NCBI GenBank assembly: GCA_947258975.1 | Contig: CAMYKK010000020.1 | Span: forward strand, 1-63,813 | Origin: an uncultured Gammaproteobacteria bacterium | Lineage (GTDB): Bacteria > Pseudomonadota > Gammaproteobacteria > Arenicellales > JAANXG01 | Direction of reading: 5' to 3' | DNA: 63,813 nt | In this document: positions 1 to 63,813 of the stretch, piece after piece | Layout of the letters: each line of letters starts with the position of its first letter | How positions within the stretch are numbered: the stretch's first letter is position 1 | Translations under genes and position numbers: made by a program | The notes under the pieces: generated by a model | Databases searched by the model: none | What the model was told of the DNA's origin: nothing | Seen by the model: the letters and a program-made list of their open reading frames with translations, nothing else

Positions 1-13
1 AAACACGCAGATT

Positions 14-90
<77 letters not shown>

Positions 91-122
91 GGCAAAAGCC
101 ATACGATGGCGATCAACCGTGT

Positions 123-1928
<1,806 letters not shown>

Positions 1929-2013
1929 CGACACCTCAACACCGGGGACTGGGGATGATTTTCAAATAACCTAACATTATAGCTCACTAGCCCCGGAACC
2001 CCACAATGATCGA

Positions 2014-3762
2014 TCAGGCTTGCCCGCGGGCTAGTAACTCGCGTAATTGGGCCTTTTCCCGGTCGTTCAGGGGCTCGGAGCGCGATTTATCGAGCAATAC
2101 CTGAGTTTGCTGATCCCGCAGCCGCGCTCGAAGCTTGGTCAACGTAGCGCGGAATTCGGTCTCTACATGCTTCTCCGGGATCATATGGTCCCAAATGGAC
2201 AATTTTTCAAGATGTTTTTTGTGTTCCGTGCCGCGAAAACGCTCCAGCAGGGCGGCGGTGGACAGCCCGGGATGCTCGGTAACGGAATGCACCACCTGAG
2301 CCAACAAATCGACTCCCGGTACCGAATCGAGGGCCCGTAACGCATCGACATCCCCAGCTATGCGCGCCAGCCGCGGGTGCTGCAGCAACAGGGCCAGCGC
2401 CACCCGGACCAGCGATTGGCGCATCGGCGGTTGGTTTGCTTTGGGTGGAGTTTTGGCCGCTGCCGTCGGTTTGTTCGCCGCTAAGGCAGATAAGGAGGTG
2501 CGTTGAATCTGTGCCAGCTCGGCCAAGCGATCCAGCAGCAGCTCGCGCAGCGCACCCGGGGGAATTTGGTTGATCAGCGGCTTGGCCTGCTCGATCAGCC
2601 GCGCCCGGCCGTCCAGGCGCGTCAGGTCCACTTGGTCGCTCAAGTGGCGCAGCAAGTACTCCGGTAACGGCGCAGCCCCCTGCAAGCGCTCGTTGAAACC
2701 CGTTGCGCCTTCAGCGCGAACCACAGAATCCGGGTCCTGACCGTCGGGAAGGAACAAAAATCCGACCTGCCGTCCGTCCCGCAATACCGCGAGCGTAGTC
2801 TCCAGTGCCCGCCACGCCGCATCGCGTCCGGCACGATCACCATCGAAGCAAAATATGATCTCGGGGCAGTATCTGAACAGTCGCTCCAAATGGGCGCGCG
2901 TGGTAGCGGTCCCCAGCGTGGCAACGGCGTTTTGGATACCAAACTGGGCGAGCGAGACGACGTCCATATACCCCTCTACCACGACCGCGAGCTGCTGTGC
3001 CTTGATTGCTCCCCGCGCCTTGGACAATGCATAGAGTTCGGCGCCCTTATGAAAAACCGGGGTCTCCGGGGAGTTCAGATATTTCGGCTCTTCGTCACCG
3101 AGGACACGGCCGCCGAAGCCGACCACGCGGTCCCGGCTATCACGGATCGGAAACATGATCCGGTTGCGGAAGCGATCGTAATACGATCCGTCTTCTTTCT
3201 TGACCAATAATCCAGCGGTCGAAAACAGTTGCCGCCGCTTGAGATCGGTTCCCAGCGAATCGAGCAGGTTGTGCCAGCCATCTGGCGCGTAGCCGATACC
3301 GAATTCTGCAGCGATTTCTCCGCTTACGCCGCGGGCCTTCAGGTAGCGGATCGCCGTCTCGGCCTGGGGATGTTTGCGCAGTTGCAAGCGAAAGTGCTGG
3401 TCTGCCTCCTCGACTATGGTCAAAAGATCCAGGCTCTGTCGCTTGATCTCGGGCGCACCGGTTTCCACAGGAAACTCCAGGCCCACGCGCACCGCCAGGT
3501 TTTCGACTGCCTCGCGGAAGTCCATGTGCTCGTATTCCATCAGGAAACTGATCGCCGTTCCGTGCACACCGCAACCAAAACAATGATAAAACTGTTTGTC
3601 CGGGCTGACCGTGAACGAGGGGGTACGCTCTTCATGAAACGGGCAGCAGGCCTTGTGATCCTTGCCTGCTTTCTTAAGCGGCACGCGCCCGTCGATAACA
3701 TCGACGATATCTACTCGCGCAAGCAGTTCATCAATGAATTCCTGGGGAATTTTGCCGGCCAT
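2014..3762 (-). CDS. dnaG: DNA primase DnaG
   Basis: Makes RNA primers at the replication fork with the DnaB helicase. The N-terminal CHC2 zinc-binding domain shows C40, H43, C61 and C64. The catalytic core follows, with a TOPRIM domain (EGYMD at 263-267; acidic DGD at 307-309 in CFDGDRAGRD). The C-terminal part is the less conserved DnaB-binding domain. The length of 582 aa is normal. It lies between yqeY and rpoD on the same strand, the conserved macromolecular synthesis operon order. The space upstream is unusually long (about 480 nt) and contains a large inverted repeat, so dnaG could have its own promoter or be affected by an mRNA structure there. Confidence 0.97.
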   Translation of the reverse strand: MAGKIPQEFIDELLARVDIVDVIDGRVPLKKAGKDHKACCPFHEERTPSFTVSPDKQFYHCFGCGVHGTAISFLMEYEHMDFREAVENLAVRVGLEFPVETGAPEIKRQSLDLLTIVEEADQHFRLQLRKHPQAETAIRYLKARGVSGEIAAEFGIGYAPDGWHNLLDSLGTDLKRRQLFSTAGLLVKKEDGSYYDRFRNRIMFPIRDSRDRVVGFGGRVLGDEEPKYLNSPETPVFHKGAELYALSKARGAIKAQQLAVVVEGYMDVVSLAQFGIQNAVATLGTATTRAHLERLFRYCPEIIFCFDGDRAGRDAAWRALETTLAVLRDGRQVGFLFLPDGQDPDSVVRAEGATGFNERLQGAAPLPEYLLRHLSDQVDLTRLDGRARLIEQAKPLINQIPPGALRELLLDRLAELAQIQRTSLSALAANKPTAAAKTPPKANQPPMRQSLVRVALALLLQHPRLARIAGDVDALRALDSVPGVDLLAQVVHSVTEHPGLSTAALLERFRGTEHKKHLEKLSIWDHMIPEKHVETEFRATLTKLRARLRDQQTQVLLDKSRSEPLNDREKAQLRELLARGQA

Positions 3763-4246
3763 GATTCAGTAGCGAGCCAAAGGTTATTTAAGGTATAAGA
3801 GGACCATGCGGATTAAAGGGCGGCTCAGACTTTACACCCTGAACCTGCCGGTTTGAACTCATTGCGAGGGTCTCGCCCGCATTTCTCCCCTTACACCCCA
3901 CCCTGAACATGCCCACACAGGAAAGAGATCCGCAATGTGTCTAGCATTATTTCTCACCGGGCGCCCCGCGACTATTCTTGCCACGCGATATCGACTGCCT
4001 TACCTCGTGATTGCATAGCAGTGACGGTGCGGGCCTTTCCAGTACATACCATGAATAGTCGCGGGGCTATCCCGGCCCCGGGCGATTGATGGGTTGCGGC
4101 ACAGGGCCTTCACGCGATGGAATGACAGGGGCCGCGGAGCACGCTGACTCCGAACGCCCGTGTCACCGCTCCAGGCGCAGCCTCAGCGGTAAGAGTGCGG
4201 CGCCGTTATCTGGCTCCTTCACGCAATATACGGGGCAATATACGGG
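3763..4246. other. Long intergenic region between yqeY and dnaG
   Basis: 484 nt with no credible gene, inside an operon that is normally compact. It holds a 105-bp element bounded by a perfect 15-bp inverted repeat (listed separately) and, next to it, the short palindrome GGGGC-TATCCCG-GCCCC. Near 4222-4250 a short direct repeat built on CAATATACGGG occurs twice, just after the yqeY stop. The one long plus-strand frame through it (from 4086) runs antisense through yqeY and rpsU and looks like a shadow. Confidence 0.7.
3963..4067. repeat. 105-bp element with perfect 15-bp terminal inverted repeats
   Basis: GCCCCGCGACTATTC at 3963-3977 is matched exactly by its reverse complement GAATAGTCGCGGGGC at 4053-4067, with 75 nt between. 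In RNA this would form a very stable long stem; in DNA it resembles the ends of a miniature inverted-repeat element. I see no convincing target-site duplication. It lies between yqeY and dnaG, so any transcript running through the operon includes it. Confidence 0.75.
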
Positions 4247-4693
4247 CTATCCTTGCAGCAAGGATTTAACTTTTTGGCTTACGGCCGCCATATCCGCACG
4301 TCCCTGTAGCGTCGATTTCAGTCGCCCCATCACTTGGCCCATGTCCCGAACGGTGGCGGCGCCGGTTTCGGCAACGGCTGCGCGCACCAGTTTATCGAGG
4401 TCGGATGCCGCAAGGGGCGCGGGGAGATACGCCTGCAGGATTTCAATATCGCGCTGTTCTTTTTCCACCAGATCTTCGCGGTTTCCGGCCCGGAACTGGG
4501 TCACCGCGTCCTGGCTTTGTTTGATGAGCTTCTGGATCACCGACAGCACACCCGCGTCGTCCAACTCGATGCGTTCGTCTACTTCACGGCGTTGGATTGC
4601 GGCCCTAAGCATACGGATCGAGTCCAGTTTGAGCTTCTCCTGGGCGCGCAACGCGGCCTTCATATCGCCCTCGATACGAGCCTTCAAGTTCAT
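4247..4693 (-). CDS. yqeY: YqeY family protein (GatB/YqeY domain)
   Basis: A small protein of about 148 aa with the YqeY fold, related to the C-terminal tRNA-binding domain of the amidotransferase subunit GatB. Its exact job is not established. The family signature is clear: MNLKARIEGDMKAALRA at the start, RMLRAAI, and a C-terminal MGQVMGRLK segment. I set the start at the ATG at 4693; extending the frame upstream would overlap rpsU with unrelated sequence. It follows rpsU by 28 nt, as in many gammaproteobacteria. There is no gatB nearby, which is usual for this stand-alone form. Confidence 0.93.
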   Translation of the reverse strand: MNLKARIEGDMKAALRAQEKLKLDSIRMLRAAIQRREVDERIELDDAGVLSVIQKLIKQSQDAVTQFRAGNREDLVEKEQRDIEILQAYLPAPLAASDLDKLVRAAVAETGAATVRDMGQVMGRLKSTLQGRADMAAVSQKVKSLLQG

Positions 4694-4721
4694 GGTGTTG
4701 CGGGAGAGTGCAGTGGGTGTA

Positions 4722-4937
4722 TCAGTAAGCGCGGTGGTAACGGACGCGTTCGCGATAGGAGCGTTTGAGTTCCCGTTTGCGGGCAGCGGCCGCCTTGCGT
4801 TTGCGCACCGTGGTGGGTTTCTCGTAGTGCTCGCGGCGCCGCATTTCGCTGAAGACACCGGCTTTCTCGCAAGCTCGGCGAAAGCGGCGCAAAATTACGT
4901 CGAACGGCTCGTCCTGTCTGACCTTAACCTGGGGCAT
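4722..4937 (-). CDS. rpsU: 30S ribosomal protein S21
   Basis: A small, very basic ribosomal protein of 71 aa ([19 protein letters not shown] at the N-terminus; Arg/Lys-rich C-terminus), the usual S21 length. In E. coli it helps initiation by binding near the 3' end of 16S rRNA. It is the first gene of the operon leading to dnaG and rpoD. A good sigma-70 promoter lies at 4988-5016, and a 7-bp hairpin sits in the leader shortly before the ribosome binding site (GAGG, 10-13 nt upstream of ATG). The longer open frame upstream of this ATG is leader sequence. Confidence 0.97.
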
Positions 4938-4961
4938 ATAATCGAATTCCTCGTAAATTGG

Positions 4962-4980
4962 CCCTGCATTTGCTGCAGGG
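4962..4980 (-). promoter_or_regulatory. Hairpin in the rpsU leader
   Basis: CCCTGCA-N5-TGCAGGG, a perfect 7-bp stem in the 5' UTR of rpsU, ending about 25 nt before its ATG. It has no U-tract, so it is not an intrinsic terminator. A role in translational control or mRNA stability is inference. Confidence 0.5.
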
Positions 4981-4987
4981 GCGCGCA

Positions 4988-5016
4988 ATTCTAAATTAGC
5001 CCGATACCAGTAGCAA
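4988..5016 (-). promoter_or_regulatory. Sigma-70 promoter of the rpsU-yqeY-dnaG-rpoD operon
   Basis: On the minus strand TTGCTA and TAGAAT are separated by 17 nt, 50-80 nt upstream of rpsU. Spacing is ideal and each box has one or two mismatches to consensus. Confidence 0.65.
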
Positions 5017-5180
5017 GTTTTCACCGCCTCGAGGGAGTCAGCCGAAAATGCCATCAATGTCGCATGCGCGGGTCATGGATCGAGTTTTTGTTCTGCACAG
5101 CCTCTTCATTCCTCTTGTTGCCGTGTTCGCGCAATATACAGGCAGGGGCGGCCGCCGCGTGAAGCGTTTAGAATTGCCAC

Positions 5181-6206
5181 ATGAGAGTACTGGGTATCGA
5201 GACATCTTGCGATGATACCGGCGTTGCCGTCTACGACGGCGGCCGTGGCCTGCTCGCTCATCGCCTGTACTCGCAGATAACAGTGCATGAGCAATACGGC
5301 GGAGTGGTGCCCGAGCTGGCCGCCCGCGACCATATTCGCAAGCTTTTGCCATTGGTGCGCGAGGTGATGCAGGAAGCGCGCACCGAGCGTGGCGACGTCG
5401 ATGGCATCGCTTATACTGCGGGTCCTGGTCTGGTGGGCGCACTGTTGGTGGGCGCTTCGCTGGGACGCAGCCTGGCCTGGTCCTGGGAGGTGCCGGCGCT
5501 GGGGGTGCACCACATGGAGGGTCATCTGCTGGCGCCGATGCTGGAACCCGCGCCACCGGAGTTTCCATTCGTCGCGTTATTGGTATCTGGCGGTCACACG
5601 CTGCTGGTCGACGTCGAGGACCTTGGGCGGTATCGCATTCTGGGTGAATCACGTGACGATGCCGTCGGCGAGGCGTTCGACAAAACAGCCAAGCTGCTGG
5701 GTTTGGGTTATCCCGGCGGCCCGGCCATTGCCGCCGCCGCCGAAGAGGGCGACGCGCAACGGTTCCGGTTTCCTCGACCGATGACTAATCGGCCGGGCTT
5801 GGACTTCAGTTTCAGCGGCCTTAAAACCTTCACTCGCAACACGGTGTTGGAGCGAACCCTGGACCCGCAGACGTTGGCGGATATCGCCTGCGCGTTTCAG
5901 GATGCCGCAGTCGATACCTTGGTGATCAAATGCCGCCGGGCGTTGCAGCAAACCGGTCGCGGCCGGCTGGTAGTCGCCGGTGGCGTCGGGGCGAACCAGT
6001 TGTTGCGCCAGCGCCTGCGTGACATGGTCGCACCAATGGGTGCGCATGTGTTTTATCCGCGACCGGAGTTATGCACCGACAACGCGGCGATGATCGCGTA
6101 TGTGGGTTTCCGGCGCTTACGTGCGGGCGAGTGTGATTCGTTACAGGTTAAAGTGCAGGCGAAATGGTCATTGGCGACTTTGAAACCGCTTGGCGGCGGT
6201 CGGTAA
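5181..6206 (+). CDS. tsaD: tRNA N6-adenosine threonylcarbamoyltransferase TsaD
   Basis: Transfers the threonylcarbamoyl group to A37 of ANN-decoding tRNAs together with TsaB and TsaE. It belongs to the Kae1/YgjD/Gcp family with an ASKHA fold: N-terminal [15 protein letters not shown], the metal-binding HxxxH at H111/H115 (VHHMEGH), LLVSGGHT, and a C-terminal glycine-rich segment (VVAGGVGAN). At 341 aa it has normal length. It diverges from rpsU, the standard arrangement in this order of bacteria. The stop lies 24 nt from the convergent plsY. Confidence 0.97.
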
Positions 6207-6230
6207 GCTTTCGGATCTGCCGGCCATCAG

Positions 6231-6824
6231 CTAATTGCCGGTGCCAAATCGTATTTGGTCCTCCCTGCCTGCGGTGAGCCGCTGAATGTTACTGCGGTGC
6301 CGCCAGAAAAGCAGCCCGGCCAACACGATACTCATCAATAGAAACGGTATGCCTGGTAATAATTGCCACGCGCACAACGGTGAAACCGCTGCCGCCACCA
6401 ATGCCGCCAAGGATGAATAACGGCTGACCAGGGCGGTCACCAGCCAGGCCGCGATCAGTGCCAGGCCCATCCATGGATTCAATGCGAGATAAACCCCAAG
6501 CGCCGTGGCCACGCCCTTGCCGCCGCGAAATCCGAAAAACAACGGATACAGATGGCCAAGATAAGCCATGGCCGCGACCAAGGCCAATGTCCACGCATCG
6601 TTGGTAACAGCGCGCGCGAGCAACACCGGGACTACACCCTTCAATACGTCGCCCACCAGAGTCACGGCGGCGGCGCTCTTGCCGCCGGACCGCAGGATGT
6701 TGGTGGCTCCCGGATTCCCACTGCCGGTGGTGCGGGGATCAGGGAGTCCGAGGGCCTTGGCGACAACGATCGCGCTGGAGATCGAGCCGAAAAGATAGGC
6801 AAGCACGGGAAGGACCCATTCCAT
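6231..6824 (-). CDS. plsY: Glycerol-3-phosphate acyltransferase PlsY
   Basis: Integral membrane enzyme that transfers an acyl group from acyl-phosphate to glycerol 3-phosphate, the first step of phospholipid synthesis (partner PlsX). About 197 aa with several membrane segments. Family motifs are visible: YLFGSISSAIVVAK at the N-terminus, GSGNPGATNI, and FRGGKGVATALG. I chose the ATG at 6824, which starts directly on the first membrane helix; the longer frame adds 76 residues overlapping divergent folB. The plsY-folB divergence near tsaD is common in gammaproteobacteria. Confidence 0.95.
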   Translation of the reverse strand: MEWVLPVLAYLFGSISSAIVVAKALGLPDPRTTGSGNPGATNILRSGGKSAAAVTLVGDVLKGVVPVLLARAVTNDAWTLALVAAMAYLGHLYPLFFGFRGGKGVATALGVYLALNPWMGLALIAAWLVTALVSRYSSLAALVAAAVSPLCAWQLLPGIPFLLMSIVLAGLLFWRHRSNIQRLTAGREDQIRFGTGN

Positions 6825-6932
6825 CCGTGCTATTTGAGAGGTTCGACCGGGTGACGTCAAGGGCGACGTTCCCGCAGCAGTCGATTGCCCCGTTATACTT
6901 AGCGTTGAACACAAAACATTGGGGTAGGTAAT

Positions 6933-7289
6933 GTGGATATTGTGTATCTGCACGGTCTGAAGGTCGAATGTGTGATCGGGGTTTGGGCGTGGGAGCGGCG
7001 CATCAAACAGATGGTCACTATAGATCTGGATATGGCCGCTGACATCCGGCATGCCGCTGAGTCGGACCGACTCGAAGACACGCTGAACTACAAGGCAGTG
7101 GCCAAGCGTTTAAACCAGTTCGTGGGGGATTCAGAGTTTCAATTGGTGGAGACGCTGGCAGAAAAGATCGCCGAGTTGCTGCGCGTCGAGTTCGCGATCC
7201 CGTGGTGCCGGATATGTATCAATAAACGTGGCGCCGTGCGCGGTGCTCGTGACGTTGGGGTCATCATTGAACGCGGCCGGGCGCAATAG
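6933..7289 (+). CDS. folB: Dihydroneopterin aldolase FolB
   Basis: Converts 7,8-dihydroneopterin to 6-hydroxymethyl-dihydropterin in folate synthesis. 118 aa, the normal size of this T-fold enzyme, with VYLHGLKVECVIGVWAWER at the N-terminus, the LNYKAVAK segment, the ETLAEKIAE helix and a C-terminal RGA-RGARDVGV strand. The start codon is GTG at 6933; the ATG two bases earlier is in another frame. A possible -10 box TATACT lies at 6894-6899. Its stop overlaps the folK start by one base (TAGTG). Confidence 0.95.
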   Translation: MDIVYLHGLKVECVIGVWAWERRIKQMVTIDLDMAADIRHAAESDRLEDTLNYKAVAKRLNQFVGDSEFQLVETLAEKIAELLRVEFAIPWCRICINKRGAVRGARDVGVIIERGRAQ

Positions 7290-7777
7290 TGCCGCGCGTC
7301 TATCTCAGTATCGGCAGCAATATCGAACGCGGGCGAAATCTGCGCTCGGCAGTGGCGACCTTGTGCCAACGGTTTGGCAGCTTGACGGTTTCCCCGGTTT
7401 ACGAAAGCCGGCCGGTTGGCTTCGAAGGCGATGACTTTTATAACCTCGTAGTGGGATTTGACACCGATCAGTCTGTCGACGAAATGAATCTTGTACTGCG
7501 TGGTATCGAGGCTGCCCATGGCAGGGTTCGTGGCGGCAAGAAATTTAGTTCCCGGACCCTGGATCTGGATGTGTTGCTCTATGGTGATCTGATTGACCAT
7601 GACCCGCCCCGCGACATACCGCGGCGCGAAATCACGCAACATGCGTTTGTGTTAAAGCCGTTGTGTGATATCGCCGGGTCCAGTAAGCATCCGGAAACCG
7701 GCGAGACTTTTGCCGATCTTTGGCGGGAGCGGGGTGATTGGCTGCCCCCGCTGACTCCTGTCTCCATCTCCTTGTAG
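7289..7777 (+). CDS. folK: HPPK (6-hydroxymethyl-7,8-dihydropterin pyrophosphokinase) FolK
   Basis: Pyrophosphorylates hydroxymethyl-dihydropterin, the step after FolB. 162 aa with the signature YLSIGSNIERGRNL, the loop VYESRPVGFEGDDFYNLV and the catalytic RTLDLDVLLYGD. It starts with GTG overlapping the folB stop by one base, so the two are translationally coupled. Confidence 0.96.
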   Translation: MPRVYLSIGSNIERGRNLRSAVATLCQRFGSLTVSPVYESRPVGFEGDDFYNLVVGFDTDQSVDEMNLVLRGIEAAHGRVRGGKKFSSRTLDLDVLLYGDLIDHDPPRDIPRREITQHAFVLKPLCDIAGSSKHPETGETFADLWRERGDWLPPLTPVSISL

Positions 7778-7811
7778 CCGTGCCGTTGGCTTGGCCAACA
7801 TGTTAGCGCGA

Positions 7812-7883
7812 GGATTCCGCATGATGGCGACGGGACTTGTCACGCGCGTAGTCCCAGGGCCGGGCGGCTGGACGCTGCGCGGT
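7812..7883 (+). repeat. 72-nt dispersed repeat, copy B
   Basis: This intergenic stretch between folK and the SDR gene aligns without gaps to 12067-12138, with 55 of 72 bases identical. It shares blocks such as ATGATGGCGA, CTTG, CAGGG, CGGGCG and GGACGC. Both copies lie outside genes and have the same orientation. The family is unknown to me. Confidence 0.6.
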
Positions 7884-7903
7884 GGTGTAATCTGCGGATG
7901 GGT

Positions 7904-8653
7904 TCAGGGCACCACGCACCGTCCCCCATCCACCGTGATGACTTGCCCGGAGCTGAAGCTGGCGTCGCGTATGAGAAACTCCACCGCCCCGGCGATTTCG
8001 GCCGGAGTTCCCATGCGTTTTAATGGGGTGCGGGCAATGATGCGTTGTCGGGTTACCTCGTCGGCGTCGTTTTCCGGCCACAAGATGGCCCCGGGGGCGA
8101 CCGCGTTGACGCGCACGGTTGGCGCCAGATCACGCGCCAAGGCGCGGGTGAGCATGATCAATCCGGCCTTGGCGGTGCAGTAAATGGGATGCGATTCGAG
8201 CGGACGGTGGCCATAGATATCCACGATGTTGACGATGCAACCGTGGTATTCGTCCAGCAGGGACGCGGCAGCTTGAGACAAGAAGAAAGGCGCTTTGAGA
8301 TTGGTGGTTATCAGGTCTTCCCATTGTTGTTCGGTCGCGTCTTTGATCGGAGTGGGATAGAAGGTGGAGGCATTGTTAATCAGCGCGTCCAGACGACCGA
8401 AGGTATGGACGGTCTCGAGCACGATCTGGTCCGGGGCCGCGGCGTCGGTGAGATCGGCTCGGACCGATGCCGCGGAATCAGAGCGCAACGCGTTTAGTTC
8501 GGTCAAGACAGCGTCGGCGTCTTCGCGAGAAGAACGATAATGGATCATCACGCGCATGCCTTGTGCGTGAAGCCTGCACGCAATTTCTCTGCCGATGCGC
8601 CGTGCACCCCCTGTTATCAACGCAACCTTGTCGGTGAGCGGATTATCTTGCAT
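7904..8653 (-). CDS. Short-chain dehydrogenase, pteridine reductase type
   Basis: A 249-aa SDR enzyme. The cofactor motif is TGGARRIGR (15-23), the extended TGX3RXG form typical of pteridine reductases rather than the usual GxxxGxG. NNAS follows, then the catalytic YxxxK (IYCTAKAG) and a C-terminal DGG. The likely role is NADPH-dependent reduction of dihydrobiopterin, dihydrofolate or dihydromonapterin (FolM/PTR1-like), which fits its position convergent to folB-folK. Specificity within the SDR family is inferred. The ATG is at 8653 and no other gene is in the unit. Confidence 0.85.
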   Translation of the reverse strand: MQDNPLTDKVALITGGARRIGREIACRLHAQGMRVMIHYRSSREDADAVLTELNALRSDSAASVRADLTDAAAPDQIVLETVHTFGRLDALINNASTFYPTPIKDATEQQWEDLITTNLKAPFFLSQAAASLLDEYHGCIVNIVDIYGHRPLESHPIYCTAKAGLIMLTRALARDLAPTVRVNAVAPGAILWPENDADEVTRQRIIARTPLKRMGTPAEIAGAVEFLIRDASFSSGQVITVDGGRCVVP

Positions 8654-8730
8654 TATCCGGCATCCCGTTGTCTCGAGTGTAAAAACAATACAGCCTTTAA
8701 TGGCGCATCTCCACCTGATCCTGAAGTTTT

Positions 8731-9915
8731 ATGGAATTGCCCTTAAATCGACACTCCGAACCGGAGCGACTGCCGCCACTCAGCGATGAGGAGCAACGGC
8801 AAAGCGACGCGCTGGCTCGTGTGATCGTAGATGAAATCGAACGCGCCGGCGGAATCATCGAGTTCAGCCGCTATATGGAGTCGGTCTTGTACGCCCCCGG
8901 ATTGGGGTATTACGCATCCGGACGGCAGAAGTTTGGGGAAGCCGGGGACTTCGTCACGGCGCCGGAGTTGGGGAACTTGTTTGCGCGCTGCATGGCGCGC
9001 CAGGCGGTCGAAATCTTGGACCGGCTTGGTGGCGGCTCGATCCTGGAGGTCGGCGCCGGCAGCGGGGCGCTCGCTGCGGACTTGTTGGTGGAAATGGGTC
9101 GGCTGGGCGCGCTGCCGGACAGGTATCTGATCCTGGAGACCAGCGCTATCTTGCAGGCCAGTCAACGCGAGACGCTGAGTAGACAAGGCGTTCTCGTAAC
9201 GCAACGTGTGGATTGGCTGCGGACGTGGCCTGCGGGATTCCGCGGGCTCGTTGTCGCCAACGAATTGTTAGATGCGTTGCCGGTGCAGCGATTTTGCGTC
9301 GCCGCAAACGGTGTCCGTCTTTTGGGTGTGCGGTGGGATGGCGGTAGATTCCATGAGACCACGTTCGATGCCGCGGATCCCCGTCTCAGCGAACGGTTGG
9401 CGACGTTCGAATTGCCATTGGGCTACATCTCTGAATGGCATCCCCAAGCCCATGCGTGGGTGCGCTCGGTGGCGGATATGATGGACGCCGGCGTCGTGCT
9501 CGTGATTGACTACGGATTTCCCGCCCATGAGTTCTATCATCGGGATCGCAACCGGGGCACCTTGATGTGCCATTATCGGCATCGTGCCCACGATGATCCG
9601 TACATCCGTGTCGGGGTCCAGGACATTACCGCGCACGTTGATTTCTCCGCCTGTGCCAGCGCGGGCCGCGAGGCGGGTTTGGAGGTGTTGGGTTATACCC
9701 AACAGGCGGCGTTCTTGTTGTCGCTGGGGTTGGCACAATTGGCTGACCAGGAAGTACCGGAGTCAGTGGTTGACCGGGTGACATTTGCGCAACAACTCAA
9801 AATATTGATGCATCCATCGGAAATGGGGGAGTTGTTCAAAGTCATCGCATTGGGCAAAGGTGTCGCACCGCCGCTGGCCGGGTTCCAACTATCCGATCAC
9901 CGCGGACGCCTGTAA
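8731..9915 (+). CDS. SAM-dependent methyltransferase, MidA/NDUFAF7 family
   Basis: A class I methyltransferase of 394 aa in the COG1565 family. The mitochondrial member NDUFAF7 methylates an arginine of complex I; the bacterial substrate is not settled. Visible signatures are LYAPGLGYYASG, GDFVTAPELG, the SAM-binding ILEVGAGSGALAADLL, and VVANELLDALPV. It starts with ATG at 8731, and its stop overlaps the uppP start by one base, indicating a shared transcript. Confidence 0.9.
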   Translation: MELPLNRHSEPERLPPLSDEEQRQSDALARVIVDEIERAGGIIEFSRYMESVLYAPGLGYYASGRQKFGEAGDFVTAPELGNLFARCMARQAVEILDRLGGGSILEVGAGSGALAADLLVEMGRLGALPDRYLILETSAILQASQRETLSRQGVLVTQRVDWLRTWPAGFRGLVVANELLDALPVQRFCVAANGVRLLGVRWDGGRFHETTFDAADPRLSERLATFELPLGYISEWHPQAHAWVRSVADMMDAGVVLVIDYGFPAHEFYHRDRNRGTLMCHYRHRAHDDPYIRVGVQDITAHVDFSACASAGREAGLEVLGYTQQAAFLLSLGLAQLADQEVPESVVDRVTFAQQLKILMHPSEMGELFKVIALGKGVAPPLAGFQLSDHRGRL

Positions 9916-10712
9916 TGGAATGGGTGCAGGCAATATTGCTGGCGGTGGTGCAGGGATTAACGGAATTCCTGCCCATTTCCAGCTCTGCTCACCTGGTCCT
10001 GGTTCCCTATTTGTTTGGCTGGCGGGACCAGGGATTGGCGTTCGATGTCGCGGTGCATGTGGGCAGCCTGGGGGCGGTGTTGGCGTATTTTCGCCACCAG
10101 CTCGCCGAGCTTGCGCACGGTTGGTGGCGGCAGGTAAGGGGTTGCGGCGAGAGCGCCGCCAGCCGCCTTGCCTGGGCGGTGTTGCTGGCTACCATTCCGG
10201 TGACGCTGATAGGCGGGGTGTTTTATGCAGAGATTGAGGTGCACCTTCGTCATCCGCTGGTGATTGCGACGACCACCCTGGTGTTTGCGTTGTTGCTTGG
10301 ATGGGCGGATCACAGCGCGGTGAGGACGCGGTGCGAATACGACATCACTTGGCGTGACGTCATCGTCGTGGGTTGCGCCCAGGCCCTCGCGTTGGTGCCC
10401 GGAACGTCGCGCGCCGGTATCACGATCACCGCCGGCCTATGGACGGGGTTACGGCGCCGGGCCGCCGCGCGGTTTTCATTCCTGTTGTCGATACCGGCGA
10501 TTGCATTGGCTGGCGGCCGCAAGTCCTGGGACCTGATCATCGACCCGGGACCGGTTTCGTGGATTTTCGTGTTCGCGGGAGCGATGGTCTCGGGGGTAAC
10601 CGCTTTTTTGTGTATCCACTGGTTCCTGAAACTGGTGGAAAGGATTGGGCTGACGCCGTTCGTCGTTTACCGGGTGATTTTGGCGGTGGCGTTGTTTTGG
10701 ATATATCTCTAG
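9915..10712 (+). CDS. uppP: Undecaprenyl-diphosphatase UppP (BacA)
   Basis: Membrane phosphatase that dephosphorylates undecaprenyl diphosphate to recycle the lipid carrier of cell-wall synthesis; it contributes to bacitracin resistance. 265 aa and multi-spanning. The two family motifs are present: QGLTEFLPISSSAHL near the start and LVPGTSRAGITITAG in the middle. ATG overlaps the preceding stop (TAATG). Confidence 0.96.
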   Translation: MEWVQAILLAVVQGLTEFLPISSSAHLVLVPYLFGWRDQGLAFDVAVHVGSLGAVLAYFRHQLAELAHGWWRQVRGCGESAASRLAWAVLLATIPVTLIGGVFYAEIEVHLRHPLVIATTTLVFALLLGWADHSAVRTRCEYDITWRDVIVVGCAQALALVPGTSRAGITITAGLWTGLRRRAAARFSFLLSIPAIALAGGRKSWDLIIDPGPVSWIFVFAGAMVSGVTAFLCIHWFLKLVERIGLTPFVVYRVILAVALFWIYL

Positions 10713-10793
10713 CGTGGCTGCAAGTGACACGTCACAAGACTACAAATAACGACCAACAGGGAGTGGAGTGACGGCTCGGACCGCGGGCCAACA

Positions 10794-12038
10794 TCAGTCA
10801 CTCGGGTCAAAATGTTCTCTAAGTTTTGCAATCGCTGCGCAGCGCTGCCGATGGATCTCTTTGCCGATGTCTGGTCCTTGTCGCTGCGCAGCAATATTTT
10901 CAGTGTCCACTGACTTTGCAGCCTCGTAGTAACCGCGCAGTATGTCCGCCTGGGGATAAGCGCGATCTTCGTATCCGGTCCGTCCACGCATATCGGCCTC
11001 GCAGGCGAGTATGAACTGCTGCAGGCGGTCTGCGTGTTGATAAGCGCGTAATGCATTGAGGAGTTTGATCACCGTCGATGGCTTGAGACGCTCGATACGG
11101 TGGGCCAATAGATGGTGCTCGCAGACCGCCACGGCGAGATCGCGATATTGATTTGGCACCCGCAGGCGCGCGCACAAATCAAGTACCAACGCTACGCCAC
11201 GGCGCTCGTGATGCGGATGATGGGGCCAGTCCGATTCCGGCGTAAGGCACTTGCCGAGATCGTGGACCAATGCGGCGAAGCGCACTTGCGGGTCGCCGGT
11301 CAACTTGGCCGCTTGATCGACGACCAGTAGGATATGCGTGCCGCAATCGATCTCAGGATGATAGTGTCTCGGCTGCGGCACACCGAAGAGACAATCTAGT
11401 TCAGGAAAGATTCGCACCAGGGCGCCACAGTCGCGCAGCGTCTGGATGAATAACGACGGCCGCGGTTCGCCAAGTGCCAAGCGCAGCTCATTCCACACGC
11501 GCTCGGGCACCAATGCGTCGACCTCTTCATTGGTTACCAGTTGGTGCATCAACGAGCGGGTTTCGTCGGCGACGGTGAAACCGTAACGCGCGGTAAAGCG
11601 CGCAACGCGCAATATCCGCACCGGATCTTCCGCAAAGGCATCGGAGACGTGGCGTAAAATTCCGTCGCGGAGATCATCCCGGCCGCCGAAGTAGTCGATG
11701 AGCCGTCCGTCCGGGGTTTCGGCCATGGCATTGATGGTGAGATCGCGTCGCGCCAAGTCCTGCTCGAGCGTAATGATGGGTGACGTATCGAACTCGAACC
11801 CGGTGTACCCGGGGCGGGTTTTTTTTTCAACCCGGGCCAGGGCGTATTCCTCCTTTGATTTCGGGTGGAGAAATACCGGAAACTCCTTACCCACTGGTTT
11901 GAAGCCTCTTTCGATCATTTTGTCGGGTGTCGCACCGACCACCACCCAGTCGCGGTCCTTGACCTGCAGCCCCAACAGCCGGTCACGCACGGCGCCACCG
12001 ACGAGGTAGACTTCCAGATCTTCGCTTGGGTCTGGCAT
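10794..12038 (-). CDS. cca: CCA tRNA nucleotidyltransferase with HD domain
   Basis: Adds or repairs the CCA end of tRNAs. It is a class II nucleotidyltransferase with [13 protein letters not shown] at 11-23, catalytic D28 and D30 (KDRDW) and [11 protein letters not shown]-terminal HD phosphohydrolase domain follows ([15 protein letters not shown]), which in E. coli gives 2',3'-cyclic phosphodiesterase and phosphatase activity. At 414 aa it is the long, multifunctional bacterial form. It is convergent with uppP. Confidence 0.96.
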
Positions 12039-12372
12039 AGTGATGCTAACCCGTAGCGTGAACCAAGGATCCTGGATGATGGCGAAGGGGCTTGCCCTGC
12101 ACGTCGTCGCAGGGGCGGGCGCCCGGACGCCGCGCTGGAATGAATTGCACCGCTGTAGCCATGGGCCGAGTGAAGCGTAAGTTCGAGCGTTCGAGACCGA
12201 GCCAGCGCCGGGATGGGCGCATACTCAGACGCGAATTGTGACTCGGTTCGTTGCACATATTCGTTGTGCCATACAATTTGTTCGCTCCTTTATTTGGCTC
12301 CCCGGTGCGATATAGGGGGTAAAGCTAATGGACTTCCTGGACGCAAACAATACACTAATGATTGGTTGCTTT
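12039..12372. other. Intergenic region between cca and the peptidase gene
   Basis: Divergent promoter region of 334 nt. It contains copy A of the 72-nt dispersed repeat, and near 12209 a string CGGGATGGGCGCAT that recurs near 20741. No tRNA or small gene is visible. Confidence 0.5.
12067..12138 (+). repeat. 72-nt dispersed repeat, copy A
   Basis: Ungapped partner of copy B at 7812-7883 (55 of 72 identical). It lies just upstream of the minus-strand cca start, in the same orientation as copy B. Confidence 0.6.
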
Positions 12373-13419
12373 ATGCGTGTTATCGGTCTCATAATAATTT
12401 TTATCTGCTCAGCTGCGCTGATCCTCGGCTGCACGTCCGTAGGATACTACGCACAGTCCGTCCACGGGCAGTGGGATATCCTGTCACGCAGCCACCCCAT
12501 CAACGATGTGCTCCGTGACCCCGAAACCACCGACGCGCTGAAACGCAAACTTACCCAGGTGTTGGAGATCCGCCGTTTCGCGAGTGACGCCTTGTCGCTT
12601 CCCGACAACAGCAGCTACACGCGATATGCCGATCTTGGCAGGCGCTACGCAGTGTGGAACGTGTTCGCTGCGCCGGAATTCTCGCTGACGCCTGAGACCT
12701 GGTGTTTCCCAATCATCGGCTGTGTGGTCTACCGCGGTTATTTTAAACAGGAGGACGCGCAACGCTTCGCACGACGGCTGAAGACCCAAGGTAAAGATGT
12801 GTTCATCGGCGGCGTGCCCGCGTATTCCACCCTGGGATGGTTCGCCGACCCCATGCTCAATACGGTGATGCATTATTCAGCAGAAGAACTTGCGGGCCTC
12901 GTATTTCATGAATTGGCACATCAAATGATTTATGTAAAAGACGATTCGGGCTTTAACGAGTCGTTTGCTACGGCAGTGGAACTAGAGGGGGTCGAACGCT
13001 GGATCCAAGCCGCCGGTGATGCTGCGCGTATCGGTGCATACCGGGAGCGTAAAGAGCGTGACCGCAAGGTAATTGCGCTGATTTTGGAATACAAGGAACG
13101 CCTATCACGGATCTACACAACGGACCAAGACGAGGCGTGGATGAAAACGCAGAAGCGAGCGCTAATCGATGAGCTTCGTAAACGGTTTCGGGTGTTGGTG
13201 GCCCCATGGACAGGCTACGATCATTTCGTGCGGTGGTTCTCGGCGCCGATTAACAATGCCAAGTTGGTGGCGGTAGTCGCGTATCATGATCTGGTGCCCG
13301 CCTTCGCCGCCCTGCTAAGGCGGCACCGAGGAAATATGAGCAAGTTTTTTGCCGAGGTTGGGCAGCTGGCGCGCTTGAGCAAGGACGCACGACACGCACG
13401 TCTAAAAGCTGAACTGTAA
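12373..13419 (+). CDS. Lipoprotein zinc aminopeptidase, COG4324 type
   Basis: A predicted outer- or inner-membrane lipoprotein: from the ATG at 12373 a hydrophobic signal peptide ends in a lipobox LILGC with Cys20. The mature part carries a zinc-metallopeptidase helix HELAH (179-183) followed about 13 residues later by NESFAT, a glutamate that could be the third zinc ligand. Total 348 aa. It matches the predicted aminopeptidase family of proteobacterial lipoproteins; the substrate is unknown. An upstream in-frame ATG at 12328 would add 15 residues before the signal peptide and seems less likely. Confidence 0.8.
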   Translation: MRVIGLIIIFICSAALILGCTSVGYYAQSVHGQWDILSRSHPINDVLRDPETTDALKRKLTQVLEIRRFASDALSLPDNSSYTRYADLGRRYAVWNVFAAPEFSLTPETWCFPIIGCVVYRGYFKQEDAQRFARRLKTQGKDVFIGGVPAYSTLGWFADPMLNTVMHYSAEELAGLVFHELAHQMIYVKDDSGFNESFATAVELEGVERWIQAAGDAARIGAYRERKERDRKVIALILEYKERLSRIYTTDQDEAWMKTQKRALIDELRKRFRVLVAPWTGYDHFVRWFSAPINNAKLVAVVAYHDLVPAFAALLRRHRGNMSKFFAEVGQLARLSKDARHARLKAEL

Positions 13420-13477
13420 CTTTTGTCCTTTGATATCTAATCGTGTGGCGGCATATGCCTTGTTGCAATATATTGCG

Positions 13478-14428
13478 CTAGCGCCGCGCGAGTCTGCGAA
13501 ATAGATCCAGTTGATCCTGCGGTTCGCGCAGGTAGGCGGGCGCGATCGCTTCCAGCGGCTGCGGCGTTACATCAAAGACCTCCGGAAACTTGCTGTCACA
13601 TACGCTGTCCACCTTCATCGAATTGTAGTTATCCAGCGTAAACGGTTTACCGGGCAGCCACTGCATAACTCCCGCCTGCAGGCGCGACTGCCAGTCGGAG
13701 AGTCTCACAATGCGGCAGCGCGCATCGATGAGATCAGCGATGTACGTGACCAGTTCGAACAGCGTATACGGCTTGGGTCCGCATAAGCTGTATCGTTGAC
13801 CAAACGTATCGTAGTGATGAATTGCATTGACGAAACACGCCGCGACGTCTTCTACATAGACCGGTTGAAAGCGGGCGTTTGGGCAGGCAAGGGGAAGCAC
13901 TTTCGGTGCCATGCGAAGAAGCTTTGCAAAGCGGTTTATAAAACTGTCATTGGGCCCAAAAATTACCGAGGGGCGAAAGCTGGTCACTGCGAAGTCCGCA
14001 GTGACGGACACTTGGTGGAGTTGGTCTTCGGCTTCGGCCTTGGTGCGCAGATATTTGCTTGGCGCTTCCTTGCTGGCGTTCAGGGCGCTCATGTGCAACA
14101 AGCGCCGCACGCCGGCTTGTTGCATGGCTTCGGTGAGCTTGTTGACGAGATCCACGTGTATCCGCTGGAAGTTGTTTTTGCCTGATGAATTTAGGATTCC
14201 AATCAGGTTGATGACAACGTCGATATTCTGAAAATGCTCGCGCAGAAATCCCAACTCGCTGACGTCGCCCTCGGCGAGTGTCAACGTAGGCAGCACCAAC
14301 ATGTCGCGATTGCGCTCATGGCGGCGTGTGAGAACCCGAACCTCATGGCCGTGCGCGGCCAACTTGGAGGCAATACTGCGGCCGACGAAGCCGGTACCGC
14401 CCAGCATGCATATTTTCATAACGGACAT
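13478..14428 (-). CDS. NAD(P)-binding oxidoreductase, complex I NDUFA9-like
   Basis: An atypical short-chain dehydrogenase/epimerase of 316 aa, similar to the NDUFA9 accessory subunit of mitochondrial complex I and to bacterial NAD-dependent epimerase/dehydratase proteins. GGTGFVG at 9-15 is the Rossmann dinucleotide-binding loop; VVINLIGIL, MSALNAS and SFRPSVIFGPND are typical of the group. There is no clear YxxxK catalytic pair. The substrate is unknown. It is followed on the same strand by nothing close; pyrE lies 40 nt upstream of it on the same strand. Confidence 0.82.
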   Translation of the reverse strand: MSVMKICMLGGTGFVGRSIASKLAAHGHEVRVLTRRHERNRDMLVLPTLTLAEGDVSELGFLREHFQNIDVVINLIGILNSSGKNNFQRIHVDLVNKLTEAMQQAGVRRLLHMSALNASKEAPSKYLRTKAEAEDQLHQVSVTADFAVTSFRPSVIFGPNDSFINRFAKLLRMAPKVLPLACPNARFQPVYVEDVAACFVNAIHHYDTFGQRYSLCGPKPYTLFELVTYIADLIDARCRIVRLSDWQSRLQAGVMQWLPGKPFTLDNYNSMKVDSVCDSKFPEVFDVTPQPLEAIAPAYLREPQDQLDLFRRLARR

Positions 14429-14468
14429 GGCTAGTTAACGCAATATCAATAGATTTTGCAAGGTTATT

Positions 14469-15122
14469 TTAGTCGTTACCGACGCCGTATTGTCGCTGAT
14501 ATAGGCGGACGGCATCCAGATGTTTCGCGTACTCCGCCCGGGAGTGAAGATAATCGATCATGTTAGTGAGTGTCACGATGGCGTGCACCGGGATATGGTG
14601 TCGGTCTTGCACCGCTTGGGTCGCGTGGTGCGCACTGCCCGCGGCCCGCTCCTCGCGGTCCAGGGCGATTAATACCGCCACCGGTTCGGCACCTGCCTCG
14701 CGAATCAAGGCCACAGATGAATCCACCGACAATCCCGCGGAGATCACGTCGTCGATGATGATAACCCTTCCCTGCAGCGCTGCTCCCACCAGGGTACCCC
14801 CCTCACCGTGATCTTTGACCTCCTTGCGGTTAAATGCAAACGGCACATCGAGGCCGTTGTGCTGGGTCAGCGCAATTGTGGTCGCGCTAACCAAGGGAAT
14901 GCCTTTGTAGGCGGGTCCGAAAAGCATGTCGAAGGGTTGCTCCCAGTTGACGATGGCCCGGGCGTAAAACTCCCCCAATTTCTTTAGTGTGGAGCCGCTG
15001 TTGAACGAACCGGCGTTAAAAAAATAGGGGCTGATGCGGCCGGACTTCAATGCGTACTCGCCAAAGCGTAACGCTCCCCTGTCGATGATGAAATCGAGAA
15101 ATTCCCGCTGGTATTGTTTCAT
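14469..15122 (-). CDS. pyrE: Orotate phosphoribosyltransferase PyrE
   Basis: Forms orotidine 5'-phosphate from orotate and PRPP in pyrimidine synthesis. 217 aa. The type I phosphoribosyltransferase PRPP motif is VIIIDDVISAG, and the substrate region FGPAYKGIPL and FNRKEVKDHGEGG are conserved. A clear start is MKQYQREFLDF at 15122. It is divergent from the xthA region and separate from the pyrR-pyrB cluster at 29-31 kb. Confidence 0.96.
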   Translation of the reverse strand: MKQYQREFLDFIIDRGALRFGEYALKSGRISPYFFNAGSFNSGSTLKKLGEFYARAIVNWEQPFDMLFGPAYKGIPLVSATTIALTQHNGLDVPFAFNRKEVKDHGEGGTLVGAALQGRVIIIDDVISAGLSVDSSVALIREAGAEPVAVLIALDREERAAGSAHHATQAVQDRHHIPVHAIVTLTNMIDYLHSRAEYAKHLDAVRLYQRQYGVGND

Positions 15123-15284
15123 GGTGCGTTGGCGTTCAGCCGTGTTTGGCGATGGGAACGCTGCTCGTCATCGCAGCGGGTACCCGGTTTCTTTGTAGTA
15201 TGATACGCCGCCCTGTCCTGCGCATATTGCGGCGTGGCGGAAAAAAGCAGGGCGATAACATGTTTGCAATAAGGAGATCGATCA
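15123..15284. other. pyrE / small-ORF divergent spacer
   Basis: Promoter region between pyrE and the plus-strand xthA unit. An AAGGAG ribosome binding site at 15271-15276 points to a start at 15285 rather than to xthA itself. Confidence 0.4.
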
Positions 15285-15518
15285 ATGCCCGGCAAAACCC
15301 TCGATGTCCGTGTAGGCGCCTATCCCGGCGCCGGGTCGGCCTCGAATTATCGGCCATGCGCCTTACACAACCAAAAAATTGCGCCGCAGCCGCAGATGCC
15401 GATCCCATGTTTTCATTGCGCCGGCGCCGCGTCCAGCCGCCGGATCCGGCCGCCGGCACCCGGGATCATGAGTGCAACCTGCAGGCTAGCGACGGTCGAT
15501 GCGGATTATAACGCTTAA
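15285..15518 (+). CDS. Possible small protein upstream of and overlapping xthA
   Basis: 77 codons starting ATG at 15285, 8 nt after a perfect AAGGAG. The product starts MPGKTLDVRVGAYPGAGSA and contains a CFHCAG segment; I recognise no family. The frame overlaps the first 20 nt of xthA, which has no good ribosome binding site of its own, so the arrangement looks like translational coupling or a leader ORF. The amino-acid mix (many Ala, Pro, Arg, Ser) is also what random GC-rich sequence gives, so it may be a leader rather than a stable protein. Confidence 0.35.
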   Translation: MPGKTLDVRVGAYPGAGSASNYRPCALHNQKIAPQPQMPIPCFHCAGAASSRRIRPPAPGIMSATCRLATVDADYNA

Positions 15519-16272
15519 CGTGAATGGAATTCGCTCGGCGGCGCGCAAAGGATTCTATGCGTGGTTGTTGCGTCAGGATGCGGATGTGGTGTGTCTGCAG
15601 GAACTGAAAGCACAGCATCATCAATTGGAGGACCCGCTCTTTCATCCGCAAGGCTACGAGTGCGTGTACCACTGCGCGCAAAAAAAGGGTTACAGCGGGG
15701 TGGCGATCTACAGCCGTGCGCGCGCGGACAAGGTGACGGTGGGTTTGGGATGGGTTGATTTCGATGCCGAAGCGCGTTACCTGCAGGCCGACTTCGGCAA
15801 GCTCAGTGTGGTGTCCCTGTATCTCCCGTCAGGCTCCAGTAGTGAGGTTCGGCAGTCGGCAAAGTTAGATTTCATGGACCGATTCACCGAGGTCTTGTCG
15901 GCGGCCCGGCGCAGACGGCGCGAATATATCATCTGCGGCGACTGGAATATCGCCCACAGGCAGATCGATTTGAAGAACTGGCGCGCAAATCAAAAGCACT
16001 CGGGTTTTCTCCCTGAGGAACGGGCATGGATGGATTGGCTGTTTGGGAAGGCCGGTTACGTGGATGCCTTCCGGGCCGTAAATCGGCAAGTAGATCAGTA
16101 TACCTGGTGGTCGAACCGAGGCCAGGCGTGGGCCAAGAATGTTGGCTGGCGAATCGACTACCAGGTCGTGACTCCCGGCCTCAAAGATGCGGTCCAAACA
16201 GCACGTATCTACAAAGATGAGCGATTTTCCGATCATGCGCCGTTGATCATGGATTATGGTATCCAATTATGA
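15499..16272 (+). CDS. xthA: Exodeoxyribonuclease III (AP endonuclease)
   Basis: Base-excision repair enzyme that cuts at abasic sites and removes 3' blocks. 257 aa of the EEP fold: Asn7 (TLNVNG), metal-binding Glu35 (CLQELKA), YSGVAIYS, catalytic GDWNIAH and the C-terminal SDHAPLI. The start MRIITLNVNG matches family starts exactly. It ends 4 nt inside the next gene (ATGA overlap), so xthA and the AmpG-like transporter form an operon. Confidence 0.95.
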   Translation: MRIITLNVNGIRSAARKGFYAWLLRQDADVVCLQELKAQHHQLEDPLFHPQGYECVYHCAQKKGYSGVAIYSRARADKVTVGLGWVDFDAEARYLQADFGKLSVVSLYLPSGSSSEVRQSAKLDFMDRFTEVLSAARRRRREYIICGDWNIAHRQIDLKNWRANQKHSGFLPEERAWMDWLFGKAGYVDAFRAVNRQVDQYTWWSNRGQAWAKNVGWRIDYQVVTPGLKDAVQTARIYKDERFSDHAPLIMDYGIQL

Positions 16273-17627
16273 CCGGGGTCGGTAAAGCCGCGAGCCCGGG
16301 TTGGACAGACGCGATCAAGGTCTACACCCGTCCGCGCGTCGTGTCGATGTTGTTCCTGGGATTTTCAGCGGGATTGCCGTTTTTGCTTGTTTTTACCACC
16401 TTGTCCGCCTGGCTCACCCAGGCCGAGGTCAGCCGCACTACCATCGGTTTTTTCAGTTGGGTCGGTATCACGTACTCAATCAAGGTCTTCTGGGCGCCGG
16501 TGGTAGACAGGGCGCCGTTGCCGGTGTTGACCGGATTGCTGGGGCGGCGCCGTAGCTGGATGCTGGCGGCTCAATTCGGCATCGTGGCGGGCCTGATCGC
16601 CATGGCGTACACGGATCCGCACGAAAACTTAGTGTGGATCGCGCTGTTTGCGCTGCTAGTCGCGTTCTCCTCGGCGACCCAGGACATCACGATTGATGCG
16701 TATAGAATTGAGTCCGTAGGCAAAGAATTTCAGGGGGCCATGGCCGCCAGCTATATACTGGGTTACCGCGTTGCTTTGCTGGCGGCGGGAGCGGGTGCGC
16801 TACACATTGCCAATGTGAGCGGTTGGCACGCGGCCTATCTGAGTATGGCGCTGCTCGCGGGTGTCGGTATCGCGACGACGCTGATCATTCGCGAACCCCA
16901 GGCGTCCGCGTCTTCCGATAACGCCTATTTGCAAGAGCGGCGTGTCGTTGAATTCATGGAGCGCTCGGCCCATCTACCGAAGCGGCTGCGAAATGTCTAT
17001 GCGTGGTTTATCGGTGCAGTCGTGTGTCCGTTTGTCGACTTCTTTAAACGAAACGGCGTTCTTGCGATTGTCATCTTGGCGTTGGTGGGTCTGTTTCGCA
17101 TCAGCGACATTACCATGGGGGTGATGGTCAACCCATTTTATCTCGACAAGGGCTTTGCATTGGATGAGATCGCGAATATCACCAAGATATTCGGATTTTT
17201 TATGACCATTGTCGGTGCCGGGATGGGTGGGGTGCTTGTGGTTCGCTTCGGCATCATGCGGCCATTGCTGCTCGGGGCCGTGCTGGTGGCGATCACCAAT
17301 CTATTGTTCGCGTGGCTTGCGGTCAGTGAAAAGAGTTTATGGTGGCTTGCGCTGGTGATCAGTGCCGATAACTTGAGCGCAGGAATCGCCACTTCAGCTT
17401 TCATCGCCTATTTGTCCAGCCTCACGAATCGCGCGTATACCGCCACCCAATACGCGCTGTTCAGCTCGTTGATGACTTTGCCGGCCAAGTTCATCGGTGG
17501 ATTTTCTGGAATCATGGTTGATAGCTATGGTTATGCTTGGTTTTTTGTGTACGCATCGGTGATCGGCATACCCGCCATCTTGTTGGTTATCTATCTGATG
17601 CGGCGGGAGCCGGCCCTGGACAAGTAG
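16269..17627 (+). CDS. ampG: AmpG-family muropeptide MFS transporter
   Basis: A polytopic inner-membrane protein of 452 aa with 12 or more hydrophobic segments. It shows FLGFSAGLPFLLVFTTLSAWL at the N-terminus, WAPVVDR and the SSATQDITIDAYRIE segment characteristic of the AmpG branch of the major facilitator family. AmpG imports GlcNAc-anhydro-muropeptides for cell-wall recycling. Specificity is inferred from family resemblance; no ampD or ampC is nearby. ATGA overlap with xthA. Confidence 0.88.
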   Translation: MTGVGKAASPGWTDAIKVYTRPRVVSMLFLGFSAGLPFLLVFTTLSAWLTQAEVSRTTIGFFSWVGITYSIKVFWAPVVDRAPLPVLTGLLGRRRSWMLAAQFGIVAGLIAMAYTDPHENLVWIALFALLVAFSSATQDITIDAYRIESVGKEFQGAMAASYILGYRVALLAAGAGALHIANVSGWHAAYLSMALLAGVGIATTLIIREPQASASSDNAYLQERRVVEFMERSAHLPKRLRNVYAWFIGAVVCPFVDFFKRNGVLAIVILALVGLFRISDITMGVMVNPFYLDKGFALDEIANITKIFGFFMTIVGAGMGGVLVVRFGIMRPLLLGAVLVAITNLLFAWLAVSEKSLWWLALVISADNLSAGIATSAFIAYLSSLTNRAYTATQYALFSSLMTLPAKFIGGFSGIMVDSYGYAWFFVYASVIGIPAILLVIYLMRREPALDK

Positions 17628-17659
17628 CTTTGGCCCGCGATACGCGGGCGAGATTGATC

Positions 17660-17680
17660 GCGCCAGGATGGCGCTCCCAC
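17660..17680. repeat. REP-like palindrome ending GCTCCCAC
   Basis: GCGCC-AGGAT-GGCGC followed by TCCCAC. The same GCTCCCAC tail occurs after a palindrome at 22907-22928 and in two places near 56351-56411. This is the pattern of repetitive extragenic palindromes. Confidence 0.55.
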
Positions 17681-17705
17681 CGGGTTGCCGACGAACTCGG
17701 CTGAG

Positions 17706-17757
17706 AAAACGGGGTCGGAGTCACAGACTTTGACCCGAATGGCGCTTACATAAGCCT
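17706..17757. repeat. Intergenic repeat, uninterrupted copy
   Basis: Starts AAAACGGGGTCGGAGTCACA and ends TGACCCGAATGGCGCTTACA plus TAAGCC. Both halves recur at 63601-63631 and 63712-63736, where about 80 bp of tandem repeats separates them. The core can pair AGTC with GACT. Confidence 0.6.
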
Positions 17758-18027
17758 TGCAGAGGCTAAAAAGTGCTGAATTGAGGGAGAATTTCCGGGA
17801 CCGTTGCCAGCAAGGATGCTGGCGCCGAGCCTACCTGGAGGTATTGACGGCGTGTCCCGGGAATTGTCACTCGGTTCAGCGTGTCGTGAATCCTTAAGTC
17901 AGTGCCATTCGACTCTCAGCGACAACGCGCAGCACCAGCACAGCAGGGGGCTCGGCTGCACGAGTCCCTTGTGCTGCGCGGAGTCGCAGTATGCGCCAGC
18001 GTCCGGGATCCTGGTAAGAAATGCGGA

Positions 18028-18666
18028 CTAGTGGTGGCTGACGACCTTGCGGGTAAACTGGTACAGCGCGATCTCGCCGAGCAAATTCGGCCACAACCGA
18101 AGTCCGAGGCTGGTCCGGTGGGTGTGATCGACCGCTCGCCGCTCGATGATATCAATATTGCGGTCCCGGCACAGTGCCTCGAAATCCCGCAGCGTGCAAA
18201 GATGTATATTGGGTGTGTCGTACCACTGGTGGGGCAGTGTCCGGCTGATAGGCATTTTGCCGAACAGCCCAAGCTGAATGCGGGCCCGCCAATGCCCGAA
18301 ATTCGGGAATGTGACAATACCTCGGCTTCCCACCCGCAGCATCTCATCCAGCAAGCGGGCGGGAAAACGCATCGCTTGCAGGGTCAACGACAACAACACG
18401 AAATCAAACGAATCATCGTCGAATTCCGCCAATCCCTGATCGAGGTCGGTCTGAATGACATTTATGCCATTGCGAATACATTGCGGCAGGTACTTGTCAT
18501 CGAGTTCCAAGCCATAGCCGGCAGTTTGCCTCTGGTTGGCTAGATAGCTCAGCAATGCGCCATCGCCACAACCGAGATCGAGCACCCGGCTTTGTGGTCG
18601 GATCCATTCGGCAATGATTGTGTAGTCCGGGCGGGCTATCGAGTTCTGTGAAGACTGCGTTGTCAT
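18028..18666 (-). CDS. metW: Methionine biosynthesis protein MetW
   Basis: A class I methyltransferase-fold protein of 212 aa that is encoded with MetX in many proteobacteria and is needed for, or boosts, homoserine acylation. SAM-site VLDLGCGDGALLSYL, SFDFVLLSLTLQAM, FPNFGHWRARIQL and LPHQWYDTPNIHLCT are typical. Its ATG overlaps the stop of the upstream yedK-like gene (ATGA), so metX, the yedK-like gene and metW form one operon. Confidence 0.95.
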   Translation of the reverse strand: MTTQSSQNSIARPDYTIIAEWIRPQSRVLDLGCGDGALLSYLANQRQTAGYGLELDDKYLPQCIRNGINVIQTDLDQGLAEFDDDSFDFVLLSLTLQAMRFPARLLDEMLRVGSRGIVTFPNFGHWRARIQLGLFGKMPISRTLPHQWYDTPNIHLCTLRDFEALCRDRNIDIIERRAVDHTHRTSLGLRLWPNLLGEIALYQFTRKVVSHH

Positions 18667-19394
18667 GATTCTTTGTCTGTGGATGTCTCACCGGGGGCGG
18701 AATGCGCAGATTCGAGGCGAGCGATGCATCGAGGATCGTCATGGCCCGGGTTGTTGACGTAGGTGCTCACCGGATAGGCCTCCAACAATGCCAACGGACA
18801 AGGCTGTATCCAGCGCGCCGCCTCATCAGTTGTGCCGCTCAGCCAGTCCCGATATCCCTCTGTCGGGATGATCAACGGCATGCGTAGATGAATGAATTTC
18901 AATTCGGTATTGGCGGCGGTGGTGACGATGGCGCATGATTCGAGCGCTTCTCCCTGTGCCGTGGTTGATGTTTCCCACAGTCCACCGAAGGCGAACGTCC
19001 CCTGGCCTTTCATGCGGATGTGGTGCGGTTGTTTGTGCTTGCGTTGGGGCAGGATCTGCCACTCATAATAGCCATTTGTGGGAATCAGACAGCGTTGGCA
19101 TCGCCAGGCGCGGCGGTAGGTGGGTTTCCGGTCCATGGTTTCACATTTCGCATTGGCGGTACTGTAGCTCACCGCTTGGCCCTTTGCCCAAGATGGGATG
19201 AGTGGCCATCGTACCAGCGCCAGCTCCCGCAGTTCCATGCGCATGCGAACGATAGGCACGCGGGTAATCCGCTTTCCCATGGAAGGACTGATGTTGTAGG
19301 CGGGCGTCTCCGGGAGGCGATCGAGTCCGACGCTGATATCGAACGCATCCAAGAACGCCTCGGCATTGGGTATGACATTGTAGCGGCCACACAT
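18663..19394 (-). CDS. SOS response-associated peptidase family protein (YedK/HMCES)
   Basis: The SRAP domain forms a stable DNA-protein crosslink with abasic sites in single-stranded DNA through Cys2. Here the start MCGRYN is exact and exposes Cys2 after Met removal. The other family segments are present: YNISP, NAKCETM, RCLIPTNGYYEW, FAFGGLWE, and the histidine in IHLRMPLII. 243 aa. I chose the ATG at 19394; the longer frame overlaps metX. Its place between metX and metW, 4 nt from metX and overlapping metW, is unusual for a DNA-repair gene. Confidence 0.92.
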   Translation of the reverse strand: MCGRYNVIPNAEAFLDAFDISVGLDRLPETPAYNISPSMGKRITRVPIVRMRMELRELALVRWPLIPSWAKGQAVSYSTANAKCETMDRKPTYRRAWRCQRCLIPTNGYYEWQILPQRKHKQPHHIRMKGQGTFAFGGLWETSTTAQGEALESCAIVTTAANTELKFIHLRMPLIIPTEGYRDWLSGTTDEAARWIQPCPLALLEAYPVSTYVNNPGHDDPRCIARLESAHSAPGETSTDKES

Positions 19395-19398
19395 AGGC

Positions 19399-20541
19399 TC
19401 AGCAGCCCGCGGCAATACGGTCCATATACGCGGTGAAGACGTCCAGATACTGGGGTATTTTGAGCAAGAAGGCATCGTGTCCTTGGTGAGATTCCACTTC
19501 CGCGTATGACACATTCAGATCATTGTCGTGCAAGGCGCGAACGATCTCCCGCGAACGATAAGGGGCGAAACGCCAATCACTGGTGAACGAGATCACCATG
19601 AAATCGGCGCTGACATTCTTGAGCGCGGCCGACAGATCGCCGCCGGCTGCAGCAGCCGGATCAAAATAATCCAAAGCCTTGGTCATTAGCAGATAGGTGT
19701 TTGCGTCGAAACTACCGGCAAAACTGTCTGCTTGATATCGCAGGTAGCTCTCCACTTGAAACTCCACACCGTAGTCAAAATTGATCTTGCCTTCCCGCAG
19801 ATCACGGCCAAACTTTTCGCTCATGAGATCATCGGACAAATAAGTGATATGGCCCAACATGCGGGCCAAGCGCAGGCCGCGCCAGGGTTCGTTCTCGGTC
19901 TCATAGTAACGGCCTTCTCGAAAGTTCGGATCGCTGCATATGGCCTGACGGGCGACCTCGTTGAACGCGATGTTTTGTGCTGTGAGTTTCGGGGCCGCGG
20001 CGATCAGCACCGCGTGGCGGATGCGGCCGGGAAAGTCGATGGCCCATTGCATCGCCTGCATGCCGCCAAGACTGCCGCCGACGACCGCCGCCCATTGCTC
20101 TATGCCCAGGACATTCGCCAGCCGCGCCTGGCTCCTCACCCAGTCCTGCACGGTAACGATCGGGAAGTCCGGCCCGTAAGGGATTCCGGTGTCGGGATTG
20201 ATTGTGGCAGGACCTGTGGAACCGTGACAGCCGCCGATGTTATTGCAGCTAATGACATGAAAACGGTCAGTATCGATGACTTTTCCGGGACCGACCATGT
20301 TATCCCACCAGCCGGGTTTTTTATCGTCGGGATCGTGGTAGCCAGCCGCATGGTGGTTGCCGCTCAAGGCATGACATATCAAAACCGCATTGCTGCGCGC
20401 CGCGTTCAACTCGCCGTAGGTTTCGTACACGATGTCGTAGGTGGCGAGCGTTTCGCCGCTGCTCAGTTGCAGGGACTGATCAAAATGGACGGTTCGCGGC
20501 TGAACGAGGCCGACGGAGTCGTTTGGAAATTGTCGTCGCAT
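19399..20541 (-). CDS. metX: Homoserine O-acyltransferase MetX
   Basis: Acylates homoserine, committing it to methionine. An alpha/beta hydrolase with nucleophile Ser157 in GGSLGG, an oxyanion region [10 protein letters not shown] and the catalytic His in [11 protein letters not shown] start it at the ATG at 20541; a TTG three codons upstream is possible. About 380 aa, normal. MetX enzymes use acetyl-CoA or succinyl-CoA; those encoded with metW in gammaproteobacteria are often succinyltransferases, so the donor is left open. First gene of the metX-yedK-metW operon. I see no SAM riboswitch upstream. Confidence 0.95.
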
Positions 20542-20745
20542 AGCCGGCAAGTCTATAGAAAGTTGGGGGTCGGCGTCATGATCCTAACGTACCATATTGC
20601 AGCAGATGTGCCCGATGACGGCGACGGGATCGGGTGGCTGGGGCCGCGCCGGGGCGATGACACCTGGGAGTAGGGGCCCGTGACTCGGACCCTCATGTGT
20701 CTATTGCGGGCAGTGCAGGTCCAGGTGTTGGCGACGGAGTCGGGA

Positions 20746-20767
20746 TGGGCGCATGCTCGAGCGCCCA
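20746..20767 (-). other. Short hairpin downstream of the dynamin-like gene
   Basis: TGGGCGC-N8-GCGCCCA, a perfect 7-bp stem between the dynamin-like gene stop and metX. It has no U-tract, so it is at best a weak terminator or mRNA 3'-end protector. Confidence 0.35.
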
Positions 20768-20774
20768 ATGCAAG

Positions 20775-22751
20775 TCAACCGCAGGCGGGCTCGGAGTCCT
20801 GGACCCGGGAATCGTCGGTATCGGTGTCGCCGTAGAGCATCGTGAGCAACTCATCCAGATCCGCAGCACTTTGCTCCAACTCCGCCAGCTGGTCTTGGGT
20901 CTCTTTGATACGGTCCGTCAATGAGGCGTGATTATGCTGCAGTTTTTCCAGGTTTTCCATGCGCCGTACGATGGTGTTTTTGTGTTCATCGATGAGCCGT
21001 TTGATAGGCCGTAACACCGCCTTGCCCCAGTTACGTGCCGAAGTTCGGCAGTCCTGAAAAATGGTACGGGCGCTGATTGCCATCGACAGGAAGAACTTCT
21101 TGATGACGTAATGCTGTTCCATCATGACCAACGCCGCGCTGTCGCGAAATACATCGGCTTCTTTGTGCAGGCGTGTGAACTGACGGACAAACGGTGATAC
21201 CGAAAACTTGACCGGCCGCGTTTTTGGCAATCCACATTCTGTATGAAAGTGCCCGTATATCTTGTCCACCGTATCTCTAATGGCGTCTGCTTCTTTTTCA
21301 ACCAAGTCCAGCGTGTAACGTGTCTCAGTAAAGAATCGCGACATACTGTTACGCAGTCCATGGGTCGTCCAACTGTCACGCATGGTGTCACGGGTTTCAA
21401 CGAGTAACGCGTCGAATTGTTTGAGGTTCATTCGCGCGAGCATGTGTTTTAACTGATCCAATAGTATCTTTCGCGTGACGTTAAAATTCCGAACTTGTTT
21501 TTCGTGGGCAATTTTTTGTTCTTTGAGTCTATTGATCAGATCATCAATTGCCTCGTTGCTTTTTCCCTCCAAGGCGCTTATTTCGGCAAGTTCTCGTTGC
21601 TTGTTCTCGACCAGTAACGCGATCTCATTATATGAAGACTGGACGACATTCCCGGCATCATTGACGACTTTGTCGCGCACAAATTGTTGCTTCAGTGCGA
21701 CGATGTCCACTGAGAGTTTAGCCTCTAATCTAGGCAGTCCGCTGCGTTCGACCAACATCCCGTTTTTCTTGATCTTTCCCACCAGTCCTTTCTGCGCGGA
21801 CACTGGAAAGATATGGCTGCGGTCCACGTCGAGCAACCGCGCGGTCTCATGCAATTGGCGATCGATAAGTTTTTCTACCTCCGATTCACTCAATAAATCG
21901 TCCCAGAATGTGTCCACCTTGTTCAGCGTCACCAGTCGCGACCGGGCGTTTCGGGTGGCGATGCACACGTGATGTTTCCACACTTCGAGGTCGGTCTTTG
22001 TGACCCCGGTATCGGCCGCGAGGACGAACAGAATGGCGTGTGCCGCGGGCAGCATGTTTAGGGTCAGCTCAGGTTCGGATCCCAAGGCATTCAGGCCGGG
22101 TGTGTCGAGGATCACTAAGCCTTGCTTCAGCAGCGGATGCGGAAAATTGATGATCGCATGCCGCCATACCGGAATCTCAACTTGATCTTTACGTACGCTG
22201 ACTTCGTTGATTAATTCGTCCGTGTACAGTCCCAAATCTCTTGCCTGGCCTACTGGCACCGGCTTGCTGCGCATAGTCTCATTCAGGATCTCCGCCATAT
22301 CGTCAGCGGACTCGAGATTTAGGAGCAGTTTGGTCCAATTGATGGTATGTTTTTTGTGCTCGCTTATGGTCAGCGCGGATTTTCGGGTTTCGATGGGAAG
22401 CAGTCGGATGGATGGCTCGATTCGTTCGTCGTAGAGTATCTCGGTCGGGCACATCGTGGTCCGACCGGGCATCGAAGGGAGCAGGCGGCGATTGTAGTCG
22501 GAGAAGAACAGGCCATTGATCAATTCGGTCTTGCCCCGCGAGAATTCGCCAACCACCGCCAGGGTCAGTTTATCCGTACGCAACGAGTCCACCAACTCAT
22601 GCAGTCGTAGTTCATACTCGGCGTCATCGTGATCCTGTCTGTCATACCAATTCTGGTAAGACTGGATCATTTCCATCAGCCGCTTCCGCCATTGGCCATA
22701 ATCATCCAGACGACGCCCAAACAAATCGATGACGACTGCTTTTTGCTGCAT
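20775..22751 (-). CDS. Dynamin-like GTPase
   Basis: A 658-aa large GTPase. The G motifs are all visible: P-loop GEFSRGKT (68-75), a G2 Thr in GRTTMCPTE (96-104), DTPG (216-219) and NKVD (277-280). The rest is predicted to be long helices, with coiled-coil stretches near 400-450 and 605-645, as in the stalk of bacterial dynamin-like proteins. I see no strong membrane-spanning segment at the C-terminus, so membrane contact would be peripheral. Such proteins remodel or repair membranes; the role here is unknown. It stands alone, with long spacers on both sides. Confidence 0.85.
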   Translation of the reverse strand: MQQKAVVIDLFGRRLDDYGQWRKRLMEMIQSYQNWYDRQDHDDAEYELRLHELVDSLRTDKLTLAVVGEFSRGKTELINGLFFSDYNRRLLPSMPGRTTMCPTEILYDERIEPSIRLLPIETRKSALTISEHKKHTINWTKLLLNLESADDMAEILNETMRSKPVPVGQARDLGLYTDELINEVSVRKDQVEIPVWRHAIINFPHPLLKQGLVILDTPGLNALGSEPELTLNMLPAAHAILFVLAADTGVTKTDLEVWKHHVCIATRNARSRLVTLNKVDTFWDDLLSESEVEKLIDRQLHETARLLDVDRSHIFPVSAQKGLVGKIKKNGMLVERSGLPRLEAKLSVDIVALKQQFVRDKVVNDAGNVVQSSYNEIALLVENKQRELAEISALEGKSNEAIDDLINRLKEQKIAHEKQVRNFNVTRKILLDQLKHMLARMNLKQFDALLVETRDTMRDSWTTHGLRNSMSRFFTETRYTLDLVEKEADAIRDTVDKIYGHFHTECGLPKTRPVKFSVSPFVRQFTRLHKEADVFRDSAALVMMEQHYVIKKFFLSMAISARTIFQDCRTSARNWGKAVLRPIKRLIDEHKNTIVRRMENLEKLQHNHASLTDRIKETQDQLAELEQSAADLDELLTMLYGDTDTDDSRVQDSEPACG

Positions 22752-22906
22752 GATTAAGAAACGAAGACGGGAGAGTGCGACTGCAACCGGTCCAGCGATC
22801 GCCGCCGCTAGACCACCCCCGAATCAACCCCCCACTCTTTTGATTGCTGGTTACTTATAAGTCTTAGACGCAGATGGGGGATTGGTCAACCTGGCGACGC
22901 GATCTT

Positions 22907-22928
22907 CGCGGCTGCAAGCCGCTCCCAC
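22907..22928. repeat. REP-like palindrome ending GCTCCCAC
   Basis: GCGGCT-GCA-AGCCGC followed by TCCCAC, almost the textbook form of a Pseudomonas-type REP. Related to the copies at 17660 and near 56351. Confidence 0.6.
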
Positions 22929-22969
22929 AAGAAGGGCTTGTCCTCGCACTGCGACTACGCGCAGCACAA

Positions 22970-23013
22970 GCGCAGCAGAGGGCTTGTCCTCGCGCAGCAG
23001 AGGGCTTGTCCTC
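22970..23013. repeat. Tandem pair of identical 22-bp units
   Basis: Two perfect consecutive copies of a 22-bp unit (22970-22991 and 22992-23013) that begins GCGCAGCAGAGGG and ends CTTGTCCTC. Shorter degenerate pieces flank it. The same unit with three substitutions is repeated at 63655-63698. Confidence 0.75.
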
Positions 23014-23103
23014 GCCACAGCAGGGGAACTACGCGTAGCACTAGCGCAGCAGAGGACAGGATCTTACGGTCGTTGATTGAGTGCTTAATCAGCGCTCAAC
23101 GGC

Positions 23104-23406
23104 TTACGGCTGGTTTTTGCTGAACAGAGCGTCGGGCATGATGAGGGGATGAGCGATAAGTACGGTCTTGATGCGCGAACCATGACCGTGACGGATCGTG
23201 ACATTACGTTTAGGCACCGAGAATGCCGCGGCGAGCATGGCCAGCAGCGCTTGGTTGGCTCTACCGTTCGTCGGCGGCGCCCGCAACCGCACGCGCAGGG
23301 TATCGCCGGTCACGGCAATGATATCGTCATTGCGGGCGCCGGGCTGGACCTTGACGCGTAACACCAGGGTAGCGCCATCCCAGCGATACCAGTGCTGGGA
23401 CGTCAC
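23104..23406 (-). CDS. yggU: DUF167 / YggU family protein
   Basis: A 100-aa conserved protein of unknown function. The signature is LVLRVKVQPGARNDDI at the N-terminus and the APPTNGRANQALL helix. I start it at a GTG (23406) that overlaps the yggT stop (GTGA); this gives MTSQHWYRWDG and the normal family length, while the longer frame would run through yggT. Last gene of yggS / proC-yggT-yggU. Confidence 0.88.
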   Translation of the reverse strand: MTSQHWYRWDGATLVLRVKVQPGARNDDIIAVTGDTLRVRLRAPPTNGRANQALLAMLAAAFSVPKRNVTIRHGHGSRIKTVLIAHPLIMPDALFSKNQP

Positions 23407-23984
23407 GTGAATGCCAGGGCGCGGCCGATGTCCAGGATTGGTTGCACGATGAGCCGCAGCGCCAGGCCCAAGACAATGAACACCAAAATCGGTGACAAGT
23501 CCAAGCCACCCATTGGCGGGAGCAATCGGCGGGCCGGTCCCATTACTGGTTCGGTCAGACTGTTTAACAGGCCCATGGCCGGATGATAACTGCGCGGGCC
23601 TACCCAACTCAGGACCACCCGGATGATGACCGCCACCATGAATACATACACTGTGAGTTGCAGTAGCTCGCCGATGGCGAACACAATCACCCCAGTAGCC
23701 TGTGGGTTCGCGCCACCCATCCAGGCAAGCAGATACACCTTTAACACTGCCAATGCCGACATGAACACCACCGACGCAAGATCCACCCCCCAAGCTCCGG
23801 GGATTATTCGGCGCATGAACATCAGCGGCGGATTGGTCACGGTGACGATGAACTGCGAGATCGGATTGTAGAAGTCCGCGCGCACCCACTGGAACAGGAA
23901 GCGCAGCAACACTAACAATATGTACATACCAAAAACGGTGTCGACGAGAAAAACGCCGGCATTTCCCAAGTAGTTGCCCCCCAT
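23403..23984 (-). CDS. yggT: YggT family membrane protein
   Basis: A small integral membrane protein of 193 aa made of two similar halves, each with a pair of hydrophobic segments and an amphipathic motif (NPISQFIVTVTNPPL; GLLNSLTEPVMGPARRLLPP). Function is not established; it is linked with osmotic tolerance and cell division in some bacteria. Overlaps proC by one base upstream and yggU by four downstream. Confidence 0.92.
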   Translation of the reverse strand: MGGNYLGNAGVFLVDTVFGMYILLVLLRFLFQWVRADFYNPISQFIVTVTNPPLMFMRRIIPGAWGVDLASVVFMSALAVLKVYLLAWMGGANPQATGVIVFAIGELLQLTVYVFMVAVIIRVVLSWVGPRSYHPAMGLLNSLTEPVMGPARRLLPPMGGLDLSPILVFIVLGLALRLIVQPILDIGRALAFT

Positions 23985-24811
23985 CAGTCTCTCCCCAGGA
24001 TTTCGCCCAACTCCGACGCTTTCTTCACCGCAGCGTCGAACGCCCGGTGTAGGATTTCCGGCAACTTGGCCTCGTTCATGACCTCTATTGCGCGCTCCGT
24101 CGTGCCGCCTGGCGAGGTGACTCTGCGGCGCAGCTCCCGTAGATCCTCGTCGCTGTTTATTGCCAATTTCGCCGCGCCCAGGCAGGTCTCCAGGGTCAAC
24201 AGCCGCGCGGTATCGGCGGCGAGGCCATGCTTGTTCGCCGCTTCCTCCAGTGCCTCCATGAAATACATGAAATATGCGGGTCCGCTACCGGACAATGCGG
24301 TCACCGCGTCGAGCATTTTTTCCTCTCCCAGCCACGCGGTGGTGCCCACTGCACGCAGCAGAGATTCCGCAACATCGCGTTTTTCATCATCGACCAGTTC
24401 ATTGGCGTATAGGCCGGTGGCCCCGGAGCCCACGAGTGCCGGCGTATTGGGCATCGCGCGAACGATCGCCAACCCACCTCCCGACCAGCGCTGAATGTCG
24501 CGCTCGCGGATCCCGGCCACGATGGACACCACCAGTGGCCGCTGTTGTTGCAGTGCTTGCTCTGCGGACAGCAACATGTCCCGTGATACTTGGGGCTTGA
24601 CCGCCAGCACCACGACATCGGCGCCTTCGATGGCCGCCTCGTTTCGTGCTACAGCCCGAACTCCCATTTGATGCGCGAAAAAATCGCGTTTTTCCTCGTC
24701 CGGTTCGGAGACGCAGATGCGATCGCGCGGCCAGCCGGTGTTGAGTAACCCGCCGACCAGACTGCGCGCCATATTGCCGCCGCCGATGAAGCCAATAGTT
24801 AGGTTTTGCAT
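23984..24811 (-). CDS. proC: Pyrroline-5-carboxylate reductase ProC
   Basis: Last step of proline synthesis, reducing pyrroline-5-carboxylate with NAD(P)H. 275 aa: Rossmann FIGGGNMARSL at the start, VVLAVKPQ, RAMPNTPALVGSG, and the C-terminal signature LSGSGPAYFMYF through RRRVTSPGGTTERAI. A GTG at 24814 precedes the ATG at 24811 by one codon; ATG is preferred. The order proC-yggT next to yggS and pilT is conserved in pseudomonads and relatives. Confidence 0.96.
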   Translation of the reverse strand: MQNLTIGFIGGGNMARSLVGGLLNTGWPRDRICVSEPDEEKRDFFAHQMGVRAVARNEAAIEGADVVVLAVKPQVSRDMLLSAEQALQQQRPLVVSIVAGIRERDIQRWSGGGLAIVRAMPNTPALVGSGATGLYANELVDDEKRDVAESLLRAVGTTAWLGEEKMLDAVTALSGSGPAYFMYFMEALEEAANKHGLAADTARLLTLETCLGAAKLAINSDEDLRELRRRVTSPGGTTERAIEVMNEAKLPEILHRAFDAAVKKASELGEILGRD

Positions 24812-24972
24812 CACATTCAGATGTTCAAGGGTTCGTTATTCGGTGATGGGCACATTTTTGAATATTCAGGTGTGTATTGTTAAGTAGCGGGCGCCTTGGT
24901 GCAATATGCGGGTTAAGTGTGAGTGCATTCGTGGGAAGCAGGGCGCTGCGTTTGCCTTGGATGCACACCGGC

Positions 24973-25713
24973 CTAGACCGTGGGCGCGCGCCTGCGAGGT
25001 CCGAACAACGCGGTGCCGATGCGAATCATCGTGGCTCCTTCGAGAATAGCGGCGTCCATGTCGGTGGTCATGCCCATGGACAGGGTATCCAGGCGGAGCC
25101 CTTGGGAATTGAGTTGCTCCAGGAGCATGCGGAGTTTGGCGAACGGGCGTCGTTGCGCAATGAGATCGTCGCTCGGCTGCGGAATCGCCATCAATCCCCG
25201 TAACTTGATGCCCGGCAGCGCGCTGGCGGCTTGGGCCACCTCTTCCAGTGACTGCAGGCTCAGTCCGGCCTTGGATGGCTCCTGTTGTATGTTCACCTGC
25301 AGACATATGTTTAACGGGCCTTGATCAGCGGGTCGGTGATGCGACAAGTGGTGTGCAATCTTGATGCGATCCACGCTGTGCACCCATGCAAAATGTTTGG
25401 CGATATCTCGGGTTTTGTTGCTCTGAATTCGTCCGATAAAGTGCCAGATAAGGTCGAGGTCGGCTAGAGCGCGCTGTTTTTGCAGCGCCTCTTGAACGAA
25501 GTTCTCACCAAAATCGCGTATGCCAAGTGCCGCGAGCTCGCGGATCGCCGCTGCGGGCTGCGCCTTGCTGGCGCCGATAAGACGGATATTGTGGGGCTCG
25601 CGACCCACCCGGCGGGTAATGTCGCGAATCGATGCGAGAACCTTATCGAGTCGCTGTTGAGCGGTTTGCAACTGTAAAACGTCTTCATACTGCCTTGTTT
25701 GCGTGCCGTGCAT
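24973..25713 (-). CDS. yggS: Pyridoxal phosphate homeostasis protein YggS
   Basis: A PLP-binding TIM-barrel protein without enzymatic activity that keeps free PLP in balance. 246 aa; the PLP lysine is Lys50 in LIGASKAQP, followed by GENFVQEAL, WHFIGRIQSNK and LSMGMTTDMDAAI. Start ATG at 25713, overlapping the pilT promoter region. A spacer of about 160 nt separates it from proC. Confidence 0.95.
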   Translation of the reverse strand: MHGTQTRQYEDVLQLQTAQQRLDKVLASIRDITRRVGREPHNIRLIGASKAQPAAAIRELAALGIRDFGENFVQEALQKQRALADLDLIWHFIGRIQSNKTRDIAKHFAWVHSVDRIKIAHHLSHHRPADQGPLNICLQVNIQQEPSKAGLSLQSLEEVAQAASALPGIKLRGLMAIPQPSDDLIAQRRPFAKLRMLLEQLNSQGLRLDTLSMGMTTDMDAAILEGATMIRIGTALFGPRRRAPTV

Positions 25714-25722
25714 CGTTATACT
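25695..25722 (+). promoter_or_regulatory. Promoter of pilT-pilU
   Basis: TTGTTT and TATACT separated by 16 nt, about 60 nt upstream of pilT. The -35 box lies inside the 5' end of divergent yggS. Confidence 0.6.
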
Positions 25723-25781
25723 TTAACGGTGAGAATTAAACAAATCGCCGCTCCAGGCTTGACGCCCCAAGGGGATCATCG

Positions 25782-26864
25782 ATGGATATCTCTGAATTAC
25801 TAGCGTTCGCGCACAAGAAAAACGCCTCTGATCTGCACCTTTCATCGGGACTACCGCCATTGATTCGCGTGGACGGGGATATCAAGCGAATCAATGTGGA
25901 TCCGTTGGGGGATCGCACCGTCCACAACATGGTCTATGACATCATGAACGACAAGCAGCAGAAAGATTTTGAGGAATTTCTGCAGGTGGACTTTTCTTTC
26001 GAATTACCCAATATTGCCCGATTCCGGGTGAACGCATTCCAACAGCAACGTGGGCCGTCGGCAGTATTTCGTACCATTCCCACGCGGGTTCTGACCTTGG
26101 ATCAGCTCAACACGCCGCCGGTATTCTCCGAGCTTTCTTTGAAGCCTCGCGGACTGGTGTTGTGCACCGGGCCCACCGGATCCGGCAAATCAACGACGCT
26201 CGCTGCGATGGTGGATCATGTGAATGAAAATATGTTTTCCCACATCCTTACCATCGAGGACCCCATTGAGTTTGTGCACACCAGTAAGAATTGCCTGATC
26301 AATCAGCGGGAATTGGGCCCGCACACATTAGGATTTTCCGAGGCGCTGCGCGCCGCATTGCGGGAGGATCCCGACGTCGTTCTGGTGGGCGAGATGCGTG
26401 ATCTGGAGACCATCCGACTTGCGCTGACCGCAGCGGAGACCGGACATCTGGTGTTCGGCACCCTGCACACCACCTCCGCCGCAAAGACCATTGATCGGAT
26501 CATCGATGTGTTTCCGGCGGCCGAAAAGGAGATGGTGCGCTCGATGTTATCGGAGTCGTTACAGGCGGTCATCGCGCAGGCCCTGATGAAGAAGGTAGGC
26601 GGCGGCCGCACGGCCGCTTGGGAAATCATGATCGCAACATCCGCCATCCGCAATCTGATTCGCGAGAACAAGATCGCGCAGATGTATTCGTCGATCCAAA
26701 CCGGCCACTCGTACGGCATGCAAACCCTCGACCAACACTTGTTGCAACTTGTAAACAGCCGTATGGTCTCGTTGGAGGAAGCGCGTGTACTGGCGATAGA
26801 TAAATCCAAGTTCACCCAGTCCGCGACACCCAAGGCGGGCGGAGCAACTAGTGGAGCATTTTGA
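25782..26864 (+). CDS. pilT: Type IV pilus retraction ATPase PilT
   Basis: Hexameric cytoplasmic ATPase that powers pilus retraction in twitching motility. 360 aa: Walker A GPTGSGKST (130-138), the Asp box around ILTIEDPIEF, Walker B VLVGEMRDLET, the His box GTLHTTSA and the AIRNLIRE motif needed for retraction. The C-terminal tail is a little longer than the usual 344 aa (Gly/Ala-rich end). ATG at 25782; the stop overlaps the pilU start (TGATG). Confidence 0.97.
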   Translation: MDISELLAFAHKKNASDLHLSSGLPPLIRVDGDIKRINVDPLGDRTVHNMVYDIMNDKQQKDFEEFLQVDFSFELPNIARFRVNAFQQQRGPSAVFRTIPTRVLTLDQLNTPPVFSELSLKPRGLVLCTGPTGSGKSTTLAAMVDHVNENMFSHILTIEDPIEFVHTSKNCLINQRELGPHTLGFSEALRAALREDPDVVLVGEMRDLETIRLALTAAETGHLVFGTLHTTSAAKTIDRIIDVFPAAEKEMVRSMLSESLQAVIAQALMKKVGGGRTAAWEIMIATSAIRNLIRENKIAQMYSSIQTGHSYGMQTLDQHLLQLVNSRMVSLEEARVLAIDKSKFTQSATPKAGGATSGAF

Positions 26865-27976
26865 TGCTGTTTACCGATTTTCTAAAATTGATGGTTCATA
26901 AGGATGCGTCAGATCTATTCATCACTGCCGGTGTGGCGCCCAGCCTGAAGGTTGACGGCAAGATCGCGCCGATTACCAAGCAGGCATTGACTCCGGACCA
27001 GTCCCGGGAGTTTGCGTATAGCATCATGAACGAGGAGCAACGCCGTCAGTTTGAGGCCACCAACGAATGTAATTTCGCAATCAACCCTTCGGACATCGGG
27101 CGATTCCGTGTCAACGTGTTTGTACAACAAGGCCGCGTTGGTATGGTGTTGCGCCGGATTCAGACCTACATTCCAAAGTTCGAGGAACTGCACCTGCCAC
27201 CGGTGATGACCGAGCTGGCGATGACCAAACGCGGGTTGCTCATATTTGTCGGCGGAACCGGTACGGGTAAAACCACATCGATGGCGGCGATGGTGGGTTA
27301 CCGCAACGAGCATAGCTACGGACACATCATCACCGTGGAAGACCCCATCGAGTTTGTCCACGAACACAAGAACTGCATTGTCACCCAACGTGAAATCGGC
27401 GTCGATACAGAGTCTTGGGAAATCGCTCTGGTTAATTCTATGCGTCAGGCGCCGGATGTCATCCAGATCGGTGAAATACGCACCCGGGAAACTATGGATA
27501 ACGCGATCGTGTTCGCCGAGACGGGTCACATGTGCCTTGCGACTTTGCACGCCAATAATACCTATCAAGCCATGGACCGCATTATTAATTTCTTCCCTGA
27601 GGAACGGCGTCTGCAGTTGTTGATGGATCTGTCGATGAACTTGCGTGCCATGGTGTCGCAGCGTTTATTGCCGCTCAAAGAGGGAAAGGGGCGGGTTCCT
27701 TCGGTAGAGATCCTGATCAATTCACCGTTGATCTCGGATCTCATTTTGAAGGGAAAAATGCACGAAGTTCGGGATGTCATAGCCCGTTCCCGGGAGGCTG
27801 GCATGCAGACTTTTGACCAGTCTTTGTTCGACCTCTACGACGCCGGCCTGATCAGCTATGAAGATGCGCTTCGTAATGCCGACTCGGCCAATGATCTGCG
27901 ATTGCGCATAAAACTGGAAAGCGGTGACGCCAAGGACTATCAGTTGGGCGAATCGATGCGCAACGTCACGTTTTGA
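26864..27976 (+). CDS. pilU: Accessory retraction ATPase PilU
   Basis: PilT paralogue that supports PilT-dependent retraction under load. 370 aa from the ATG at 26864 (a TTG one codon before is possible). Walker A reads GGTGTGKTT (130-138), with VEDPIEFVHEH, QIGEIRTRETM and ATLHANNT. The PilU-type differences are visible, including replacement of the AIRNLIRE motif by PLISDLILKGK. Overlaps pilT; convergent with the dihydroorotase-like gene. Confidence 0.96.
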   Translation: MLFTDFLKLMVHKDASDLFITAGVAPSLKVDGKIAPITKQALTPDQSREFAYSIMNEEQRRQFEATNECNFAINPSDIGRFRVNVFVQQGRVGMVLRRIQTYIPKFEELHLPPVMTELAMTKRGLLIFVGGTGTGKTTSMAAMVGYRNEHSYGHIITVEDPIEFVHEHKNCIVTQREIGVDTESWEIALVNSMRQAPDVIQIGEIRTRETMDNAIVFAETGHMCLATLHANNTYQAMDRIINFFPEERRLQLLMDLSMNLRAMVSQRLLPLKEGKGRVPSVEILINSPLISDLILKGKMHEVRDVIARSREAGMQTFDQSLFDLYDAGLISYEDALRNADSANDLRLRIKLESGDAKDYQLGESMRNVTF

Positions 27977-28012
27977 AATTGCGGTATCAAACCTGTGGGT
28001 GTGCGAAGCGCA

Positions 28013-29341
28013 TTAAGGCTTAGCCTCTTCGATCCCGGCGTCTAAAGAATCTTGGTAAGCTGCTGATCCGCTCTCGAAGACGACCTCGCCGCGGATCAAT
28101 ACATGGGTGACTTTGCCTCTGAATGGCCATCCCTGAAACGGTGTATTGCGCCCCTTGCTCACCATGTGTTCGCGGTTGAATATCCATTCCTGCTCGGGAT
28201 CGAAAATGCATACGTCGGCGGTCGCTCCCGGACCAAGGTGGCCGGCGTCTATGCCCAGGATCCGCGCTGGTTTGTGTGTCAACGCGGCGATCGCCCCAGA
28301 CAGTGAAAGGTGTTTGTCATCCACCAGTTTCAATGTCAGCGGCAGCAATGTCTCCAACCCCGAGATCCCCGGTTCTGATTGGCTGAACGGCGCCAGCTTG
28401 GCGTCTGCTTCGTGGGGTTGATGATCGGAGCAGACCGCCAGGACAACCCCGTCCTTGACCGCCTGACGCAATTGATCTCGATCCCGTTCGGTGCGCAGCG
28501 GGGGAATCACGTGGCACTGGGTATTGAAGAATCCGATGTCGTGCTCGCTGAGATGCAGATGATGAGCGCTGACATCGGCAGAGACAGGCAACCCTCTTTG
28601 CTGCGCCTCGGCCACCATCTCCACCGCGCGGGCGCTGGATAACTGACAGAAATGGCAGCGTGCCCCGGTGGTCTCGATCAAGGCCAGTTCCCGCGCCACG
28701 CCGACGGTTTCGGCGGCTTCCGGTATCGCCGGCAGTCCGAGCCTTGTGCTTATTTGGCCCTCATGGACGCAGCCATTGCCCTGCAGCCACGGATCCTGGG
28801 CATGTAAAAACACCGTTAGGTCGAAGGTGGACGCGTATTGCATCGCGCGGCGCATGACTACCGTGTCTTTGACTGGGTTTTGGGCGTTGCTCACCCCCAC
28901 GCAACCGGCTTCATCCAGGGCCGCCATATCGGTCAGGACGTTACCCTCGAGATTCTTAGTCAACGCACCGATCGGGTGAATAAACGTCTTTCCAGTGCGC
29001 CACGCGCGTTGTTGAATCATCTGCGCCATTGCCGGGGTGTCAATAACCGGATTCGTATCCGGGGGAATGCATAAGGTGGTGATCCCGGCGGATATCGCCG
29101 CTGCGACCTCGCTGCCGATAGTTGCTTTGTGTTCGAGGCCCGGTTCACGCAGACGTGCGCGCAAATCGATGAGCCCCGGGCATACCACCAGCCCCTCCGC
29201 CTCTACCACACGTCCGATGACAAAGTCGGCGGGTTGGTGATCCAGGGCCGCTACGAATCCATCATTGAGGTACAAATCGTGTTGCCCGTCGATCCCGTGG
29301 GCAGGGTCGATCAAATGACCGTTACGAATCACCAAGCCCAC
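28013..29341 (-). CDS. pyrX: Dihydroorotase-like protein PyrC', probably non-catalytic ATCase partner
   Basis: 442 aa with the dihydroorotase fold, but the essential zinc-binding HxH of DxHxHLREPG is lost: the sequence is DLRARLREPG, with Arg61 and Arg63 in place of the two histidines. Later ligand positions (HAQD, AHHLHLSEHD, CSDHQPHEAD) are partly kept. This is the known pattern of the pseudo-dihydroorotase of Pseudomonas, which is inactive yet required to assemble the PyrB dodecamer. It overlaps pyrB (GTG start in TAGTG), which supports complex formation. An active PyrC must be encoded elsewhere. Confidence 0.9.
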   Translation of the reverse strand: MGLVIRNGHLIDPAHGIDGQHDLYLNDGFVAALDHQPADFVIGRVVEAEGLVVCPGLIDLRARLREPGLEHKATIGSEVAAAISAGITTLCIPPDTNPVIDTPAMAQMIQQRAWRTGKTFIHPIGALTKNLEGNVLTDMAALDEAGCVGVSNAQNPVKDTVVMRRAMQYASTFDLTVFLHAQDPWLQGNGCVHEGQISTRLGLPAIPEAAETVGVARELALIETTGARCHFCQLSSARAVEMVAEAQQRGLPVSADVSAHHLHLSEHDIGFFNTQCHVIPPLRTERDRDQLRQAVKDGVVLAVCSDHQPHEADAKLAPFSQSEPGISGLETLLPLTLKLVDDKHLSLSGAIAALTHKPARILGIDAGHLGPGATADVCIFDPEQEWIFNREHMVSKGRNTPFQGWPFRGKVTHVLIRGEVVFESGSAAYQDSLDAGIEEAKP

Positions 29342-30315
29342 TAGTCTTGCCTCCGCGTGGATTGACCGCCCAACAGCATCGCCATTACCGACATCCGTAC
29401 CGCGATGCCGTTGGTGACCTGAGACAAGATGACGGAATTCGGGCCATCGGCGACATCCGACGCGATCTCCAGACCACGATTGATGGGCCCGGGATGCATT
29501 ACCAGCGCGCGGGGATTGGCGTATGCGAGTTTTTCCTGGGTCAATCCGTAGAGGTTGAAGTATTCCTGTGCACTGGCGATCAAGGTGCCCTGCATGCGCT
29601 CTAATTGCAGCCGCAGCATAATGATGACATCGACGTCCTTGAGACCCGGTTTCATGTCGTTGTAGACATGCACACCCAGACGTTCCACTTCGGTCGGCAG
29701 CAGCGTGTTGGGGCCAATCACGCGTATCTCCGCCGCACCGAGTATGTTGAGTGCATGAATCTGCGATCTTGCGACTCGTGAGTGCAGTATATCGCCGACG
29801 ATGGCAACCCGCAGATTTTCAAAGTCAGGCCGGTGTTGCCGGATGGTAAAGACATCCAGCATCGCTTGCGTGGGGTGCTCATGGCGTCCATCGCCGCCGT
29901 TGATGATGCTCACATGCGGCGGGACATGTTGTGCAACCAGAAATGCTGCGCCGCTGTGAGAGTCACGCACCACGAACAAGTCGGTGTGCATCGCCTCGAG
30001 GTTATTGACCGTATCAAGGACAGTCTCGCCCTTGCTGGTAGACAATCGTTGTGGATTCAGATTGATGACATCGGCGGATAAGCGTTTGGCGGCGATCTCA
30101 AACGTCGTGCGCGTGCGTGTGCTGGCCTCGAAAAACAGATTGACCACCGTCTTTCCACGCAACAACGGGACTTTTTTGATTTCTCGGTGGCCGACGTCGA
30201 TGAAAGACTCGGCTATGTCAAGAATCTGCAGAAGAGTATCGCGGCCCAGACCCTCAATAGTCAGGAGATGATGTAAGTTACCATCGTTGTCGAACTGAAT
30301 CTCCGCCGCCGTCAA
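29341..30315 (-). CDS. pyrB: Aspartate carbamoyltransferase catalytic subunit PyrB
   Basis: Condenses carbamoyl phosphate with aspartate, the first committed pyrimidine step. 324 aa with [13 protein letters not shown] (carbamoyl-phosphate site), [21 protein letters not shown] and the C-terminal [18 protein letters not shown] overlap with pyrR upstream and a one-base overlap with the dihydroorotase-like partner downstream. No regulatory subunit pyrI is present, consistent with the PyrB/pseudo-dihydroorotase type of enzyme. Confidence 0.96.
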
Positions 30316-30815
30316 GCAGTTCTCCCCAAAATTTCAAGTCGCAGTTGCTCTGGGCCGATTAATTTTACCTGCTGATGGCTGCCCAGTTTTAGATGTTGAC
30401 CGACAACATCCGGCTGAATTGGCAGTTCCCGGCCATTTCTCTCCACTACCACGGCCAGTTTTATGCTTTTCGGTCGCCCGTAGTCAAACAGCACATTCAT
30501 CGCCGCCCGGGTGGTGCGGCCGGTATGCAGCACGTCGTCTACCAGGATGATATGGCGGTCATCAATATCGATCGGTAATTGTGACGCCTTAACCTGAGGA
30601 TTCATTGAAATCCGCGTGAAATCGTCGCGGTAAAAGGTAATATCCAAGGTTCCCAGGGGGGCGCGGATACCCAGTTCGCGATGCAGCCGCTCCGCGATCC
30701 ACGCGCCACCGGTGTGAATCCCGATCATCAGTGGGTCTTGGTCGAGATGGCCACGCAGTGCCGCTGCCATGGCGTCGAGCAGACCGTCGATCTTCCGCGT
30801 ACGCAGCTGTGTCAT
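30312..30815 (-). CDS. pyrR: Bifunctional pyr regulator / uracil phosphoribosyltransferase PyrR
   Basis: 167 aa phosphoribosyltransferase-fold protein. The PRPP motif is [30 protein letters not shown] and FYRDDF are typical of PyrR. In Bacillus it binds pyr mRNA; in pseudomonads a regulatory role is reported but less clear. I start it at the ATG at 30815 ([11 protein letters not shown]), two bases after the ruvX stop; the longer frame overlaps ruvX. No PyrR-type attenuator is evident upstream of it. Confidence 0.93.
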
Positions 30816-30817
30816 AA

Positions 30818-31243
30818 TCAGTTGGGCGATGCTGTCTCTCGTTGGTGCAAAAATGTTTCCAGGATCAATTGCGCGGCGACCTGATGGCATGCCCGCTCTT
30901 GTTCTGCCGGGCTTGCGCCATCCGATCTAAGGGCCGCCAATGCCTCCTTGGTGGTGAGAGACTCATCGATCCAGTAAACCGGCACAGCATAACGGCGTGC
31001 GAGCGTCTGCCCGAAGCGCCGCGCCGCGCCGCACATCGGCGTCTCGTCACCCTCGAAGGAGAGGGGCAGTCCGACTACCAGTCCATCCGGGCGCCATTCA
31101 GTCATTAATTTATCCAGATGATCCCAGGCGGGAATCGAATCGTGGACGGCCACCGTGTCCAGCGCGCGTGCGGTATGGGTGATGGTCTGTCCGACCGCAA
31201 TTCCGATTTTTTGCGTGCCGTAGTCAAATCCCAGGAGTGTCAA
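30818..31243 (-). CDS. ruvX: Holliday junction resolvase-like protein RuvX/YqgF
   Basis: 141-aa RNase H-fold protein of the YqgF family, implicated in pre-16S rRNA 5'-end processing. N-terminal [16 protein letters not shown], middle [13 protein letters not shown] and C-terminal [11 protein letters not shown] carry the conserved acidic residues. ATGA overlap with yqgE; the yqgE-ruvX pairing is conserved. Confidence 0.94.
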
Positions 31244-31800
31244 GCGTGGCCCGCCTCGGACGACAGGGTGTTTACATCGACCCCCAACAGGCTGGCGGCG
31301 CTAGACCAGCGTGATTCGATGGGGTTTTCGAAGATTATGTTGTAGTCTGCGGGACCGTTGAGCCATGCATTCTCTTTGATCTCGTGTTCCAGTTGCCCGC
31401 TACCCCACCCTGCGTACCCGAGCGCCATTACATAACGCTCCGGTCCTTCGTTATTGGCCATTGCTTCCAAGATGTCACGTGAGGTGGTGAGCCCGATACT
31501 GTCGGTGATGGGCAGGGTGGAATCCCAATTGCCGACGTTTTGATGCAGAATGAATCCTCTGTCATTCTGCACCGGGCCACCATAGTGCACCGGTAACCGA
31601 GATTTCTGATATCCCTCGCGAGCGATACTCATCTGGTCCAAAATATCACCCACGGTGAGATTGACGACACGGTTGATCACTATACCCAGGGCGCCTTCTT
31701 CGTTGTGCTGGCAAATGAATGTGACCGTATGGTCAAAATTCGGATCTTGCATCGCCGGCATCGCGATGAGGAAGTTGTTCGTGAGATACGCGCTGTCCAT
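31240..31800 (-). CDS. yqgE: YqgE/AlgH family protein (DUF179)
   Basis: 186-aa conserved protein of unknown biochemical function; in Pseudomonas it is known as AlgH. MDSAYLTNNFLIAMPAM, EEGALGIVINR and YGGPVQNDRGFILH are family hallmarks, as is GYAGWGSGQLEHEI. I start it at the ATG at 31800; another ATG lies two codons upstream and a longer frame runs to 31845. Overlaps ruvX by four bases. Confidence 0.94.
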   Translation of the reverse strand: MDSAYLTNNFLIAMPAMQDPNFDHTVTFICQHNEEGALGIVINRVVNLTVGDILDQMSIAREGYQKSRLPVHYGGPVQNDRGFILHQNVGNWDSTLPITDSIGLTTSRDILEAMANNEGPERYVMALGYAGWGSGQLEHEIKENAWLNGPADYNIIFENPIESRWSSAASLLGVDVNTLSSEAGHA

Positions 31801-31866
31801 GCCCATAGTATCAGCGACTGTGTGCAGGCTGACAAGTAAAGTCAAAAACCGCGATAAATAACAACG

Positions 31867-32781
31867 CTAACGACTTGTCAGCTGAGAACCGCTGTATTGC
31901 CAGGTGCGCGTAATGTGCAAAATATCCACTTCGCGACGGATATCCGCGGGAAATGGATCAAAAGGCGCCGCCAATCGTACGCTGCGCGTGGCCGCGTCGT
32001 CCAAAATCTTATATCCCGAAGACCTTCTTACGTCGATACCCAGTATCGTTCCCATAGGACTGATTTGAGCATCGAGAACGACGCTGCCTCGTAGCCGTTT
32101 TTGTTTGGCTTCGGTGGGATAGTGCAGATTGCCGATCCGTTCTACTTTTAAAATCCACGACTGCATATAAACGGCGTACTTGTATTCCTTGGTTCGCGCA
32201 CTGAGGAATTTACGCTTGGGCCGTTTCAAGTAGTCTTGCCAAGCCTCGCTGATTTCCGCACTGAGACGTTGACGCTCTTGGTCCAGATCCGACATGTCGG
32301 TCAGTCCCAGTTTATTTTCATCTTGTTGTCGTCGGACCGGTTCTGGCTCAGGTGGCGTGGTTGGTACCTGCGGAACCGCTTGGATCCCGGTCAGGTACTC
32401 AGGGACCGGTTTGGTGAGTGACGTTTCGATGTTTGCTGCGAGCTTGGCCTGCGGCAGTTTTTGGGATTGACTGGGCGTTGGATTGGCGGGCAGCGGACTT
32501 TGCGCGATCTGGGTCTTGTCGGTGTCTCCGCCACCCTCCTGATTTGCCTGGGCAAGATAATCAGGATCGTCGGGCGCTACGTCGCTGCGTGTGTTCACCA
32601 ACGTGATATCAAGGGATTGTAACGGATTAGTATTGGGGAGAATCTGGGGCGCGGTAAAACCAATGCCGAGCACAATCACCACGTGGAGCAACACGCTCCC
32701 AAAGGTGGTTAATCCGAGCCGGTCGTTGTTGTTGAAACCGGGTATGGTGTCAGCATAATTCACGGTTATGATCGCACCCAC
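31867..32781 (-). CDS. tonB: TonB-family energy transducer
   Basis: 304 aa. One membrane helix near residues 27-45 (FGSVLLHVVIVLGIGF) follows a short cytoplasmic tail. A periplasmic Pro/Gln-rich linker comes next, and the C-terminal TonB domain carries YPTEAKQKRLRGSVVLD and ASVR-like SVRLAAPFDPFP. TonB couples the proton-motive force to outer-membrane receptors. This gene type between yqgE and gshB is conserved (tonB3 in P. aeruginosa, linked to twitching). The start is GTG at 32781; a second GTG six codons later is possible. No exbB or exbD is nearby. Confidence 0.88.
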   Translation of the reverse strand: MGAIITVNYADTIPGFNNNDRLGLTTFGSVLLHVVIVLGIGFTAPQILPNTNPLQSLDITLVNTRSDVAPDDPDYLAQANQEGGGDTDKTQIAQSPLPANPTPSQSQKLPQAKLAANIETSLTKPVPEYLTGIQAVPQVPTTPPEPEPVRRQQDENKLGLTDMSDLDQERQRLSAEISEAWQDYLKRPKRKFLSARTKEYKYAVYMQSWILKVERIGNLHYPTEAKQKRLRGSVVLDAQISPMGTILGIDVRRSSGYKILDDAATRSVRLAAPFDPFPADIRREVDILHITRTWQYSGSQLTSR

Positions 32782-32788
32782 GTGCCCG

Positions 32789-32812
32789 CGCCCGGTATCA
32801 ACACACCGGGCG
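32789..32812. other. Stem-loop between gshB and tonB
   Basis: CGCCCGGT-N8-ACCGGGCG, a perfect 8-bp stem 77 nt after the gshB stop and just upstream of tonB. It has no U-tract, so termination is uncertain; it may separate expression of the two genes. Confidence 0.4.
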
Positions 32813-32883
32813 TATCACTGGTTACTTATAAATATTAGTAGATACTGGAATGACTAAGCCGATTTCGTAACGGTTTTATAGGC

Positions 32884-33849
32884 TTAGCGTATCATCTTGT
32901 GATCATTTCGCAACTTCGATTCGATGGTGTCCAACAATTGGGCGCCGATATCCAGCCCATATATGGTGTCTAGCTCGCGAATGCAGGTGGGACTGGTGAC
33001 GTTAATCTCGGTTAAAAAGTCGCCGATAATGTCCAATCCCGCGAACACGATTCCTCGCTCGCGAAGCGTGGGCCCGACCTGTTCGCAAATCCACCGGTCC
33101 CGCGGCGATAACTCCTTACCCTCTCCATGGCCGCCCACCGCGAGATTGGCGCGTGTCTCTCCCGGAGGCGCCATGCGCGCCAGCGCGTAAGGCACCGGCT
33201 CGCCATCGATGAGCAGCACGCGCTTATCGCCGTGCTTGATATCCGGAAGATACTGCTGCGCCATGATGAACCGCCGCTGGTAGCCAGTGAGTGTTTCCAT
33301 AATGACATTAGTGTTGGGATCCGAGTTGGTTACCCGGAACACCGATTCGCCACCCATGCTCCCCAGCGGTTTCAAGATAATGTCATTGTGCTCATCTAGA
33401 AAAGCGCGCAGGTCACGGTAGCGCCGCGTCACGAGCGTAGGCGGGGTGCACTGCGGAAACCACGCGGTAAACATCTTCTCATTGGCATCACGTAGGGCCT
33501 GGGGTCGATTGACCACGAGAACTCCCCGCGCCTCTGCCTGCTCCAGCAAATAGGTGGTGTGCACGTATTCCATGTCGAAAGGAGGGTCCTTACGCATCAG
33601 TAATACGTCCAGTTGATCCAGGGCCATGGTGTCTTCATCGCCAAATTCGAACCACCGTTGCGTGTCCTGGAACAAAGTGAGATGACGGATGCGGGCGTAA
33701 GGTACACCGTTGTTGAGATACACATCACTCTGCTCGGCGTAGAATATTGGCCAACCGCGGTTCTGTGCCGCGAGCAGGATCGCGTACGTGGTGTCTTTTT
33801 TGATGCTGATTGATCCGATCGGATCCATTACTACGCCCAATTTAATCAT
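32884..33849 (-). CDS. gshB: Glutathione synthetase GshB
   Basis: ATP-grasp ligase that joins glycine to gamma-glutamylcysteine. 321 aa from the ATG at 33849, giving MIKLGVVMDPIGSISIKKD as in the family. DVLLMRKDPPFD, NRPQALRDANEKMFTAWF, DIILKPLGSMGG and FAGLDIIGDFLTEINVTSPT are conserved. A 16-codon upstream extension of the frame is not needed. First gene of the minus-strand run through tonB, yqgE, ruvX, pyrR, pyrB and the dihydroorotase-like gene. Confidence 0.97.
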   Translation of the reverse strand: MIKLGVVMDPIGSISIKKDTTYAILLAAQNRGWPIFYAEQSDVYLNNGVPYARIRHLTLFQDTQRWFEFGDEDTMALDQLDVLLMRKDPPFDMEYVHTTYLLEQAEARGVLVVNRPQALRDANEKMFTAWFPQCTPPTLVTRRYRDLRAFLDEHNDIILKPLGSMGGESVFRVTNSDPNTNVIMETLTGYQRRFIMAQQYLPDIKHGDKRVLLIDGEPVPYALARMAPPGETRANLAVGGHGEGKELSPRDRWICEQVGPTLRERGIVFAGLDIIGDFLTEINVTSPTCIRELDTIYGLDIGAQLLDTIESKLRNDHKMIR

Positions 33850-34193
33850 CGCTTCTAAATGCAGCCATCCTGTGTGTTGAATCGTCATTATACGCAAACG
33901 GTGTGGCGAGCAGTGCTTGCGCGATCGAGACGGGGCGGGTGCAGGGACTGGAATACAGGTGGGTACAGGGTATTGCGCCCGGCGATAATCGAGTTGTTGA
34001 TTCCAAATGACATCAGCGCTTATCGTCGCCGCCTTGGGGACATCCTCGGGGTGTCCTTATGCATGGCCGTTTGCAGTTGGTGAGTGCGACTGGACTTCCG
34101 ACGGGGGCGATGATAAGTCTGTGCAGCGAATTATTGCGCTCAGCCCGTAGATGGCCCCAAGGTATCGCAAAAAGTGCTGACGTTCATGTTCTG
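33850..34193. other. Divergent spacer between gshB and the HAD gene
   Basis: 344 nt. It must hold the gshB promoter. I see no RNA gene, repeat or convincing coding sequence; the in-frame extension of the HAD gene back to 34059 lacks family similarity. Confidence 0.4.
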
Positions 34194-34748
34194 ATGTTTT
34201 CCTCACCCATGATACCCCTGGCAGTCGACCTCGACGGCACCTTGGTGCAGACGGATCTGCTCAGAGAGTCTTCACTGGGCTTGATGCGCCGCCAACCGTA
34301 CTTGGCGCCGTTAATGCCAATATGGTTGTTGCGGGGACGCGCCTATTTGAAACACCAAATTGCGCAACGGGTGGATTTGGACGTATCACGTCTCCCCTAC
34401 CGGAAGGTATTACTGCAATTCCTCCGCGAGCAACACGCGGAAGGGCGCACGTTAGTGCTGGCGACCGCAGCACACCGTAAATACGCGCAACAGGTGGCCG
34501 ATCATCTACGCATTTTTCATCACGTATTGGCCACGGATCGGCACATCAACCTCAAAGCCGCGACCAAGGCCCGGGCATTGCAGGAGTTGATGGGGCATGC
34601 CAATTTCGATTATATCGGTGATTCGCGGGCGGATCTGAAGGTATGGGCCGTGTGCGCTGGTGCACTGTTGGTGGATCCGAGTCCTGGATTATTGGAACGA
34701 GCGCGGCGCGTGACTGAAGTCAAACGCATATTTTCCAACACCTCCTAG
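34194..34748 (+). CDS. HAD-family phosphatase, like the N-terminal domain of HAD-UbiA fusion proteins
   Basis: 184 aa with HAD motif I (AVDLDGTLVQTDLL), motif II in LVLATAAHRKYA, a lysine in KAATKARAL, and motif IV DYIGDSRADLKVW. The sequence style (LLRESSLGLMRRQPY, WLLRGRAYLKHQIAQRVDLD) matches the N-terminal HAD half of two-domain proteins whose C-terminal half is a UbiA-type membrane prenyltransferase. Here the gene stops after the HAD domain and no UbiA domain follows in any frame. Either it is a functional stand-alone phosphatase or the remnant of a fusion. The start could also be the ATG at 34209. Confidence 0.8.
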   Translation: MFSSPMIPLAVDLDGTLVQTDLLRESSLGLMRRQPYLAPLMPIWLLRGRAYLKHQIAQRVDLDVSRLPYRKVLLQFLREQHAEGRTLVLATAAHRKYAQQVADHLRIFHHVLATDRHINLKAATKARALQELMGHANFDYIGDSRADLKVWAVCAGALLVDPSPGLLERARRVTEVKRIFSNTS

Positions 34749-34749
34749 C

Positions 34750-34767
34750 CCGTCCCGCGCGGGACGG
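34750..34767. other. GC-rich perfect palindrome after the HAD gene
   Basis: CCGTCCCGCGCGGGACGG begins 2 nt after the HAD gene stop. It is self-complementary over 18 bp, with no T-run after it. Likely an mRNA 3' structure or weak terminator. Confidence 0.4.
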
Positions 34768-35063
34768 TGCGCCGCGCGTGTCATGGCCGGCTCTTCCCCT
34801 GCTACGCGTCGATCAGCCGTGGACACCGTTGGTCCGTAAACCCATGATCGTTGCCGCACACATGGAATTGTGGCCATGATTATGCTATTAAAATCATAAA
34901 TATAATCTTGTTTTTCGAGAAACTACATACATTTACCCGGCGAGGCCGAATCGCGACCAGAAAGCGGCCGCACCCGGAACCGCCCACGGTGCCGATAATT
35001 CGCAACCAATGGTCTAGTCTTAAATGGTATTCCAGACGCGAGCGTTACGTGATAGGAGGCCAG
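34768..35063. promoter_or_regulatory. Upstream region of pilG
   Basis: The last part is AT-rich and contains TATAAT at 34901-34906 with an imperfect -35 (GATTAT, 17-nt spacing at 34878-34883), a plausible promoter for the pil-chp operon about 160 nt before pilG. An AGGAGG at 35054-35059 is the pilG ribosome binding site. No other gene is seen here. Confidence 0.45.
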
Positions 35064-35465
35064 ATGTCCGTTAAGGTGATGGTCATCGACGATAGCAATA
35101 CTATTCGCAAGACGACCCAGGCGCTTCTAACCAAAGCCGGTTACGAGGTGCTGACCGCTGCCGACGGATTCGAAGCGATGTCGCTGATTACGGATCATCG
35201 GCCGGATATCATTTTTGTTGACATCATGATGCCTCGTCTAGACGGATATCAGACGTGTAGTTTGATTAAAAGCAATCGGCATTTCAAACAGACACCGGTA
35301 GTCATGCTGTCCAGTAAAGATGGATTGTTCGATCGCGCTCGCGGGCGTGTCGCCGGTTCAGAGCAACATATAAACAAACCGTTTACGCAAGATGAATTGA
35401 TTCAGGCAATCACAAAATATGTCGGCGGGGATGTAACCAATGAAGGATCAGAAATAAGACACTGA
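35064..35465 (+). CDS. pilG: Twitching motility response regulator PilG
   Basis: Single-domain CheY-like receiver of 133 aa. The acidic pocket is IDDS (9-10), the phosphoacceptor is Asp53 ([12 protein letters not shown]), and the conserved Lys is in INKPF. PilG is the phospho-output of the Chp system that stimulates pilus extension and cAMP signalling. The start at 35064 is fixed by an AGGAGG five bases upstream; the longer frame back to 34851 is leader. First gene of pilGHIJ-chpA-chpC. Confidence 0.95.
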
Positions 35466-35487
35466 GAAAACCCTGGGCGATAAATCT

Positions 35488-35850
35488 ATGGATTCTGGAA
35501 AAGTACTAATAGTTGACGATTCACCAACAGATCTGCACATATTGAGCGGGTACTTGGTAAGTAATGGATACACGCCGGTAACGGCGTCCAGCGGTGAAGA
35601 GGCAATCGACAAAGCGCACGAAGAGGGCCCTGATTTGATTCTTATGGATATTGTGATGCCGGGGATGAATGGGTTTGAGGCGACCCGTACGTTGTCGCGG
35701 GACCCGAAGACCTCGCACATACCTATCGTCATGATCTCATCGAAGGGCCAAGATACCGACAAGTTGTGGGGGAAGCGCCAGGGCGCAATAGATTATCTTG
35801 TCAAACCGGTGGACGAATCTTCGCTGATAAAAAAGCTCAAGGATCTATGA
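35488..35850 (+). CDS. pilH: Twitching motility response regulator PilH
   Basis: CheY-like receiver of 120 aa with VDDS, phosphoacceptor Asp54 ([12 protein letters not shown]) and Lys in LVKPVDE. In P. aeruginosa PilH acts against PilG, as a phosphate sink or in retraction. Overlaps pilI by four bases (ATGA). Confidence 0.95.
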
Positions 35851-36407
35851 ACGATCCCACCATCTCGGAGACACCGCTCGATCTGTTGATTCGCATCGAG
35901 CATGTCAGCCGCCAGGCGGGTCACCGGCTTCCTGAAAAAATGGAAACGCAACCACTGTGGCGGGGTATTGCCTTTCTAGTTCAACAGTGGCGGTTGCTGG
36001 TTCCTCTGGAGGTGATCAGCGATGTTGTGGAATGTGGGCCGATCACGCCTGTCCCGCGAACGCAACAATGGTTGCGTGGCGTCGCCAACGTACGGGGCAT
36101 GTTGTACTCGATAACTGACCTCGCTGTTTTTCTGGGACGTCCACCGACGACTCTCGACACCGACAGCAAGTTGCTGGTATTGAACGACAAAGAGTTGCAA
36201 AGCGCGATATTGGTCAACGATGTGTACGGTCTTAAGTCCTTTGATGAGGAACAACACATCGCCAATCACGCGTCGTTGGATGCGAATATAAGACCGTATG
36301 TGAGCCGGGCCTTCAGCGACGACGATCAAATATGGGCCGTATTCGATGTGCAACGGTTGATCAGTGCCGATGCGTTTCTTGCGGTTGGATGGAGAGCGAG
36401 CGCGTGA
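35847..36407 (+). CDS. pilI: CheW-like adaptor PilI
   Basis: 186-aa CheW-domain protein that links the receptor PilJ to the kinase ChpA. WRGIAFLVQQWRLLVPLEVISDVV and the WLRGVANVRGMLYSITDLAVFLG segment are typical. Start ATG at 35847 overlaps the pilH stop; the longer frame would lie inside pilH. Confidence 0.92.
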   Translation: MNDPTISETPLDLLIRIEHVSRQAGHRLPEKMETQPLWRGIAFLVQQWRLLVPLEVISDVVECGPITPVPRTQQWLRGVANVRGMLYSITDLAVFLGRPPTTLDTDSKLLVLNDKELQSAILVNDVYGLKSFDEEQHIANHASLDANIRPYVSRAFSDDDQIWAVFDVQRLISADAFLAVGWRASA

Positions 36408-36438
36408 AGCGGTCCCAATAATGTCATGAGGTGCGGAA

Positions 36439-38559
36439 ATGGTAACAGCACAAAACAAAGTTAAAGAAGATTTTCAAGATCAAGTGTTCAACGACATGGA
36501 TCTTGTTGATGTGGACGATCCACTTACCGCGACTATGGAGCGTGACATTGCGTCTCTTGATCTATCCCATACGGAGCGTACATCACCGCTTGCGAAATTG
36601 TTTTCGAACATTCCGCTTTTCATCGCGGCATTGGTGATTGCCGCGATCGGATTCGTGGTATTTCAAACCTTGGAAACCCAGCAGCGCGCCACCAAGGCCA
36701 GGTACGGGCAAACCGCATCCCAATTGATGATGCTGTCCCAGGGCATCGCCAAGGATTCGCGTGAAGCGGCGTTCGGCAATGAAGACGCATTCGAGCGCTT
36801 GCGCAAGCAGAGCGAGCGTTTCGCATTCGAATTCAATACATTGGGCGTGGGTGGCAGCGAAAGACTGTTATCACCGGCATTACCGGACGTGACTGAGCAG
36901 ATGCGGCCGGTGAACGAGCTATGGTCGGCTACCCAACAGGATGTCGATACGATTCTGGTACATGAGCAGGTGCTGCGCGATACGCCCGGCTACCTGAAAC
37001 GGATCAATGAACTTGCCCCGTTGTTGTTGACGCACACCGATGAAGTGGTCGAGGCGGTGGTGCGGGAATCGAAGGATCCGGAGCAGGTCAACATCGCGGG
37101 CCGACAACGCAGCCTGAGTCAACGTATGGCGAAGAATGTGAATATCTTCGCCCGGGGTGACAGCGGTGCGGCGGTGGCGGCAACGCAGGTGGGTAAAGAC
37201 GCCCGCCTGTTCGAACTCACCAATCAACAGTTACGTCAATCCAGTGGTCCGGTGGTACAGGCAAAACTTGATACCGTGGATGCTACGTTTGGTGAACTAA
37301 AAACCGCCGTGAACAGCCTGCTCGGCAGTGTAACGGAGTTCTTCCTCGCCCAAAGTGCCGCGCAAAATATCATTGACAACAGCGTGCCCTTATTGGCCTC
37401 GGTTAAGACGTTGTCGGACATCTACATCGACGATTCGAGCGGGGAGATCTCGCGATGGCTGCCATGGGTATTCGGTGTGTCGGGCGCATTATTCTTGTTC
37501 TTGTTGGTCCGTGCCGTGATTCTAGTAGCTCGCCGTCGTGCGGAGGAAAACGCGCGCCAAAACCGCGAAACTCAGGACGCCATCTTGAAACTGTTGGATG
37601 AAATGGGCGACCTTGCTGATGGGGACCTGACCATAGAGGCCGAGGTAACGGACCAGATTACCGGCGCGATTGCCGACTCAGTCAACTTCGCGGTACGCGA
37701 GATGCGCAACCTCGTGCGCCGCATCAACGAGGCGTCGCAACAAGTGGCGGCGGCGTCGGTGGAAAGTGCCAGTACAGCGCAGAAGCTTTCCACAGCCAGT
37801 GAGAAGCAAGCGCATGACATCACCGAGACGAGCGATAACATCCAGGATATGGCGCGGTCGATGGAAGAGATGTCCGCGGATGCGAGACGGTCGGCGGAGG
37901 TGGCGCAAGGTTCGGTGGAAACGGCGAAACAGGGCGCCGAAGCGGTGCGAAGTAATATCCATGGCATGGATGAAATGCGCCGGCAGATTCAGGAAACATC
38001 GAAACGCATCAAACGGTTGGGGGAAAGTTCCCAACAGATTGGTGAAATCGTTCGCCTGATCAGTGATATAGCGGAACAAACCAACATCTTGTCCCTGAAC
38101 GCAGCAATCCAGGCGGCGATGGCCGGGGATGCCGGACGTGGTTTTGCCGTGGTCGCAGACGAGGTGCAGCGCCTGGCGGAGCGTTCCACTGACGCCACCA
38201 AAGACATATCCGAGTTGGTTAAGAATATCCAATCTGACACTAATGAAGCGGTTGTTTCCATGGAGCAAGCGACTCAGGGCGTGGTGGAAGGGACGCGGCT
38301 CGCGGATTCCGCCGGACAGGCATTGGGTGAAATTGAGTCGGTATCTGAGGAACTGTCGCGGTTGATCAGCAGCATGGCGGAGGCGGCCCAGCACCAATCC
38401 CAGACTGCGACTTCAGTATCCAGCCGCATCACGTCTATCCGGGATGTCACTACGACCACCTCCACGGAGGCCCATCGAACTGCTGAACTGATCGGCAAGT
38501 TGACCGACTTGGCCCGGGAACTGCAGGAATCAGTTGCTGGATTCAAGATTCCAGCGTAG
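36439..38559 (+). CDS. pilJ: Methyl-accepting chemotaxis protein PilJ
   Basis: Receptor of the Chp pilus chemosensory system. 706 aa: cytoplasmic N-terminal tail, TM1 near 59-76, a large periplasmic region with two PilJ-type helical repeats, TM2 near 340-365, HAMP and a coiled-coil signalling domain. The tip, about 545-580, reads [20 protein letters not shown], then [21 protein letters not shown]. It senses surface or pilus state. No methyltransferase gene (pilK) lies downstream, unlike P. aeruginosa. Confidence 0.95.
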
Positions 38560-38607
38560 CGCGGCGCCGAAACGATACGGACGCGGGAACAATAGGGCAA
38601 CGCAGCA

Positions 38608-41600
38608 ATGACTGGTCTCGTGAGAGTCGATCCCGAGAGCTTAGGTTGGATTCGGTCTGAGATTGACCTGACTCTGGGTCAGGCCAGGGAGTATCTGTCC
38701 GACTTTGAGCCGACGCGTGACGACGGTGACGTGACACCGTTTCGCATGGTCGCCAACGACCTTCATCAAGTGGTTGGCACGCTGCAAATGATGGAAATCG
38801 ATGGAGCGGCGATGCTGGCGGAGGAGATCGAGGCGTTGGCCGACGCCTTCGTCAACGGCGTCGTGTCCGCGGAAGCGGGCAGCACCGGTTTGCTCAACGA
38901 ATCGCTCGGCGCGTTGTCCGCTTACCTGGACCACTTGCACAAGGGTCTGCCGGATCTACCGATCACGCAGATCGCCATGCTGAACGGTTTGCGCGCTGCA
39001 CGCGGTGAATCTCCGTTGGATCCTTTCAGCCTCTTTCATCCCGATCTCGACCAGCTTCCGCCCCAGAAGAGCCGATCCAGGCTCGGAGACGAGGAATACA
39101 GGCAAACGGCACACCGACTGCGCCGCGATTATCAAAAGCACCTGTTGGCCTGGTTGCGGGATGCGGACAAGGATGCGCTCAAAGGAATGGCGTCGATCGT
39201 CGAGGAAATGTCTCAAATCGCCCACTTTGGAAAAATTTCCCAGTTGTGGTGGGTCGCTGACGCGTTATTGGAAGTGTTGGCCGCGGAGACGGAAACCGCC
39301 ACCGTCGAACGCAAGAGGTTGTTGGGACGGATAGACCAGAAGCTGCGTTCCTTGAGCGAGGATGGCGAAGCCGCACTAATTCGCGAGTCGCCTGAACCGC
39401 TGATCCGACAGATGTTGTTCGAGATCGGACAGTGCCATGATTCGTTGGCGCATGTGGAAGAAATACGCGCGGCATTCGATCTTGACGTGCTGCTGACCGG
39501 CGAATTACCGGTGGATGAGCAGGAACTGGCGACGCTACCCACCAGCGAACAGCTGTTCGCTTTGCGCGATATCGTGCGGACGAATCTCGACTCTGCGCAG
39601 GAGTCGCTTGCCGCCTATTTTGGCGACCAAGCCGCGGATGCGGCGGTGCTCGATGACTTGACAATACAATTCAACACCGTGTTGTCGCAAGCCGAAGAGC
39701 GCGGCATAAAGCCGGTGCAAAGCTTGATGGGCGAGCTTGCTCATCTGGCAGCCGAGATAAGCGCGGGTAAGCCGGTCAATCAAGAGGACGCTTCACTGGA
39801 AATGGCCAGCGCGCTGCTGTTTCTGGATGAGAGCCTGAAGGGAGTGCATACGCCGGATCTGGATTGGAAGGATGAGATCGATGCCAAGATCGATCGGTTG
39901 CGGACGATACGTCTGCACACCGTCGGCGTCCAAGACGTGACTGAAGCAGACAAGGATAAGTGGAGCGAAGAGGCGCTTGGCGTCACCGAGTTCAAGCAGG
40001 TCATGACCGTGGTGGCCGGCGAGATCGACCGCAATCTGCATAAGATCGAAGCGGCACTGGAGTCCTATGCAGATACGCAGCAGCCCGAATCCCTCGAGTC
40101 CGTGCCACAAGACCTCAAACAAGTGCACGGCGTACTGCAGATCCTCGGACAACACCGGGTAGCGGAATTGCTGGGTATGGCCGATGAGTGTGTCCAAAAA
40201 CTGATCGCCCTTACACTGGCTCCGGACCGGGCATTGATTGATGCCTTAGCGGTGGCGGTTGGCACTACCCAGGCCTATATCCGGAGATTGGAACACGGAC
40301 AGCCGAAAATGCCCGACACATTGGATCGTGCGATTCGGGATTTGGAAGATGCGGTAGCCTACCGTGAAATTGACGATGTTGATCCGCATGCGCTCGTCAC
40401 CAATATTCGTGATGGCCTGAACCTCTGGGTCAACGACAACGCCGACTATCAGTCCCTGGGACAACTGCGTCGCAGCCTCAGGCGGATGGTCTATTTTGCC
40501 GATCACGGTGGCCACGCCAGCCTGTATCAGATCTCGTCGGAGTTGAGCAATTTAATGGATATCGTCACCGACGAACCGGCGTTATTGACGGAAGAAGTCG
40601 GGGATACCTTGATGCGGTCATTGGACAAGTTGGCCGCCTTAGTGGGGGAGTTGCCGGCGACGGCGACCGTGCCGGTGCAGCCGCCACTAAAACCGCTCGA
40701 AGAAAGCCCGATTCAAGACGCCGCGTTGCAGGCAGATATTCTGGAGATTTATTTCGAAGAGGCACGAGAGTGCCTCCAGGCCATTGATGAAACGTTGCCG
40801 GTGTGGCGGCGCGATGCCGGCAATCAGCAGGCGTTGTCCGATTTACGACGCCAGTTCCATACACTCAAAGGTAGTGGGCGCATGGCCGGCGTGGGCAAAC
40901 CGGCGGAACTTGCATGGGTTGTAGAAGATCTGCTCAATCACGTGGTTGCAGGAAAAGTTGCGATTTCCGAATCGGTGTACGATTTCATGGAGCGGGCGAT
41001 CGATGCGCTAAAGCCGGTGCTGGAGCATGAACTTCAAGGCGCGGACCAGATCGATCTGGAGATGTGGAACGCGCACGCGCAACGAATCTTGATACAACCC
41101 GGGCAACTCGAAGCGCTCACAAAGACAGATGCCGTAGCGGAGATAAAGGAAGTTGACACGACCGCTGAAACGCCGCCTGCACAGAGTGTCGGGGAGGATC
41201 TGGAGCAAGAGCCCCCTCCAGAACATGCAGTGACGGTGAAAGCGGTGGCGGTTGTTGCAGCAGCGGCGTCACATCGACCGCCGGAGCAGGAAGTAGCACA
41301 ACGGGCGGTACGGGATGATCCCGTCGTAGAGATCTTTTCCAAGGAGACGCGGCAACACTTATCAGTCATCAGGAATAGCCTCGACGCGTGTAAGAAGAGC
41401 TCCCAGGATTGCGGTATATCGGAGGAGTTATTGCGCTCGCTGCACACGCTGCGCGGTAGCTCGCGATCCGTGGGTTTGGTGGACATGTCGGATGCTTGCG
41501 CATCAGTGGATGGATTTCTACACGCCGTGTTGGATACGGGTGGGGTGCTGCGCACTGATGAGATGGAGCTGTTGGACCAGTTGGCCGTCACCTGCGCCAA

Positions 41601-44346
41601 GGTTCTCGACAAGCTGCAACAGCGTGGCGAATTCGAACAACCGTCCCAACCGGCATTCATGCAAATTGTCGAGCGATCCGAATCGTTGAAACTGCGGCCC
41701 GCAAGACCCCAGGGGATCAGTGAAGCCGAGTCCGCGGATGATGAAAGGAAAATTCCCCCGGATACTCTACCGGAGCCGGACGCAAATCTTGTTGAGGGAG
41801 TATCGCAGGCGAGGCTCACTGCGCACGGCACCCGGGCGTCCCTCGAGGAGATTCGCCAGGACCTGGAGCACCGTGAAGCCACGGTCGCAGCCACGGACCC
41901 GGGGCAATTACACGAAGAATTGACCGGCATCAAGGAGGTGTTGGAAACGGATACCGACCTTGCCTCCGAATTTGAGGGTATCTTTTGTGAGGAGGCCTTC
42001 GCTATTTTAGGACGGATCGATCATCAGCTCGCAGACTGGAACAGCGAAGAACGCTACGCTGACATCAGCGCCGCACTCAAACGTGATCTGCATACCTTGA
42101 AGGGGAGTGCTCGCGCGGCCGGCGCCGACCCCATTGGAGAATTGAGTCATAACACCGAGACGCTACTGGAGAGGACGGAAAAGCAAACCGGCGTTGATCA
42201 TGGCGAGTTGCGGGTGTTGCTGGAGGACGTTCACGATACCCTGTTCAATATGGTCCAGAATTTGGAGCAACACCGGATATTACCGGATGTATCCGAATTC
42301 AACCGCACGTTACTGGATTACTACAGTGAGGCCGAACGCGTCACTGATGAAAAAAACCAACCGCTTACCGCTGCTCACGATGCATTGCCCGTGGCGACTA
42401 TGGACACATCGAGTGTGTCGGCGCTAGATGCGGCGCAAAATACGGTGTCCCTTGGCGGAGATCCACCCGCTGCCGGCGATGAAGCGCCGTTGGCCGCAGC
42501 CGCGCCGAAGGTCCCGCAGGAGCGCATACGTGTCAATGCCTCAGCGCTGGACAATCTTTTCAACTACGCCGGCGAGGTCAGTGTTTCGCGTGCGCAGATG
42601 GAGGGGCAACTGACCGGTTTAAAGACCAATCTCAATGAACTGCGATCCAATGTGACCCGCTTCAGCGACCAACTGCGCGATTTGGAGATTCAGGCTGAAA
42701 CCCAGAGTCATTCCGCGGTCGAGGACAAAAGGATGACCAGAATTGAGGAAGAATTCGATCCATTGGAGTTCGACCGCTATACCAGATTGCAGCAGTTGTC
42801 GCGCAGCCTCAGTGAGAGTCTGGACGACCTGATGACCATTGAGAGCGGGCTTGGGAGATTTGCACACACCGCGGAATCCGTGTTGCAACACCAGGCACTG
42901 CTGAGCAACGAGTTGCAGGGGGGGTTGATGCGTGCGCGGATGGTGCCGATTTCGAATTTGGTTCCGCGTCTACGTCATCACGCGCGTCAATCCTCCAGGG
43001 TGTTGGGTAAGCGCGCCGATTTACAGGTGGTCGGCCAGGATACGGAGATTGACCGCAATATCCTGGAAACCATGACCGAGGCGTTCGAACATATGATCCG
43101 CAACGCCATAGACCATGGAATTGAAACTGATCAACAACGCGCACGGGCCGGCAAGTCGTCGCAAGGCACGATTAGACTTGAGTGTAAGCAAGAGGGCAGT
43201 GAGATCGTGGTTCGCTTCAGCGATGATGGGGCCGGACTTGATGTCGAGAAGATTCGAGCAAAAGCGCGGCAGATAGGATTATCGGCGGCGGATCGCATCT
43301 TGACCGATCAAGACCTGATACAACTCATCGTTACGCCGGGTTTCTCCACGACGGATGCCGTCACCCAAGTTTCCGGCCGGGGTGTTGGCTTGGATGTCGT
43401 GCACTCAGCGGTACGGCATTTGGGCGGGACGATCACCGTAGAGAATGCCCCGGGGGCAGGTACGACTTTCGTGATTCGTTTGCCGGTGACGCTCTCAGTA
43501 ACCCACGCTTTGTTCGTGCGCTGTGGCGATCAATCCTTTGCGATTCCGCTGGGAGTGGTGCAACGGGTCGTGAAAATCGATAGTGATGCACTGCCCACGG
43601 CTCCGGGCCGCATGACTATTAATATAGAAGGACAGAATTATCCGCTGATGGATTTGTCTGCGCGCTTGGGTTTGTCTGCGGGGGCAAAGCCCGCTAGTCG
43701 TTCACCGATATTGGTTGTGCGTATGGGGGCGCAGGATATCGGTGTGCGCGTGGATGAACTATGGGGCACAGAGGAAGTCGTGGTAAAGCCGGTGGGTGGG
43801 CACCTGGACGGTATACAGGGCATCACCGGAGCCACTGTGCGCGGCGATGGGACTGTGGTGTTGATACTGGATCTGGCCGAATTGTGGGTCGCCGAAGAGA
43901 CCGCGCCGACGGCACCGCCGGTTGCCGCCACGACCCAGTCAGACGAGGTACCGAAAATCATGGTGGTGGATGACTCGTTGACCGTACGCAAAGTCACCAG
44001 CCGTAATCTCAATCGCTACGGGATGGCGGTGTCTATGGCGAAAGACGGCATCGAAGCGCTGGAACAGATACGCGCCAATCGCCCAGATCTGATGCTGGTT
44101 GATATTGAGATGCCGCGCATGGATGGCTACGAGCTTACCAGCCAGATCCGATCAAACGCCGCCACACGCGATATTCCGATTGTCATCATTACCTCCAGAG
44201 CCGGGTCCAAACATAAAGATAAGGCGATGGAACTGGGGGCTGACGCCTATCTCACAAAGCCCTACCAAGAGGAAGAACTGCTGGCCAACGTGCAGGCGTT
44301 GTTGCCACAATTTTTTTCGCAACCCCAGTCGAATCAAGTGCATTAA
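38608..44346 (+). CDS. chpA: Hybrid sensor histidine kinase ChpA (PilL)
   Basis: A very large CheA-type kinase, 1912 aa. The N-terminal half contains degenerate Hpt-like helical bundles without the phospho-His (for example VHGVLQILGQHRVAE). Three canonical Hpt domains follow, with His751 (HTLKGSGRMAG), His946 (HTLRGSSRSVG) and His1162 (HTLKGSARAAG). Then come the dimerisation and ATPase domain (N-box near Asn1499, MIRNAIDHGIE; SDDGAGLD; GRGVGLDVV), a CheW-like domain about 1620-1750, and a C-terminal receiver with phosphoacceptor Asp1832 (VDIEMPRMDGYE). It phosphorylates PilG and PilH. The number of Hpt domains varies among relatives. Confidence 0.95.
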   Translation: MTGLVRVDPESLGWIRSEIDLTLGQAREYLSDFEPTRDDGDVTPFRMVANDLHQVVGTLQMMEIDGAAMLAEEIEALADAFVNGVVSAEAGSTGLLNESLGALSAYLDHLHKGLPDLPITQIAMLNGLRAARGESPLDPFSLFHPDLDQLPPQKSRSRLGDEEYRQTAHRLRRDYQKHLLAWLRDADKDALKGMASIVEEMSQIAHFGKISQLWWVADALLEVLAAETETATVERKRLLGRIDQKLRSLSEDGEAALIRESPEPLIRQMLFEIGQCHDSLAHVEEIRAAFDLDVLLTGELPVDEQELATLPTSEQLFALRDIVRTNLDSAQESLAAYFGDQAADAAVLDDLTIQFNTVLSQAEERGIKPVQSLMGELAHLAAEISAGKPVNQEDASLEMASALLFLDESLKGVHTPDLDWKDEIDAKIDRLRTIRLHTVGVQDVTEADKDKWSEEALGVTEFKQVMTVVAGEIDRNLHKIEAALESYADTQQPESLESVPQDLKQVHGVLQILGQHRVAELLGMADECVQKLIALTLAPDRALIDALAVAVGTTQAYIRRLEHGQPKMPDTLDRAIRDLEDAVAYREIDDVDPHALVTNIRDGLNLWVNDNADYQSLGQLRRSLRRMVYFADHGGHASLYQISSELSNLMDIVTDEPALLTEEVGDTLMRSLDKLAALVGELPATATVPVQPPLKPLEESPIQDAALQADILEIYFEEARECLQAIDETLPVWRRDAGNQQALSDLRRQFHTLKGSGRMAGVGKPAELAWVVEDLLNHVVAGKVAISESVYDFMERAIDALKPVLEHELQGADQIDLEMWNAHAQRILIQPGQLEALTKTDAVAEIKEVDTTAETPPAQSVGEDLEQEPPPEHAVTVKAVAVVAAAASHRPPEQEVAQRAVRDDPVVEIFSKETRQHLSVIRNSLDACKKSSQDCGISEELLRSLHTLRGSSRSVGLVDMSDACASVDGFLHAVLDTGGVLRTDEMELLDQLAVTCAKVLDKLQQRGEFEQPSQPAFMQIVERSESLKLRPARPQGISEAESADDERKIPPDTLPEPDANLVEGVSQARLTAHGTRASLEEIRQDLEHREATVAATDPGQLHEELTGIKEVLETDTDLASEFEGIFCEEAFAILGRIDHQLADWNSEERYADISAALKRDLHTLKGSARAAGADPIGELSHNTETLLERTEKQTGVDHGELRVLLEDVHDTLFNMVQNLEQHRILPDVSEFNRTLLDYYSEAERVTDEKNQPLTAAHDALPVATMDTSSVSALDAAQNTVSLGGDPPAAGDEAPLAAAAPKVPQERIRVNASALDNLFNYAGEVSVSRAQMEGQLTGLKTNLNELRSNVTRFSDQLRDLEIQAETQSHSAVEDKRMTRIEEEFDPLEFDRYTRLQQLSRSLSESLDDLMTIESGLGRFAHTAESVLQHQALLSNELQGGLMRARMVPISNLVPRLRHHARQSSRVLGKRADLQVVGQDTEIDRNILETMTEAFEHMIRNAIDHGIETDQQRARAGKSSQGTIRLECKQEGSEIVVRFSDDGAGLDVEKIRAKARQIGLSAADRILTDQDLIQLIVTPGFSTTDAVTQVSGRGVGLDVVHSAVRHLGGTITVENAPGAGTTFVIRLPVTLSVTHALFVRCGDQSFAIPLGVVQRVVKIDSDALPTAPGRMTINIEGQNYPLMDLSARLGLSAGAKPASRSPILVVRMGAQDIGVRVDELWGTEEVVVKPVGGHLDGIQGITGATVRGDGTVVLILDLAELWVAEETAPTAPPVAATTQSDEVPKIMVVDDSLTVRKVTSRNLNRYGMAVSMAKDGIEALEQIRANRPDLMLVDIEMPRMDGYELTSQIRSNAATRDIPIVIITSRAGSKHKDKAMELGADAYLTKPYQEEELLANVQALLPQFFSQPQSNQVH

Positions 44347-44349
44347 CTC

Positions 44350-44835
44350 GTGAATACCGCAAATCCCCAACACCAGTCGCAGGACGCAACGACCGAAGCA
44401 GCGTCGGTGCACACGCTGTTGATCGGTATGGATTACGGAACCCTGATGGTGCCGAGTGTGATGGTGGCGGAGGTGCTGCCGGTTGAGATCATCTATGATG
44501 CCGATAGCCCCCACCACTGGGTGTTGGGAAGGATCCATTGGCGGGCATTGTCGATCTCGGTGATTTCATTTGAACGCCTGGTTTCCGACCTGCGGCCGGC
44601 TCGTGACAGTTACTCGCGGGTGGTGGTGTTCTATCCACTTCCGGGGCGCGGACATGACGACTACTTTGGTGTGCTCACGATGCGTGATCCCCGTTCCATG
44701 CTGGTGAGCGGAGACCTTGCCAATTGCGCGCTTCCAGATAACGTGACGGGGCGCTACATCGCAAGCGCCGTAGAAGTCCGTGGGCAGCTTGCCACGATTC
44801 CCGATGTGGACGCCTTGGCCACGGCAATCTACTGA
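44350..44835 (+). CDS. chpC: CheW-like chemotaxis protein ChpC
   Basis: 161 aa. A divergent CheW domain (YGTLMVPSVMVAEVLPVE; HWVLGRIHWRALSISVISFERL) as in ChpC of the Pseudomonas Chp cluster. It probably couples extra receptors to ChpA. The start is a GTG at 44350, directly after the chpA stop. The chpB methylesterase that precedes it in P. aeruginosa is missing. Convergent with bioA, 7 nt apart. Confidence 0.85.
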   Translation: MNTANPQHQSQDATTEAASVHTLLIGMDYGTLMVPSVMVAEVLPVEIIYDADSPHHWVLGRIHWRALSISVISFERLVSDLRPARDSYSRVVVFYPLPGRGHDDYFGVLTMRDPRSMLVSGDLANCALPDNVTGRYIASAVEVRGQLATIPDVDALATAIY

Positions 44836-44842
44836 TTTCTCG

Positions 44843-46195
44843 CTATCGGTCCCTGGTCGCGCGTTGAATGCCCCCCCATGCTACATCGGCGAGATGGCGA
44901 ATCTGCTCCTCGTTGATGACATACGGCGGCATGAAGTACACCACATCGCCTAATGGTCGCAGCAGCGCCTGATGTTCCAGTCCATGGTGGTATACGGTCA
45001 GGCCCCGGCGTTCACGCCAGTGATAGGGCTCGCGGGTGCGCTTGTCTTTAACCATTTCCACTGCGAGGATCATTCCGCATTGCCGTACATCGGCCACGTG
45101 AGGGTGGCCCTTGAAATGCGAGGTGGCGTCTGACATGGCTCGCGCAAGCTGCCGGTTTTGAGCCAGCACATCGTTTTTTTCAAAAAGCTCCAGTGACCCC
45201 AGCGCCGCCGCACATGCCAGCGGGTTTCCGGTGTAGCTGTGTGAGTGCAGAAAACCGTTCATGGATTCGTAATCATCATAGAACGCGCTGTACACATCAT
45301 CGGTAGTCAGCACCGCTGACAGCGGCAAGAATCCACCGGTCAAGCCCTTGGCCAGGCACATAAAATCCGGAGTGATAGCGGCTTGCTCGCACGCAAACAT
45401 GGAGCCCGTGCGCCCGAATCCCACCGCGCATTCGTCTGCAATCAAGTGCACCTGGTGTCGATCGCAAGCCGCGCGTAGCAGCGACAGATAGGATGGGTCG
45501 TGCATACGCATATAGCCGGCGCATTGCACCAACGGTTCGATGATGACGGCGCAGATTCGCTCGCCATGTTCTGCCAGGGTGGCCTCCATTTCTTCGAATC
45601 GCCGGGTGGTGTAATCGTGCCGGCCTTCACCCGGTTCCTGGTAATAATAGTCTGGGGATGCGACGGTGCGCGTTTTGAGTAACAACGGTTCGTAGGTCTG
45701 TTTGTAGAGCGCGACGTCACCTACGGATAAAGCACCCAAGGTTTCCCCGTGGTAGCTGTTACTGAGATTGACGAATTCAACCTTCCCGGCTTGCCCGCGG
45801 TTCCTCCAGTAATGAAAACTCATCTTGAGTGCGATCTCCACCGCTGAAGAGCCGTTCTCGGCATAGAAGCAGCGGGCCAGCCCCGCAGGTGTCATCGCAA
45901 CGAGTTTCTCGGACAGCTCAACCACGGGTTCATGGCTGAAACCGGCCAGGATCACATGCTCCAATTCATGCAATTGCCGCGTGATCCGTCGGCTGATATG
46001 CGGATTTGCGTGACCGAAAAGATTGACCCACCAGGAGCTGATCGCATCGATGTATCGGTTGCCGTCAAAATCCTCCAGCCACACCCCCCTGCCTCGGCGT
46101 ATCGGGATCAACGGCAGTTGCTCGTGGTCTTTCATTTGCGTGCACGGGTGCCACAAGGCGTTCAAGTCGCGCGCTACGATTTGGGCGTTACTCAT
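44843..46195 (-). CDS. bioA: Adenosylmethionine-8-amino-7-oxononanoate aminotransferase BioA
   Basis: Biotin synthesis: makes 7,8-diaminopelargonate with SAM as amino donor. Class III PLP aminotransferase of 450 aa: WHPCTQMKDHE at the start, ISSWWVNLFGH, GSSAVEIALKM, the PLP-binding DEC (254-256; commonly DEI or DEV) in IADECAVGFGRTG, and PLP lysine Lys283 in LAKGLTGG. Stands alone; the other bio genes are not in the window. Confidence 0.95.
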   Translation of the reverse strand: MSNAQIVARDLNALWHPCTQMKDHEQLPLIPIRRGRGVWLEDFDGNRYIDAISSWWVNLFGHANPHISRRITRQLHELEHVILAGFSHEPVVELSEKLVAMTPAGLARCFYAENGSSAVEIALKMSFHYWRNRGQAGKVEFVNLSNSYHGETLGALSVGDVALYKQTYEPLLLKTRTVASPDYYYQEPGEGRHDYTTRRFEEMEATLAEHGERICAVIIEPLVQCAGYMRMHDPSYLSLLRAACDRHQVHLIADECAVGFGRTGSMFACEQAAITPDFMCLAKGLTGGFLPLSAVLTTDDVYSAFYDDYESMNGFLHSHSYTGNPLACAAALGSLELFEKNDVLAQNRQLARAMSDATSHFKGHPHVADVRQCGMILAVEMVKDKRTREPYHWRERRGLTVYHHGLEHQALLRPLGDVVYFMPPYVINEEQIRHLADVAWGGIQRATRDR

Positions 46196-46448
46196 GGGCG
46201 GGCAGTATATCGAGATTCATGTGATCGGTTTAGCGGCCCGGGTCCGGAGCCGCGCACGGCCCGGTCCTCAAGGCTCGCAGCTGTGCCGCCCATTAACCAA
46301 GGGTTCTTGTCAGGTAACGGTAATTGCCGGAATTTAGATCGAGATCAATGTTTGTTATAGATGAACGCATACATAATTTTTAGGCCTTGAGCACGAATTT
46401 AACCGCGACGCGGTATTGCTGTATCCAGGCGTCTAGGTAAGAATACCC
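46196..46448. other. bioA-tkt divergent spacer, distal part
   Basis: Together with the structured leader listed next, this is a 425-nt gene-free region. AT-rich stretches around 46345-46380 could contain promoters for both directions, but I find no pair of boxes with correct spacing. Confidence 0.35.
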
Positions 46449-46557
46449 GGCCCTCGTGTATGGCGCTAACGCGAATCAATCCCGGCACCGGGGTGAGGGC
46501 CACCGTTGAACGTTGCGGCAGAGGAGGCGTAAAACTCTGCCGGAGCCTTTTATTTTT
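46449..46557 (+). ncRNA. Structured leader with intrinsic terminator upstream of tkt
   Basis: A closing stem GGCCCTC (46449-46455) / GAGGGCC (46495-46501) encloses two small hairpins: GCG-CTAA-CGC (46463-46472) and CCCG-GCAC-CGGG (46481-46492). About 14 nt later the perfect 8-bp hairpin CGGCAGAG / CTCTGCCG (46516-46542) is followed by GAGCCTTTTATTTTT, a good rho-independent terminator. It ends about 60 nt before the tkt start. The design resembles an aptamer plus attenuator, or a small RNA with its terminator. It does not match riboswitch consensus sequences I know (TPP, SAM, cobalamin). Confidence 0.45.
46516..46557 (+). terminator. Intrinsic terminator / attenuator before tkt
   Basis: 8-bp stem CGGCAGAG/CTCTGCCG, 11-nt loop, then a U-rich run CCTTTTATTTTT. 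It is on the tkt strand with no complete gene upstream on that strand, so it ends either an attenuated tkt leader or a small RNA. Confidence 0.7.
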
Positions 46558-46620
46558 CGTTAGAACGGTAGAAATCTAACAACTTCGGCCACGTATGTTA
46601 CGTTGAGAGGAATAGCAAAT

Positions 46621-48636
46621 ATGTCCGTGACACCCAAACAGAAGATCCCCAATCGCCGAGAACTGGCCAACGCAATCCGCGCCTTGAGTATGGATGCCGT
46701 GCAACAGGCCAATTCCGGGCACCCCGGTATGCCAATGGGCATGGCCGACATCGCTGAGGTACTGTGGAACGATTTTCTGAAGCACAATCCCCACAATCCG
46801 AAGTGGGCGGATCGCGATCGATTTATCCTTTCCAACGGCCACGGCTCAATGTTGCATTATTCCCTGCTTCATCTGGCCGGTTATGACCTGCCCATCGAAG
46901 AGATCAAGAACTTTCGCCAATTGCACTCCAAGACACCGGGGCATCCGGAGTATGGTTATGCGCCGGGCATCGAAACCACCACCGGTCCCCTTGGCCAGGG
47001 CATTACCAACGGTGTGGGCATGGCGCTAGCGGAAAAGGTGCTTGCCGCGCAGTTTAACCAGAAAGACCACACCATCATTGATCATCACACGTATGTATTT
47101 CTTGGTGACGGCTGCCTCATGGAAGGAATCTCCCATGAGGCGTGTTCCTTGGCCGGGACCCTGGCATTGGGGAAGCTGATCGCCTTGTACGATGACAATG
47201 GCATTTCCATTGACGGCGAAGTGGAGGGATGGTTTACCGACGATACGCCCCAGCGTTTCGCGGCTTACGGTTGGCAGGTCATTCCTGACGTCGATGGCCA
47301 CGATCCTGACGCAGTGCGTCAGGCACTTGAGCAAGCGAAGGCGGACACCGCAAGGCCCAGCTTGATCTGCTGCAAGACCGTTATCGGCTGGGGTTCGCCC
47401 AATAAACAAGGGAAGGAAGAGTGTCACGGCGCCGCCCTCGGGGAAGAAGAGGTGTTATTGGTGCGTGAAACCATCGGCTGGCCGTACGCGCCGTTCGTGA
47501 TCCCGGATGAGATCTACGCGGGGTGGGATGCGCGGGCACGCGGCGCCAACGCAGAGGCGGAGTGGAACAAACGATTCAGCGCATATAAGGCCGAACACCC
47601 GGACCTCGCGGCGGAATTCGAGCGCCGTATGAAGCGTGAGTTGCCCGCCCACTGGGAGCAACATGCGGCGGCTTATATCACCGCCACCGACGAGGCGGCA
47701 AAGAAGGACGCCACCCGTAAGCATTCGCAGGCAGCCTTGAACGCCTACGCCGCGGCACTGCCGGAAATGATTGGGGGATCCGCGGACCTCACCGGATCCA
47801 ACAACACGAACTGGTCCGGCTCCAAGGCGGTCACAGCAACGGACGCCGCCGGCAATTATATCTATTATGGTGTGCGCGAATTCGGGATGTCGGCAATCAT
47901 GAACGGCATCCGCCTGCATGGTGGTTTGATTCCCTACGGCGGCACGTTTCTAATTTTCTCGGAGTACGCCCGCAACGCCTTGCGTATGGCGGCGTTGATG
48001 AAATTGCCGACGATCTTCGTGTACACCCATGATTCCATTGGTCTGGGTGAGGACGGTCCCACGCATCAGGCGGTGGAGCAGACCGCCACCCTGCGTCTGA
48101 TACCCAACATGGCCGTATGGCGGCCGTGTGATGGCGTGGAAACCGCGGTGGCCTGGAAGGTGGCCATTGAACGGGTGAACGGCCCGACGTGTTTGTTGTT
48201 GACCCGCCAGGGTGTCCCGCATCAGCCACGAACGCCGGAACAGATGGACAACATCCTGCGCGGTGGTTACGTGCTGGTCGATTCCGACGGTGGGCCTGAC
48301 GCGATCTTGATCGCTACCGGCTCGGAGGTTGAACTCGCGGTGGAGGTGGCGAAACATTTCGATGGCAAGGTCCGCGTGGTGTCGATGCCGTGCACCGCGA
48401 CATTCGATGCGCAAGATGAGGCTTATCGGGAGTCGGTTTTACCCGGTGCAGTGACGCGGCGCATCGCCATTGAAGCGGGGGTGACCGGTGGTTGGTACAA
48501 GTATGTGGGCCTGAACGGCAAGGTTGTCGGTATCGATAGCTTCGGTGAATCGGCCCCGGCCAAAGACGTATTCGAGCATTTCGGTTTTACCGTGAATAAT
48601 GTCGTCAACAAGATGAAAGATCTGCTCGCCGGTTAG
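46621..48636 (+). CDS. tkt: Transketolase
   Basis: TPP enzyme that moves two-carbon units between sugar phosphates; central to ribulose-1,5-bisphosphate regeneration in the Calvin cycle. 671 aa: [20 protein letters not shown], the TPP/metal site [13 protein letters not shown] with [21 protein letters not shown], and [15 protein letters not shown]. Start at the ATG at 46621 after AGAGG; an ATG six codons upstream lies in the leader. First gene of the tkt-gap-pgk-pyk-fba cluster. Confidence 0.97.
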
Positions 48637-48740
48637 TATCAACGTCAGAAACGTACCGGGATAGTGTGCAGTACGACCCATCCCGTACTTTTTTAATTTT
48701 AGAGTTCCGCTAGTAGTCATTAAGCTTGAAGGAGAATCGC

Positions 48741-49751
48741 ATGGCAATAAGAGTAGCAATCAACGGGTTTGGGCGTATCGGGCGCAATATATTTCGCGCA
48801 ATGTTCGAGTCTGGCCGTAACGACGAATTTGATGTCGTCGCTGTCAACGACCTCGGTGATGCCCACACCAATGCCCACTTACTCACGTACGATACCGCCC
48901 ACGGACGCTTCGGTTACGATGTCACAGTCGAAGGCGATTCGTTCGCCGTGGGCGACGAACACGTCAAGGTGTTCGCCGAGCGTGATCCCGGAAAGCTACC
49001 GTGGCGTGAGCTGGGGATCGACGTCGTTCTCGAGTGTACCGGCCTGTTCAATACCAAGGAGAAGGCCAGTGCGCATCTCGCGGCCGGTGCCAAGAAAGTC
49101 GTGCTGTCGGCCCCCGGGGGGAGTGATATCGACGCGACCGTCGTCTACGGCGTCAATCACGACGTTCTCAAATCCACCGATACGGTGATATCCAATGCGT
49201 CGTGCACAACCAATTGCCTGGCGCCGATGGTGAAAGTCTTGCACGATAAGATTGGCGTCGAGGGCGGCGTGATGACGACGATTCACTCCTACACCAACGA
49301 CCAAGTCTTGACTGACGTGTACCACTCGGATCTACGCCGTGCCCGTTCCGCCACTCAGTCCATGATTCCGACCAAGACCGGAGCTGCCGCCGCCGTGGGC
49401 TTGGTGCTGCCGGATCTAAACGGCAAGCTGGACGGATTCGCGGTGCGTGTTCCGACCATCAACGTGTCGTTGGTGGATCTGACCTTTCAAGCGGCCCGCG
49501 CGACCTCGGTTGAGGAGATTCATCAGCTCATGAAGGAGGCGTCGCAGGGCAAGCTGGAAGGCATCCTAGCCTATAATGATAAACCGTTGGTTTCCGTGGA
49601 CTTCAATCATACCTCGGTGTCCTCGACCTACGATGCCTCGATGACTCGCGTTGTAAATGGATCCACGGTCAAGGTTTGCTCGTGGTACGACAACGAATGG
49701 GGATTTTCCAACCGCATGTTGGACACCACCCGCGCGTTTATGGCGGTGTAA
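48741..49751 (+). CDS. gap: Glyceraldehyde-3-phosphate dehydrogenase, type I
   Basis: 336 aa. Rossmann [15 protein letters not shown] at the start; catalytic Cys155 in [24 protein letters not shown] near the end. It interconverts glyceraldehyde 3-phosphate and 1,3-bisphosphoglycerate and can serve the Calvin cycle (CbbG role) as well as glycolysis. Whether it uses NAD or NADP cannot be decided here. Start ATG at 48741 with AAGGAG at good distance. Confidence 0.96.
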
Positions 49752-49845
49752 GTGGAAGACGAAGACGCGATCACTTTTCGTTAAAGCTCGTGGCCGCACG
49801 TAGATTGGGGCGTACCAAGCACCAAAACTCGAGTTCATATATGTT

Positions 49846-51024
49846 ATGACAATTATAAAGATGACCGATTTGGACCTGGCGGGTAAGCGGGTCCTCATTC
49901 GCGAAGATCTCAATGTGCCGGTAAAAGACGGCAAGGTCTCCAGCGACAAACGCATTCGCGCCTCGTTGCCGACTATCGAGAACGCGCGGCGGGCCGGCGC
50001 CAAGGTGATGTTGATGACGCATCTCGGCCGTCCCAAGGAAGGTGAATACGACCAAGAGTTCTCGTTGGCGCCGGTGGCCGAGCACCTCTCCGGCCTGTTG
50101 GGCGCGCCGGTGCGGCTGGTCAAGGATTGGTTGCGCGGCTTCGAGATTGCTGATGGGGAAGTAGCATTGTGCGAAAACGTCCGCTTCAATGAGGGCGAGA
50201 AGGCAAACGACGACGACTTGGCGCGGCAGATGGCGAGTCTGTGTGATGTGTACGTCATGGACGCGTTCGGCACTGCCCATCGTGCGCAGGCGTCGACCCA
50301 TGGCGTGGCCAGACATGCCCCGGTGGCCTGCGCCGGCCCACTTCTGGCGGCCGAGTTGGAGGCGTTGGGCCAGGCGCTGGATAATCCGAGCCGTCCGATG
50401 GCGGCGATTGTCGGCGGTTCCAAGGTCTCCACCAAACTCACGGTGCTCGATGCGTTGTCGAAAGTCGTTGACCAGTTGGTCCCCGGAGGTGGTATCGCCA
50501 ACACCTTCATTGCCGCTGCCGGGCATCGGGTAGGTAAATCATTGTGCGAGCATGACTTGATTCCCGAAGCAAGGCGCTTGATGGACGCCGCGAGCGCCAA
50601 GGGTGGCGAGATTCCGGTTCCCACCGATGTGGTCGTGGGTAAAGAGTTTTCCGAGTCGGCGCCGGCCACGGTCAAGCGGGTTGATGAAGTGGCCGACGAT
50701 GACATGATCTTTGATATCGGACCGCAAACCGCTGAGCGTTACGGCGAGTTAATGCAGTCCGCCGGAACGATCGTGTGGAATGGGCCGGTGGGCGTATTCG
50801 AGTTTGACCAATTCGGCGCGGGCACCAAGATTCTTGGCGAGGCCATTGCCGACAGTAGTGCGTTCTCGATCGCCGGTGGCGGCGACACCTTGGCCGCGGT
50901 GGATAAATACGGGCTCACCGAGAGGATCTCATATATTTCCACCGGCGGTGGTGCGTTTCTCGAATTTCTCGAAGGCAAAAAACTTCCCGCGGTGGCGATG
51001 CTGGAACAGCGAGCGCAAAGTTAA
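49846..51024 (+). CDS. pgk: Phosphoglycerate kinase
   Basis: 392 aa. [40 protein letters not shown], and the C-terminal nucleotide-site [17 protein letters not shown] followed by [14 protein letters not shown]. Uses ATP to activate 3-phosphoglycerate in the Calvin cycle direction. Start ATG at 49846. Confidence 0.97.
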
Positions 51025-51060
51025 CGGCGCGGTTCCAAAGCGCAAGCCACGGCGGACAAC

Positions 51061-51091
51061 GATGGAAATACACAACGCGTGCGTTTCCATC
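51061..51091 (+). other. Stem-loop between pgk and pyk
   Basis: GATGGAAA-N15-TTTCCATC, a perfect 8-bp stem 37 nt after the pgk stop. A T-run follows only about 20 nt further on, so it is not a classic terminator; it may protect the pgk end of the message. Confidence 0.4.
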
Positions 51092-51183
51092 TGTGGAGCT
51101 GGGAGTTCTGTTTGAATTTTTTGCAGGTAGACTCGGGCGGATTGCGAGTTGCAAGGTATGGCAAAGAAAGGAGGCCACGCAAA

Positions 51184-51219
51184 ATGAATTGTCAGTCGCG
51201 TATCGACGTGTGGATCTAA
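51184..51219 (+). CDS. 11-codon leader ORF immediately upstream of pyk
   Basis: ATG at 51184 is preceded, with 9-nt spacing, by AAAGGAGG (51167-51174), the strongest ribosome binding site in the neighbourhood. The ORF reads MNCQSRIDVWI and stops at TAA 51217-51219, four bases before the pyk ATG. It is out of frame with pyk. pyk has almost no site of its own (GGGA directly against the ATG), so pyk translation probably depends on ribosomes finishing this ORF. Confidence 0.5.
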   Translation: MNCQSRIDVWI

Positions 51220-51223
51220 GGGA

Positions 51224-52639
51224 ATGCTCCGCCGAACCAAGATAGTGGCCACCCTGGGGCCGGCTACTGATCGTCCCGGAGAACTCGAAAGGGTTATCAA
51301 AGACGGCATGGACGTCGCGCGGGTAAATTTTTCGCACGGCGAAGCCGCAGAGCACCTGCGGCGCGTGCAAACGGTGAGAGAGATCGCCGAGGCCAATGGA
51401 CGGCATGTGGGGGTCATGGTCGATCTCCAGGGACCCAAGATTCGTATCGCAGGATTCAAGCAGGGCGGCATCACGTTGGGCGATGGAGCGCGTTTCACGC
51501 TCGATGCCAACCTCGACTCCAACGAGGGCACCCAAGACCGTGTTGGCGTGACTCATAAGAAGCTGGCTGATGATTTGGCCGATGACGACATCCTACTGCT
51601 GGACGACGGCAACATCGTGATACAGGTCGAAAACGTGACGGGCGACCAAATTCATTGCCGGGTGCTGAACGGTGGGACATTGACGGGTTTCAAGGGCCTG
51701 AACCGGTTGGGAGGCGGATTGTCTGCGGACGCGCTCACCGAAAAGGATCTTGCCGATATTCGCACTGCGGCACACGCGCAAGCGGATTATCTGGCGGTAT
51801 CCTTTGTGCGTTCCGGGGAGGATGTTGTTCAAGCGCGCGAGTTGTTTCAGGCGGCGGGCGGTGATGGCGGTATCATTTCAAAGATCGAGCGCGCCGAAGC
51901 GATCGAGCATGTCGATGACATTATTGAGGCGTCGGACGGGATAATGATCGCCCGCGGCGATTTGGGTGTGGAAATTGGTGACGCGGAATTACCCGGTATC
52001 CAGAAGCGGTTTATCCGCCAGGCGCGGGAATCGAACCGGGTCGTGATCACTGCTACCCAGATGATGCAGTCCATGGTTGACAGTCCGCAGCCCACCCGCG
52101 CCGAAGTCTTGGATGTCGCCAATGCAGTGATGGACGGAACCGACGCCGTGATGCTGTCGGCGGAGACGGCGATTGGCAAGCACCCGGCGATAGTGATCAA
52201 GGCCATGGTTCGGATCTGCCGCGGCGCCGAACGACAGGGTGTCGCGTTCCATCATCGTGTGGACGCACGTTTCGAAACCGCGGAGGAGTCGATTGCGATG
52301 GCGGCGATGTATACCGCGAATCATGCGCGGGTTGCCGCAATCGTGGCGATGACGGAATCTGGGGCGACGGCCAAATGGATGTCGCGAAACAGCTCTGGAA
52401 TCCCAATCTTTGCGATGTCGCCCAATGTTGCCACCGTGCGCCGTGTGTCGTTGTATCGGGGCGTTTATCCGATATTCGTCGACGCTGAGGCCATGGGTAC
52501 CGATATAGCCGAACAACAGGCGATTCGCGAGTTGCGGCAACTCGGCGTCGTTAACAAAGACGACTCGATCGTCGTTACCAAAGGCGACTTGACCGGCGTC
52601 ACTGGTGGCACCAATTCCCTGAAGATACTCAAGGTCTGA
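51224..52639 (+). CDS. pyk: Pyruvate kinase
   Basis: 471 aa. RTKIVATLGPATDRP, VARVNFSHGEA, MVDLQGPKIRI, the active-site IISKIERAEAIEHVDDII, GIMIARGDLGVEI, VITATQMMQSM and DGTDAVMLSAETAIG are all present. Converts phosphoenolpyruvate to pyruvate. It sits inside a Calvin-cycle cluster, between pgk and fba, where it can draw fixed carbon into central metabolism. The start MLRRTKI matches homologues. Confidence 0.96.
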   Translation: MLRRTKIVATLGPATDRPGELERVIKDGMDVARVNFSHGEAAEHLRRVQTVREIAEANGRHVGVMVDLQGPKIRIAGFKQGGITLGDGARFTLDANLDSNEGTQDRVGVTHKKLADDLADDDILLLDDGNIVIQVENVTGDQIHCRVLNGGTLTGFKGLNRLGGGLSADALTEKDLADIRTAAHAQADYLAVSFVRSGEDVVQARELFQAAGGDGGIISKIERAEAIEHVDDIIEASDGIMIARGDLGVEIGDAELPGIQKRFIRQARESNRVVITATQMMQSMVDSPQPTRAEVLDVANAVMDGTDAVMLSAETAIGKHPAIVIKAMVRICRGAERQGVAFHHRVDARFETAEESIAMAAMYTANHARVAAIVAMTESGATAKWMSRNSSGIPIFAMSPNVATVRRVSLYRGVYPIFVDAEAMGTDIAEQQAIRELRQLGVVNKDDSIVVTKGDLTGVTGGTNSLKILKV

Positions 52640-52696
52640 ATGAAGTCGGTTTATTGCTTGTGAAAACTAATCTTTAAGTAATCTAAGGAGCACAAC

Positions 52697-53761
52697 ATGG
52701 CGCTTATTTCTTTACGACAACTGCTGGATCATGCCGCCGAACAAAGGTACGGCGTGCCCGCATTCAATGTGAACAATCTGGAGCAGATGCGGGCCATTAT
52801 GGAGGCGGCGGATGAAACAGACAGCCCGGTCATAGTCCAGGCTTCGGCGGGTGCGCGCACTTACGCGGGCGCACCGTTTCTCCGCCACCTGATTTTGTCT
52901 GCGATCGAAGAATGGCCGCACATCCCGGTGGTTATGCATCAGGATCACGGTGCATCTCCGGCGGTGTGTCAACGGTCCATCCAGCTTGGTTTTTCATCGG
53001 TAATGATGGATGGTTCCCTGGGCGAGGACATGAAGACGCCGCAGGATTATGACTACAATGCGAGCGTAACCCGGCGAGTCGTTGAGTTGGCGCACGCATG
53101 CGGTGTGTCCGTGGAAGGCGAACTCGGTTGTCTGGGTTCCTTGGAGACGGGTATGGCCGGAGACGAAGACGGTTCCGGCGCCGAAGGTAAACTCGACCAT
53201 TCACAACTCTTGACCGATCCTGAAGAGGCCGCCAAGTTCGTCAAGGACACTCACGTCGACGCGTTGGCGATCGCCATCGGCACCAGCCACGGGGCGTACA
53301 AGTTCACGCGTCCGCCGACTGGCGACATCCTTGCCATCGAACGCATCAAGGAGATCCACGCGCGCATCCCGGATACTCACCTGGTGATGCACGGCTCCAG
53401 CTCGGTGCCCCAGGATTGGCTGAAGATCATCAACGAGCACGGCGGCGATATGGGCGAAACCTACGGTGTGCCGGTGGAGGAGATCCAAGAGGGCATCAAG
53501 CACGGGGTACGCAAGGTCAATATCGACACCGATTTGCGCATGGCCTCAACCGGCGCCATCCGCAAGCACCTGCATGAGAATCCCAAGAACTTCGATCCAC
53601 GCAAGTATTTCAACGCGGCGACTGCCGCGATGCGCGATATCTGCAAGGCCCGCTATGAGGCCTTCAATACCGCAGGCAACGCATCGAAGATCCAGCCGGT
53701 GAACCTGGAAGTGATGACCGGCCGTTACGAAAGCGGTGACCTCGATCCGCGCGTCAATTGA
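52697..53761 (+). CDS. fba: Fructose-bisphosphate aldolase, class II (CbbA type)
   Basis: 354 aa zinc aldolase. [26 protein letters not shown], metal/catalytic VMHQDHGAS, a second metal site in VEGELGCLG, and the C-terminal HGSSSVP and [11 protein letters not shown] motifs. The 354-residue length and insertion pattern fit the long (type IIB, Calvin-cycle) form. AAGGAG lies upstream of the ATG. The cluster ends here at a strong terminator. Confidence 0.96.
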
Positions 53762-53783
53762 CCCTGCATTTTTTGATGAATAA

Positions 53784-53811
53784 AAAAAGGCGGCCTTAGG
53801 CCGCCTTTTTT
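53784..53811. terminator. Rho-independent terminator after class II fba
   Basis: A-run, AGGCGGCC-TTA-GGCCGCCT, T-run. Works in both directions. Confidence 0.92.
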
Positions 53812-54097
53812 AGTGGTGCGCTCGGCAGGGCGCATACACTCGGAGATGTTGGAAGATCCAAGAGTCGCTGCACTCAGAATTACGACGACTCAGGAGTCGT
53901 TGTCGGCCACCCGGTGGCAAGCGGTATTCGGGGCTATTCCCAAGCCGCATACATCGGCAAGTTTGCCGTTAAGGGTTGCGTACAGGAATTGAGTGATCTG
54001 GCCACCGACGCCGACGACTTCGGAAATCAGACACGTGAGTGTGGTTCAGAATATGCGTTGCCGCTAGACGTGAAAGTATCTCGGTAGGGTGCAACGA
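53812..54097. other. Intergenic stretch with an open frame, possible gene relic
   Basis: On the plus strand one frame stays open from about 53800 to a TAG at 54085-54087, without an ATG. From a GTG at 53914 it would give 57 residues, including RGYSQAAYIGKFAVKGC and ATDADDFGNQTRECGSEY. No ribosome binding site is seen. It may be the 3' end of a decayed gene whose start was lost near the terminator. I recognise no family. Confidence 0.25.
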
Positions 54098-54655
54098 TCA
54101 TTCATTGGTTGTTTTCTTTTTGGTCTTGGCGACCTCGTCGAAGCCGGCGGTAAATCCCTGGAGTGACAGTGGCACGGCGATGGTTTTTCCATTTGTATCC
54201 TTGAATCCGACCCGCGCCTCGCGGCCTTTTTTGAAAAGTTTGATTGTCTTACCGTCGAGTTTGAGAGGTGCCCAGCATCCCCTTTGGTCACAGCGTTGTA
54301 TGACCAGTCTAATCTGGTCGGTTTTATCGACCTCTACTACGGCGCCGGCAGGCAGGAATATCCCCAGCGGCAGTCTGAACACTGCCGCCGCGTCATCCGC
54401 ATCGGGCAGATAGGCAATCGTAACGCTCATCACCGTTTGACCGCTGTCCAAAGCAACCCGTTGCGAAAGAATGCAAGTTGTTGTTGCGGTATCATCGCGC
54501 TGCTCACAGCGAACGGCCCAGTCCTTGAACTTCCGGACTTCAGCTTCGGGTTGACCGCCGGGCTCGGTCTCTTTCGTTTCCTGCGAGCGTGCAGGCAGCG
54601 AAAAAACAACCAGGCTCGAGACGAAAAGAATGAATATCGTGTTCGTTATGCGCAT
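54098..54655 (-). CDS. IalB-like secreted protein (invasion-associated locus B family)
   Basis: 185 aa with a signal peptide (MRITNTIFILFVSSLVVFS then LPARSQ). The mature domain has FKDWAVRCEQ, two cysteine pairs (C-E-Q and TTTCIL; RCDQRGCWAPL) and FTAGFDEV, the pattern of the IalB family. These are periplasmic or secreted proteins of mostly unknown role in environmental bacteria; the name comes from Bartonella and does not imply virulence here. Start chosen at the ATG at 54655, where the signal peptide begins. It is divergent from the CPCC gene. Confidence 0.8.
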   Translation of the reverse strand: MRITNTIFILFVSSLVVFSLPARSQETKETEPGGQPEAEVRKFKDWAVRCEQRDDTATTTCILSQRVALDSGQTVMSVTIAYLPDADDAAAVFRLPLGIFLPAGAVVEVDKTDQIRLVIQRCDQRGCWAPLKLDGKTIKLFKKGREARVGFKDTNGKTIAVPLSLQGFTAGFDEVAKTKKKTTNE

Positions 54656-54799
54656 CGTTCGAGTGCCAATAAAACTGGTTCTAAAGTGGAATACCGGCAA
54701 GAATGGGAGTCAGGATTATACGCATGTTTGGACGCGCACGTGGCGGAGTACTCTTGAGCGACTCCTGTGAATTCGCTGTGAATTTGCTAAGGTGAATCA

Positions 54800-55189
54800 A
54801 TGACAAGCAAATATCCCTGCCCGTGCTGTGGTTACCGCGTATTTGATCGCGAACCCGGCAGCCACGCGATTTGCCCGATCTGCCTCTGGGAGGATAACCT
54901 TGTGCAACTGCGATTCCCCACCATGCCGGGGGCGGCGAATGTAGTGTCTTTGGAAACGGCGCAAATCAACTTTGCCACGTTCGGCGCGGCCGAGCGGCGC
55001 CATCGCGATAAGGTGCGTCAGCCGTTGGCCAGCGAAGAGCAGGAACGGGAGTGGCGGCGGCTTGACCCGGGCCGCGACAATCCCGAGTCGCCGCGCTCAG
55101 GCGTCGCCTACGGTGACTCCTATCCAGAGCAGGACTATACCGTGCTGTATTATTGGCGTCCGACGTACTGGCGGCGCTTAGTAAGCTGA
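54800..55189 (+). CDS. CPCC-type cysteine-rich zinc-ribbon protein
   Basis: 129 aa. The N-terminus reads KYPCPCCGYRVF and then CPICLWEDN: two CxxC-type knuckles forming a zinc ribbon, the CPCC family hallmark. The rest is hydrophilic and ends with YTVLYYWRPTYWRRL. Function unknown; single-gene unit between the two aldolase genes. A 7-bp hairpin (GGATCAG / CTGATCC, 55194-55217) follows it without a T-run. Confidence 0.8.
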   Translation: MTSKYPCPCCGYRVFDREPGSHAICPICLWEDNLVQLRFPTMPGAANVVSLETAQINFATFGAAERRHRDKVRQPLASEEQEREWRRLDPGRDNPESPRSGVAYGDSYPEQDYTVLYYWRPTYWRRLVS

Positions 55190-55255
55190 ATTCGGATCAG
55201 CAGGAGATTTCTGATCCAAGTTGATTGCGTTGTGTTGCGGAAAAAACCAAAATCT

Positions 55256-55275
55256 AAAGTTGGACCCCCAACTTT
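55256..55275 (+). promoter_or_regulatory. Hairpin in the leader of class I fba
   Basis: AAAGTTGG-ACCC-CCAACTTT, a perfect 8-bp tetraloop hairpin ending 26 nt before the ATG of class I fba. It may affect translation or termination; only four T follow it. Confidence 0.4.
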
Positions 55276-55301
55276 TATGAATTCTTAGTGAGGAGACATC
55301 G

Positions 55302-56324
55302 ATGAATACCCAGCAGCTGAAAGACATTGCGGCCGCGATGGTGGCGCCGGGACGAGGCATATTGGCGATGGACGAGAGCCACCCTACCTGCAACAAGCGG
55401 TTCGAGCAGCTAGGTATACCCACAACGGAAGAAAAACGCAGGGAATACCGGCATACGCTGCTCAAGGAGGATGAGATGGGCCAGTATATAGGTGGGGCGA
55501 TTCTATTTGATGAGACGCTACGGCAAAAAAACCTCGATGAGAAACCCTTTGCGGAACGCTTGAACGAGATCGGCATTGTGCCCGGAATCAAAGTCGACAA
55601 GGGCGCCAAAGAGCTGGCCTTGCACCCGGGAGAAAAAGTGGCCGAGGGGCTCGATGGGTTGCGTGATCGGCTTAATGAATACTATGAGTTGGGTGCACGT
55701 TTCGCGAAATGGCGCGCGGTTATTACCATCGGTGACGAAATTCCCAGCCGCGCTTGTCTGGTGGCAAATGCCCATGCCTTGGCGCGCTATGCGGCGCTAT
55801 GTCAGGAGGCCGACCTGGTTCCAATCGTGGAACCGGAAGTGTTGATGGATGGTAGCCACACCATAGAGCGTTCCTACGAGGTGACCTATGCCGCGCAACA
55901 ATTGGTATTCGAGCACCTTGAAGAGCAGGGCGTTGTGTTTGAAGGCATGGTGCTGAAACCGAACATGGTGGTGTCCGGTTATGAGTGTCCGCAACGCGCG
56001 GACGTCCAACAGGTCGCGGAACAAACGATACACTGCCTGAAGAGCACAGTGCCACCACAGGTGCCGGGCATCGCGTTTCTTTCCGGTGGGCAGACCGATG
56101 AGGAGGCGACCGAGCACCTGAACGCCATGAACAATCTCGGTGAGAAACTACCATGGCGGTTGACGTTCTCCTATGGTCGGGCGCTGCAACAAGCTGCGAT
56201 GCAGGCGTGGAAGGGCGACGCGAACAACATCGATCGAGCGGCCAAGGTCATCCTGCATAGAGCCCGGATGAATGGTGCCGCCACCAACGGTGAGTACAGC
56301 CCGGAGATGGAGAACGCGGCATAA
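55302..56324 (+). CDS. Fructose-bisphosphate aldolase, class I
   Basis: 340-aa Schiff-base aldolase, unrelated to the class II enzyme encoded 1.5 kb upstream. GRGILAMDESHPTCNKRF at the start, KVDKGAKELA, the active-site KPNMVVSG with the Schiff-base Lys, and the GGQTDEEATEHLNAMN loop are conserved. It can cleave fructose bisphosphate and, in autotrophs, also form sedoheptulose bisphosphate. Start ATG at 55302 after GAGGAG. Confidence 0.94.
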   Translation: MNTQQLKDIAAAMVAPGRGILAMDESHPTCNKRFEQLGIPTTEEKRREYRHTLLKEDEMGQYIGGAILFDETLRQKNLDEKPFAERLNEIGIVPGIKVDKGAKELALHPGEKVAEGLDGLRDRLNEYYELGARFAKWRAVITIGDEIPSRACLVANAHALARYAALCQEADLVPIVEPEVLMDGSHTIERSYEVTYAAQQLVFEHLEEQGVVFEGMVLKPNMVVSGYECPQRADVQQVAEQTIHCLKSTVPPQVPGIAFLSGGQTDEEATEHLNAMNNLGEKLPWRLTFSYGRALQQAAMQAWKGDANNIDRAAKVILHRARMNGAATNGEYSPEMENAA

Positions 56325-56350
56325 ACGATTTGATGGCTGCTTCGTAAGTG

Positions 56351-56411
56351 TCGCTCCCACCGATTGCGCATTTCTTAGGATGTGGGTTGAAACAACAGAA
56401 TGTCGCTCCCA
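56351..56411. repeat. Two REP-like TCGCTCCCAC motifs
   Basis: TCGCTCCCAC occurs at 56351-56360 and again at 56403-56412, between class I fba and cbbR. Related to the palindromes at 17660 and 22907. The flanking palindromes are degenerate here. Confidence 0.4.
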
Positions 56412-56431
56412 CGCGGGGGCATTGGGGTACA

Positions 56432-57343
56432 TCACCCGTTGACGCCGGCTTCGTCCCGGGGTGTCTTGTTGAGTAAAAAGTCCTTGAATACCCGGGCAAA
56501 GGATGACAAGCGTTTCCCGCGCCGGTGGACCACGTACCAACTGCGCATGATCGGGAAATTGTCAACGTTGAGAATTTTCAACAGCCTGAGTTTCAATTCC
56601 ATGGCCAGCGTGTCACGAGACAGCAGCCCCAAGCCCAGACCGGCCTGGACACTTTGTTTGATGGCCTCGTTGCTGCCCACTTCCATGCCGGTTCTCACCG
56701 TCAAACCGCGGTCCGCGAAGAAACGCTCCATCGCGATGCGTGTGCCTGAGCCCGGCTCCCGCACCAGGAATGTTTGATCGCGAAGTTGTGACAACGGGAT
56801 GCGTTTGCGACGTGCCAAGGGATGGCCGGGCGGCGCAACGATCACCAGCGGATTGTCACGGAAGGGCTCAAATTCCAGATCGTGACCGGTCGGGGGCTGG
56901 CCCATGATGACAATATCGGTTTCATTGTATTCCAGTTGCTTCAGCAATCCCGAGCGGTTGGTGACGTCGAGCACTATATTGACGCCTTGATATCGGTGGT
57001 TGAACGCTGCGAGCAGGTTGGGCACGAAGTAATTGGCAGTGGTGGCAACTGTGATTTTCAAACGCCCACGATGCAGGCCCTTGAGTCCTTCGATAACCGC
57101 CTCGGCCTCTGCCAGTTGCTCGGCAATCGCACGGCTGTAATGCTGCAACTCCTCGCCGGCCTCGGTGAGGAAGACCTTCTTGCCGATTTGTTCGAACAGC
57201 GGCAACGCGACGGATTGCTCGAGTTGGCGAACCTGAATGGACACCGCCGGTTGGGTGAGGTGCAGTTCCTCGGCGGCGCGGGTATAGCTCAAGCGCCGGG
57301 CCACGGCCTCGAATACCTGGAGCTGGCGCAGGGTGACGTGCAT
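56432..57343 (-). CDS. cbbR: LysR-type regulator CbbR
   Basis: 303 aa. N-terminal helix-turn-helix (LRQLQVFEAVARRLSYTRAAEELHL, TQPAVSIQVRQLEQ), then an effector-binding domain with LFEQIGKKVFLTEAGEEL. The divergent position next to cbbL and the close similarity of the N-terminus to CbbR proteins identify it as the activator of the cbb operon, which responds to metabolites such as NADPH, ATP or RuBP in studied species. It probably also represses itself from the shared intergenic region. Confidence 0.93.
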   Translation of the reverse strand: MHVTLRQLQVFEAVARRLSYTRAAEELHLTQPAVSIQVRQLEQSVALPLFEQIGKKVFLTEAGEELQHYSRAIAEQLAEAEAVIEGLKGLHRGRLKITVATTANYFVPNLLAAFNHRYQGVNIVLDVTNRSGLLKQLEYNETDIVIMGQPPTGHDLEFEPFRDNPLVIVAPPGHPLARRKRIPLSQLRDQTFLVREPGSGTRIAMERFFADRGLTVRTGMEVGSNEAIKQSVQAGLGLGLLSRDTLAMELKLRLLKILNVDNFPIMRSWYVVHRRGKRLSSFARVFKDFLLNKTPRDEAGVNG

Positions 57344-57545
57344 GGATGGAAAATATCATAAATATATACTTATGGAAAAAATAATTAATATTTATTTTTA
57401 TTCATGATCAAGTTCGACTATCGTTGATTTTCCTGATCCGCGTCAAAGAGCGCCGCATCTGGCGTTCGTAAACTACGCTAGATCCGTCAGGGTCTGGCGC
57501 ATTAGAACCAATTTAGCCTGAGCATATTTTTGGGAGAAACTAACG
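57344..57545. promoter_or_regulatory. cbbR-cbbL control region with CbbR-type sites
   Basis: 202 nt. Next to cbbR is a very AT-rich block with two matches to the CbbR half-site pattern TNA-N7/8-TNA: TAA-N8-TTA at 57359-57372, inside the perfect inverted repeat CATAA-N8-TTATG, and TAA-N7-TTA at 57382-57394. No good -35 box precedes the likely -10 region near 57469-57479, as expected for an activated promoter. GGGAGA near 57531 is the cbbL ribosome binding site. Site identity is inferred from pattern only. Confidence 0.6.
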
Positions 57546-58970
57546 ATGGCGAAAACTTATCAAGCCGGCGTCAAAGAGTACCGCGAAACGTACTGGATGC
57601 CAGATTACACCCCCAATGAAACCGATCTTTTGGCCTGCTTCAAGATCACTCCGCAGCCGGGTGTACCACGGGAAGAGGCCGCGGCGGCGGTAGCCGCCGA
57701 GTCTTCCACCGGTACCTGGACCACCGTATGGACCGATCTGCTGACCGACTTGGACTACTACAAAGGCCGCGCTTATGCGATCGAAGATGTGCCGGGCGAT
57801 GATGAATGTTTTTATGCCTTTATCGCCTATCCCTTCGACCTGTTCGAGGAAGGGTCGGTGGTCAATGTGTTCACCTCTTTGGTCGGCAACGTGTTCGGCT
57901 TCAAGGCCCTGCGTGCCCTGCGCCTGGAAGATGTGCGCTTTCCCATCGCCTACGTGATGACCTGTAACGGCCCACCGCACGGTATCCAGGTGGAACGCGA
58001 CAAGCTCAATAAGTATGGCCGCGCGCTCTTGGGTTGCACCATCAAACCCAAGCTGGGACTGTCCGCCAAGAACTACGGCCGCGCGGTTTACGAGTGCCTG
58101 CGCGGTGGCCTGGACTTCACCAAAGACGACGAAAACGTCAACTCCCAACCCTTCATGCGCTGGCGCAACCGATTCGAGTTCGTCATGGACGCGATCCACA
58201 AGGCGGAGCGCGAGACCGGCGAACGGAAAGGGCACTATCTGAATGTCACCGCGCCGACGCCGGAAGAGATGTACAAGCGGGCGGAGTTTGCGAAAGAATT
58301 GAATGCCCCGATCATCATGCACGACTACCTCACCGGCGGTTTCTGCGCCAACACCGGTCTCGCGCAGTGGTGCCGGGACAACGGCGTGCTGCTGCATATC
58401 CACCGTGCGATGCACGCGGTGCTCGATCGTCATCCGCGTCACGGCATCCACTTCCGCGTGCTTACCAAGGCTTTGCGCCTTTCGGGTGGCGACCATCTGC
58501 ATTCCGGGACGGTAGTGGGCAAACTCGAGGGCGATCGTGATGCCACCCTGGGGTGGATCGATCTAATGCGCGACAGCTACATCAAAGAGGACCGTACCCG
58601 CGGGATATTTTTCGACCAGGATTGGGGCTCCATGCCGGGCGTGATCCCGGTGGCGTCTGGTGGTATTCACGTGTGGCACATGCCGGCCCTGGTCAGTATT
58701 TTTGGTGACGATGCCTGCCTGCAGTTCGGCGGCGGCACCCTGGGTCATCCTTGGGGCAACGCGGCCGGCGCCGCGGCGAACCGCGTGGCCCTGGAAGCCT
58801 GCGTGGAAGACCGCAACAAAAACGGTGCCGAAGGCCTCGAGAAGCGTGGCGGTGACGTCCTGCGGGGGGCCGCGAAAAACAGCCCCGAACTGGCATCCGC
58901 CATGGAGACTTGGAAGGAAATCAAGTTCGAGTTCGACACCGTCGATAAGCTCGACGTTGCCCATAAGTAA
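57546..58970 (+). CDS. cbbL: RuBisCO large subunit, form I
   Basis: Carboxylates ribulose 1,5-bisphosphate to two 3-phosphoglycerates. 474 aa, green-like form IA. Key residues: Lys167 ([11 protein letters not shown]), carbamylated Lys193 with Asp195 and Glu196 (DFTKDDEN), HIHRAMHAV, and [15 protein letters not shown] (loop 6 side). A form I type is also shown by the adjacent cbbS. No carboxysome genes follow; instead cbbQ and cbbO do, as in the non-carboxysomal (IAq) type. The start ATG at 57546 is well supported by GGGAGA. Confidence 0.98.
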
Positions 58971-58977
58971 TGGACAT

Positions 58978-59003
58978 GCGGCCCGCGGAATCCCGCGGGC
59001 CGC
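58978..59003 (+). other. Hairpin between cbbL and cbbS
   Basis: GCGGCCCGCGG-AATC-CCGCGGGCCGC, an 11-bp perfect stem in the short space between the stop of cbbL and the start of cbbS. No T-run. Such hairpins commonly stabilise the upstream message or tune the subunit ratio. Confidence 0.6.
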
Positions 59004-59045
59004 CGTCTCAATATAGACATTCGAATCGTTTAGAGGAATAGACTA

Positions 59046-59405
59046 ATGAGCGAAATGCAAGACTACGCATCGCGGCTGTCCGATCCGGCGAGCCGCAAGT
59101 TTGAAACCTTTTCCTACCTCCCGGAGCTTTCGCCGGACGCGATCCGCGCTCAGGTACAGTATATCTGTGATAAGGGCTGGAACCCGGCCCTCGAACATGT
59201 GGAGCCGGAGAATGCGTTCGATCACTATTGGTATATGTGGAAACTGCCAATGTTTGGCGAGACCGACGTCGACAGTATCCTGGCTGAGGCCGAAGCCTGT
59301 CATAAGGCCAATCCCAATCACCATGTGCGGCTCGTCGGCTACGACAATTACGCCCAGTCCCAGGGCACCGCGATGGTCGTCTTTCGCGGACCGATCAAGG
59401 TCTGA
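59046..59405 (+). CDS. cbbS: RuBisCO small subunit, form I
   Basis: 119 aa. N-terminal [19 protein letters not shown], the conserved [19 protein letters not shown], the [10 protein letters not shown] segment, and [20 protein letters not shown]. Assembles with CbbL into the L8S8 holoenzyme. AGAGGA lies upstream of the ATG. This is clearly the true partner of cbbL; a second, quite different small-subunit-like gene lies at 62847. Confidence 0.97.
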
Positions 59406-59433
59406 AGATAGCAGCGCAAACTACCACGAACAG

Positions 59434-59462
59434 GGCCCCTGCGGCCATGTGACGCAGGGGCC
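59434..59462 (+). other. Hairpin between cbbS and cbbQ
   Basis: GGCCCCTGCG-N9-CGCAGGGGCC, a perfect 10-bp stem. It has only a short CCTT afterwards, so it may partially terminate or protect the cbbLS message, leaving less cbbQO transcript. Confidence 0.6.
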
Positions 59463-59586
59463 TTGGCAGGGTGGGCTGTGGAATCTGAGTTGGGTTTTTA
59501 CATAATCCGACTTGCCGTTTACGGGCACCGGACCGGTGGGAATGGAACCGCAGTTTCTAGTTAGTCATCATAGAGTTACTTATACC

Positions 59587-60387
59587 ATGACCGACAAAGA
59601 CCAGTACCTCGTCAAGACTGAGCCCTACTACCGTCCTGTGGGCAACGAAGTGCAGATGTACGAAGCCGCCTACGCGGCGCGCATGCCGGTAATGCTCAAG
59701 GGGCCCACCGGTTGCGGCAAGTCGCGCTTCGTCGAGTATATGGCATGGAAGTTGGATAAGCCGCTTATTACCATCGCTTGTAACGAGGACATGACCGCCT
59801 CCGACCTGGTCGGCCGTTTTCTGCTCGATATCAACGGCACCAAGTGGCAGGACGGTCCGCTCACCGCGGCGACGCGCGCCGGGGCGATCTGTTATTTGGA
59901 CGAGGTCGTAGAGGCCCGCCAGGATACGACCGTGGTTATCCATCCACTCACTGATCATCGCCGCAACCTGCCGCTGGAGAAAAAGGGCGAATTGGTTGAC
60001 GCGCACCCCGATTTTCAGATCGTCATTTCTTACAATCCGGGTTATCAGAGTCTGATGAAGGATCTGAAGCAGTCCACGAAACAGCGCTTCGGTGCAATGG
60101 ACTTCGACTACCCGGAAGCGGCAGTCGAGGCCGAGATCGTTGCCCACGAAGGTAACGTTGACAACGCGATCGCGGATAAACTGGTACAGGTCGCCCAACG
60201 CTCTCGTAATCTCAAGGGCCACGGTCTGGACGAGGGGATATCCACCCGACTGCTGGTTTACGCGGCCCAATTGATCAGCAAGGGCATTGAGGCCCAGGCG
60301 GCTTGCCAGATGGCGCTGGTGTGCCCGCTGACCGATGATCCGGATATGCGCGACACCTTGGATGCCGCGGTCAATACGTATTTCTGA
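59587..60387 (+). CDS. cbbQ: RuBisCO activase ATPase CbbQ (MoxR AAA+)
   Basis: 266 aa. Walker A GPTGCGKS (39-46), Walker B ICYLDE (101-106), arginine-finger region near KQRFGAMDF, and the sensor 2 tail. A hexameric AAA+ ATPase that, with CbbO, removes sugar-phosphate inhibitors from RuBisCO. Start chosen at the ATG at 59587 (MTDKDQYLVKTEPYY), matching family starts; a longer frame from 59512 has no family similarity upstream. Confidence 0.95.
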   Translation: MTDKDQYLVKTEPYYRPVGNEVQMYEAAYAARMPVMLKGPTGCGKSRFVEYMAWKLDKPLITIACNEDMTASDLVGRFLLDINGTKWQDGPLTAATRAGAICYLDEVVEARQDTTVVIHPLTDHRRNLPLEKKGELVDAHPDFQIVISYNPGYQSLMKDLKQSTKQRFGAMDFDYPEAAVEAEIVAHEGNVDNAIADKLVQVAQRSRNLKGHGLDEGISTRLLVYAAQLISKGIEAQAACQMALVCPLTDDPDMRDTLDAAVNTYF

Positions 60388-60462
60388 ACTACCCCGCCGG
60401 AGCGATCTCGACGGCCGCAGCGGAGCTTAATTGAAGCAGGTTAACGGGAACGCGGACCAGCC

Positions 60463-62844
60463 ATGAGCATAGATTTCAGCGAATACGTCTCCTGCATAGA
60501 TTTCGAAGATGCTCATGAGCACCGTGAGGCGCTGGAGTCTGCCTATCATGAGGCGGCGCGAGTCATGTCACCGCGAGGCTTGCAGAATTATCTGGAAGGC
60601 ATGCGCGCCATGTGCAGCCTGGGACGTGGCCAAGACCTGGTGCTCACCTACGTACAGGAAATGCCGGGCGTGGCAAAGGAGGTGGGCGAGGACGTGGTAC
60701 CCGACGTAGTCACCAGTTTGATGAAGTTGGCCTCGCACACCTCGGGCACCGTAATCACCTTGATGATGAGCACCATGCCGCTCGCAGCCCGGCGTTTGGG
60801 TGACGTGGATGTGATGCGCGGTTATCTGAAACTGCTGCATCAGTTGGCCGGTAAGGCGCCACGTGGCATCAGACCGATGATGGAACATCTCGATGAGCTG
60901 CTCTCCAAGCTCACGCTGGGTGGTCTACGCCGTTGGGCCCAGTGGGGCATGCAGGCGCACCAGCGCGATCTGGACGGGCAGATGGCCTATTTCGGATTGC
61001 AGACCACGTCCTCGCGCTCGGTGTTGCAAAAGGAACGCCGCGGCACGCTATTCATCGACAATCAGCGAAAGCTGAATTTCTATCTGCGAGCGCTCTGGGC
61101 CCGTGCTTTTTTTATGCGCCCCACTTCGGGCGATTATGAGACACGCCAGGGTCTCAAGCCCTATATAGAGGACTTTCAGATACACTTGCCGGACGCGTTC
61201 GATGCCTTCCGCGGGATTGACGGCATAGAGCTGTTTCGTGCCGCCGCCGCACATAGTGCCGCCCATATGGTCTACACACGCGATCCGCTCAGCGCCGAGC
61301 AACTCAGCCCCGCGCAAATGAAATTCATCGAACTGTTCGAGGACGCACGTGTCGAACACTTGGCGTTTCAGGAGTTCCCAGGCCTGAAGAAGCTGTGGCT
61401 GAGATTCTTCACTGATGCGCCAACCAGCGATGAAGAGGTCGTGGACGTCCACCCGACCATGGGGCTGATGATGCGCATGGCGCGCGCGTTGCTGGATGAG
61501 GATTACCGCGACGACCAGACGTGGATCAACGAGAGTGCCACCACGTTCCATAGTCAGTTGAAAGAGGATCCGGAGTCGAACCGTATCAGCTGGATGGCAG
61601 GTGTGGATTTCTATAACCGTGTCGCTGATAAGGCCGCGATACCGGGGCTGCGTCAAATAGAGAACATGCCCATTCCCTACCGCGACGATAACCGGTACGT
61701 CTGGACCTTCGCCGAGAACCCGTTCGCTTCGCAGGGCGTGGACTATGTTCCGACGGCCAATCAACAGGTTCGCCGCTACGTGAACATCATGGAGATGGCC
61801 AACGAAGTAGACGTACCCGGGGCCGGAGACGACGCACAAGAAATCTGGGTGTGCGCCGATGAGGTCTTCCCTTACGAGGATGAAGGCATCAGCTACAACC
61901 AGATGGAGGGTAAAGAGCCGGTCTCCGAACCTTTCCACTACGATGAATGGGACTACCACGTGCAGTTGGCGCGTCCCGAATGGGCAACTGTCATCGAACG
62001 CCGCCTGCCCAAGGGCGACCCGGACATGATGGACGAAATTCTTACAAAATATAAGCCCGTCGCCAGCCGCATCCGCCACTTGATCGATGCCATGCAACCG
62101 CAGGGCATCGTTAGACGTCGCGGCTACGAGGAGGGCGAGGAACTCGATCTCAACGCCGCGGTGCGAGCGATGATTGATATTCGCCGCGGAACGATGCCCG
62201 ATCCGCGCATCAATATTCGTATCACCCGGCATATCCGCGAGCTGGCGATCGTGGTGCTCATGGATCTTTCTGAGTCCACCAACGAAAAGGTCGGCGTTAA
62301 AGAGAACGAACCAGGTTACGAAGACGCGCCCTCGATTCTTGATTTGACGCGCGAGTCTACCGGCCTGTTGGCGTGGGCGATTGACTCGATCGGTGACACC
62401 TTTGCGGTGCACGGATTTGCATCGGACGGTCGCCACGACGTCCAGTATTACCGTTTTAAGGACTTCAATCAGCCCTACGACGATGAATCCAAAGCGCGCT
62501 TAGCCGGTATGAAAGGGGGGCTTTCTACACGCATGGGCGCCGCACTTCGCCACGCGGGTTGGCACCTTGCCCAGCAATCCGCGCAGAAACGCCTAGTGTT
62601 GCTCATCACCGACGGCGAACCGGCCGATGTCGACGAGCGTGATCCTCAATACTTGCGACACGATACGAAAAAGGCGGTTGAGGAACTGGCGACGCGTGGC
62701 ATATACACCTATTGTCTGACCCTAGATCCGCTGGCAGATCGCTACGTCGCCAGGGTGTTCGGGGAGAACAACTACTCCATTGTCGACCACGTCGAACGAT
62801 TACCGGAACGATTGCCCACCGTATTCGCTGCATTGACGGGCTGA
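60463..62844 (+). CDS. cbbO: RuBisCO activase adaptor CbbO (von Willebrand A domain)
   Basis: 793 aa. A long helical N-terminal part and a C-terminal VWA domain with the metal-ion-dependent adhesion motif D601-L-S603-E-S605 (VVLMDLSEST), followed by GMKGGLSTRMGAALRHA and LLITDGEP. CbbO bridges RuBisCO and the CbbQ ring. The stop is 2 nt before the start of the next gene, a RuBisCO small-subunit-like protein, so the two are almost certainly co-translated. Confidence 0.95.
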   Translation: MSIDFSEYVSCIDFEDAHEHREALESAYHEAARVMSPRGLQNYLEGMRAMCSLGRGQDLVLTYVQEMPGVAKEVGEDVVPDVVTSLMKLASHTSGTVITLMMSTMPLAARRLGDVDVMRGYLKLLHQLAGKAPRGIRPMMEHLDELLSKLTLGGLRRWAQWGMQAHQRDLDGQMAYFGLQTTSSRSVLQKERRGTLFIDNQRKLNFYLRALWARAFFMRPTSGDYETRQGLKPYIEDFQIHLPDAFDAFRGIDGIELFRAAAAHSAAHMVYTRDPLSAEQLSPAQMKFIELFEDARVEHLAFQEFPGLKKLWLRFFTDAPTSDEEVVDVHPTMGLMMRMARALLDEDYRDDQTWINESATTFHSQLKEDPESNRISWMAGVDFYNRVADKAAIPGLRQIENMPIPYRDDNRYVWTFAENPFASQGVDYVPTANQQVRRYVNIMEMANEVDVPGAGDDAQEIWVCADEVFPYEDEGISYNQMEGKEPVSEPFHYDEWDYHVQLARPEWATVIERRLPKGDPDMMDEILTKYKPVASRIRHLIDAMQPQGIVRRRGYEEGEELDLNAAVRAMIDIRRGTMPDPRINIRITRHIRELAIVVLMDLSESTNEKVGVKENEPGYEDAPSILDLTRESTGLLAWAIDSIGDTFAVHGFASDGRHDVQYYRFKDFNQPYDDESKARLAGMKGGLSTRMGAALRHAGWHLAQQSAQKRLVLLITDGEPADVDERDPQYLRHDTKKAVEELATRGIYTYCLTLDPLADRYVARVFGENNYSIVDHVERLPERLPTVFAALTG

Positions 62845-62846
62845 TC

Positions 62847-63170
62847 ATGCGCAATGTAAGCAGTTTCACCGAAACCGTAACCTTCAGCGATGAACAAATA
62901 CGTGAGCAAATCCATTATTGCAGCAAGCGAGGTTGGGCTTTGATGATTGAATACACGATAGATCCGGCTCCGGACAACCACTTCTGGGAACGATGGGGGT
63001 TGCCGATGTTAGATCCCGATGATCCCGACCTGGTGTTATTTGAGATCGACGCCTGCCGTCAAGCGTTTCCACAACATCATATTCGGGTCATCGCGGGTGA
63101 GTCGGAGAAGGGCCGGTCGCTCATTCGTCATACAATATTGGTGCACGCGCCCACAGGATCGAGAGACTGA
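62847..63170 (+). CDS. Stand-alone RuBisCO small-subunit-like protein
   Basis: 107 aa. A RbcS domain is recognisable: DEQIREQIHYCSKRGWALMI, EYTIDP, FWERWGLPMLDPDDPDLVLF, DACRQAFPQHHIRV. It is much closer in style to cyanobacterial or red-type RbcS and to the RbcS-like modules of CcmM than to the CbbS at 59046, and it lacks the N-terminal FSYLP segment. The gene starts 2 nt after cbbO, at the end of the cbbLSQO operon. It could be an alternative subunit, a recruiting module that brings CbbQ/CbbO to RuBisCO, or an assembly factor; the function is inferred only. An ATG-start upstream inside cbbO is rejected. Confidence 0.8.
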   Translation: MRNVSSFTETVTFSDEQIREQIHYCSKRGWALMIEYTIDPAPDNHFWERWGLPMLDPDDPDLVLFEIDACRQAFPQHHIRVIAGESEKGRSLIRHTILVHAPTGSRD

Positions 63171-63197
63171 CCCCAATATTGTAGCCGGGCTAATGTC

Positions 63198-63563
63198 ATG
63201 ATTCGGCGTATTCGCGATCTTGCACCGTTGCGTTCCGTACCCAAGACCGTTGAGGCGCGTTATTACAATCGCGTACGGTTGGCCTTGGCGCGTCTGGGCA
63301 AACCCTTGGAAGTAGAGCTGGATGAAGAGCTGCGGCAGACTGACATGCTACTCACCGACCAGGAATGGCTGTGTGTCGATCGTACACGCGATGATCTGCC
63401 ATTACTCGCGTGGACTGATTTTGCGGTCAAAGAGCGGGATGCACTGCACGCCCCGGTTCGATGCACACTACATCTTTATCACGCCCACGCGGGATTATTG
63501 ATTGGGCGGACCCTGCCGATCCTTGATCGCATCCTGCAACAACGACTGGCCGATCAAACCTAG
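63198..63563 (+). CDS. Unrecognised small protein at the end of the cbb operon
   Basis: 121 aa starting ATG at 63198, 27 nt after the small-subunit-like gene. Sequence features: basic N-terminus (MIRRIRDLAPLRSVPKTVEA), a central RTRDDLPLLAWTDFAVKERDAL segment, and a hydrophobic LYHAHAGLLIGRTLPILDRIL. No signal peptide, no membrane helix and no catalytic motif that I recognise. The position suggests a role with the RuBisCO activation system. A terminator-like repeat follows it. Confidence 0.7.
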   Translation: MIRRIRDLAPLRSVPKTVEARYYNRVRLALARLGKPLEVELDEELRQTDMLLTDQEWLCVDRTRDDLPLLAWTDFAVKERDALHAPVRCTLHLYHAHAGLLIGRTLPILDRILQQRLADQT

Positions 63564-63590
63564 CCCACATTTCTTCCCAGGCGAAAAAAC

Positions 63591-63638
63591 GGGGTCCGAA
63601 AAAACGGAGTCGGAGCCACAGACTGTGACCCCTTTTTT
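63591..63638 (+). terminator. Terminator-like hairpin of the cbb operon within a repeat
   Basis: GGGGTC at 63591-63596 and GACCCC at 63627-63632 can pair, with an inner AGTC/GACT pair, and six T follow directly (63633-63638). It is built from the same repeat seen at 17706-17757. Confidence 0.6.
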
Positions 63639-63740
63639 CACGGCGCTTGTCCCCGCACAGCAGGGGGCTTGTCCCCGCACAGCAGGGGGCTTGTCCCCAG
63701 ACAAGGGGGTCTGACCCGAATGGCACTAAGTTAAGCCCCT
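63601..63740. repeat. Intergenic repeat, copy interrupted by tandem units
   Basis: Its left part (63601-63631) matches 17706-17736 and its right part (63712-63736) matches 17731-17757, both starting or ending with TGACCC. The two halves are separated by 80 bp (63632-63711) made mostly of 22-bp tandem units, as if those had been inserted with duplication of TGACCC. Confidence 0.6.
63655..63698. repeat. Second locus of 22-bp tandem units
   Basis: Two exact consecutive 22-bp copies (63655-63676, 63677-63698), beginning GCACAGCAGGGGG and ending CTTGTCCCC. They differ at three positions from the units at 22970-23013. Each contains a GGGG-CCCC mini-hairpin. Confidence 0.7.
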
Positions 63741-63768
63741 TCAGCATGGATTCAACGGGTGCTGACGC

Positions 63769-63813
63769 ATGTCCGAAATGAGACAATTGGGCATGAAAAA
63801 TAGCACCTTGTAT
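63769..63813 (+). CDS. Possible 5' end of a gene cut by the window edge
   Basis: ATG at 63769 opens a frame to the last base (MSEMRQLGMKNSTLY). No ribosome binding site is obvious and only 15 codons are visible, so this is a weak call. Confidence 0.2.
   Translation, partial: MSEMRQLGMKNSTLY

Follow-up and report, generated by a model that had tools for sequence, protein, structure and literature searches.

Outside the L8S8 core of RuBisCO, the RbcS fold is known from the small subunit-like (SSUL) modules of CcmM and of the Rubisco activase Rca (6hba, 6has), which are either fused to accessory proteins of RuBisCO or encoded next to them. To our knowledge, no docking modules of the RbcS type have been reported other than those of the cyanobacterial CcmM and activase. 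Raf1 and RbcX are known as RuBisCO assembly factors, and in activases of the CbbQO type a Walker A motif characterizes CbbQ and a MIDAS motif CbbO. Together with acRaf, RbcX and Raf1 represent small RuBisCO-linked accessory proteins (excerpted text of PMC12918739), a trait that they share with the two proteins considered here. According to the excerpted text of PMC8718961, in which the CbbQO activase is described as consisting of CbbQ and CbbO only, CbbQO interacts with the large subunit through an HK/R motif at the C-terminus of the latter. The small subunits of the red type (form IC) carry a C-terminal β-hairpin that is credited with a critical role in assembly in the excerpted text of PMC9833052, where red RuBisCO is said to need RbcS and this hairpin.

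Here we describe a small RbcS-like protein, RbcSx, and its partner, ORF121, which are encoded at the end of a cbbLSQO operon within the stretch of 63,813 nucleotides that was analyzed (the window; Table 1). CbbL ends in KLDVAHK, so that the HK motif is present, CbbO contains a MIDAS-like DLSES at residue 601 and CbbQ the Walker A sequence GPTGCGKS, which are features shared with the described CbbQO activase and which make this an ordinary-looking activase operon; the divergent LysR gene upstream of cbbL is also found in 7 relatives. The rbcSx frame starts with an ATG 2 nt past the cbbO stop codon (62842-62844) and ends with TGA, and ORF121 begins 27 nt downstream of it. RbcSx matches the Pfam family RuBisCO_small with an E-value of 7.8e-24 (residues 12-91 on profile positions 9-88 of 97), and it is 33% identical to the CbbS of the same operon across 82 residues. 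A previous sequence-only reading of this DNA had noted an RbcS-domain protein directly after cbbO in an operon that already has a normal cbbS, and both statements hold, the proposed check against the Pfam profile included. It had also called the gene fused to the end of the operon, which is not the case in the window, where rbcSx adjoins cbbO, and it was silent on the ORF121 gene, which proved informative. The host genome (5.49 Mb, 214 contigs, 96% complete) yielded two PF00101 matches and one RuBisCO_large match, all of them within this operon. A search of this genome for CsoS2 gave no match, and the control search likewise matched nowhere. In addition, a CPCC-motif protein (PF14206) is encoded at positions 54800-55189 of the window and has a relative at locus L126 5511-5921 (genome G163), both near RuBisCO genes.

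Table 1 Features of the cbbLSQO-rbcSx-orf121 region, with positions in the window.
Feature	Position	Strand	Evidence
cbbR-like LysR regulator, divergent from cbbL	56432..57343	-	PF03466/PF00126
cbbL, form I large subunit	57546..58970	+	PF00016 460 bits, NCBIfam NF003252 780 bits
cbbS, ordinary green (IA) small subunit	59046..59405	+	PF00101 130 bits
cbbQ, MoxR AAA+ motor	59587..60387	+	PF08406 118.6 bits, PF07728 109.1 bits
cbbO, VWA-domain activase adaptor	60463..62844	+	PF00092 24.5 bits (cut-off 23.8)
RbcSx, 107-aa hairpin-less RbcS-like protein, apparently red-type-derived	62847..63170	+	PF00101 84 bits (cut-off 27), AlphaFold2 model, Foldseek
ORF121, 121-aa partner of RbcSx	63198..63563	+	No convincing Pfam, NCBIfam or PDB sequence match

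The closest relative of RbcSx by sequence and fold is the red-type small subunit of Rhodobacter sphaeroides. Red-type subunits were the best PDB sequence matches (5nv3, E 1e-24), and the AlphaFold2 model of RbcSx (pLDDT 81.8, residues 1-9 below 50) returned the RuBisCO small subunit 5nv3_I as the top Foldseek match (TMq 0.81, 41% identity, E 8.1e-9). A profile built from RbcSx and its fused forms (A4) scored 102.8 bits against 5nv3, 74.3 bits against the Halothiobacillus subunit 1svd, 22 bits against the SSUL of CcmM (E 0.0011) and 21.4 bits against that of the activase (E 0.0017), and the mean identity of the eight RbcSx proteins was 37% to 36 red and 27% to 38 green subunits. RbcSx shares F74, H77, A83, R94, V99 and P102 with the commonest red and not the commonest green residue, and its consensus at I34, H36 and A73 matches green and not red. 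In an RbcS tree of 85 rows and 118 columns, which has long branches and from which six partial or odd rows were left out (loci L014, L056, L072, L073, L083 and L182), the 38 green subunits, the CbbS of the operon among them, form a single clade with a support of 100/100 and with RbcSx outside, and RbcSx forms a single clade with two fusions (100/99). This clade is placed among the red lineages, positions inside and beside the red subunits not being distinguished (p-AU 0.484). The unconstrained tree split the eight RbcSx rows, a tree keeping them together being no worse (p-AU 0.531), and the short RbcS of locus L079 appears as sister to the RbcSx clade with a support of 77/80, which is not firm. 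Since sequence, structure and tree all fall on the red side, RbcSx appears to be a red-type-derived protein within a green operon, in agreement with the earlier view that it resembles a different RbcS branch. The alternative that it is a duplicate of the cbbS of the operon is ruled out by the green clade, which excludes RbcSx.

RbcSx is a separate gene in 8 genomes and is fused to ORF121 in three others, which belong to a family (f2) other than that of the window (f1). In two of these (G101 and G102), a single reading frame directly behind cbbO encodes the RbcSx domain followed by the ORF121 domain; in the third (G104), the gene is interrupted where two contigs end, with cbbL-S-Q-O and the start of RbcSx on one contig, the remainder and ORF121 on the other, and an identical overlap of about 46 residues between the two pieces. 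A further arrangement is found in a third lineage (G276; L110 6612-14229 with L194), in which the place of cbbLS ahead of an alpha-carboxysome operon is taken by a red-like RbcS and ORF121. This RbcS is hairpin-less, has 107 aa, still contains FSFLP and the Met, and shows a kinship with RbcSx of weak support (77/80); its ORF121 lies in an overlapping open frame and is followed by csoS2, csoSCA, csoS4A, csoS4B and a set of three csoS1 genes, and the contig also carries cbbLSQO further downstream. That these two domains are paired in three arrangements, including a fusion, is in our view the strongest evidence for a joint function, and the pair probably represents a RuBisCO helper that has been overlooked.

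Using a profile of ORF121 (A3), we found matches in 83 of 369 sampled genomes of the class (E <= 0.01, own genome included) and in 8 of 398 genomes across the phylum (E <= 0.001). A match to RuBisCO_large, a family that also takes in RuBisCO-like proteins, was present in 79 of the 83 genomes with ORF121 compared to 187 of the 369 overall (Fisher p 4e-23, which is nominal because the genomes are related). Four of the 83 matches are weaker than E 1e-5 (G210, G260, G420 and G429), and without these the count is 75 of 79; the four genomes with ORF121 and no RuBisCO_large match are 72-94% complete, and one of them (G432) has RbcS matches. The neighborhood was inspected in 60 stretches covering 63 of the 100 ORF121 matches outside the window, mostly the best-scoring ones. 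ORF121 is located within 800 bp behind cbbO in 21 of these 63 genes (in L100 behind a 68-residue cbbO fragment) and within 800 bp behind cbbX in 12, which together amounts to 33, and another RuBisCO or activase gene is found in the stretch for 13. For the remaining 17 genes, some of them at contig ends, the stretch contains neither a RuBisCO nor an activase gene, which counts against the explanation that we favor below. At five loci (L096, L104, L105, L111 and L112), this applies to about 7 kb on each side, or less at contig ends, with RuBisCO_large elsewhere in the genome. At two other loci, ORF121 is located directly upstream of a low-scoring, probably form II, large-subunit gene (L113 6756-9013 and L131 6866-8974), and at L152 6974-9076 it is directly upstream of a form I cbbL, with a second copy behind cbbO.

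For 28 diverse ORF121 members, the best E-values were 0.0071 in Pfam and 0.039 in NCBIfam, each from one or two members, and these isolated matches were taken as chance; in a profile search of the PDB no sequence match was better than E 0.099, and acRaf, RbcX and Raf1 were not among the Pfam, NCBIfam or PDB sequence matches. The family has three invariant residues (W57, W72 and H95) and two that are almost invariant (N24 and C89), which suggests a functional surface. A model of ORF121 with a pLDDT of 79.2 (range of the five models 54-79), which is based on 8 similar sequences, gave no Foldseek match at E <= 0.001 (best 0.039). The top VIA-align match was 2p4f (Z 6.5, rmsd 3.7, 104 aligned; next listed 4.9), which we take to be Atp11, a chaperone of F1-ATPase assembly. 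As a Z below 8 may reflect a common arrangement and the model derives from 8 similar sequences, we do not claim a fold for ORF121.

Because ORF121 accompanies two unrelated activases, its role is more likely to lie in the handling of RuBisCO than with CbbO itself. The reading that we favor, tentatively and with slightly less than even confidence, is that RbcSx and ORF121 form a two-part RuBisCO accessory, in which RbcSx docks on L8S8 and ORF121 aids the activase or quality control. A red-type small subunit would have shed the FSxLP anchor, Met49, Arg101 and the C-terminal β-hairpin, that is, features presumably needed for stable incorporation as a small subunit, and would have retained the fold. 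The resulting RbcSx may dock on the assembled green L8S8 RuBisCO without displacing CbbS, comparable to the SSUL modules of CcmM and activase, and would keep ORF121 on RuBisCO, where the latter could assist the activase step or a conformational quality control. Judged from sequence comparisons, RbcSx is most likely a RuBisCO-docking handle for ORF121 and not a replacement small subunit, and ORF121 is most likely a putative helper of RuBisCO repair or assembly. The suggestion in the sequence-only reading of a recruitment or assembly module for CbbQ/CbbO is in part retained, since the position, the lost subunit elements and the selection described below would fit a RuBisCO-binding module, but the evidence on the partner points to ORF121 and not to CbbO.

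Alternatively, the pair might act in the maturation of L8 to L8S8 and not with the activase, either with RbcSx as a temporary occupant of the small-subunit site or with ORF121 as a chaperone of CbbL, which we consider unlikely, though worth keeping in mind. An assembly factor would be in line with the presence of ORF121 behind cbbX as well, in red operons, with the retention of Y24 and E35 in RbcSx (see below) and, as a weak lead, with the match of the ORF121 model to Atp11, which at its Z-score could however stem from a common arrangement. The pair is located behind the activase gene and not beside cbbLS, and red RuBisCO is said to assemble via RbcS and its C-terminal hairpin (excerpted text of PMC9833052), both of which speak against such a function.

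The docking reading can further be judged by the residues of RbcSx, which we compared with 36 red and 38 green ordinary small subunits at positions that are conserved to about 90% or more in both. All eight RbcSx proteins have lost S8, L10 (presumably L18 in spinach numbering) and P11 of the FSxLP segment, M49, F55 and R101. S8, L10 and P11 are also absent from the two fusions with a complete N-terminus, and ordinary subunits retain each of them in at least 92% of the red and at least 97% of the green proteins. The loss of an N-terminal FSYLP segment, as it had been proposed before, hence applies to these three positions and not to F7, which is retained. Position 49 (YWxMW) is Met in 36/36 red and 38/38 green subunits and Arg in 8/8 RbcSx, and with R and L in the two fusions Arg is found in 9 of 10 proteins; Y46 is replaced by Phe in 6/8 RbcSx. 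Beyond the domain match, the eight proteins have 1-5 residues and no βE/βF hairpin, compared to 24-37 residues in red subunits with a readable end, with the exceptions of L014 (49) and the short L079 (1). In L014 1459-1857 (G012), a red-type subunit that is good to mid-gene is followed by unrelated letters, as after a frameshift. Kept in all eight RbcSx are F7, W30, E35, W47, P53, E66, C70 and R80, and in part of them Y24 (7/8) and Q21 (6/8).

Compared to the red-type subunit, RbcSx thus lacks the C-terminal hairpin, SxLP and R101 and carries M49R, it resides beside a green IA RuBisCO that already has its CbbS, and it is fused to ORF121 in three relatives. Because the defining features that were tested are missing, RbcSx is, as judged by its residues, not a proper small subunit. 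The lost residues and the missing hairpin argue against a stable replacement subunit, while the retained Y24 and E35, which we take to be the equivalents of Y32 and E43, argue in the opposite direction. Y32 and E43 are named among the RbcL-contacting residues in the excerpted text of PMC9833052. A condition-specific alternative small subunit, which would replace CbbS in some L8S8 and alter the kinetics and which had been suggested in the sequence-only reading, could draw on the Pfam family and fold that RbcSx shares with small subunits and on the many core residues that it retains; the lost N-terminal anchor, M49R, the absence of F55, R101 and the hairpin, the low confidence of the model at residues 1-9 and the second domain attached in the three fusions make it improbable.

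The pair is conserved in the family of the window. Among its 13 genomes (G000-G012), 8 have cbbLSQO, and in all 8 RbcSx and ORF121 follow cbbO in the identical gene order cbbL-S-Q-O-rbcSx-orf121; no RbcSx match at E <= 0.01 was found in G008-G010, and G011 and G012 have only red-type cbbLS. One genome of the same genus (G004) contains a second cbbLSQO cluster (L062 4581-9570) without RbcSx and ORF121, so that the pair is present in 8 of 9 clusters of the family. The RbcSx clade occurs in 11 of 109 genomes of the order, 8 from f1 and 3 from f2, and the cbbLSQO clusters of G013, G018 and G032 have neither gene. Three further candidate counter-examples were dismissed, as the contigs with the green cbbS of G105 and G107 stop inside cbbO and cbbQ, and in the 12.5 kb read from G082 cbbLS is accompanied by neither cbbQ nor cbbO. 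From this we conclude that the RbcSx-ORF121 pair is optional to cbbLSQO clusters, which counts against the accessory that we favor. Matches to RbcSx were found in 116 plasmid records, each with less than 60% identity and, in the 30 of the 116 that were listed, to RuBisCO small subunits wherever annotated, and no plasmid record matched ORF121; 13 pattern matches in viral contigs included no relative.

An optional distribution and a late position in the operon would also suit a modulator, for example a decoy or negative regulator whose binding to RuBisCO or CbbO would reduce activity or the engagement of the activase, for instance under carbon or energy stress. As no result of the analysis points to inhibition, we regard this as slightly more improbable still than the replacement subunit.

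The selection on the genes is in accordance with a functional RbcSx. Relative to the window copies, dN/dS was 0.06-0.19 for RbcSx and 0.03-0.08 for CbbS, the unsaturated values for ORF121 were 0.06-0.14, and the RbcSx frame is open in 8/8 genomes. RbcSx is therefore under purifying selection, which rules out a pseudogene, and a chance or mis-called frame is ruled out by the profile score, the conservation and dN/dS; in the survey of cbbO neighbors proposed along with the earlier reading the gene was conserved. That RbcSx is a decaying remnant of a horizontally acquired red-type cbbS, retained by chance, would fit its red-type ancestry, the missing hairpin and the red-type cbbLS in the same family (G011, G012), but is very hard to reconcile with the selection, which already contradicts it, the open frames, the survival of the remaining frame after an insertion in G002 and the fusion to ORF121. 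The G002 insertion (L031 about 7085-7350) is an element that spans about 265 bp, has terminal inverted repeats and shows a CTAG duplication; it is located inside rbcSx after codon 5, and its end provides a new ATG, the rest of the frame being still open. A short unit within this element corresponds to the tandem at the contig end of the window (63645-63698), and a 24-base piece of the unit has 16 copies in the own genome.

Like the SSULs, RbcSx would thus combine an RbcS fold with a place outside the L8S8 core, and for both SSULs the match to the RbcSx profile begins at position 18, past the FSxLP segment. RbcSx differs from them in being a free-standing gene in the window, with a partner that has no recognized relation to CcmM or Rca domains. 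By analogy RbcSx may work like an SSUL, yet by sequence it is not a member of this group (22 vs 103 bits), and the two are likely of separate origin. The matches listed from the open-access literature included neither a free-standing small subunit-like protein behind cbbO nor an ORF121-like gene; a gene orf06 of Boehnke and Perner is mentioned in PMC5506194 (excerpted text).

More broadly, ORF121 might be a general third component of proteobacterial RuBisCO repair or assembly that is common to CbbQO and CbbX, and RbcSx a docking domain derived from a red small subunit, independent of the cyanobacterial SSULs, that moved to a green RuBisCO, a generalization that we find possible but doubtful. 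If true, this would represent a second origin, from a red-type subunit beside CbbQO, and indicate that evolution repeatedly makes docking modules of the small subunit. The ORF121 family is found behind both cbbO and cbbX and is nevertheless nameless in Pfam and NCBIfam. If ORF121 acts in RuBisCO repair or assembly, reconstituted activase systems as well as transfers of proteobacterial RuBisCO to other hosts may have missed a component.
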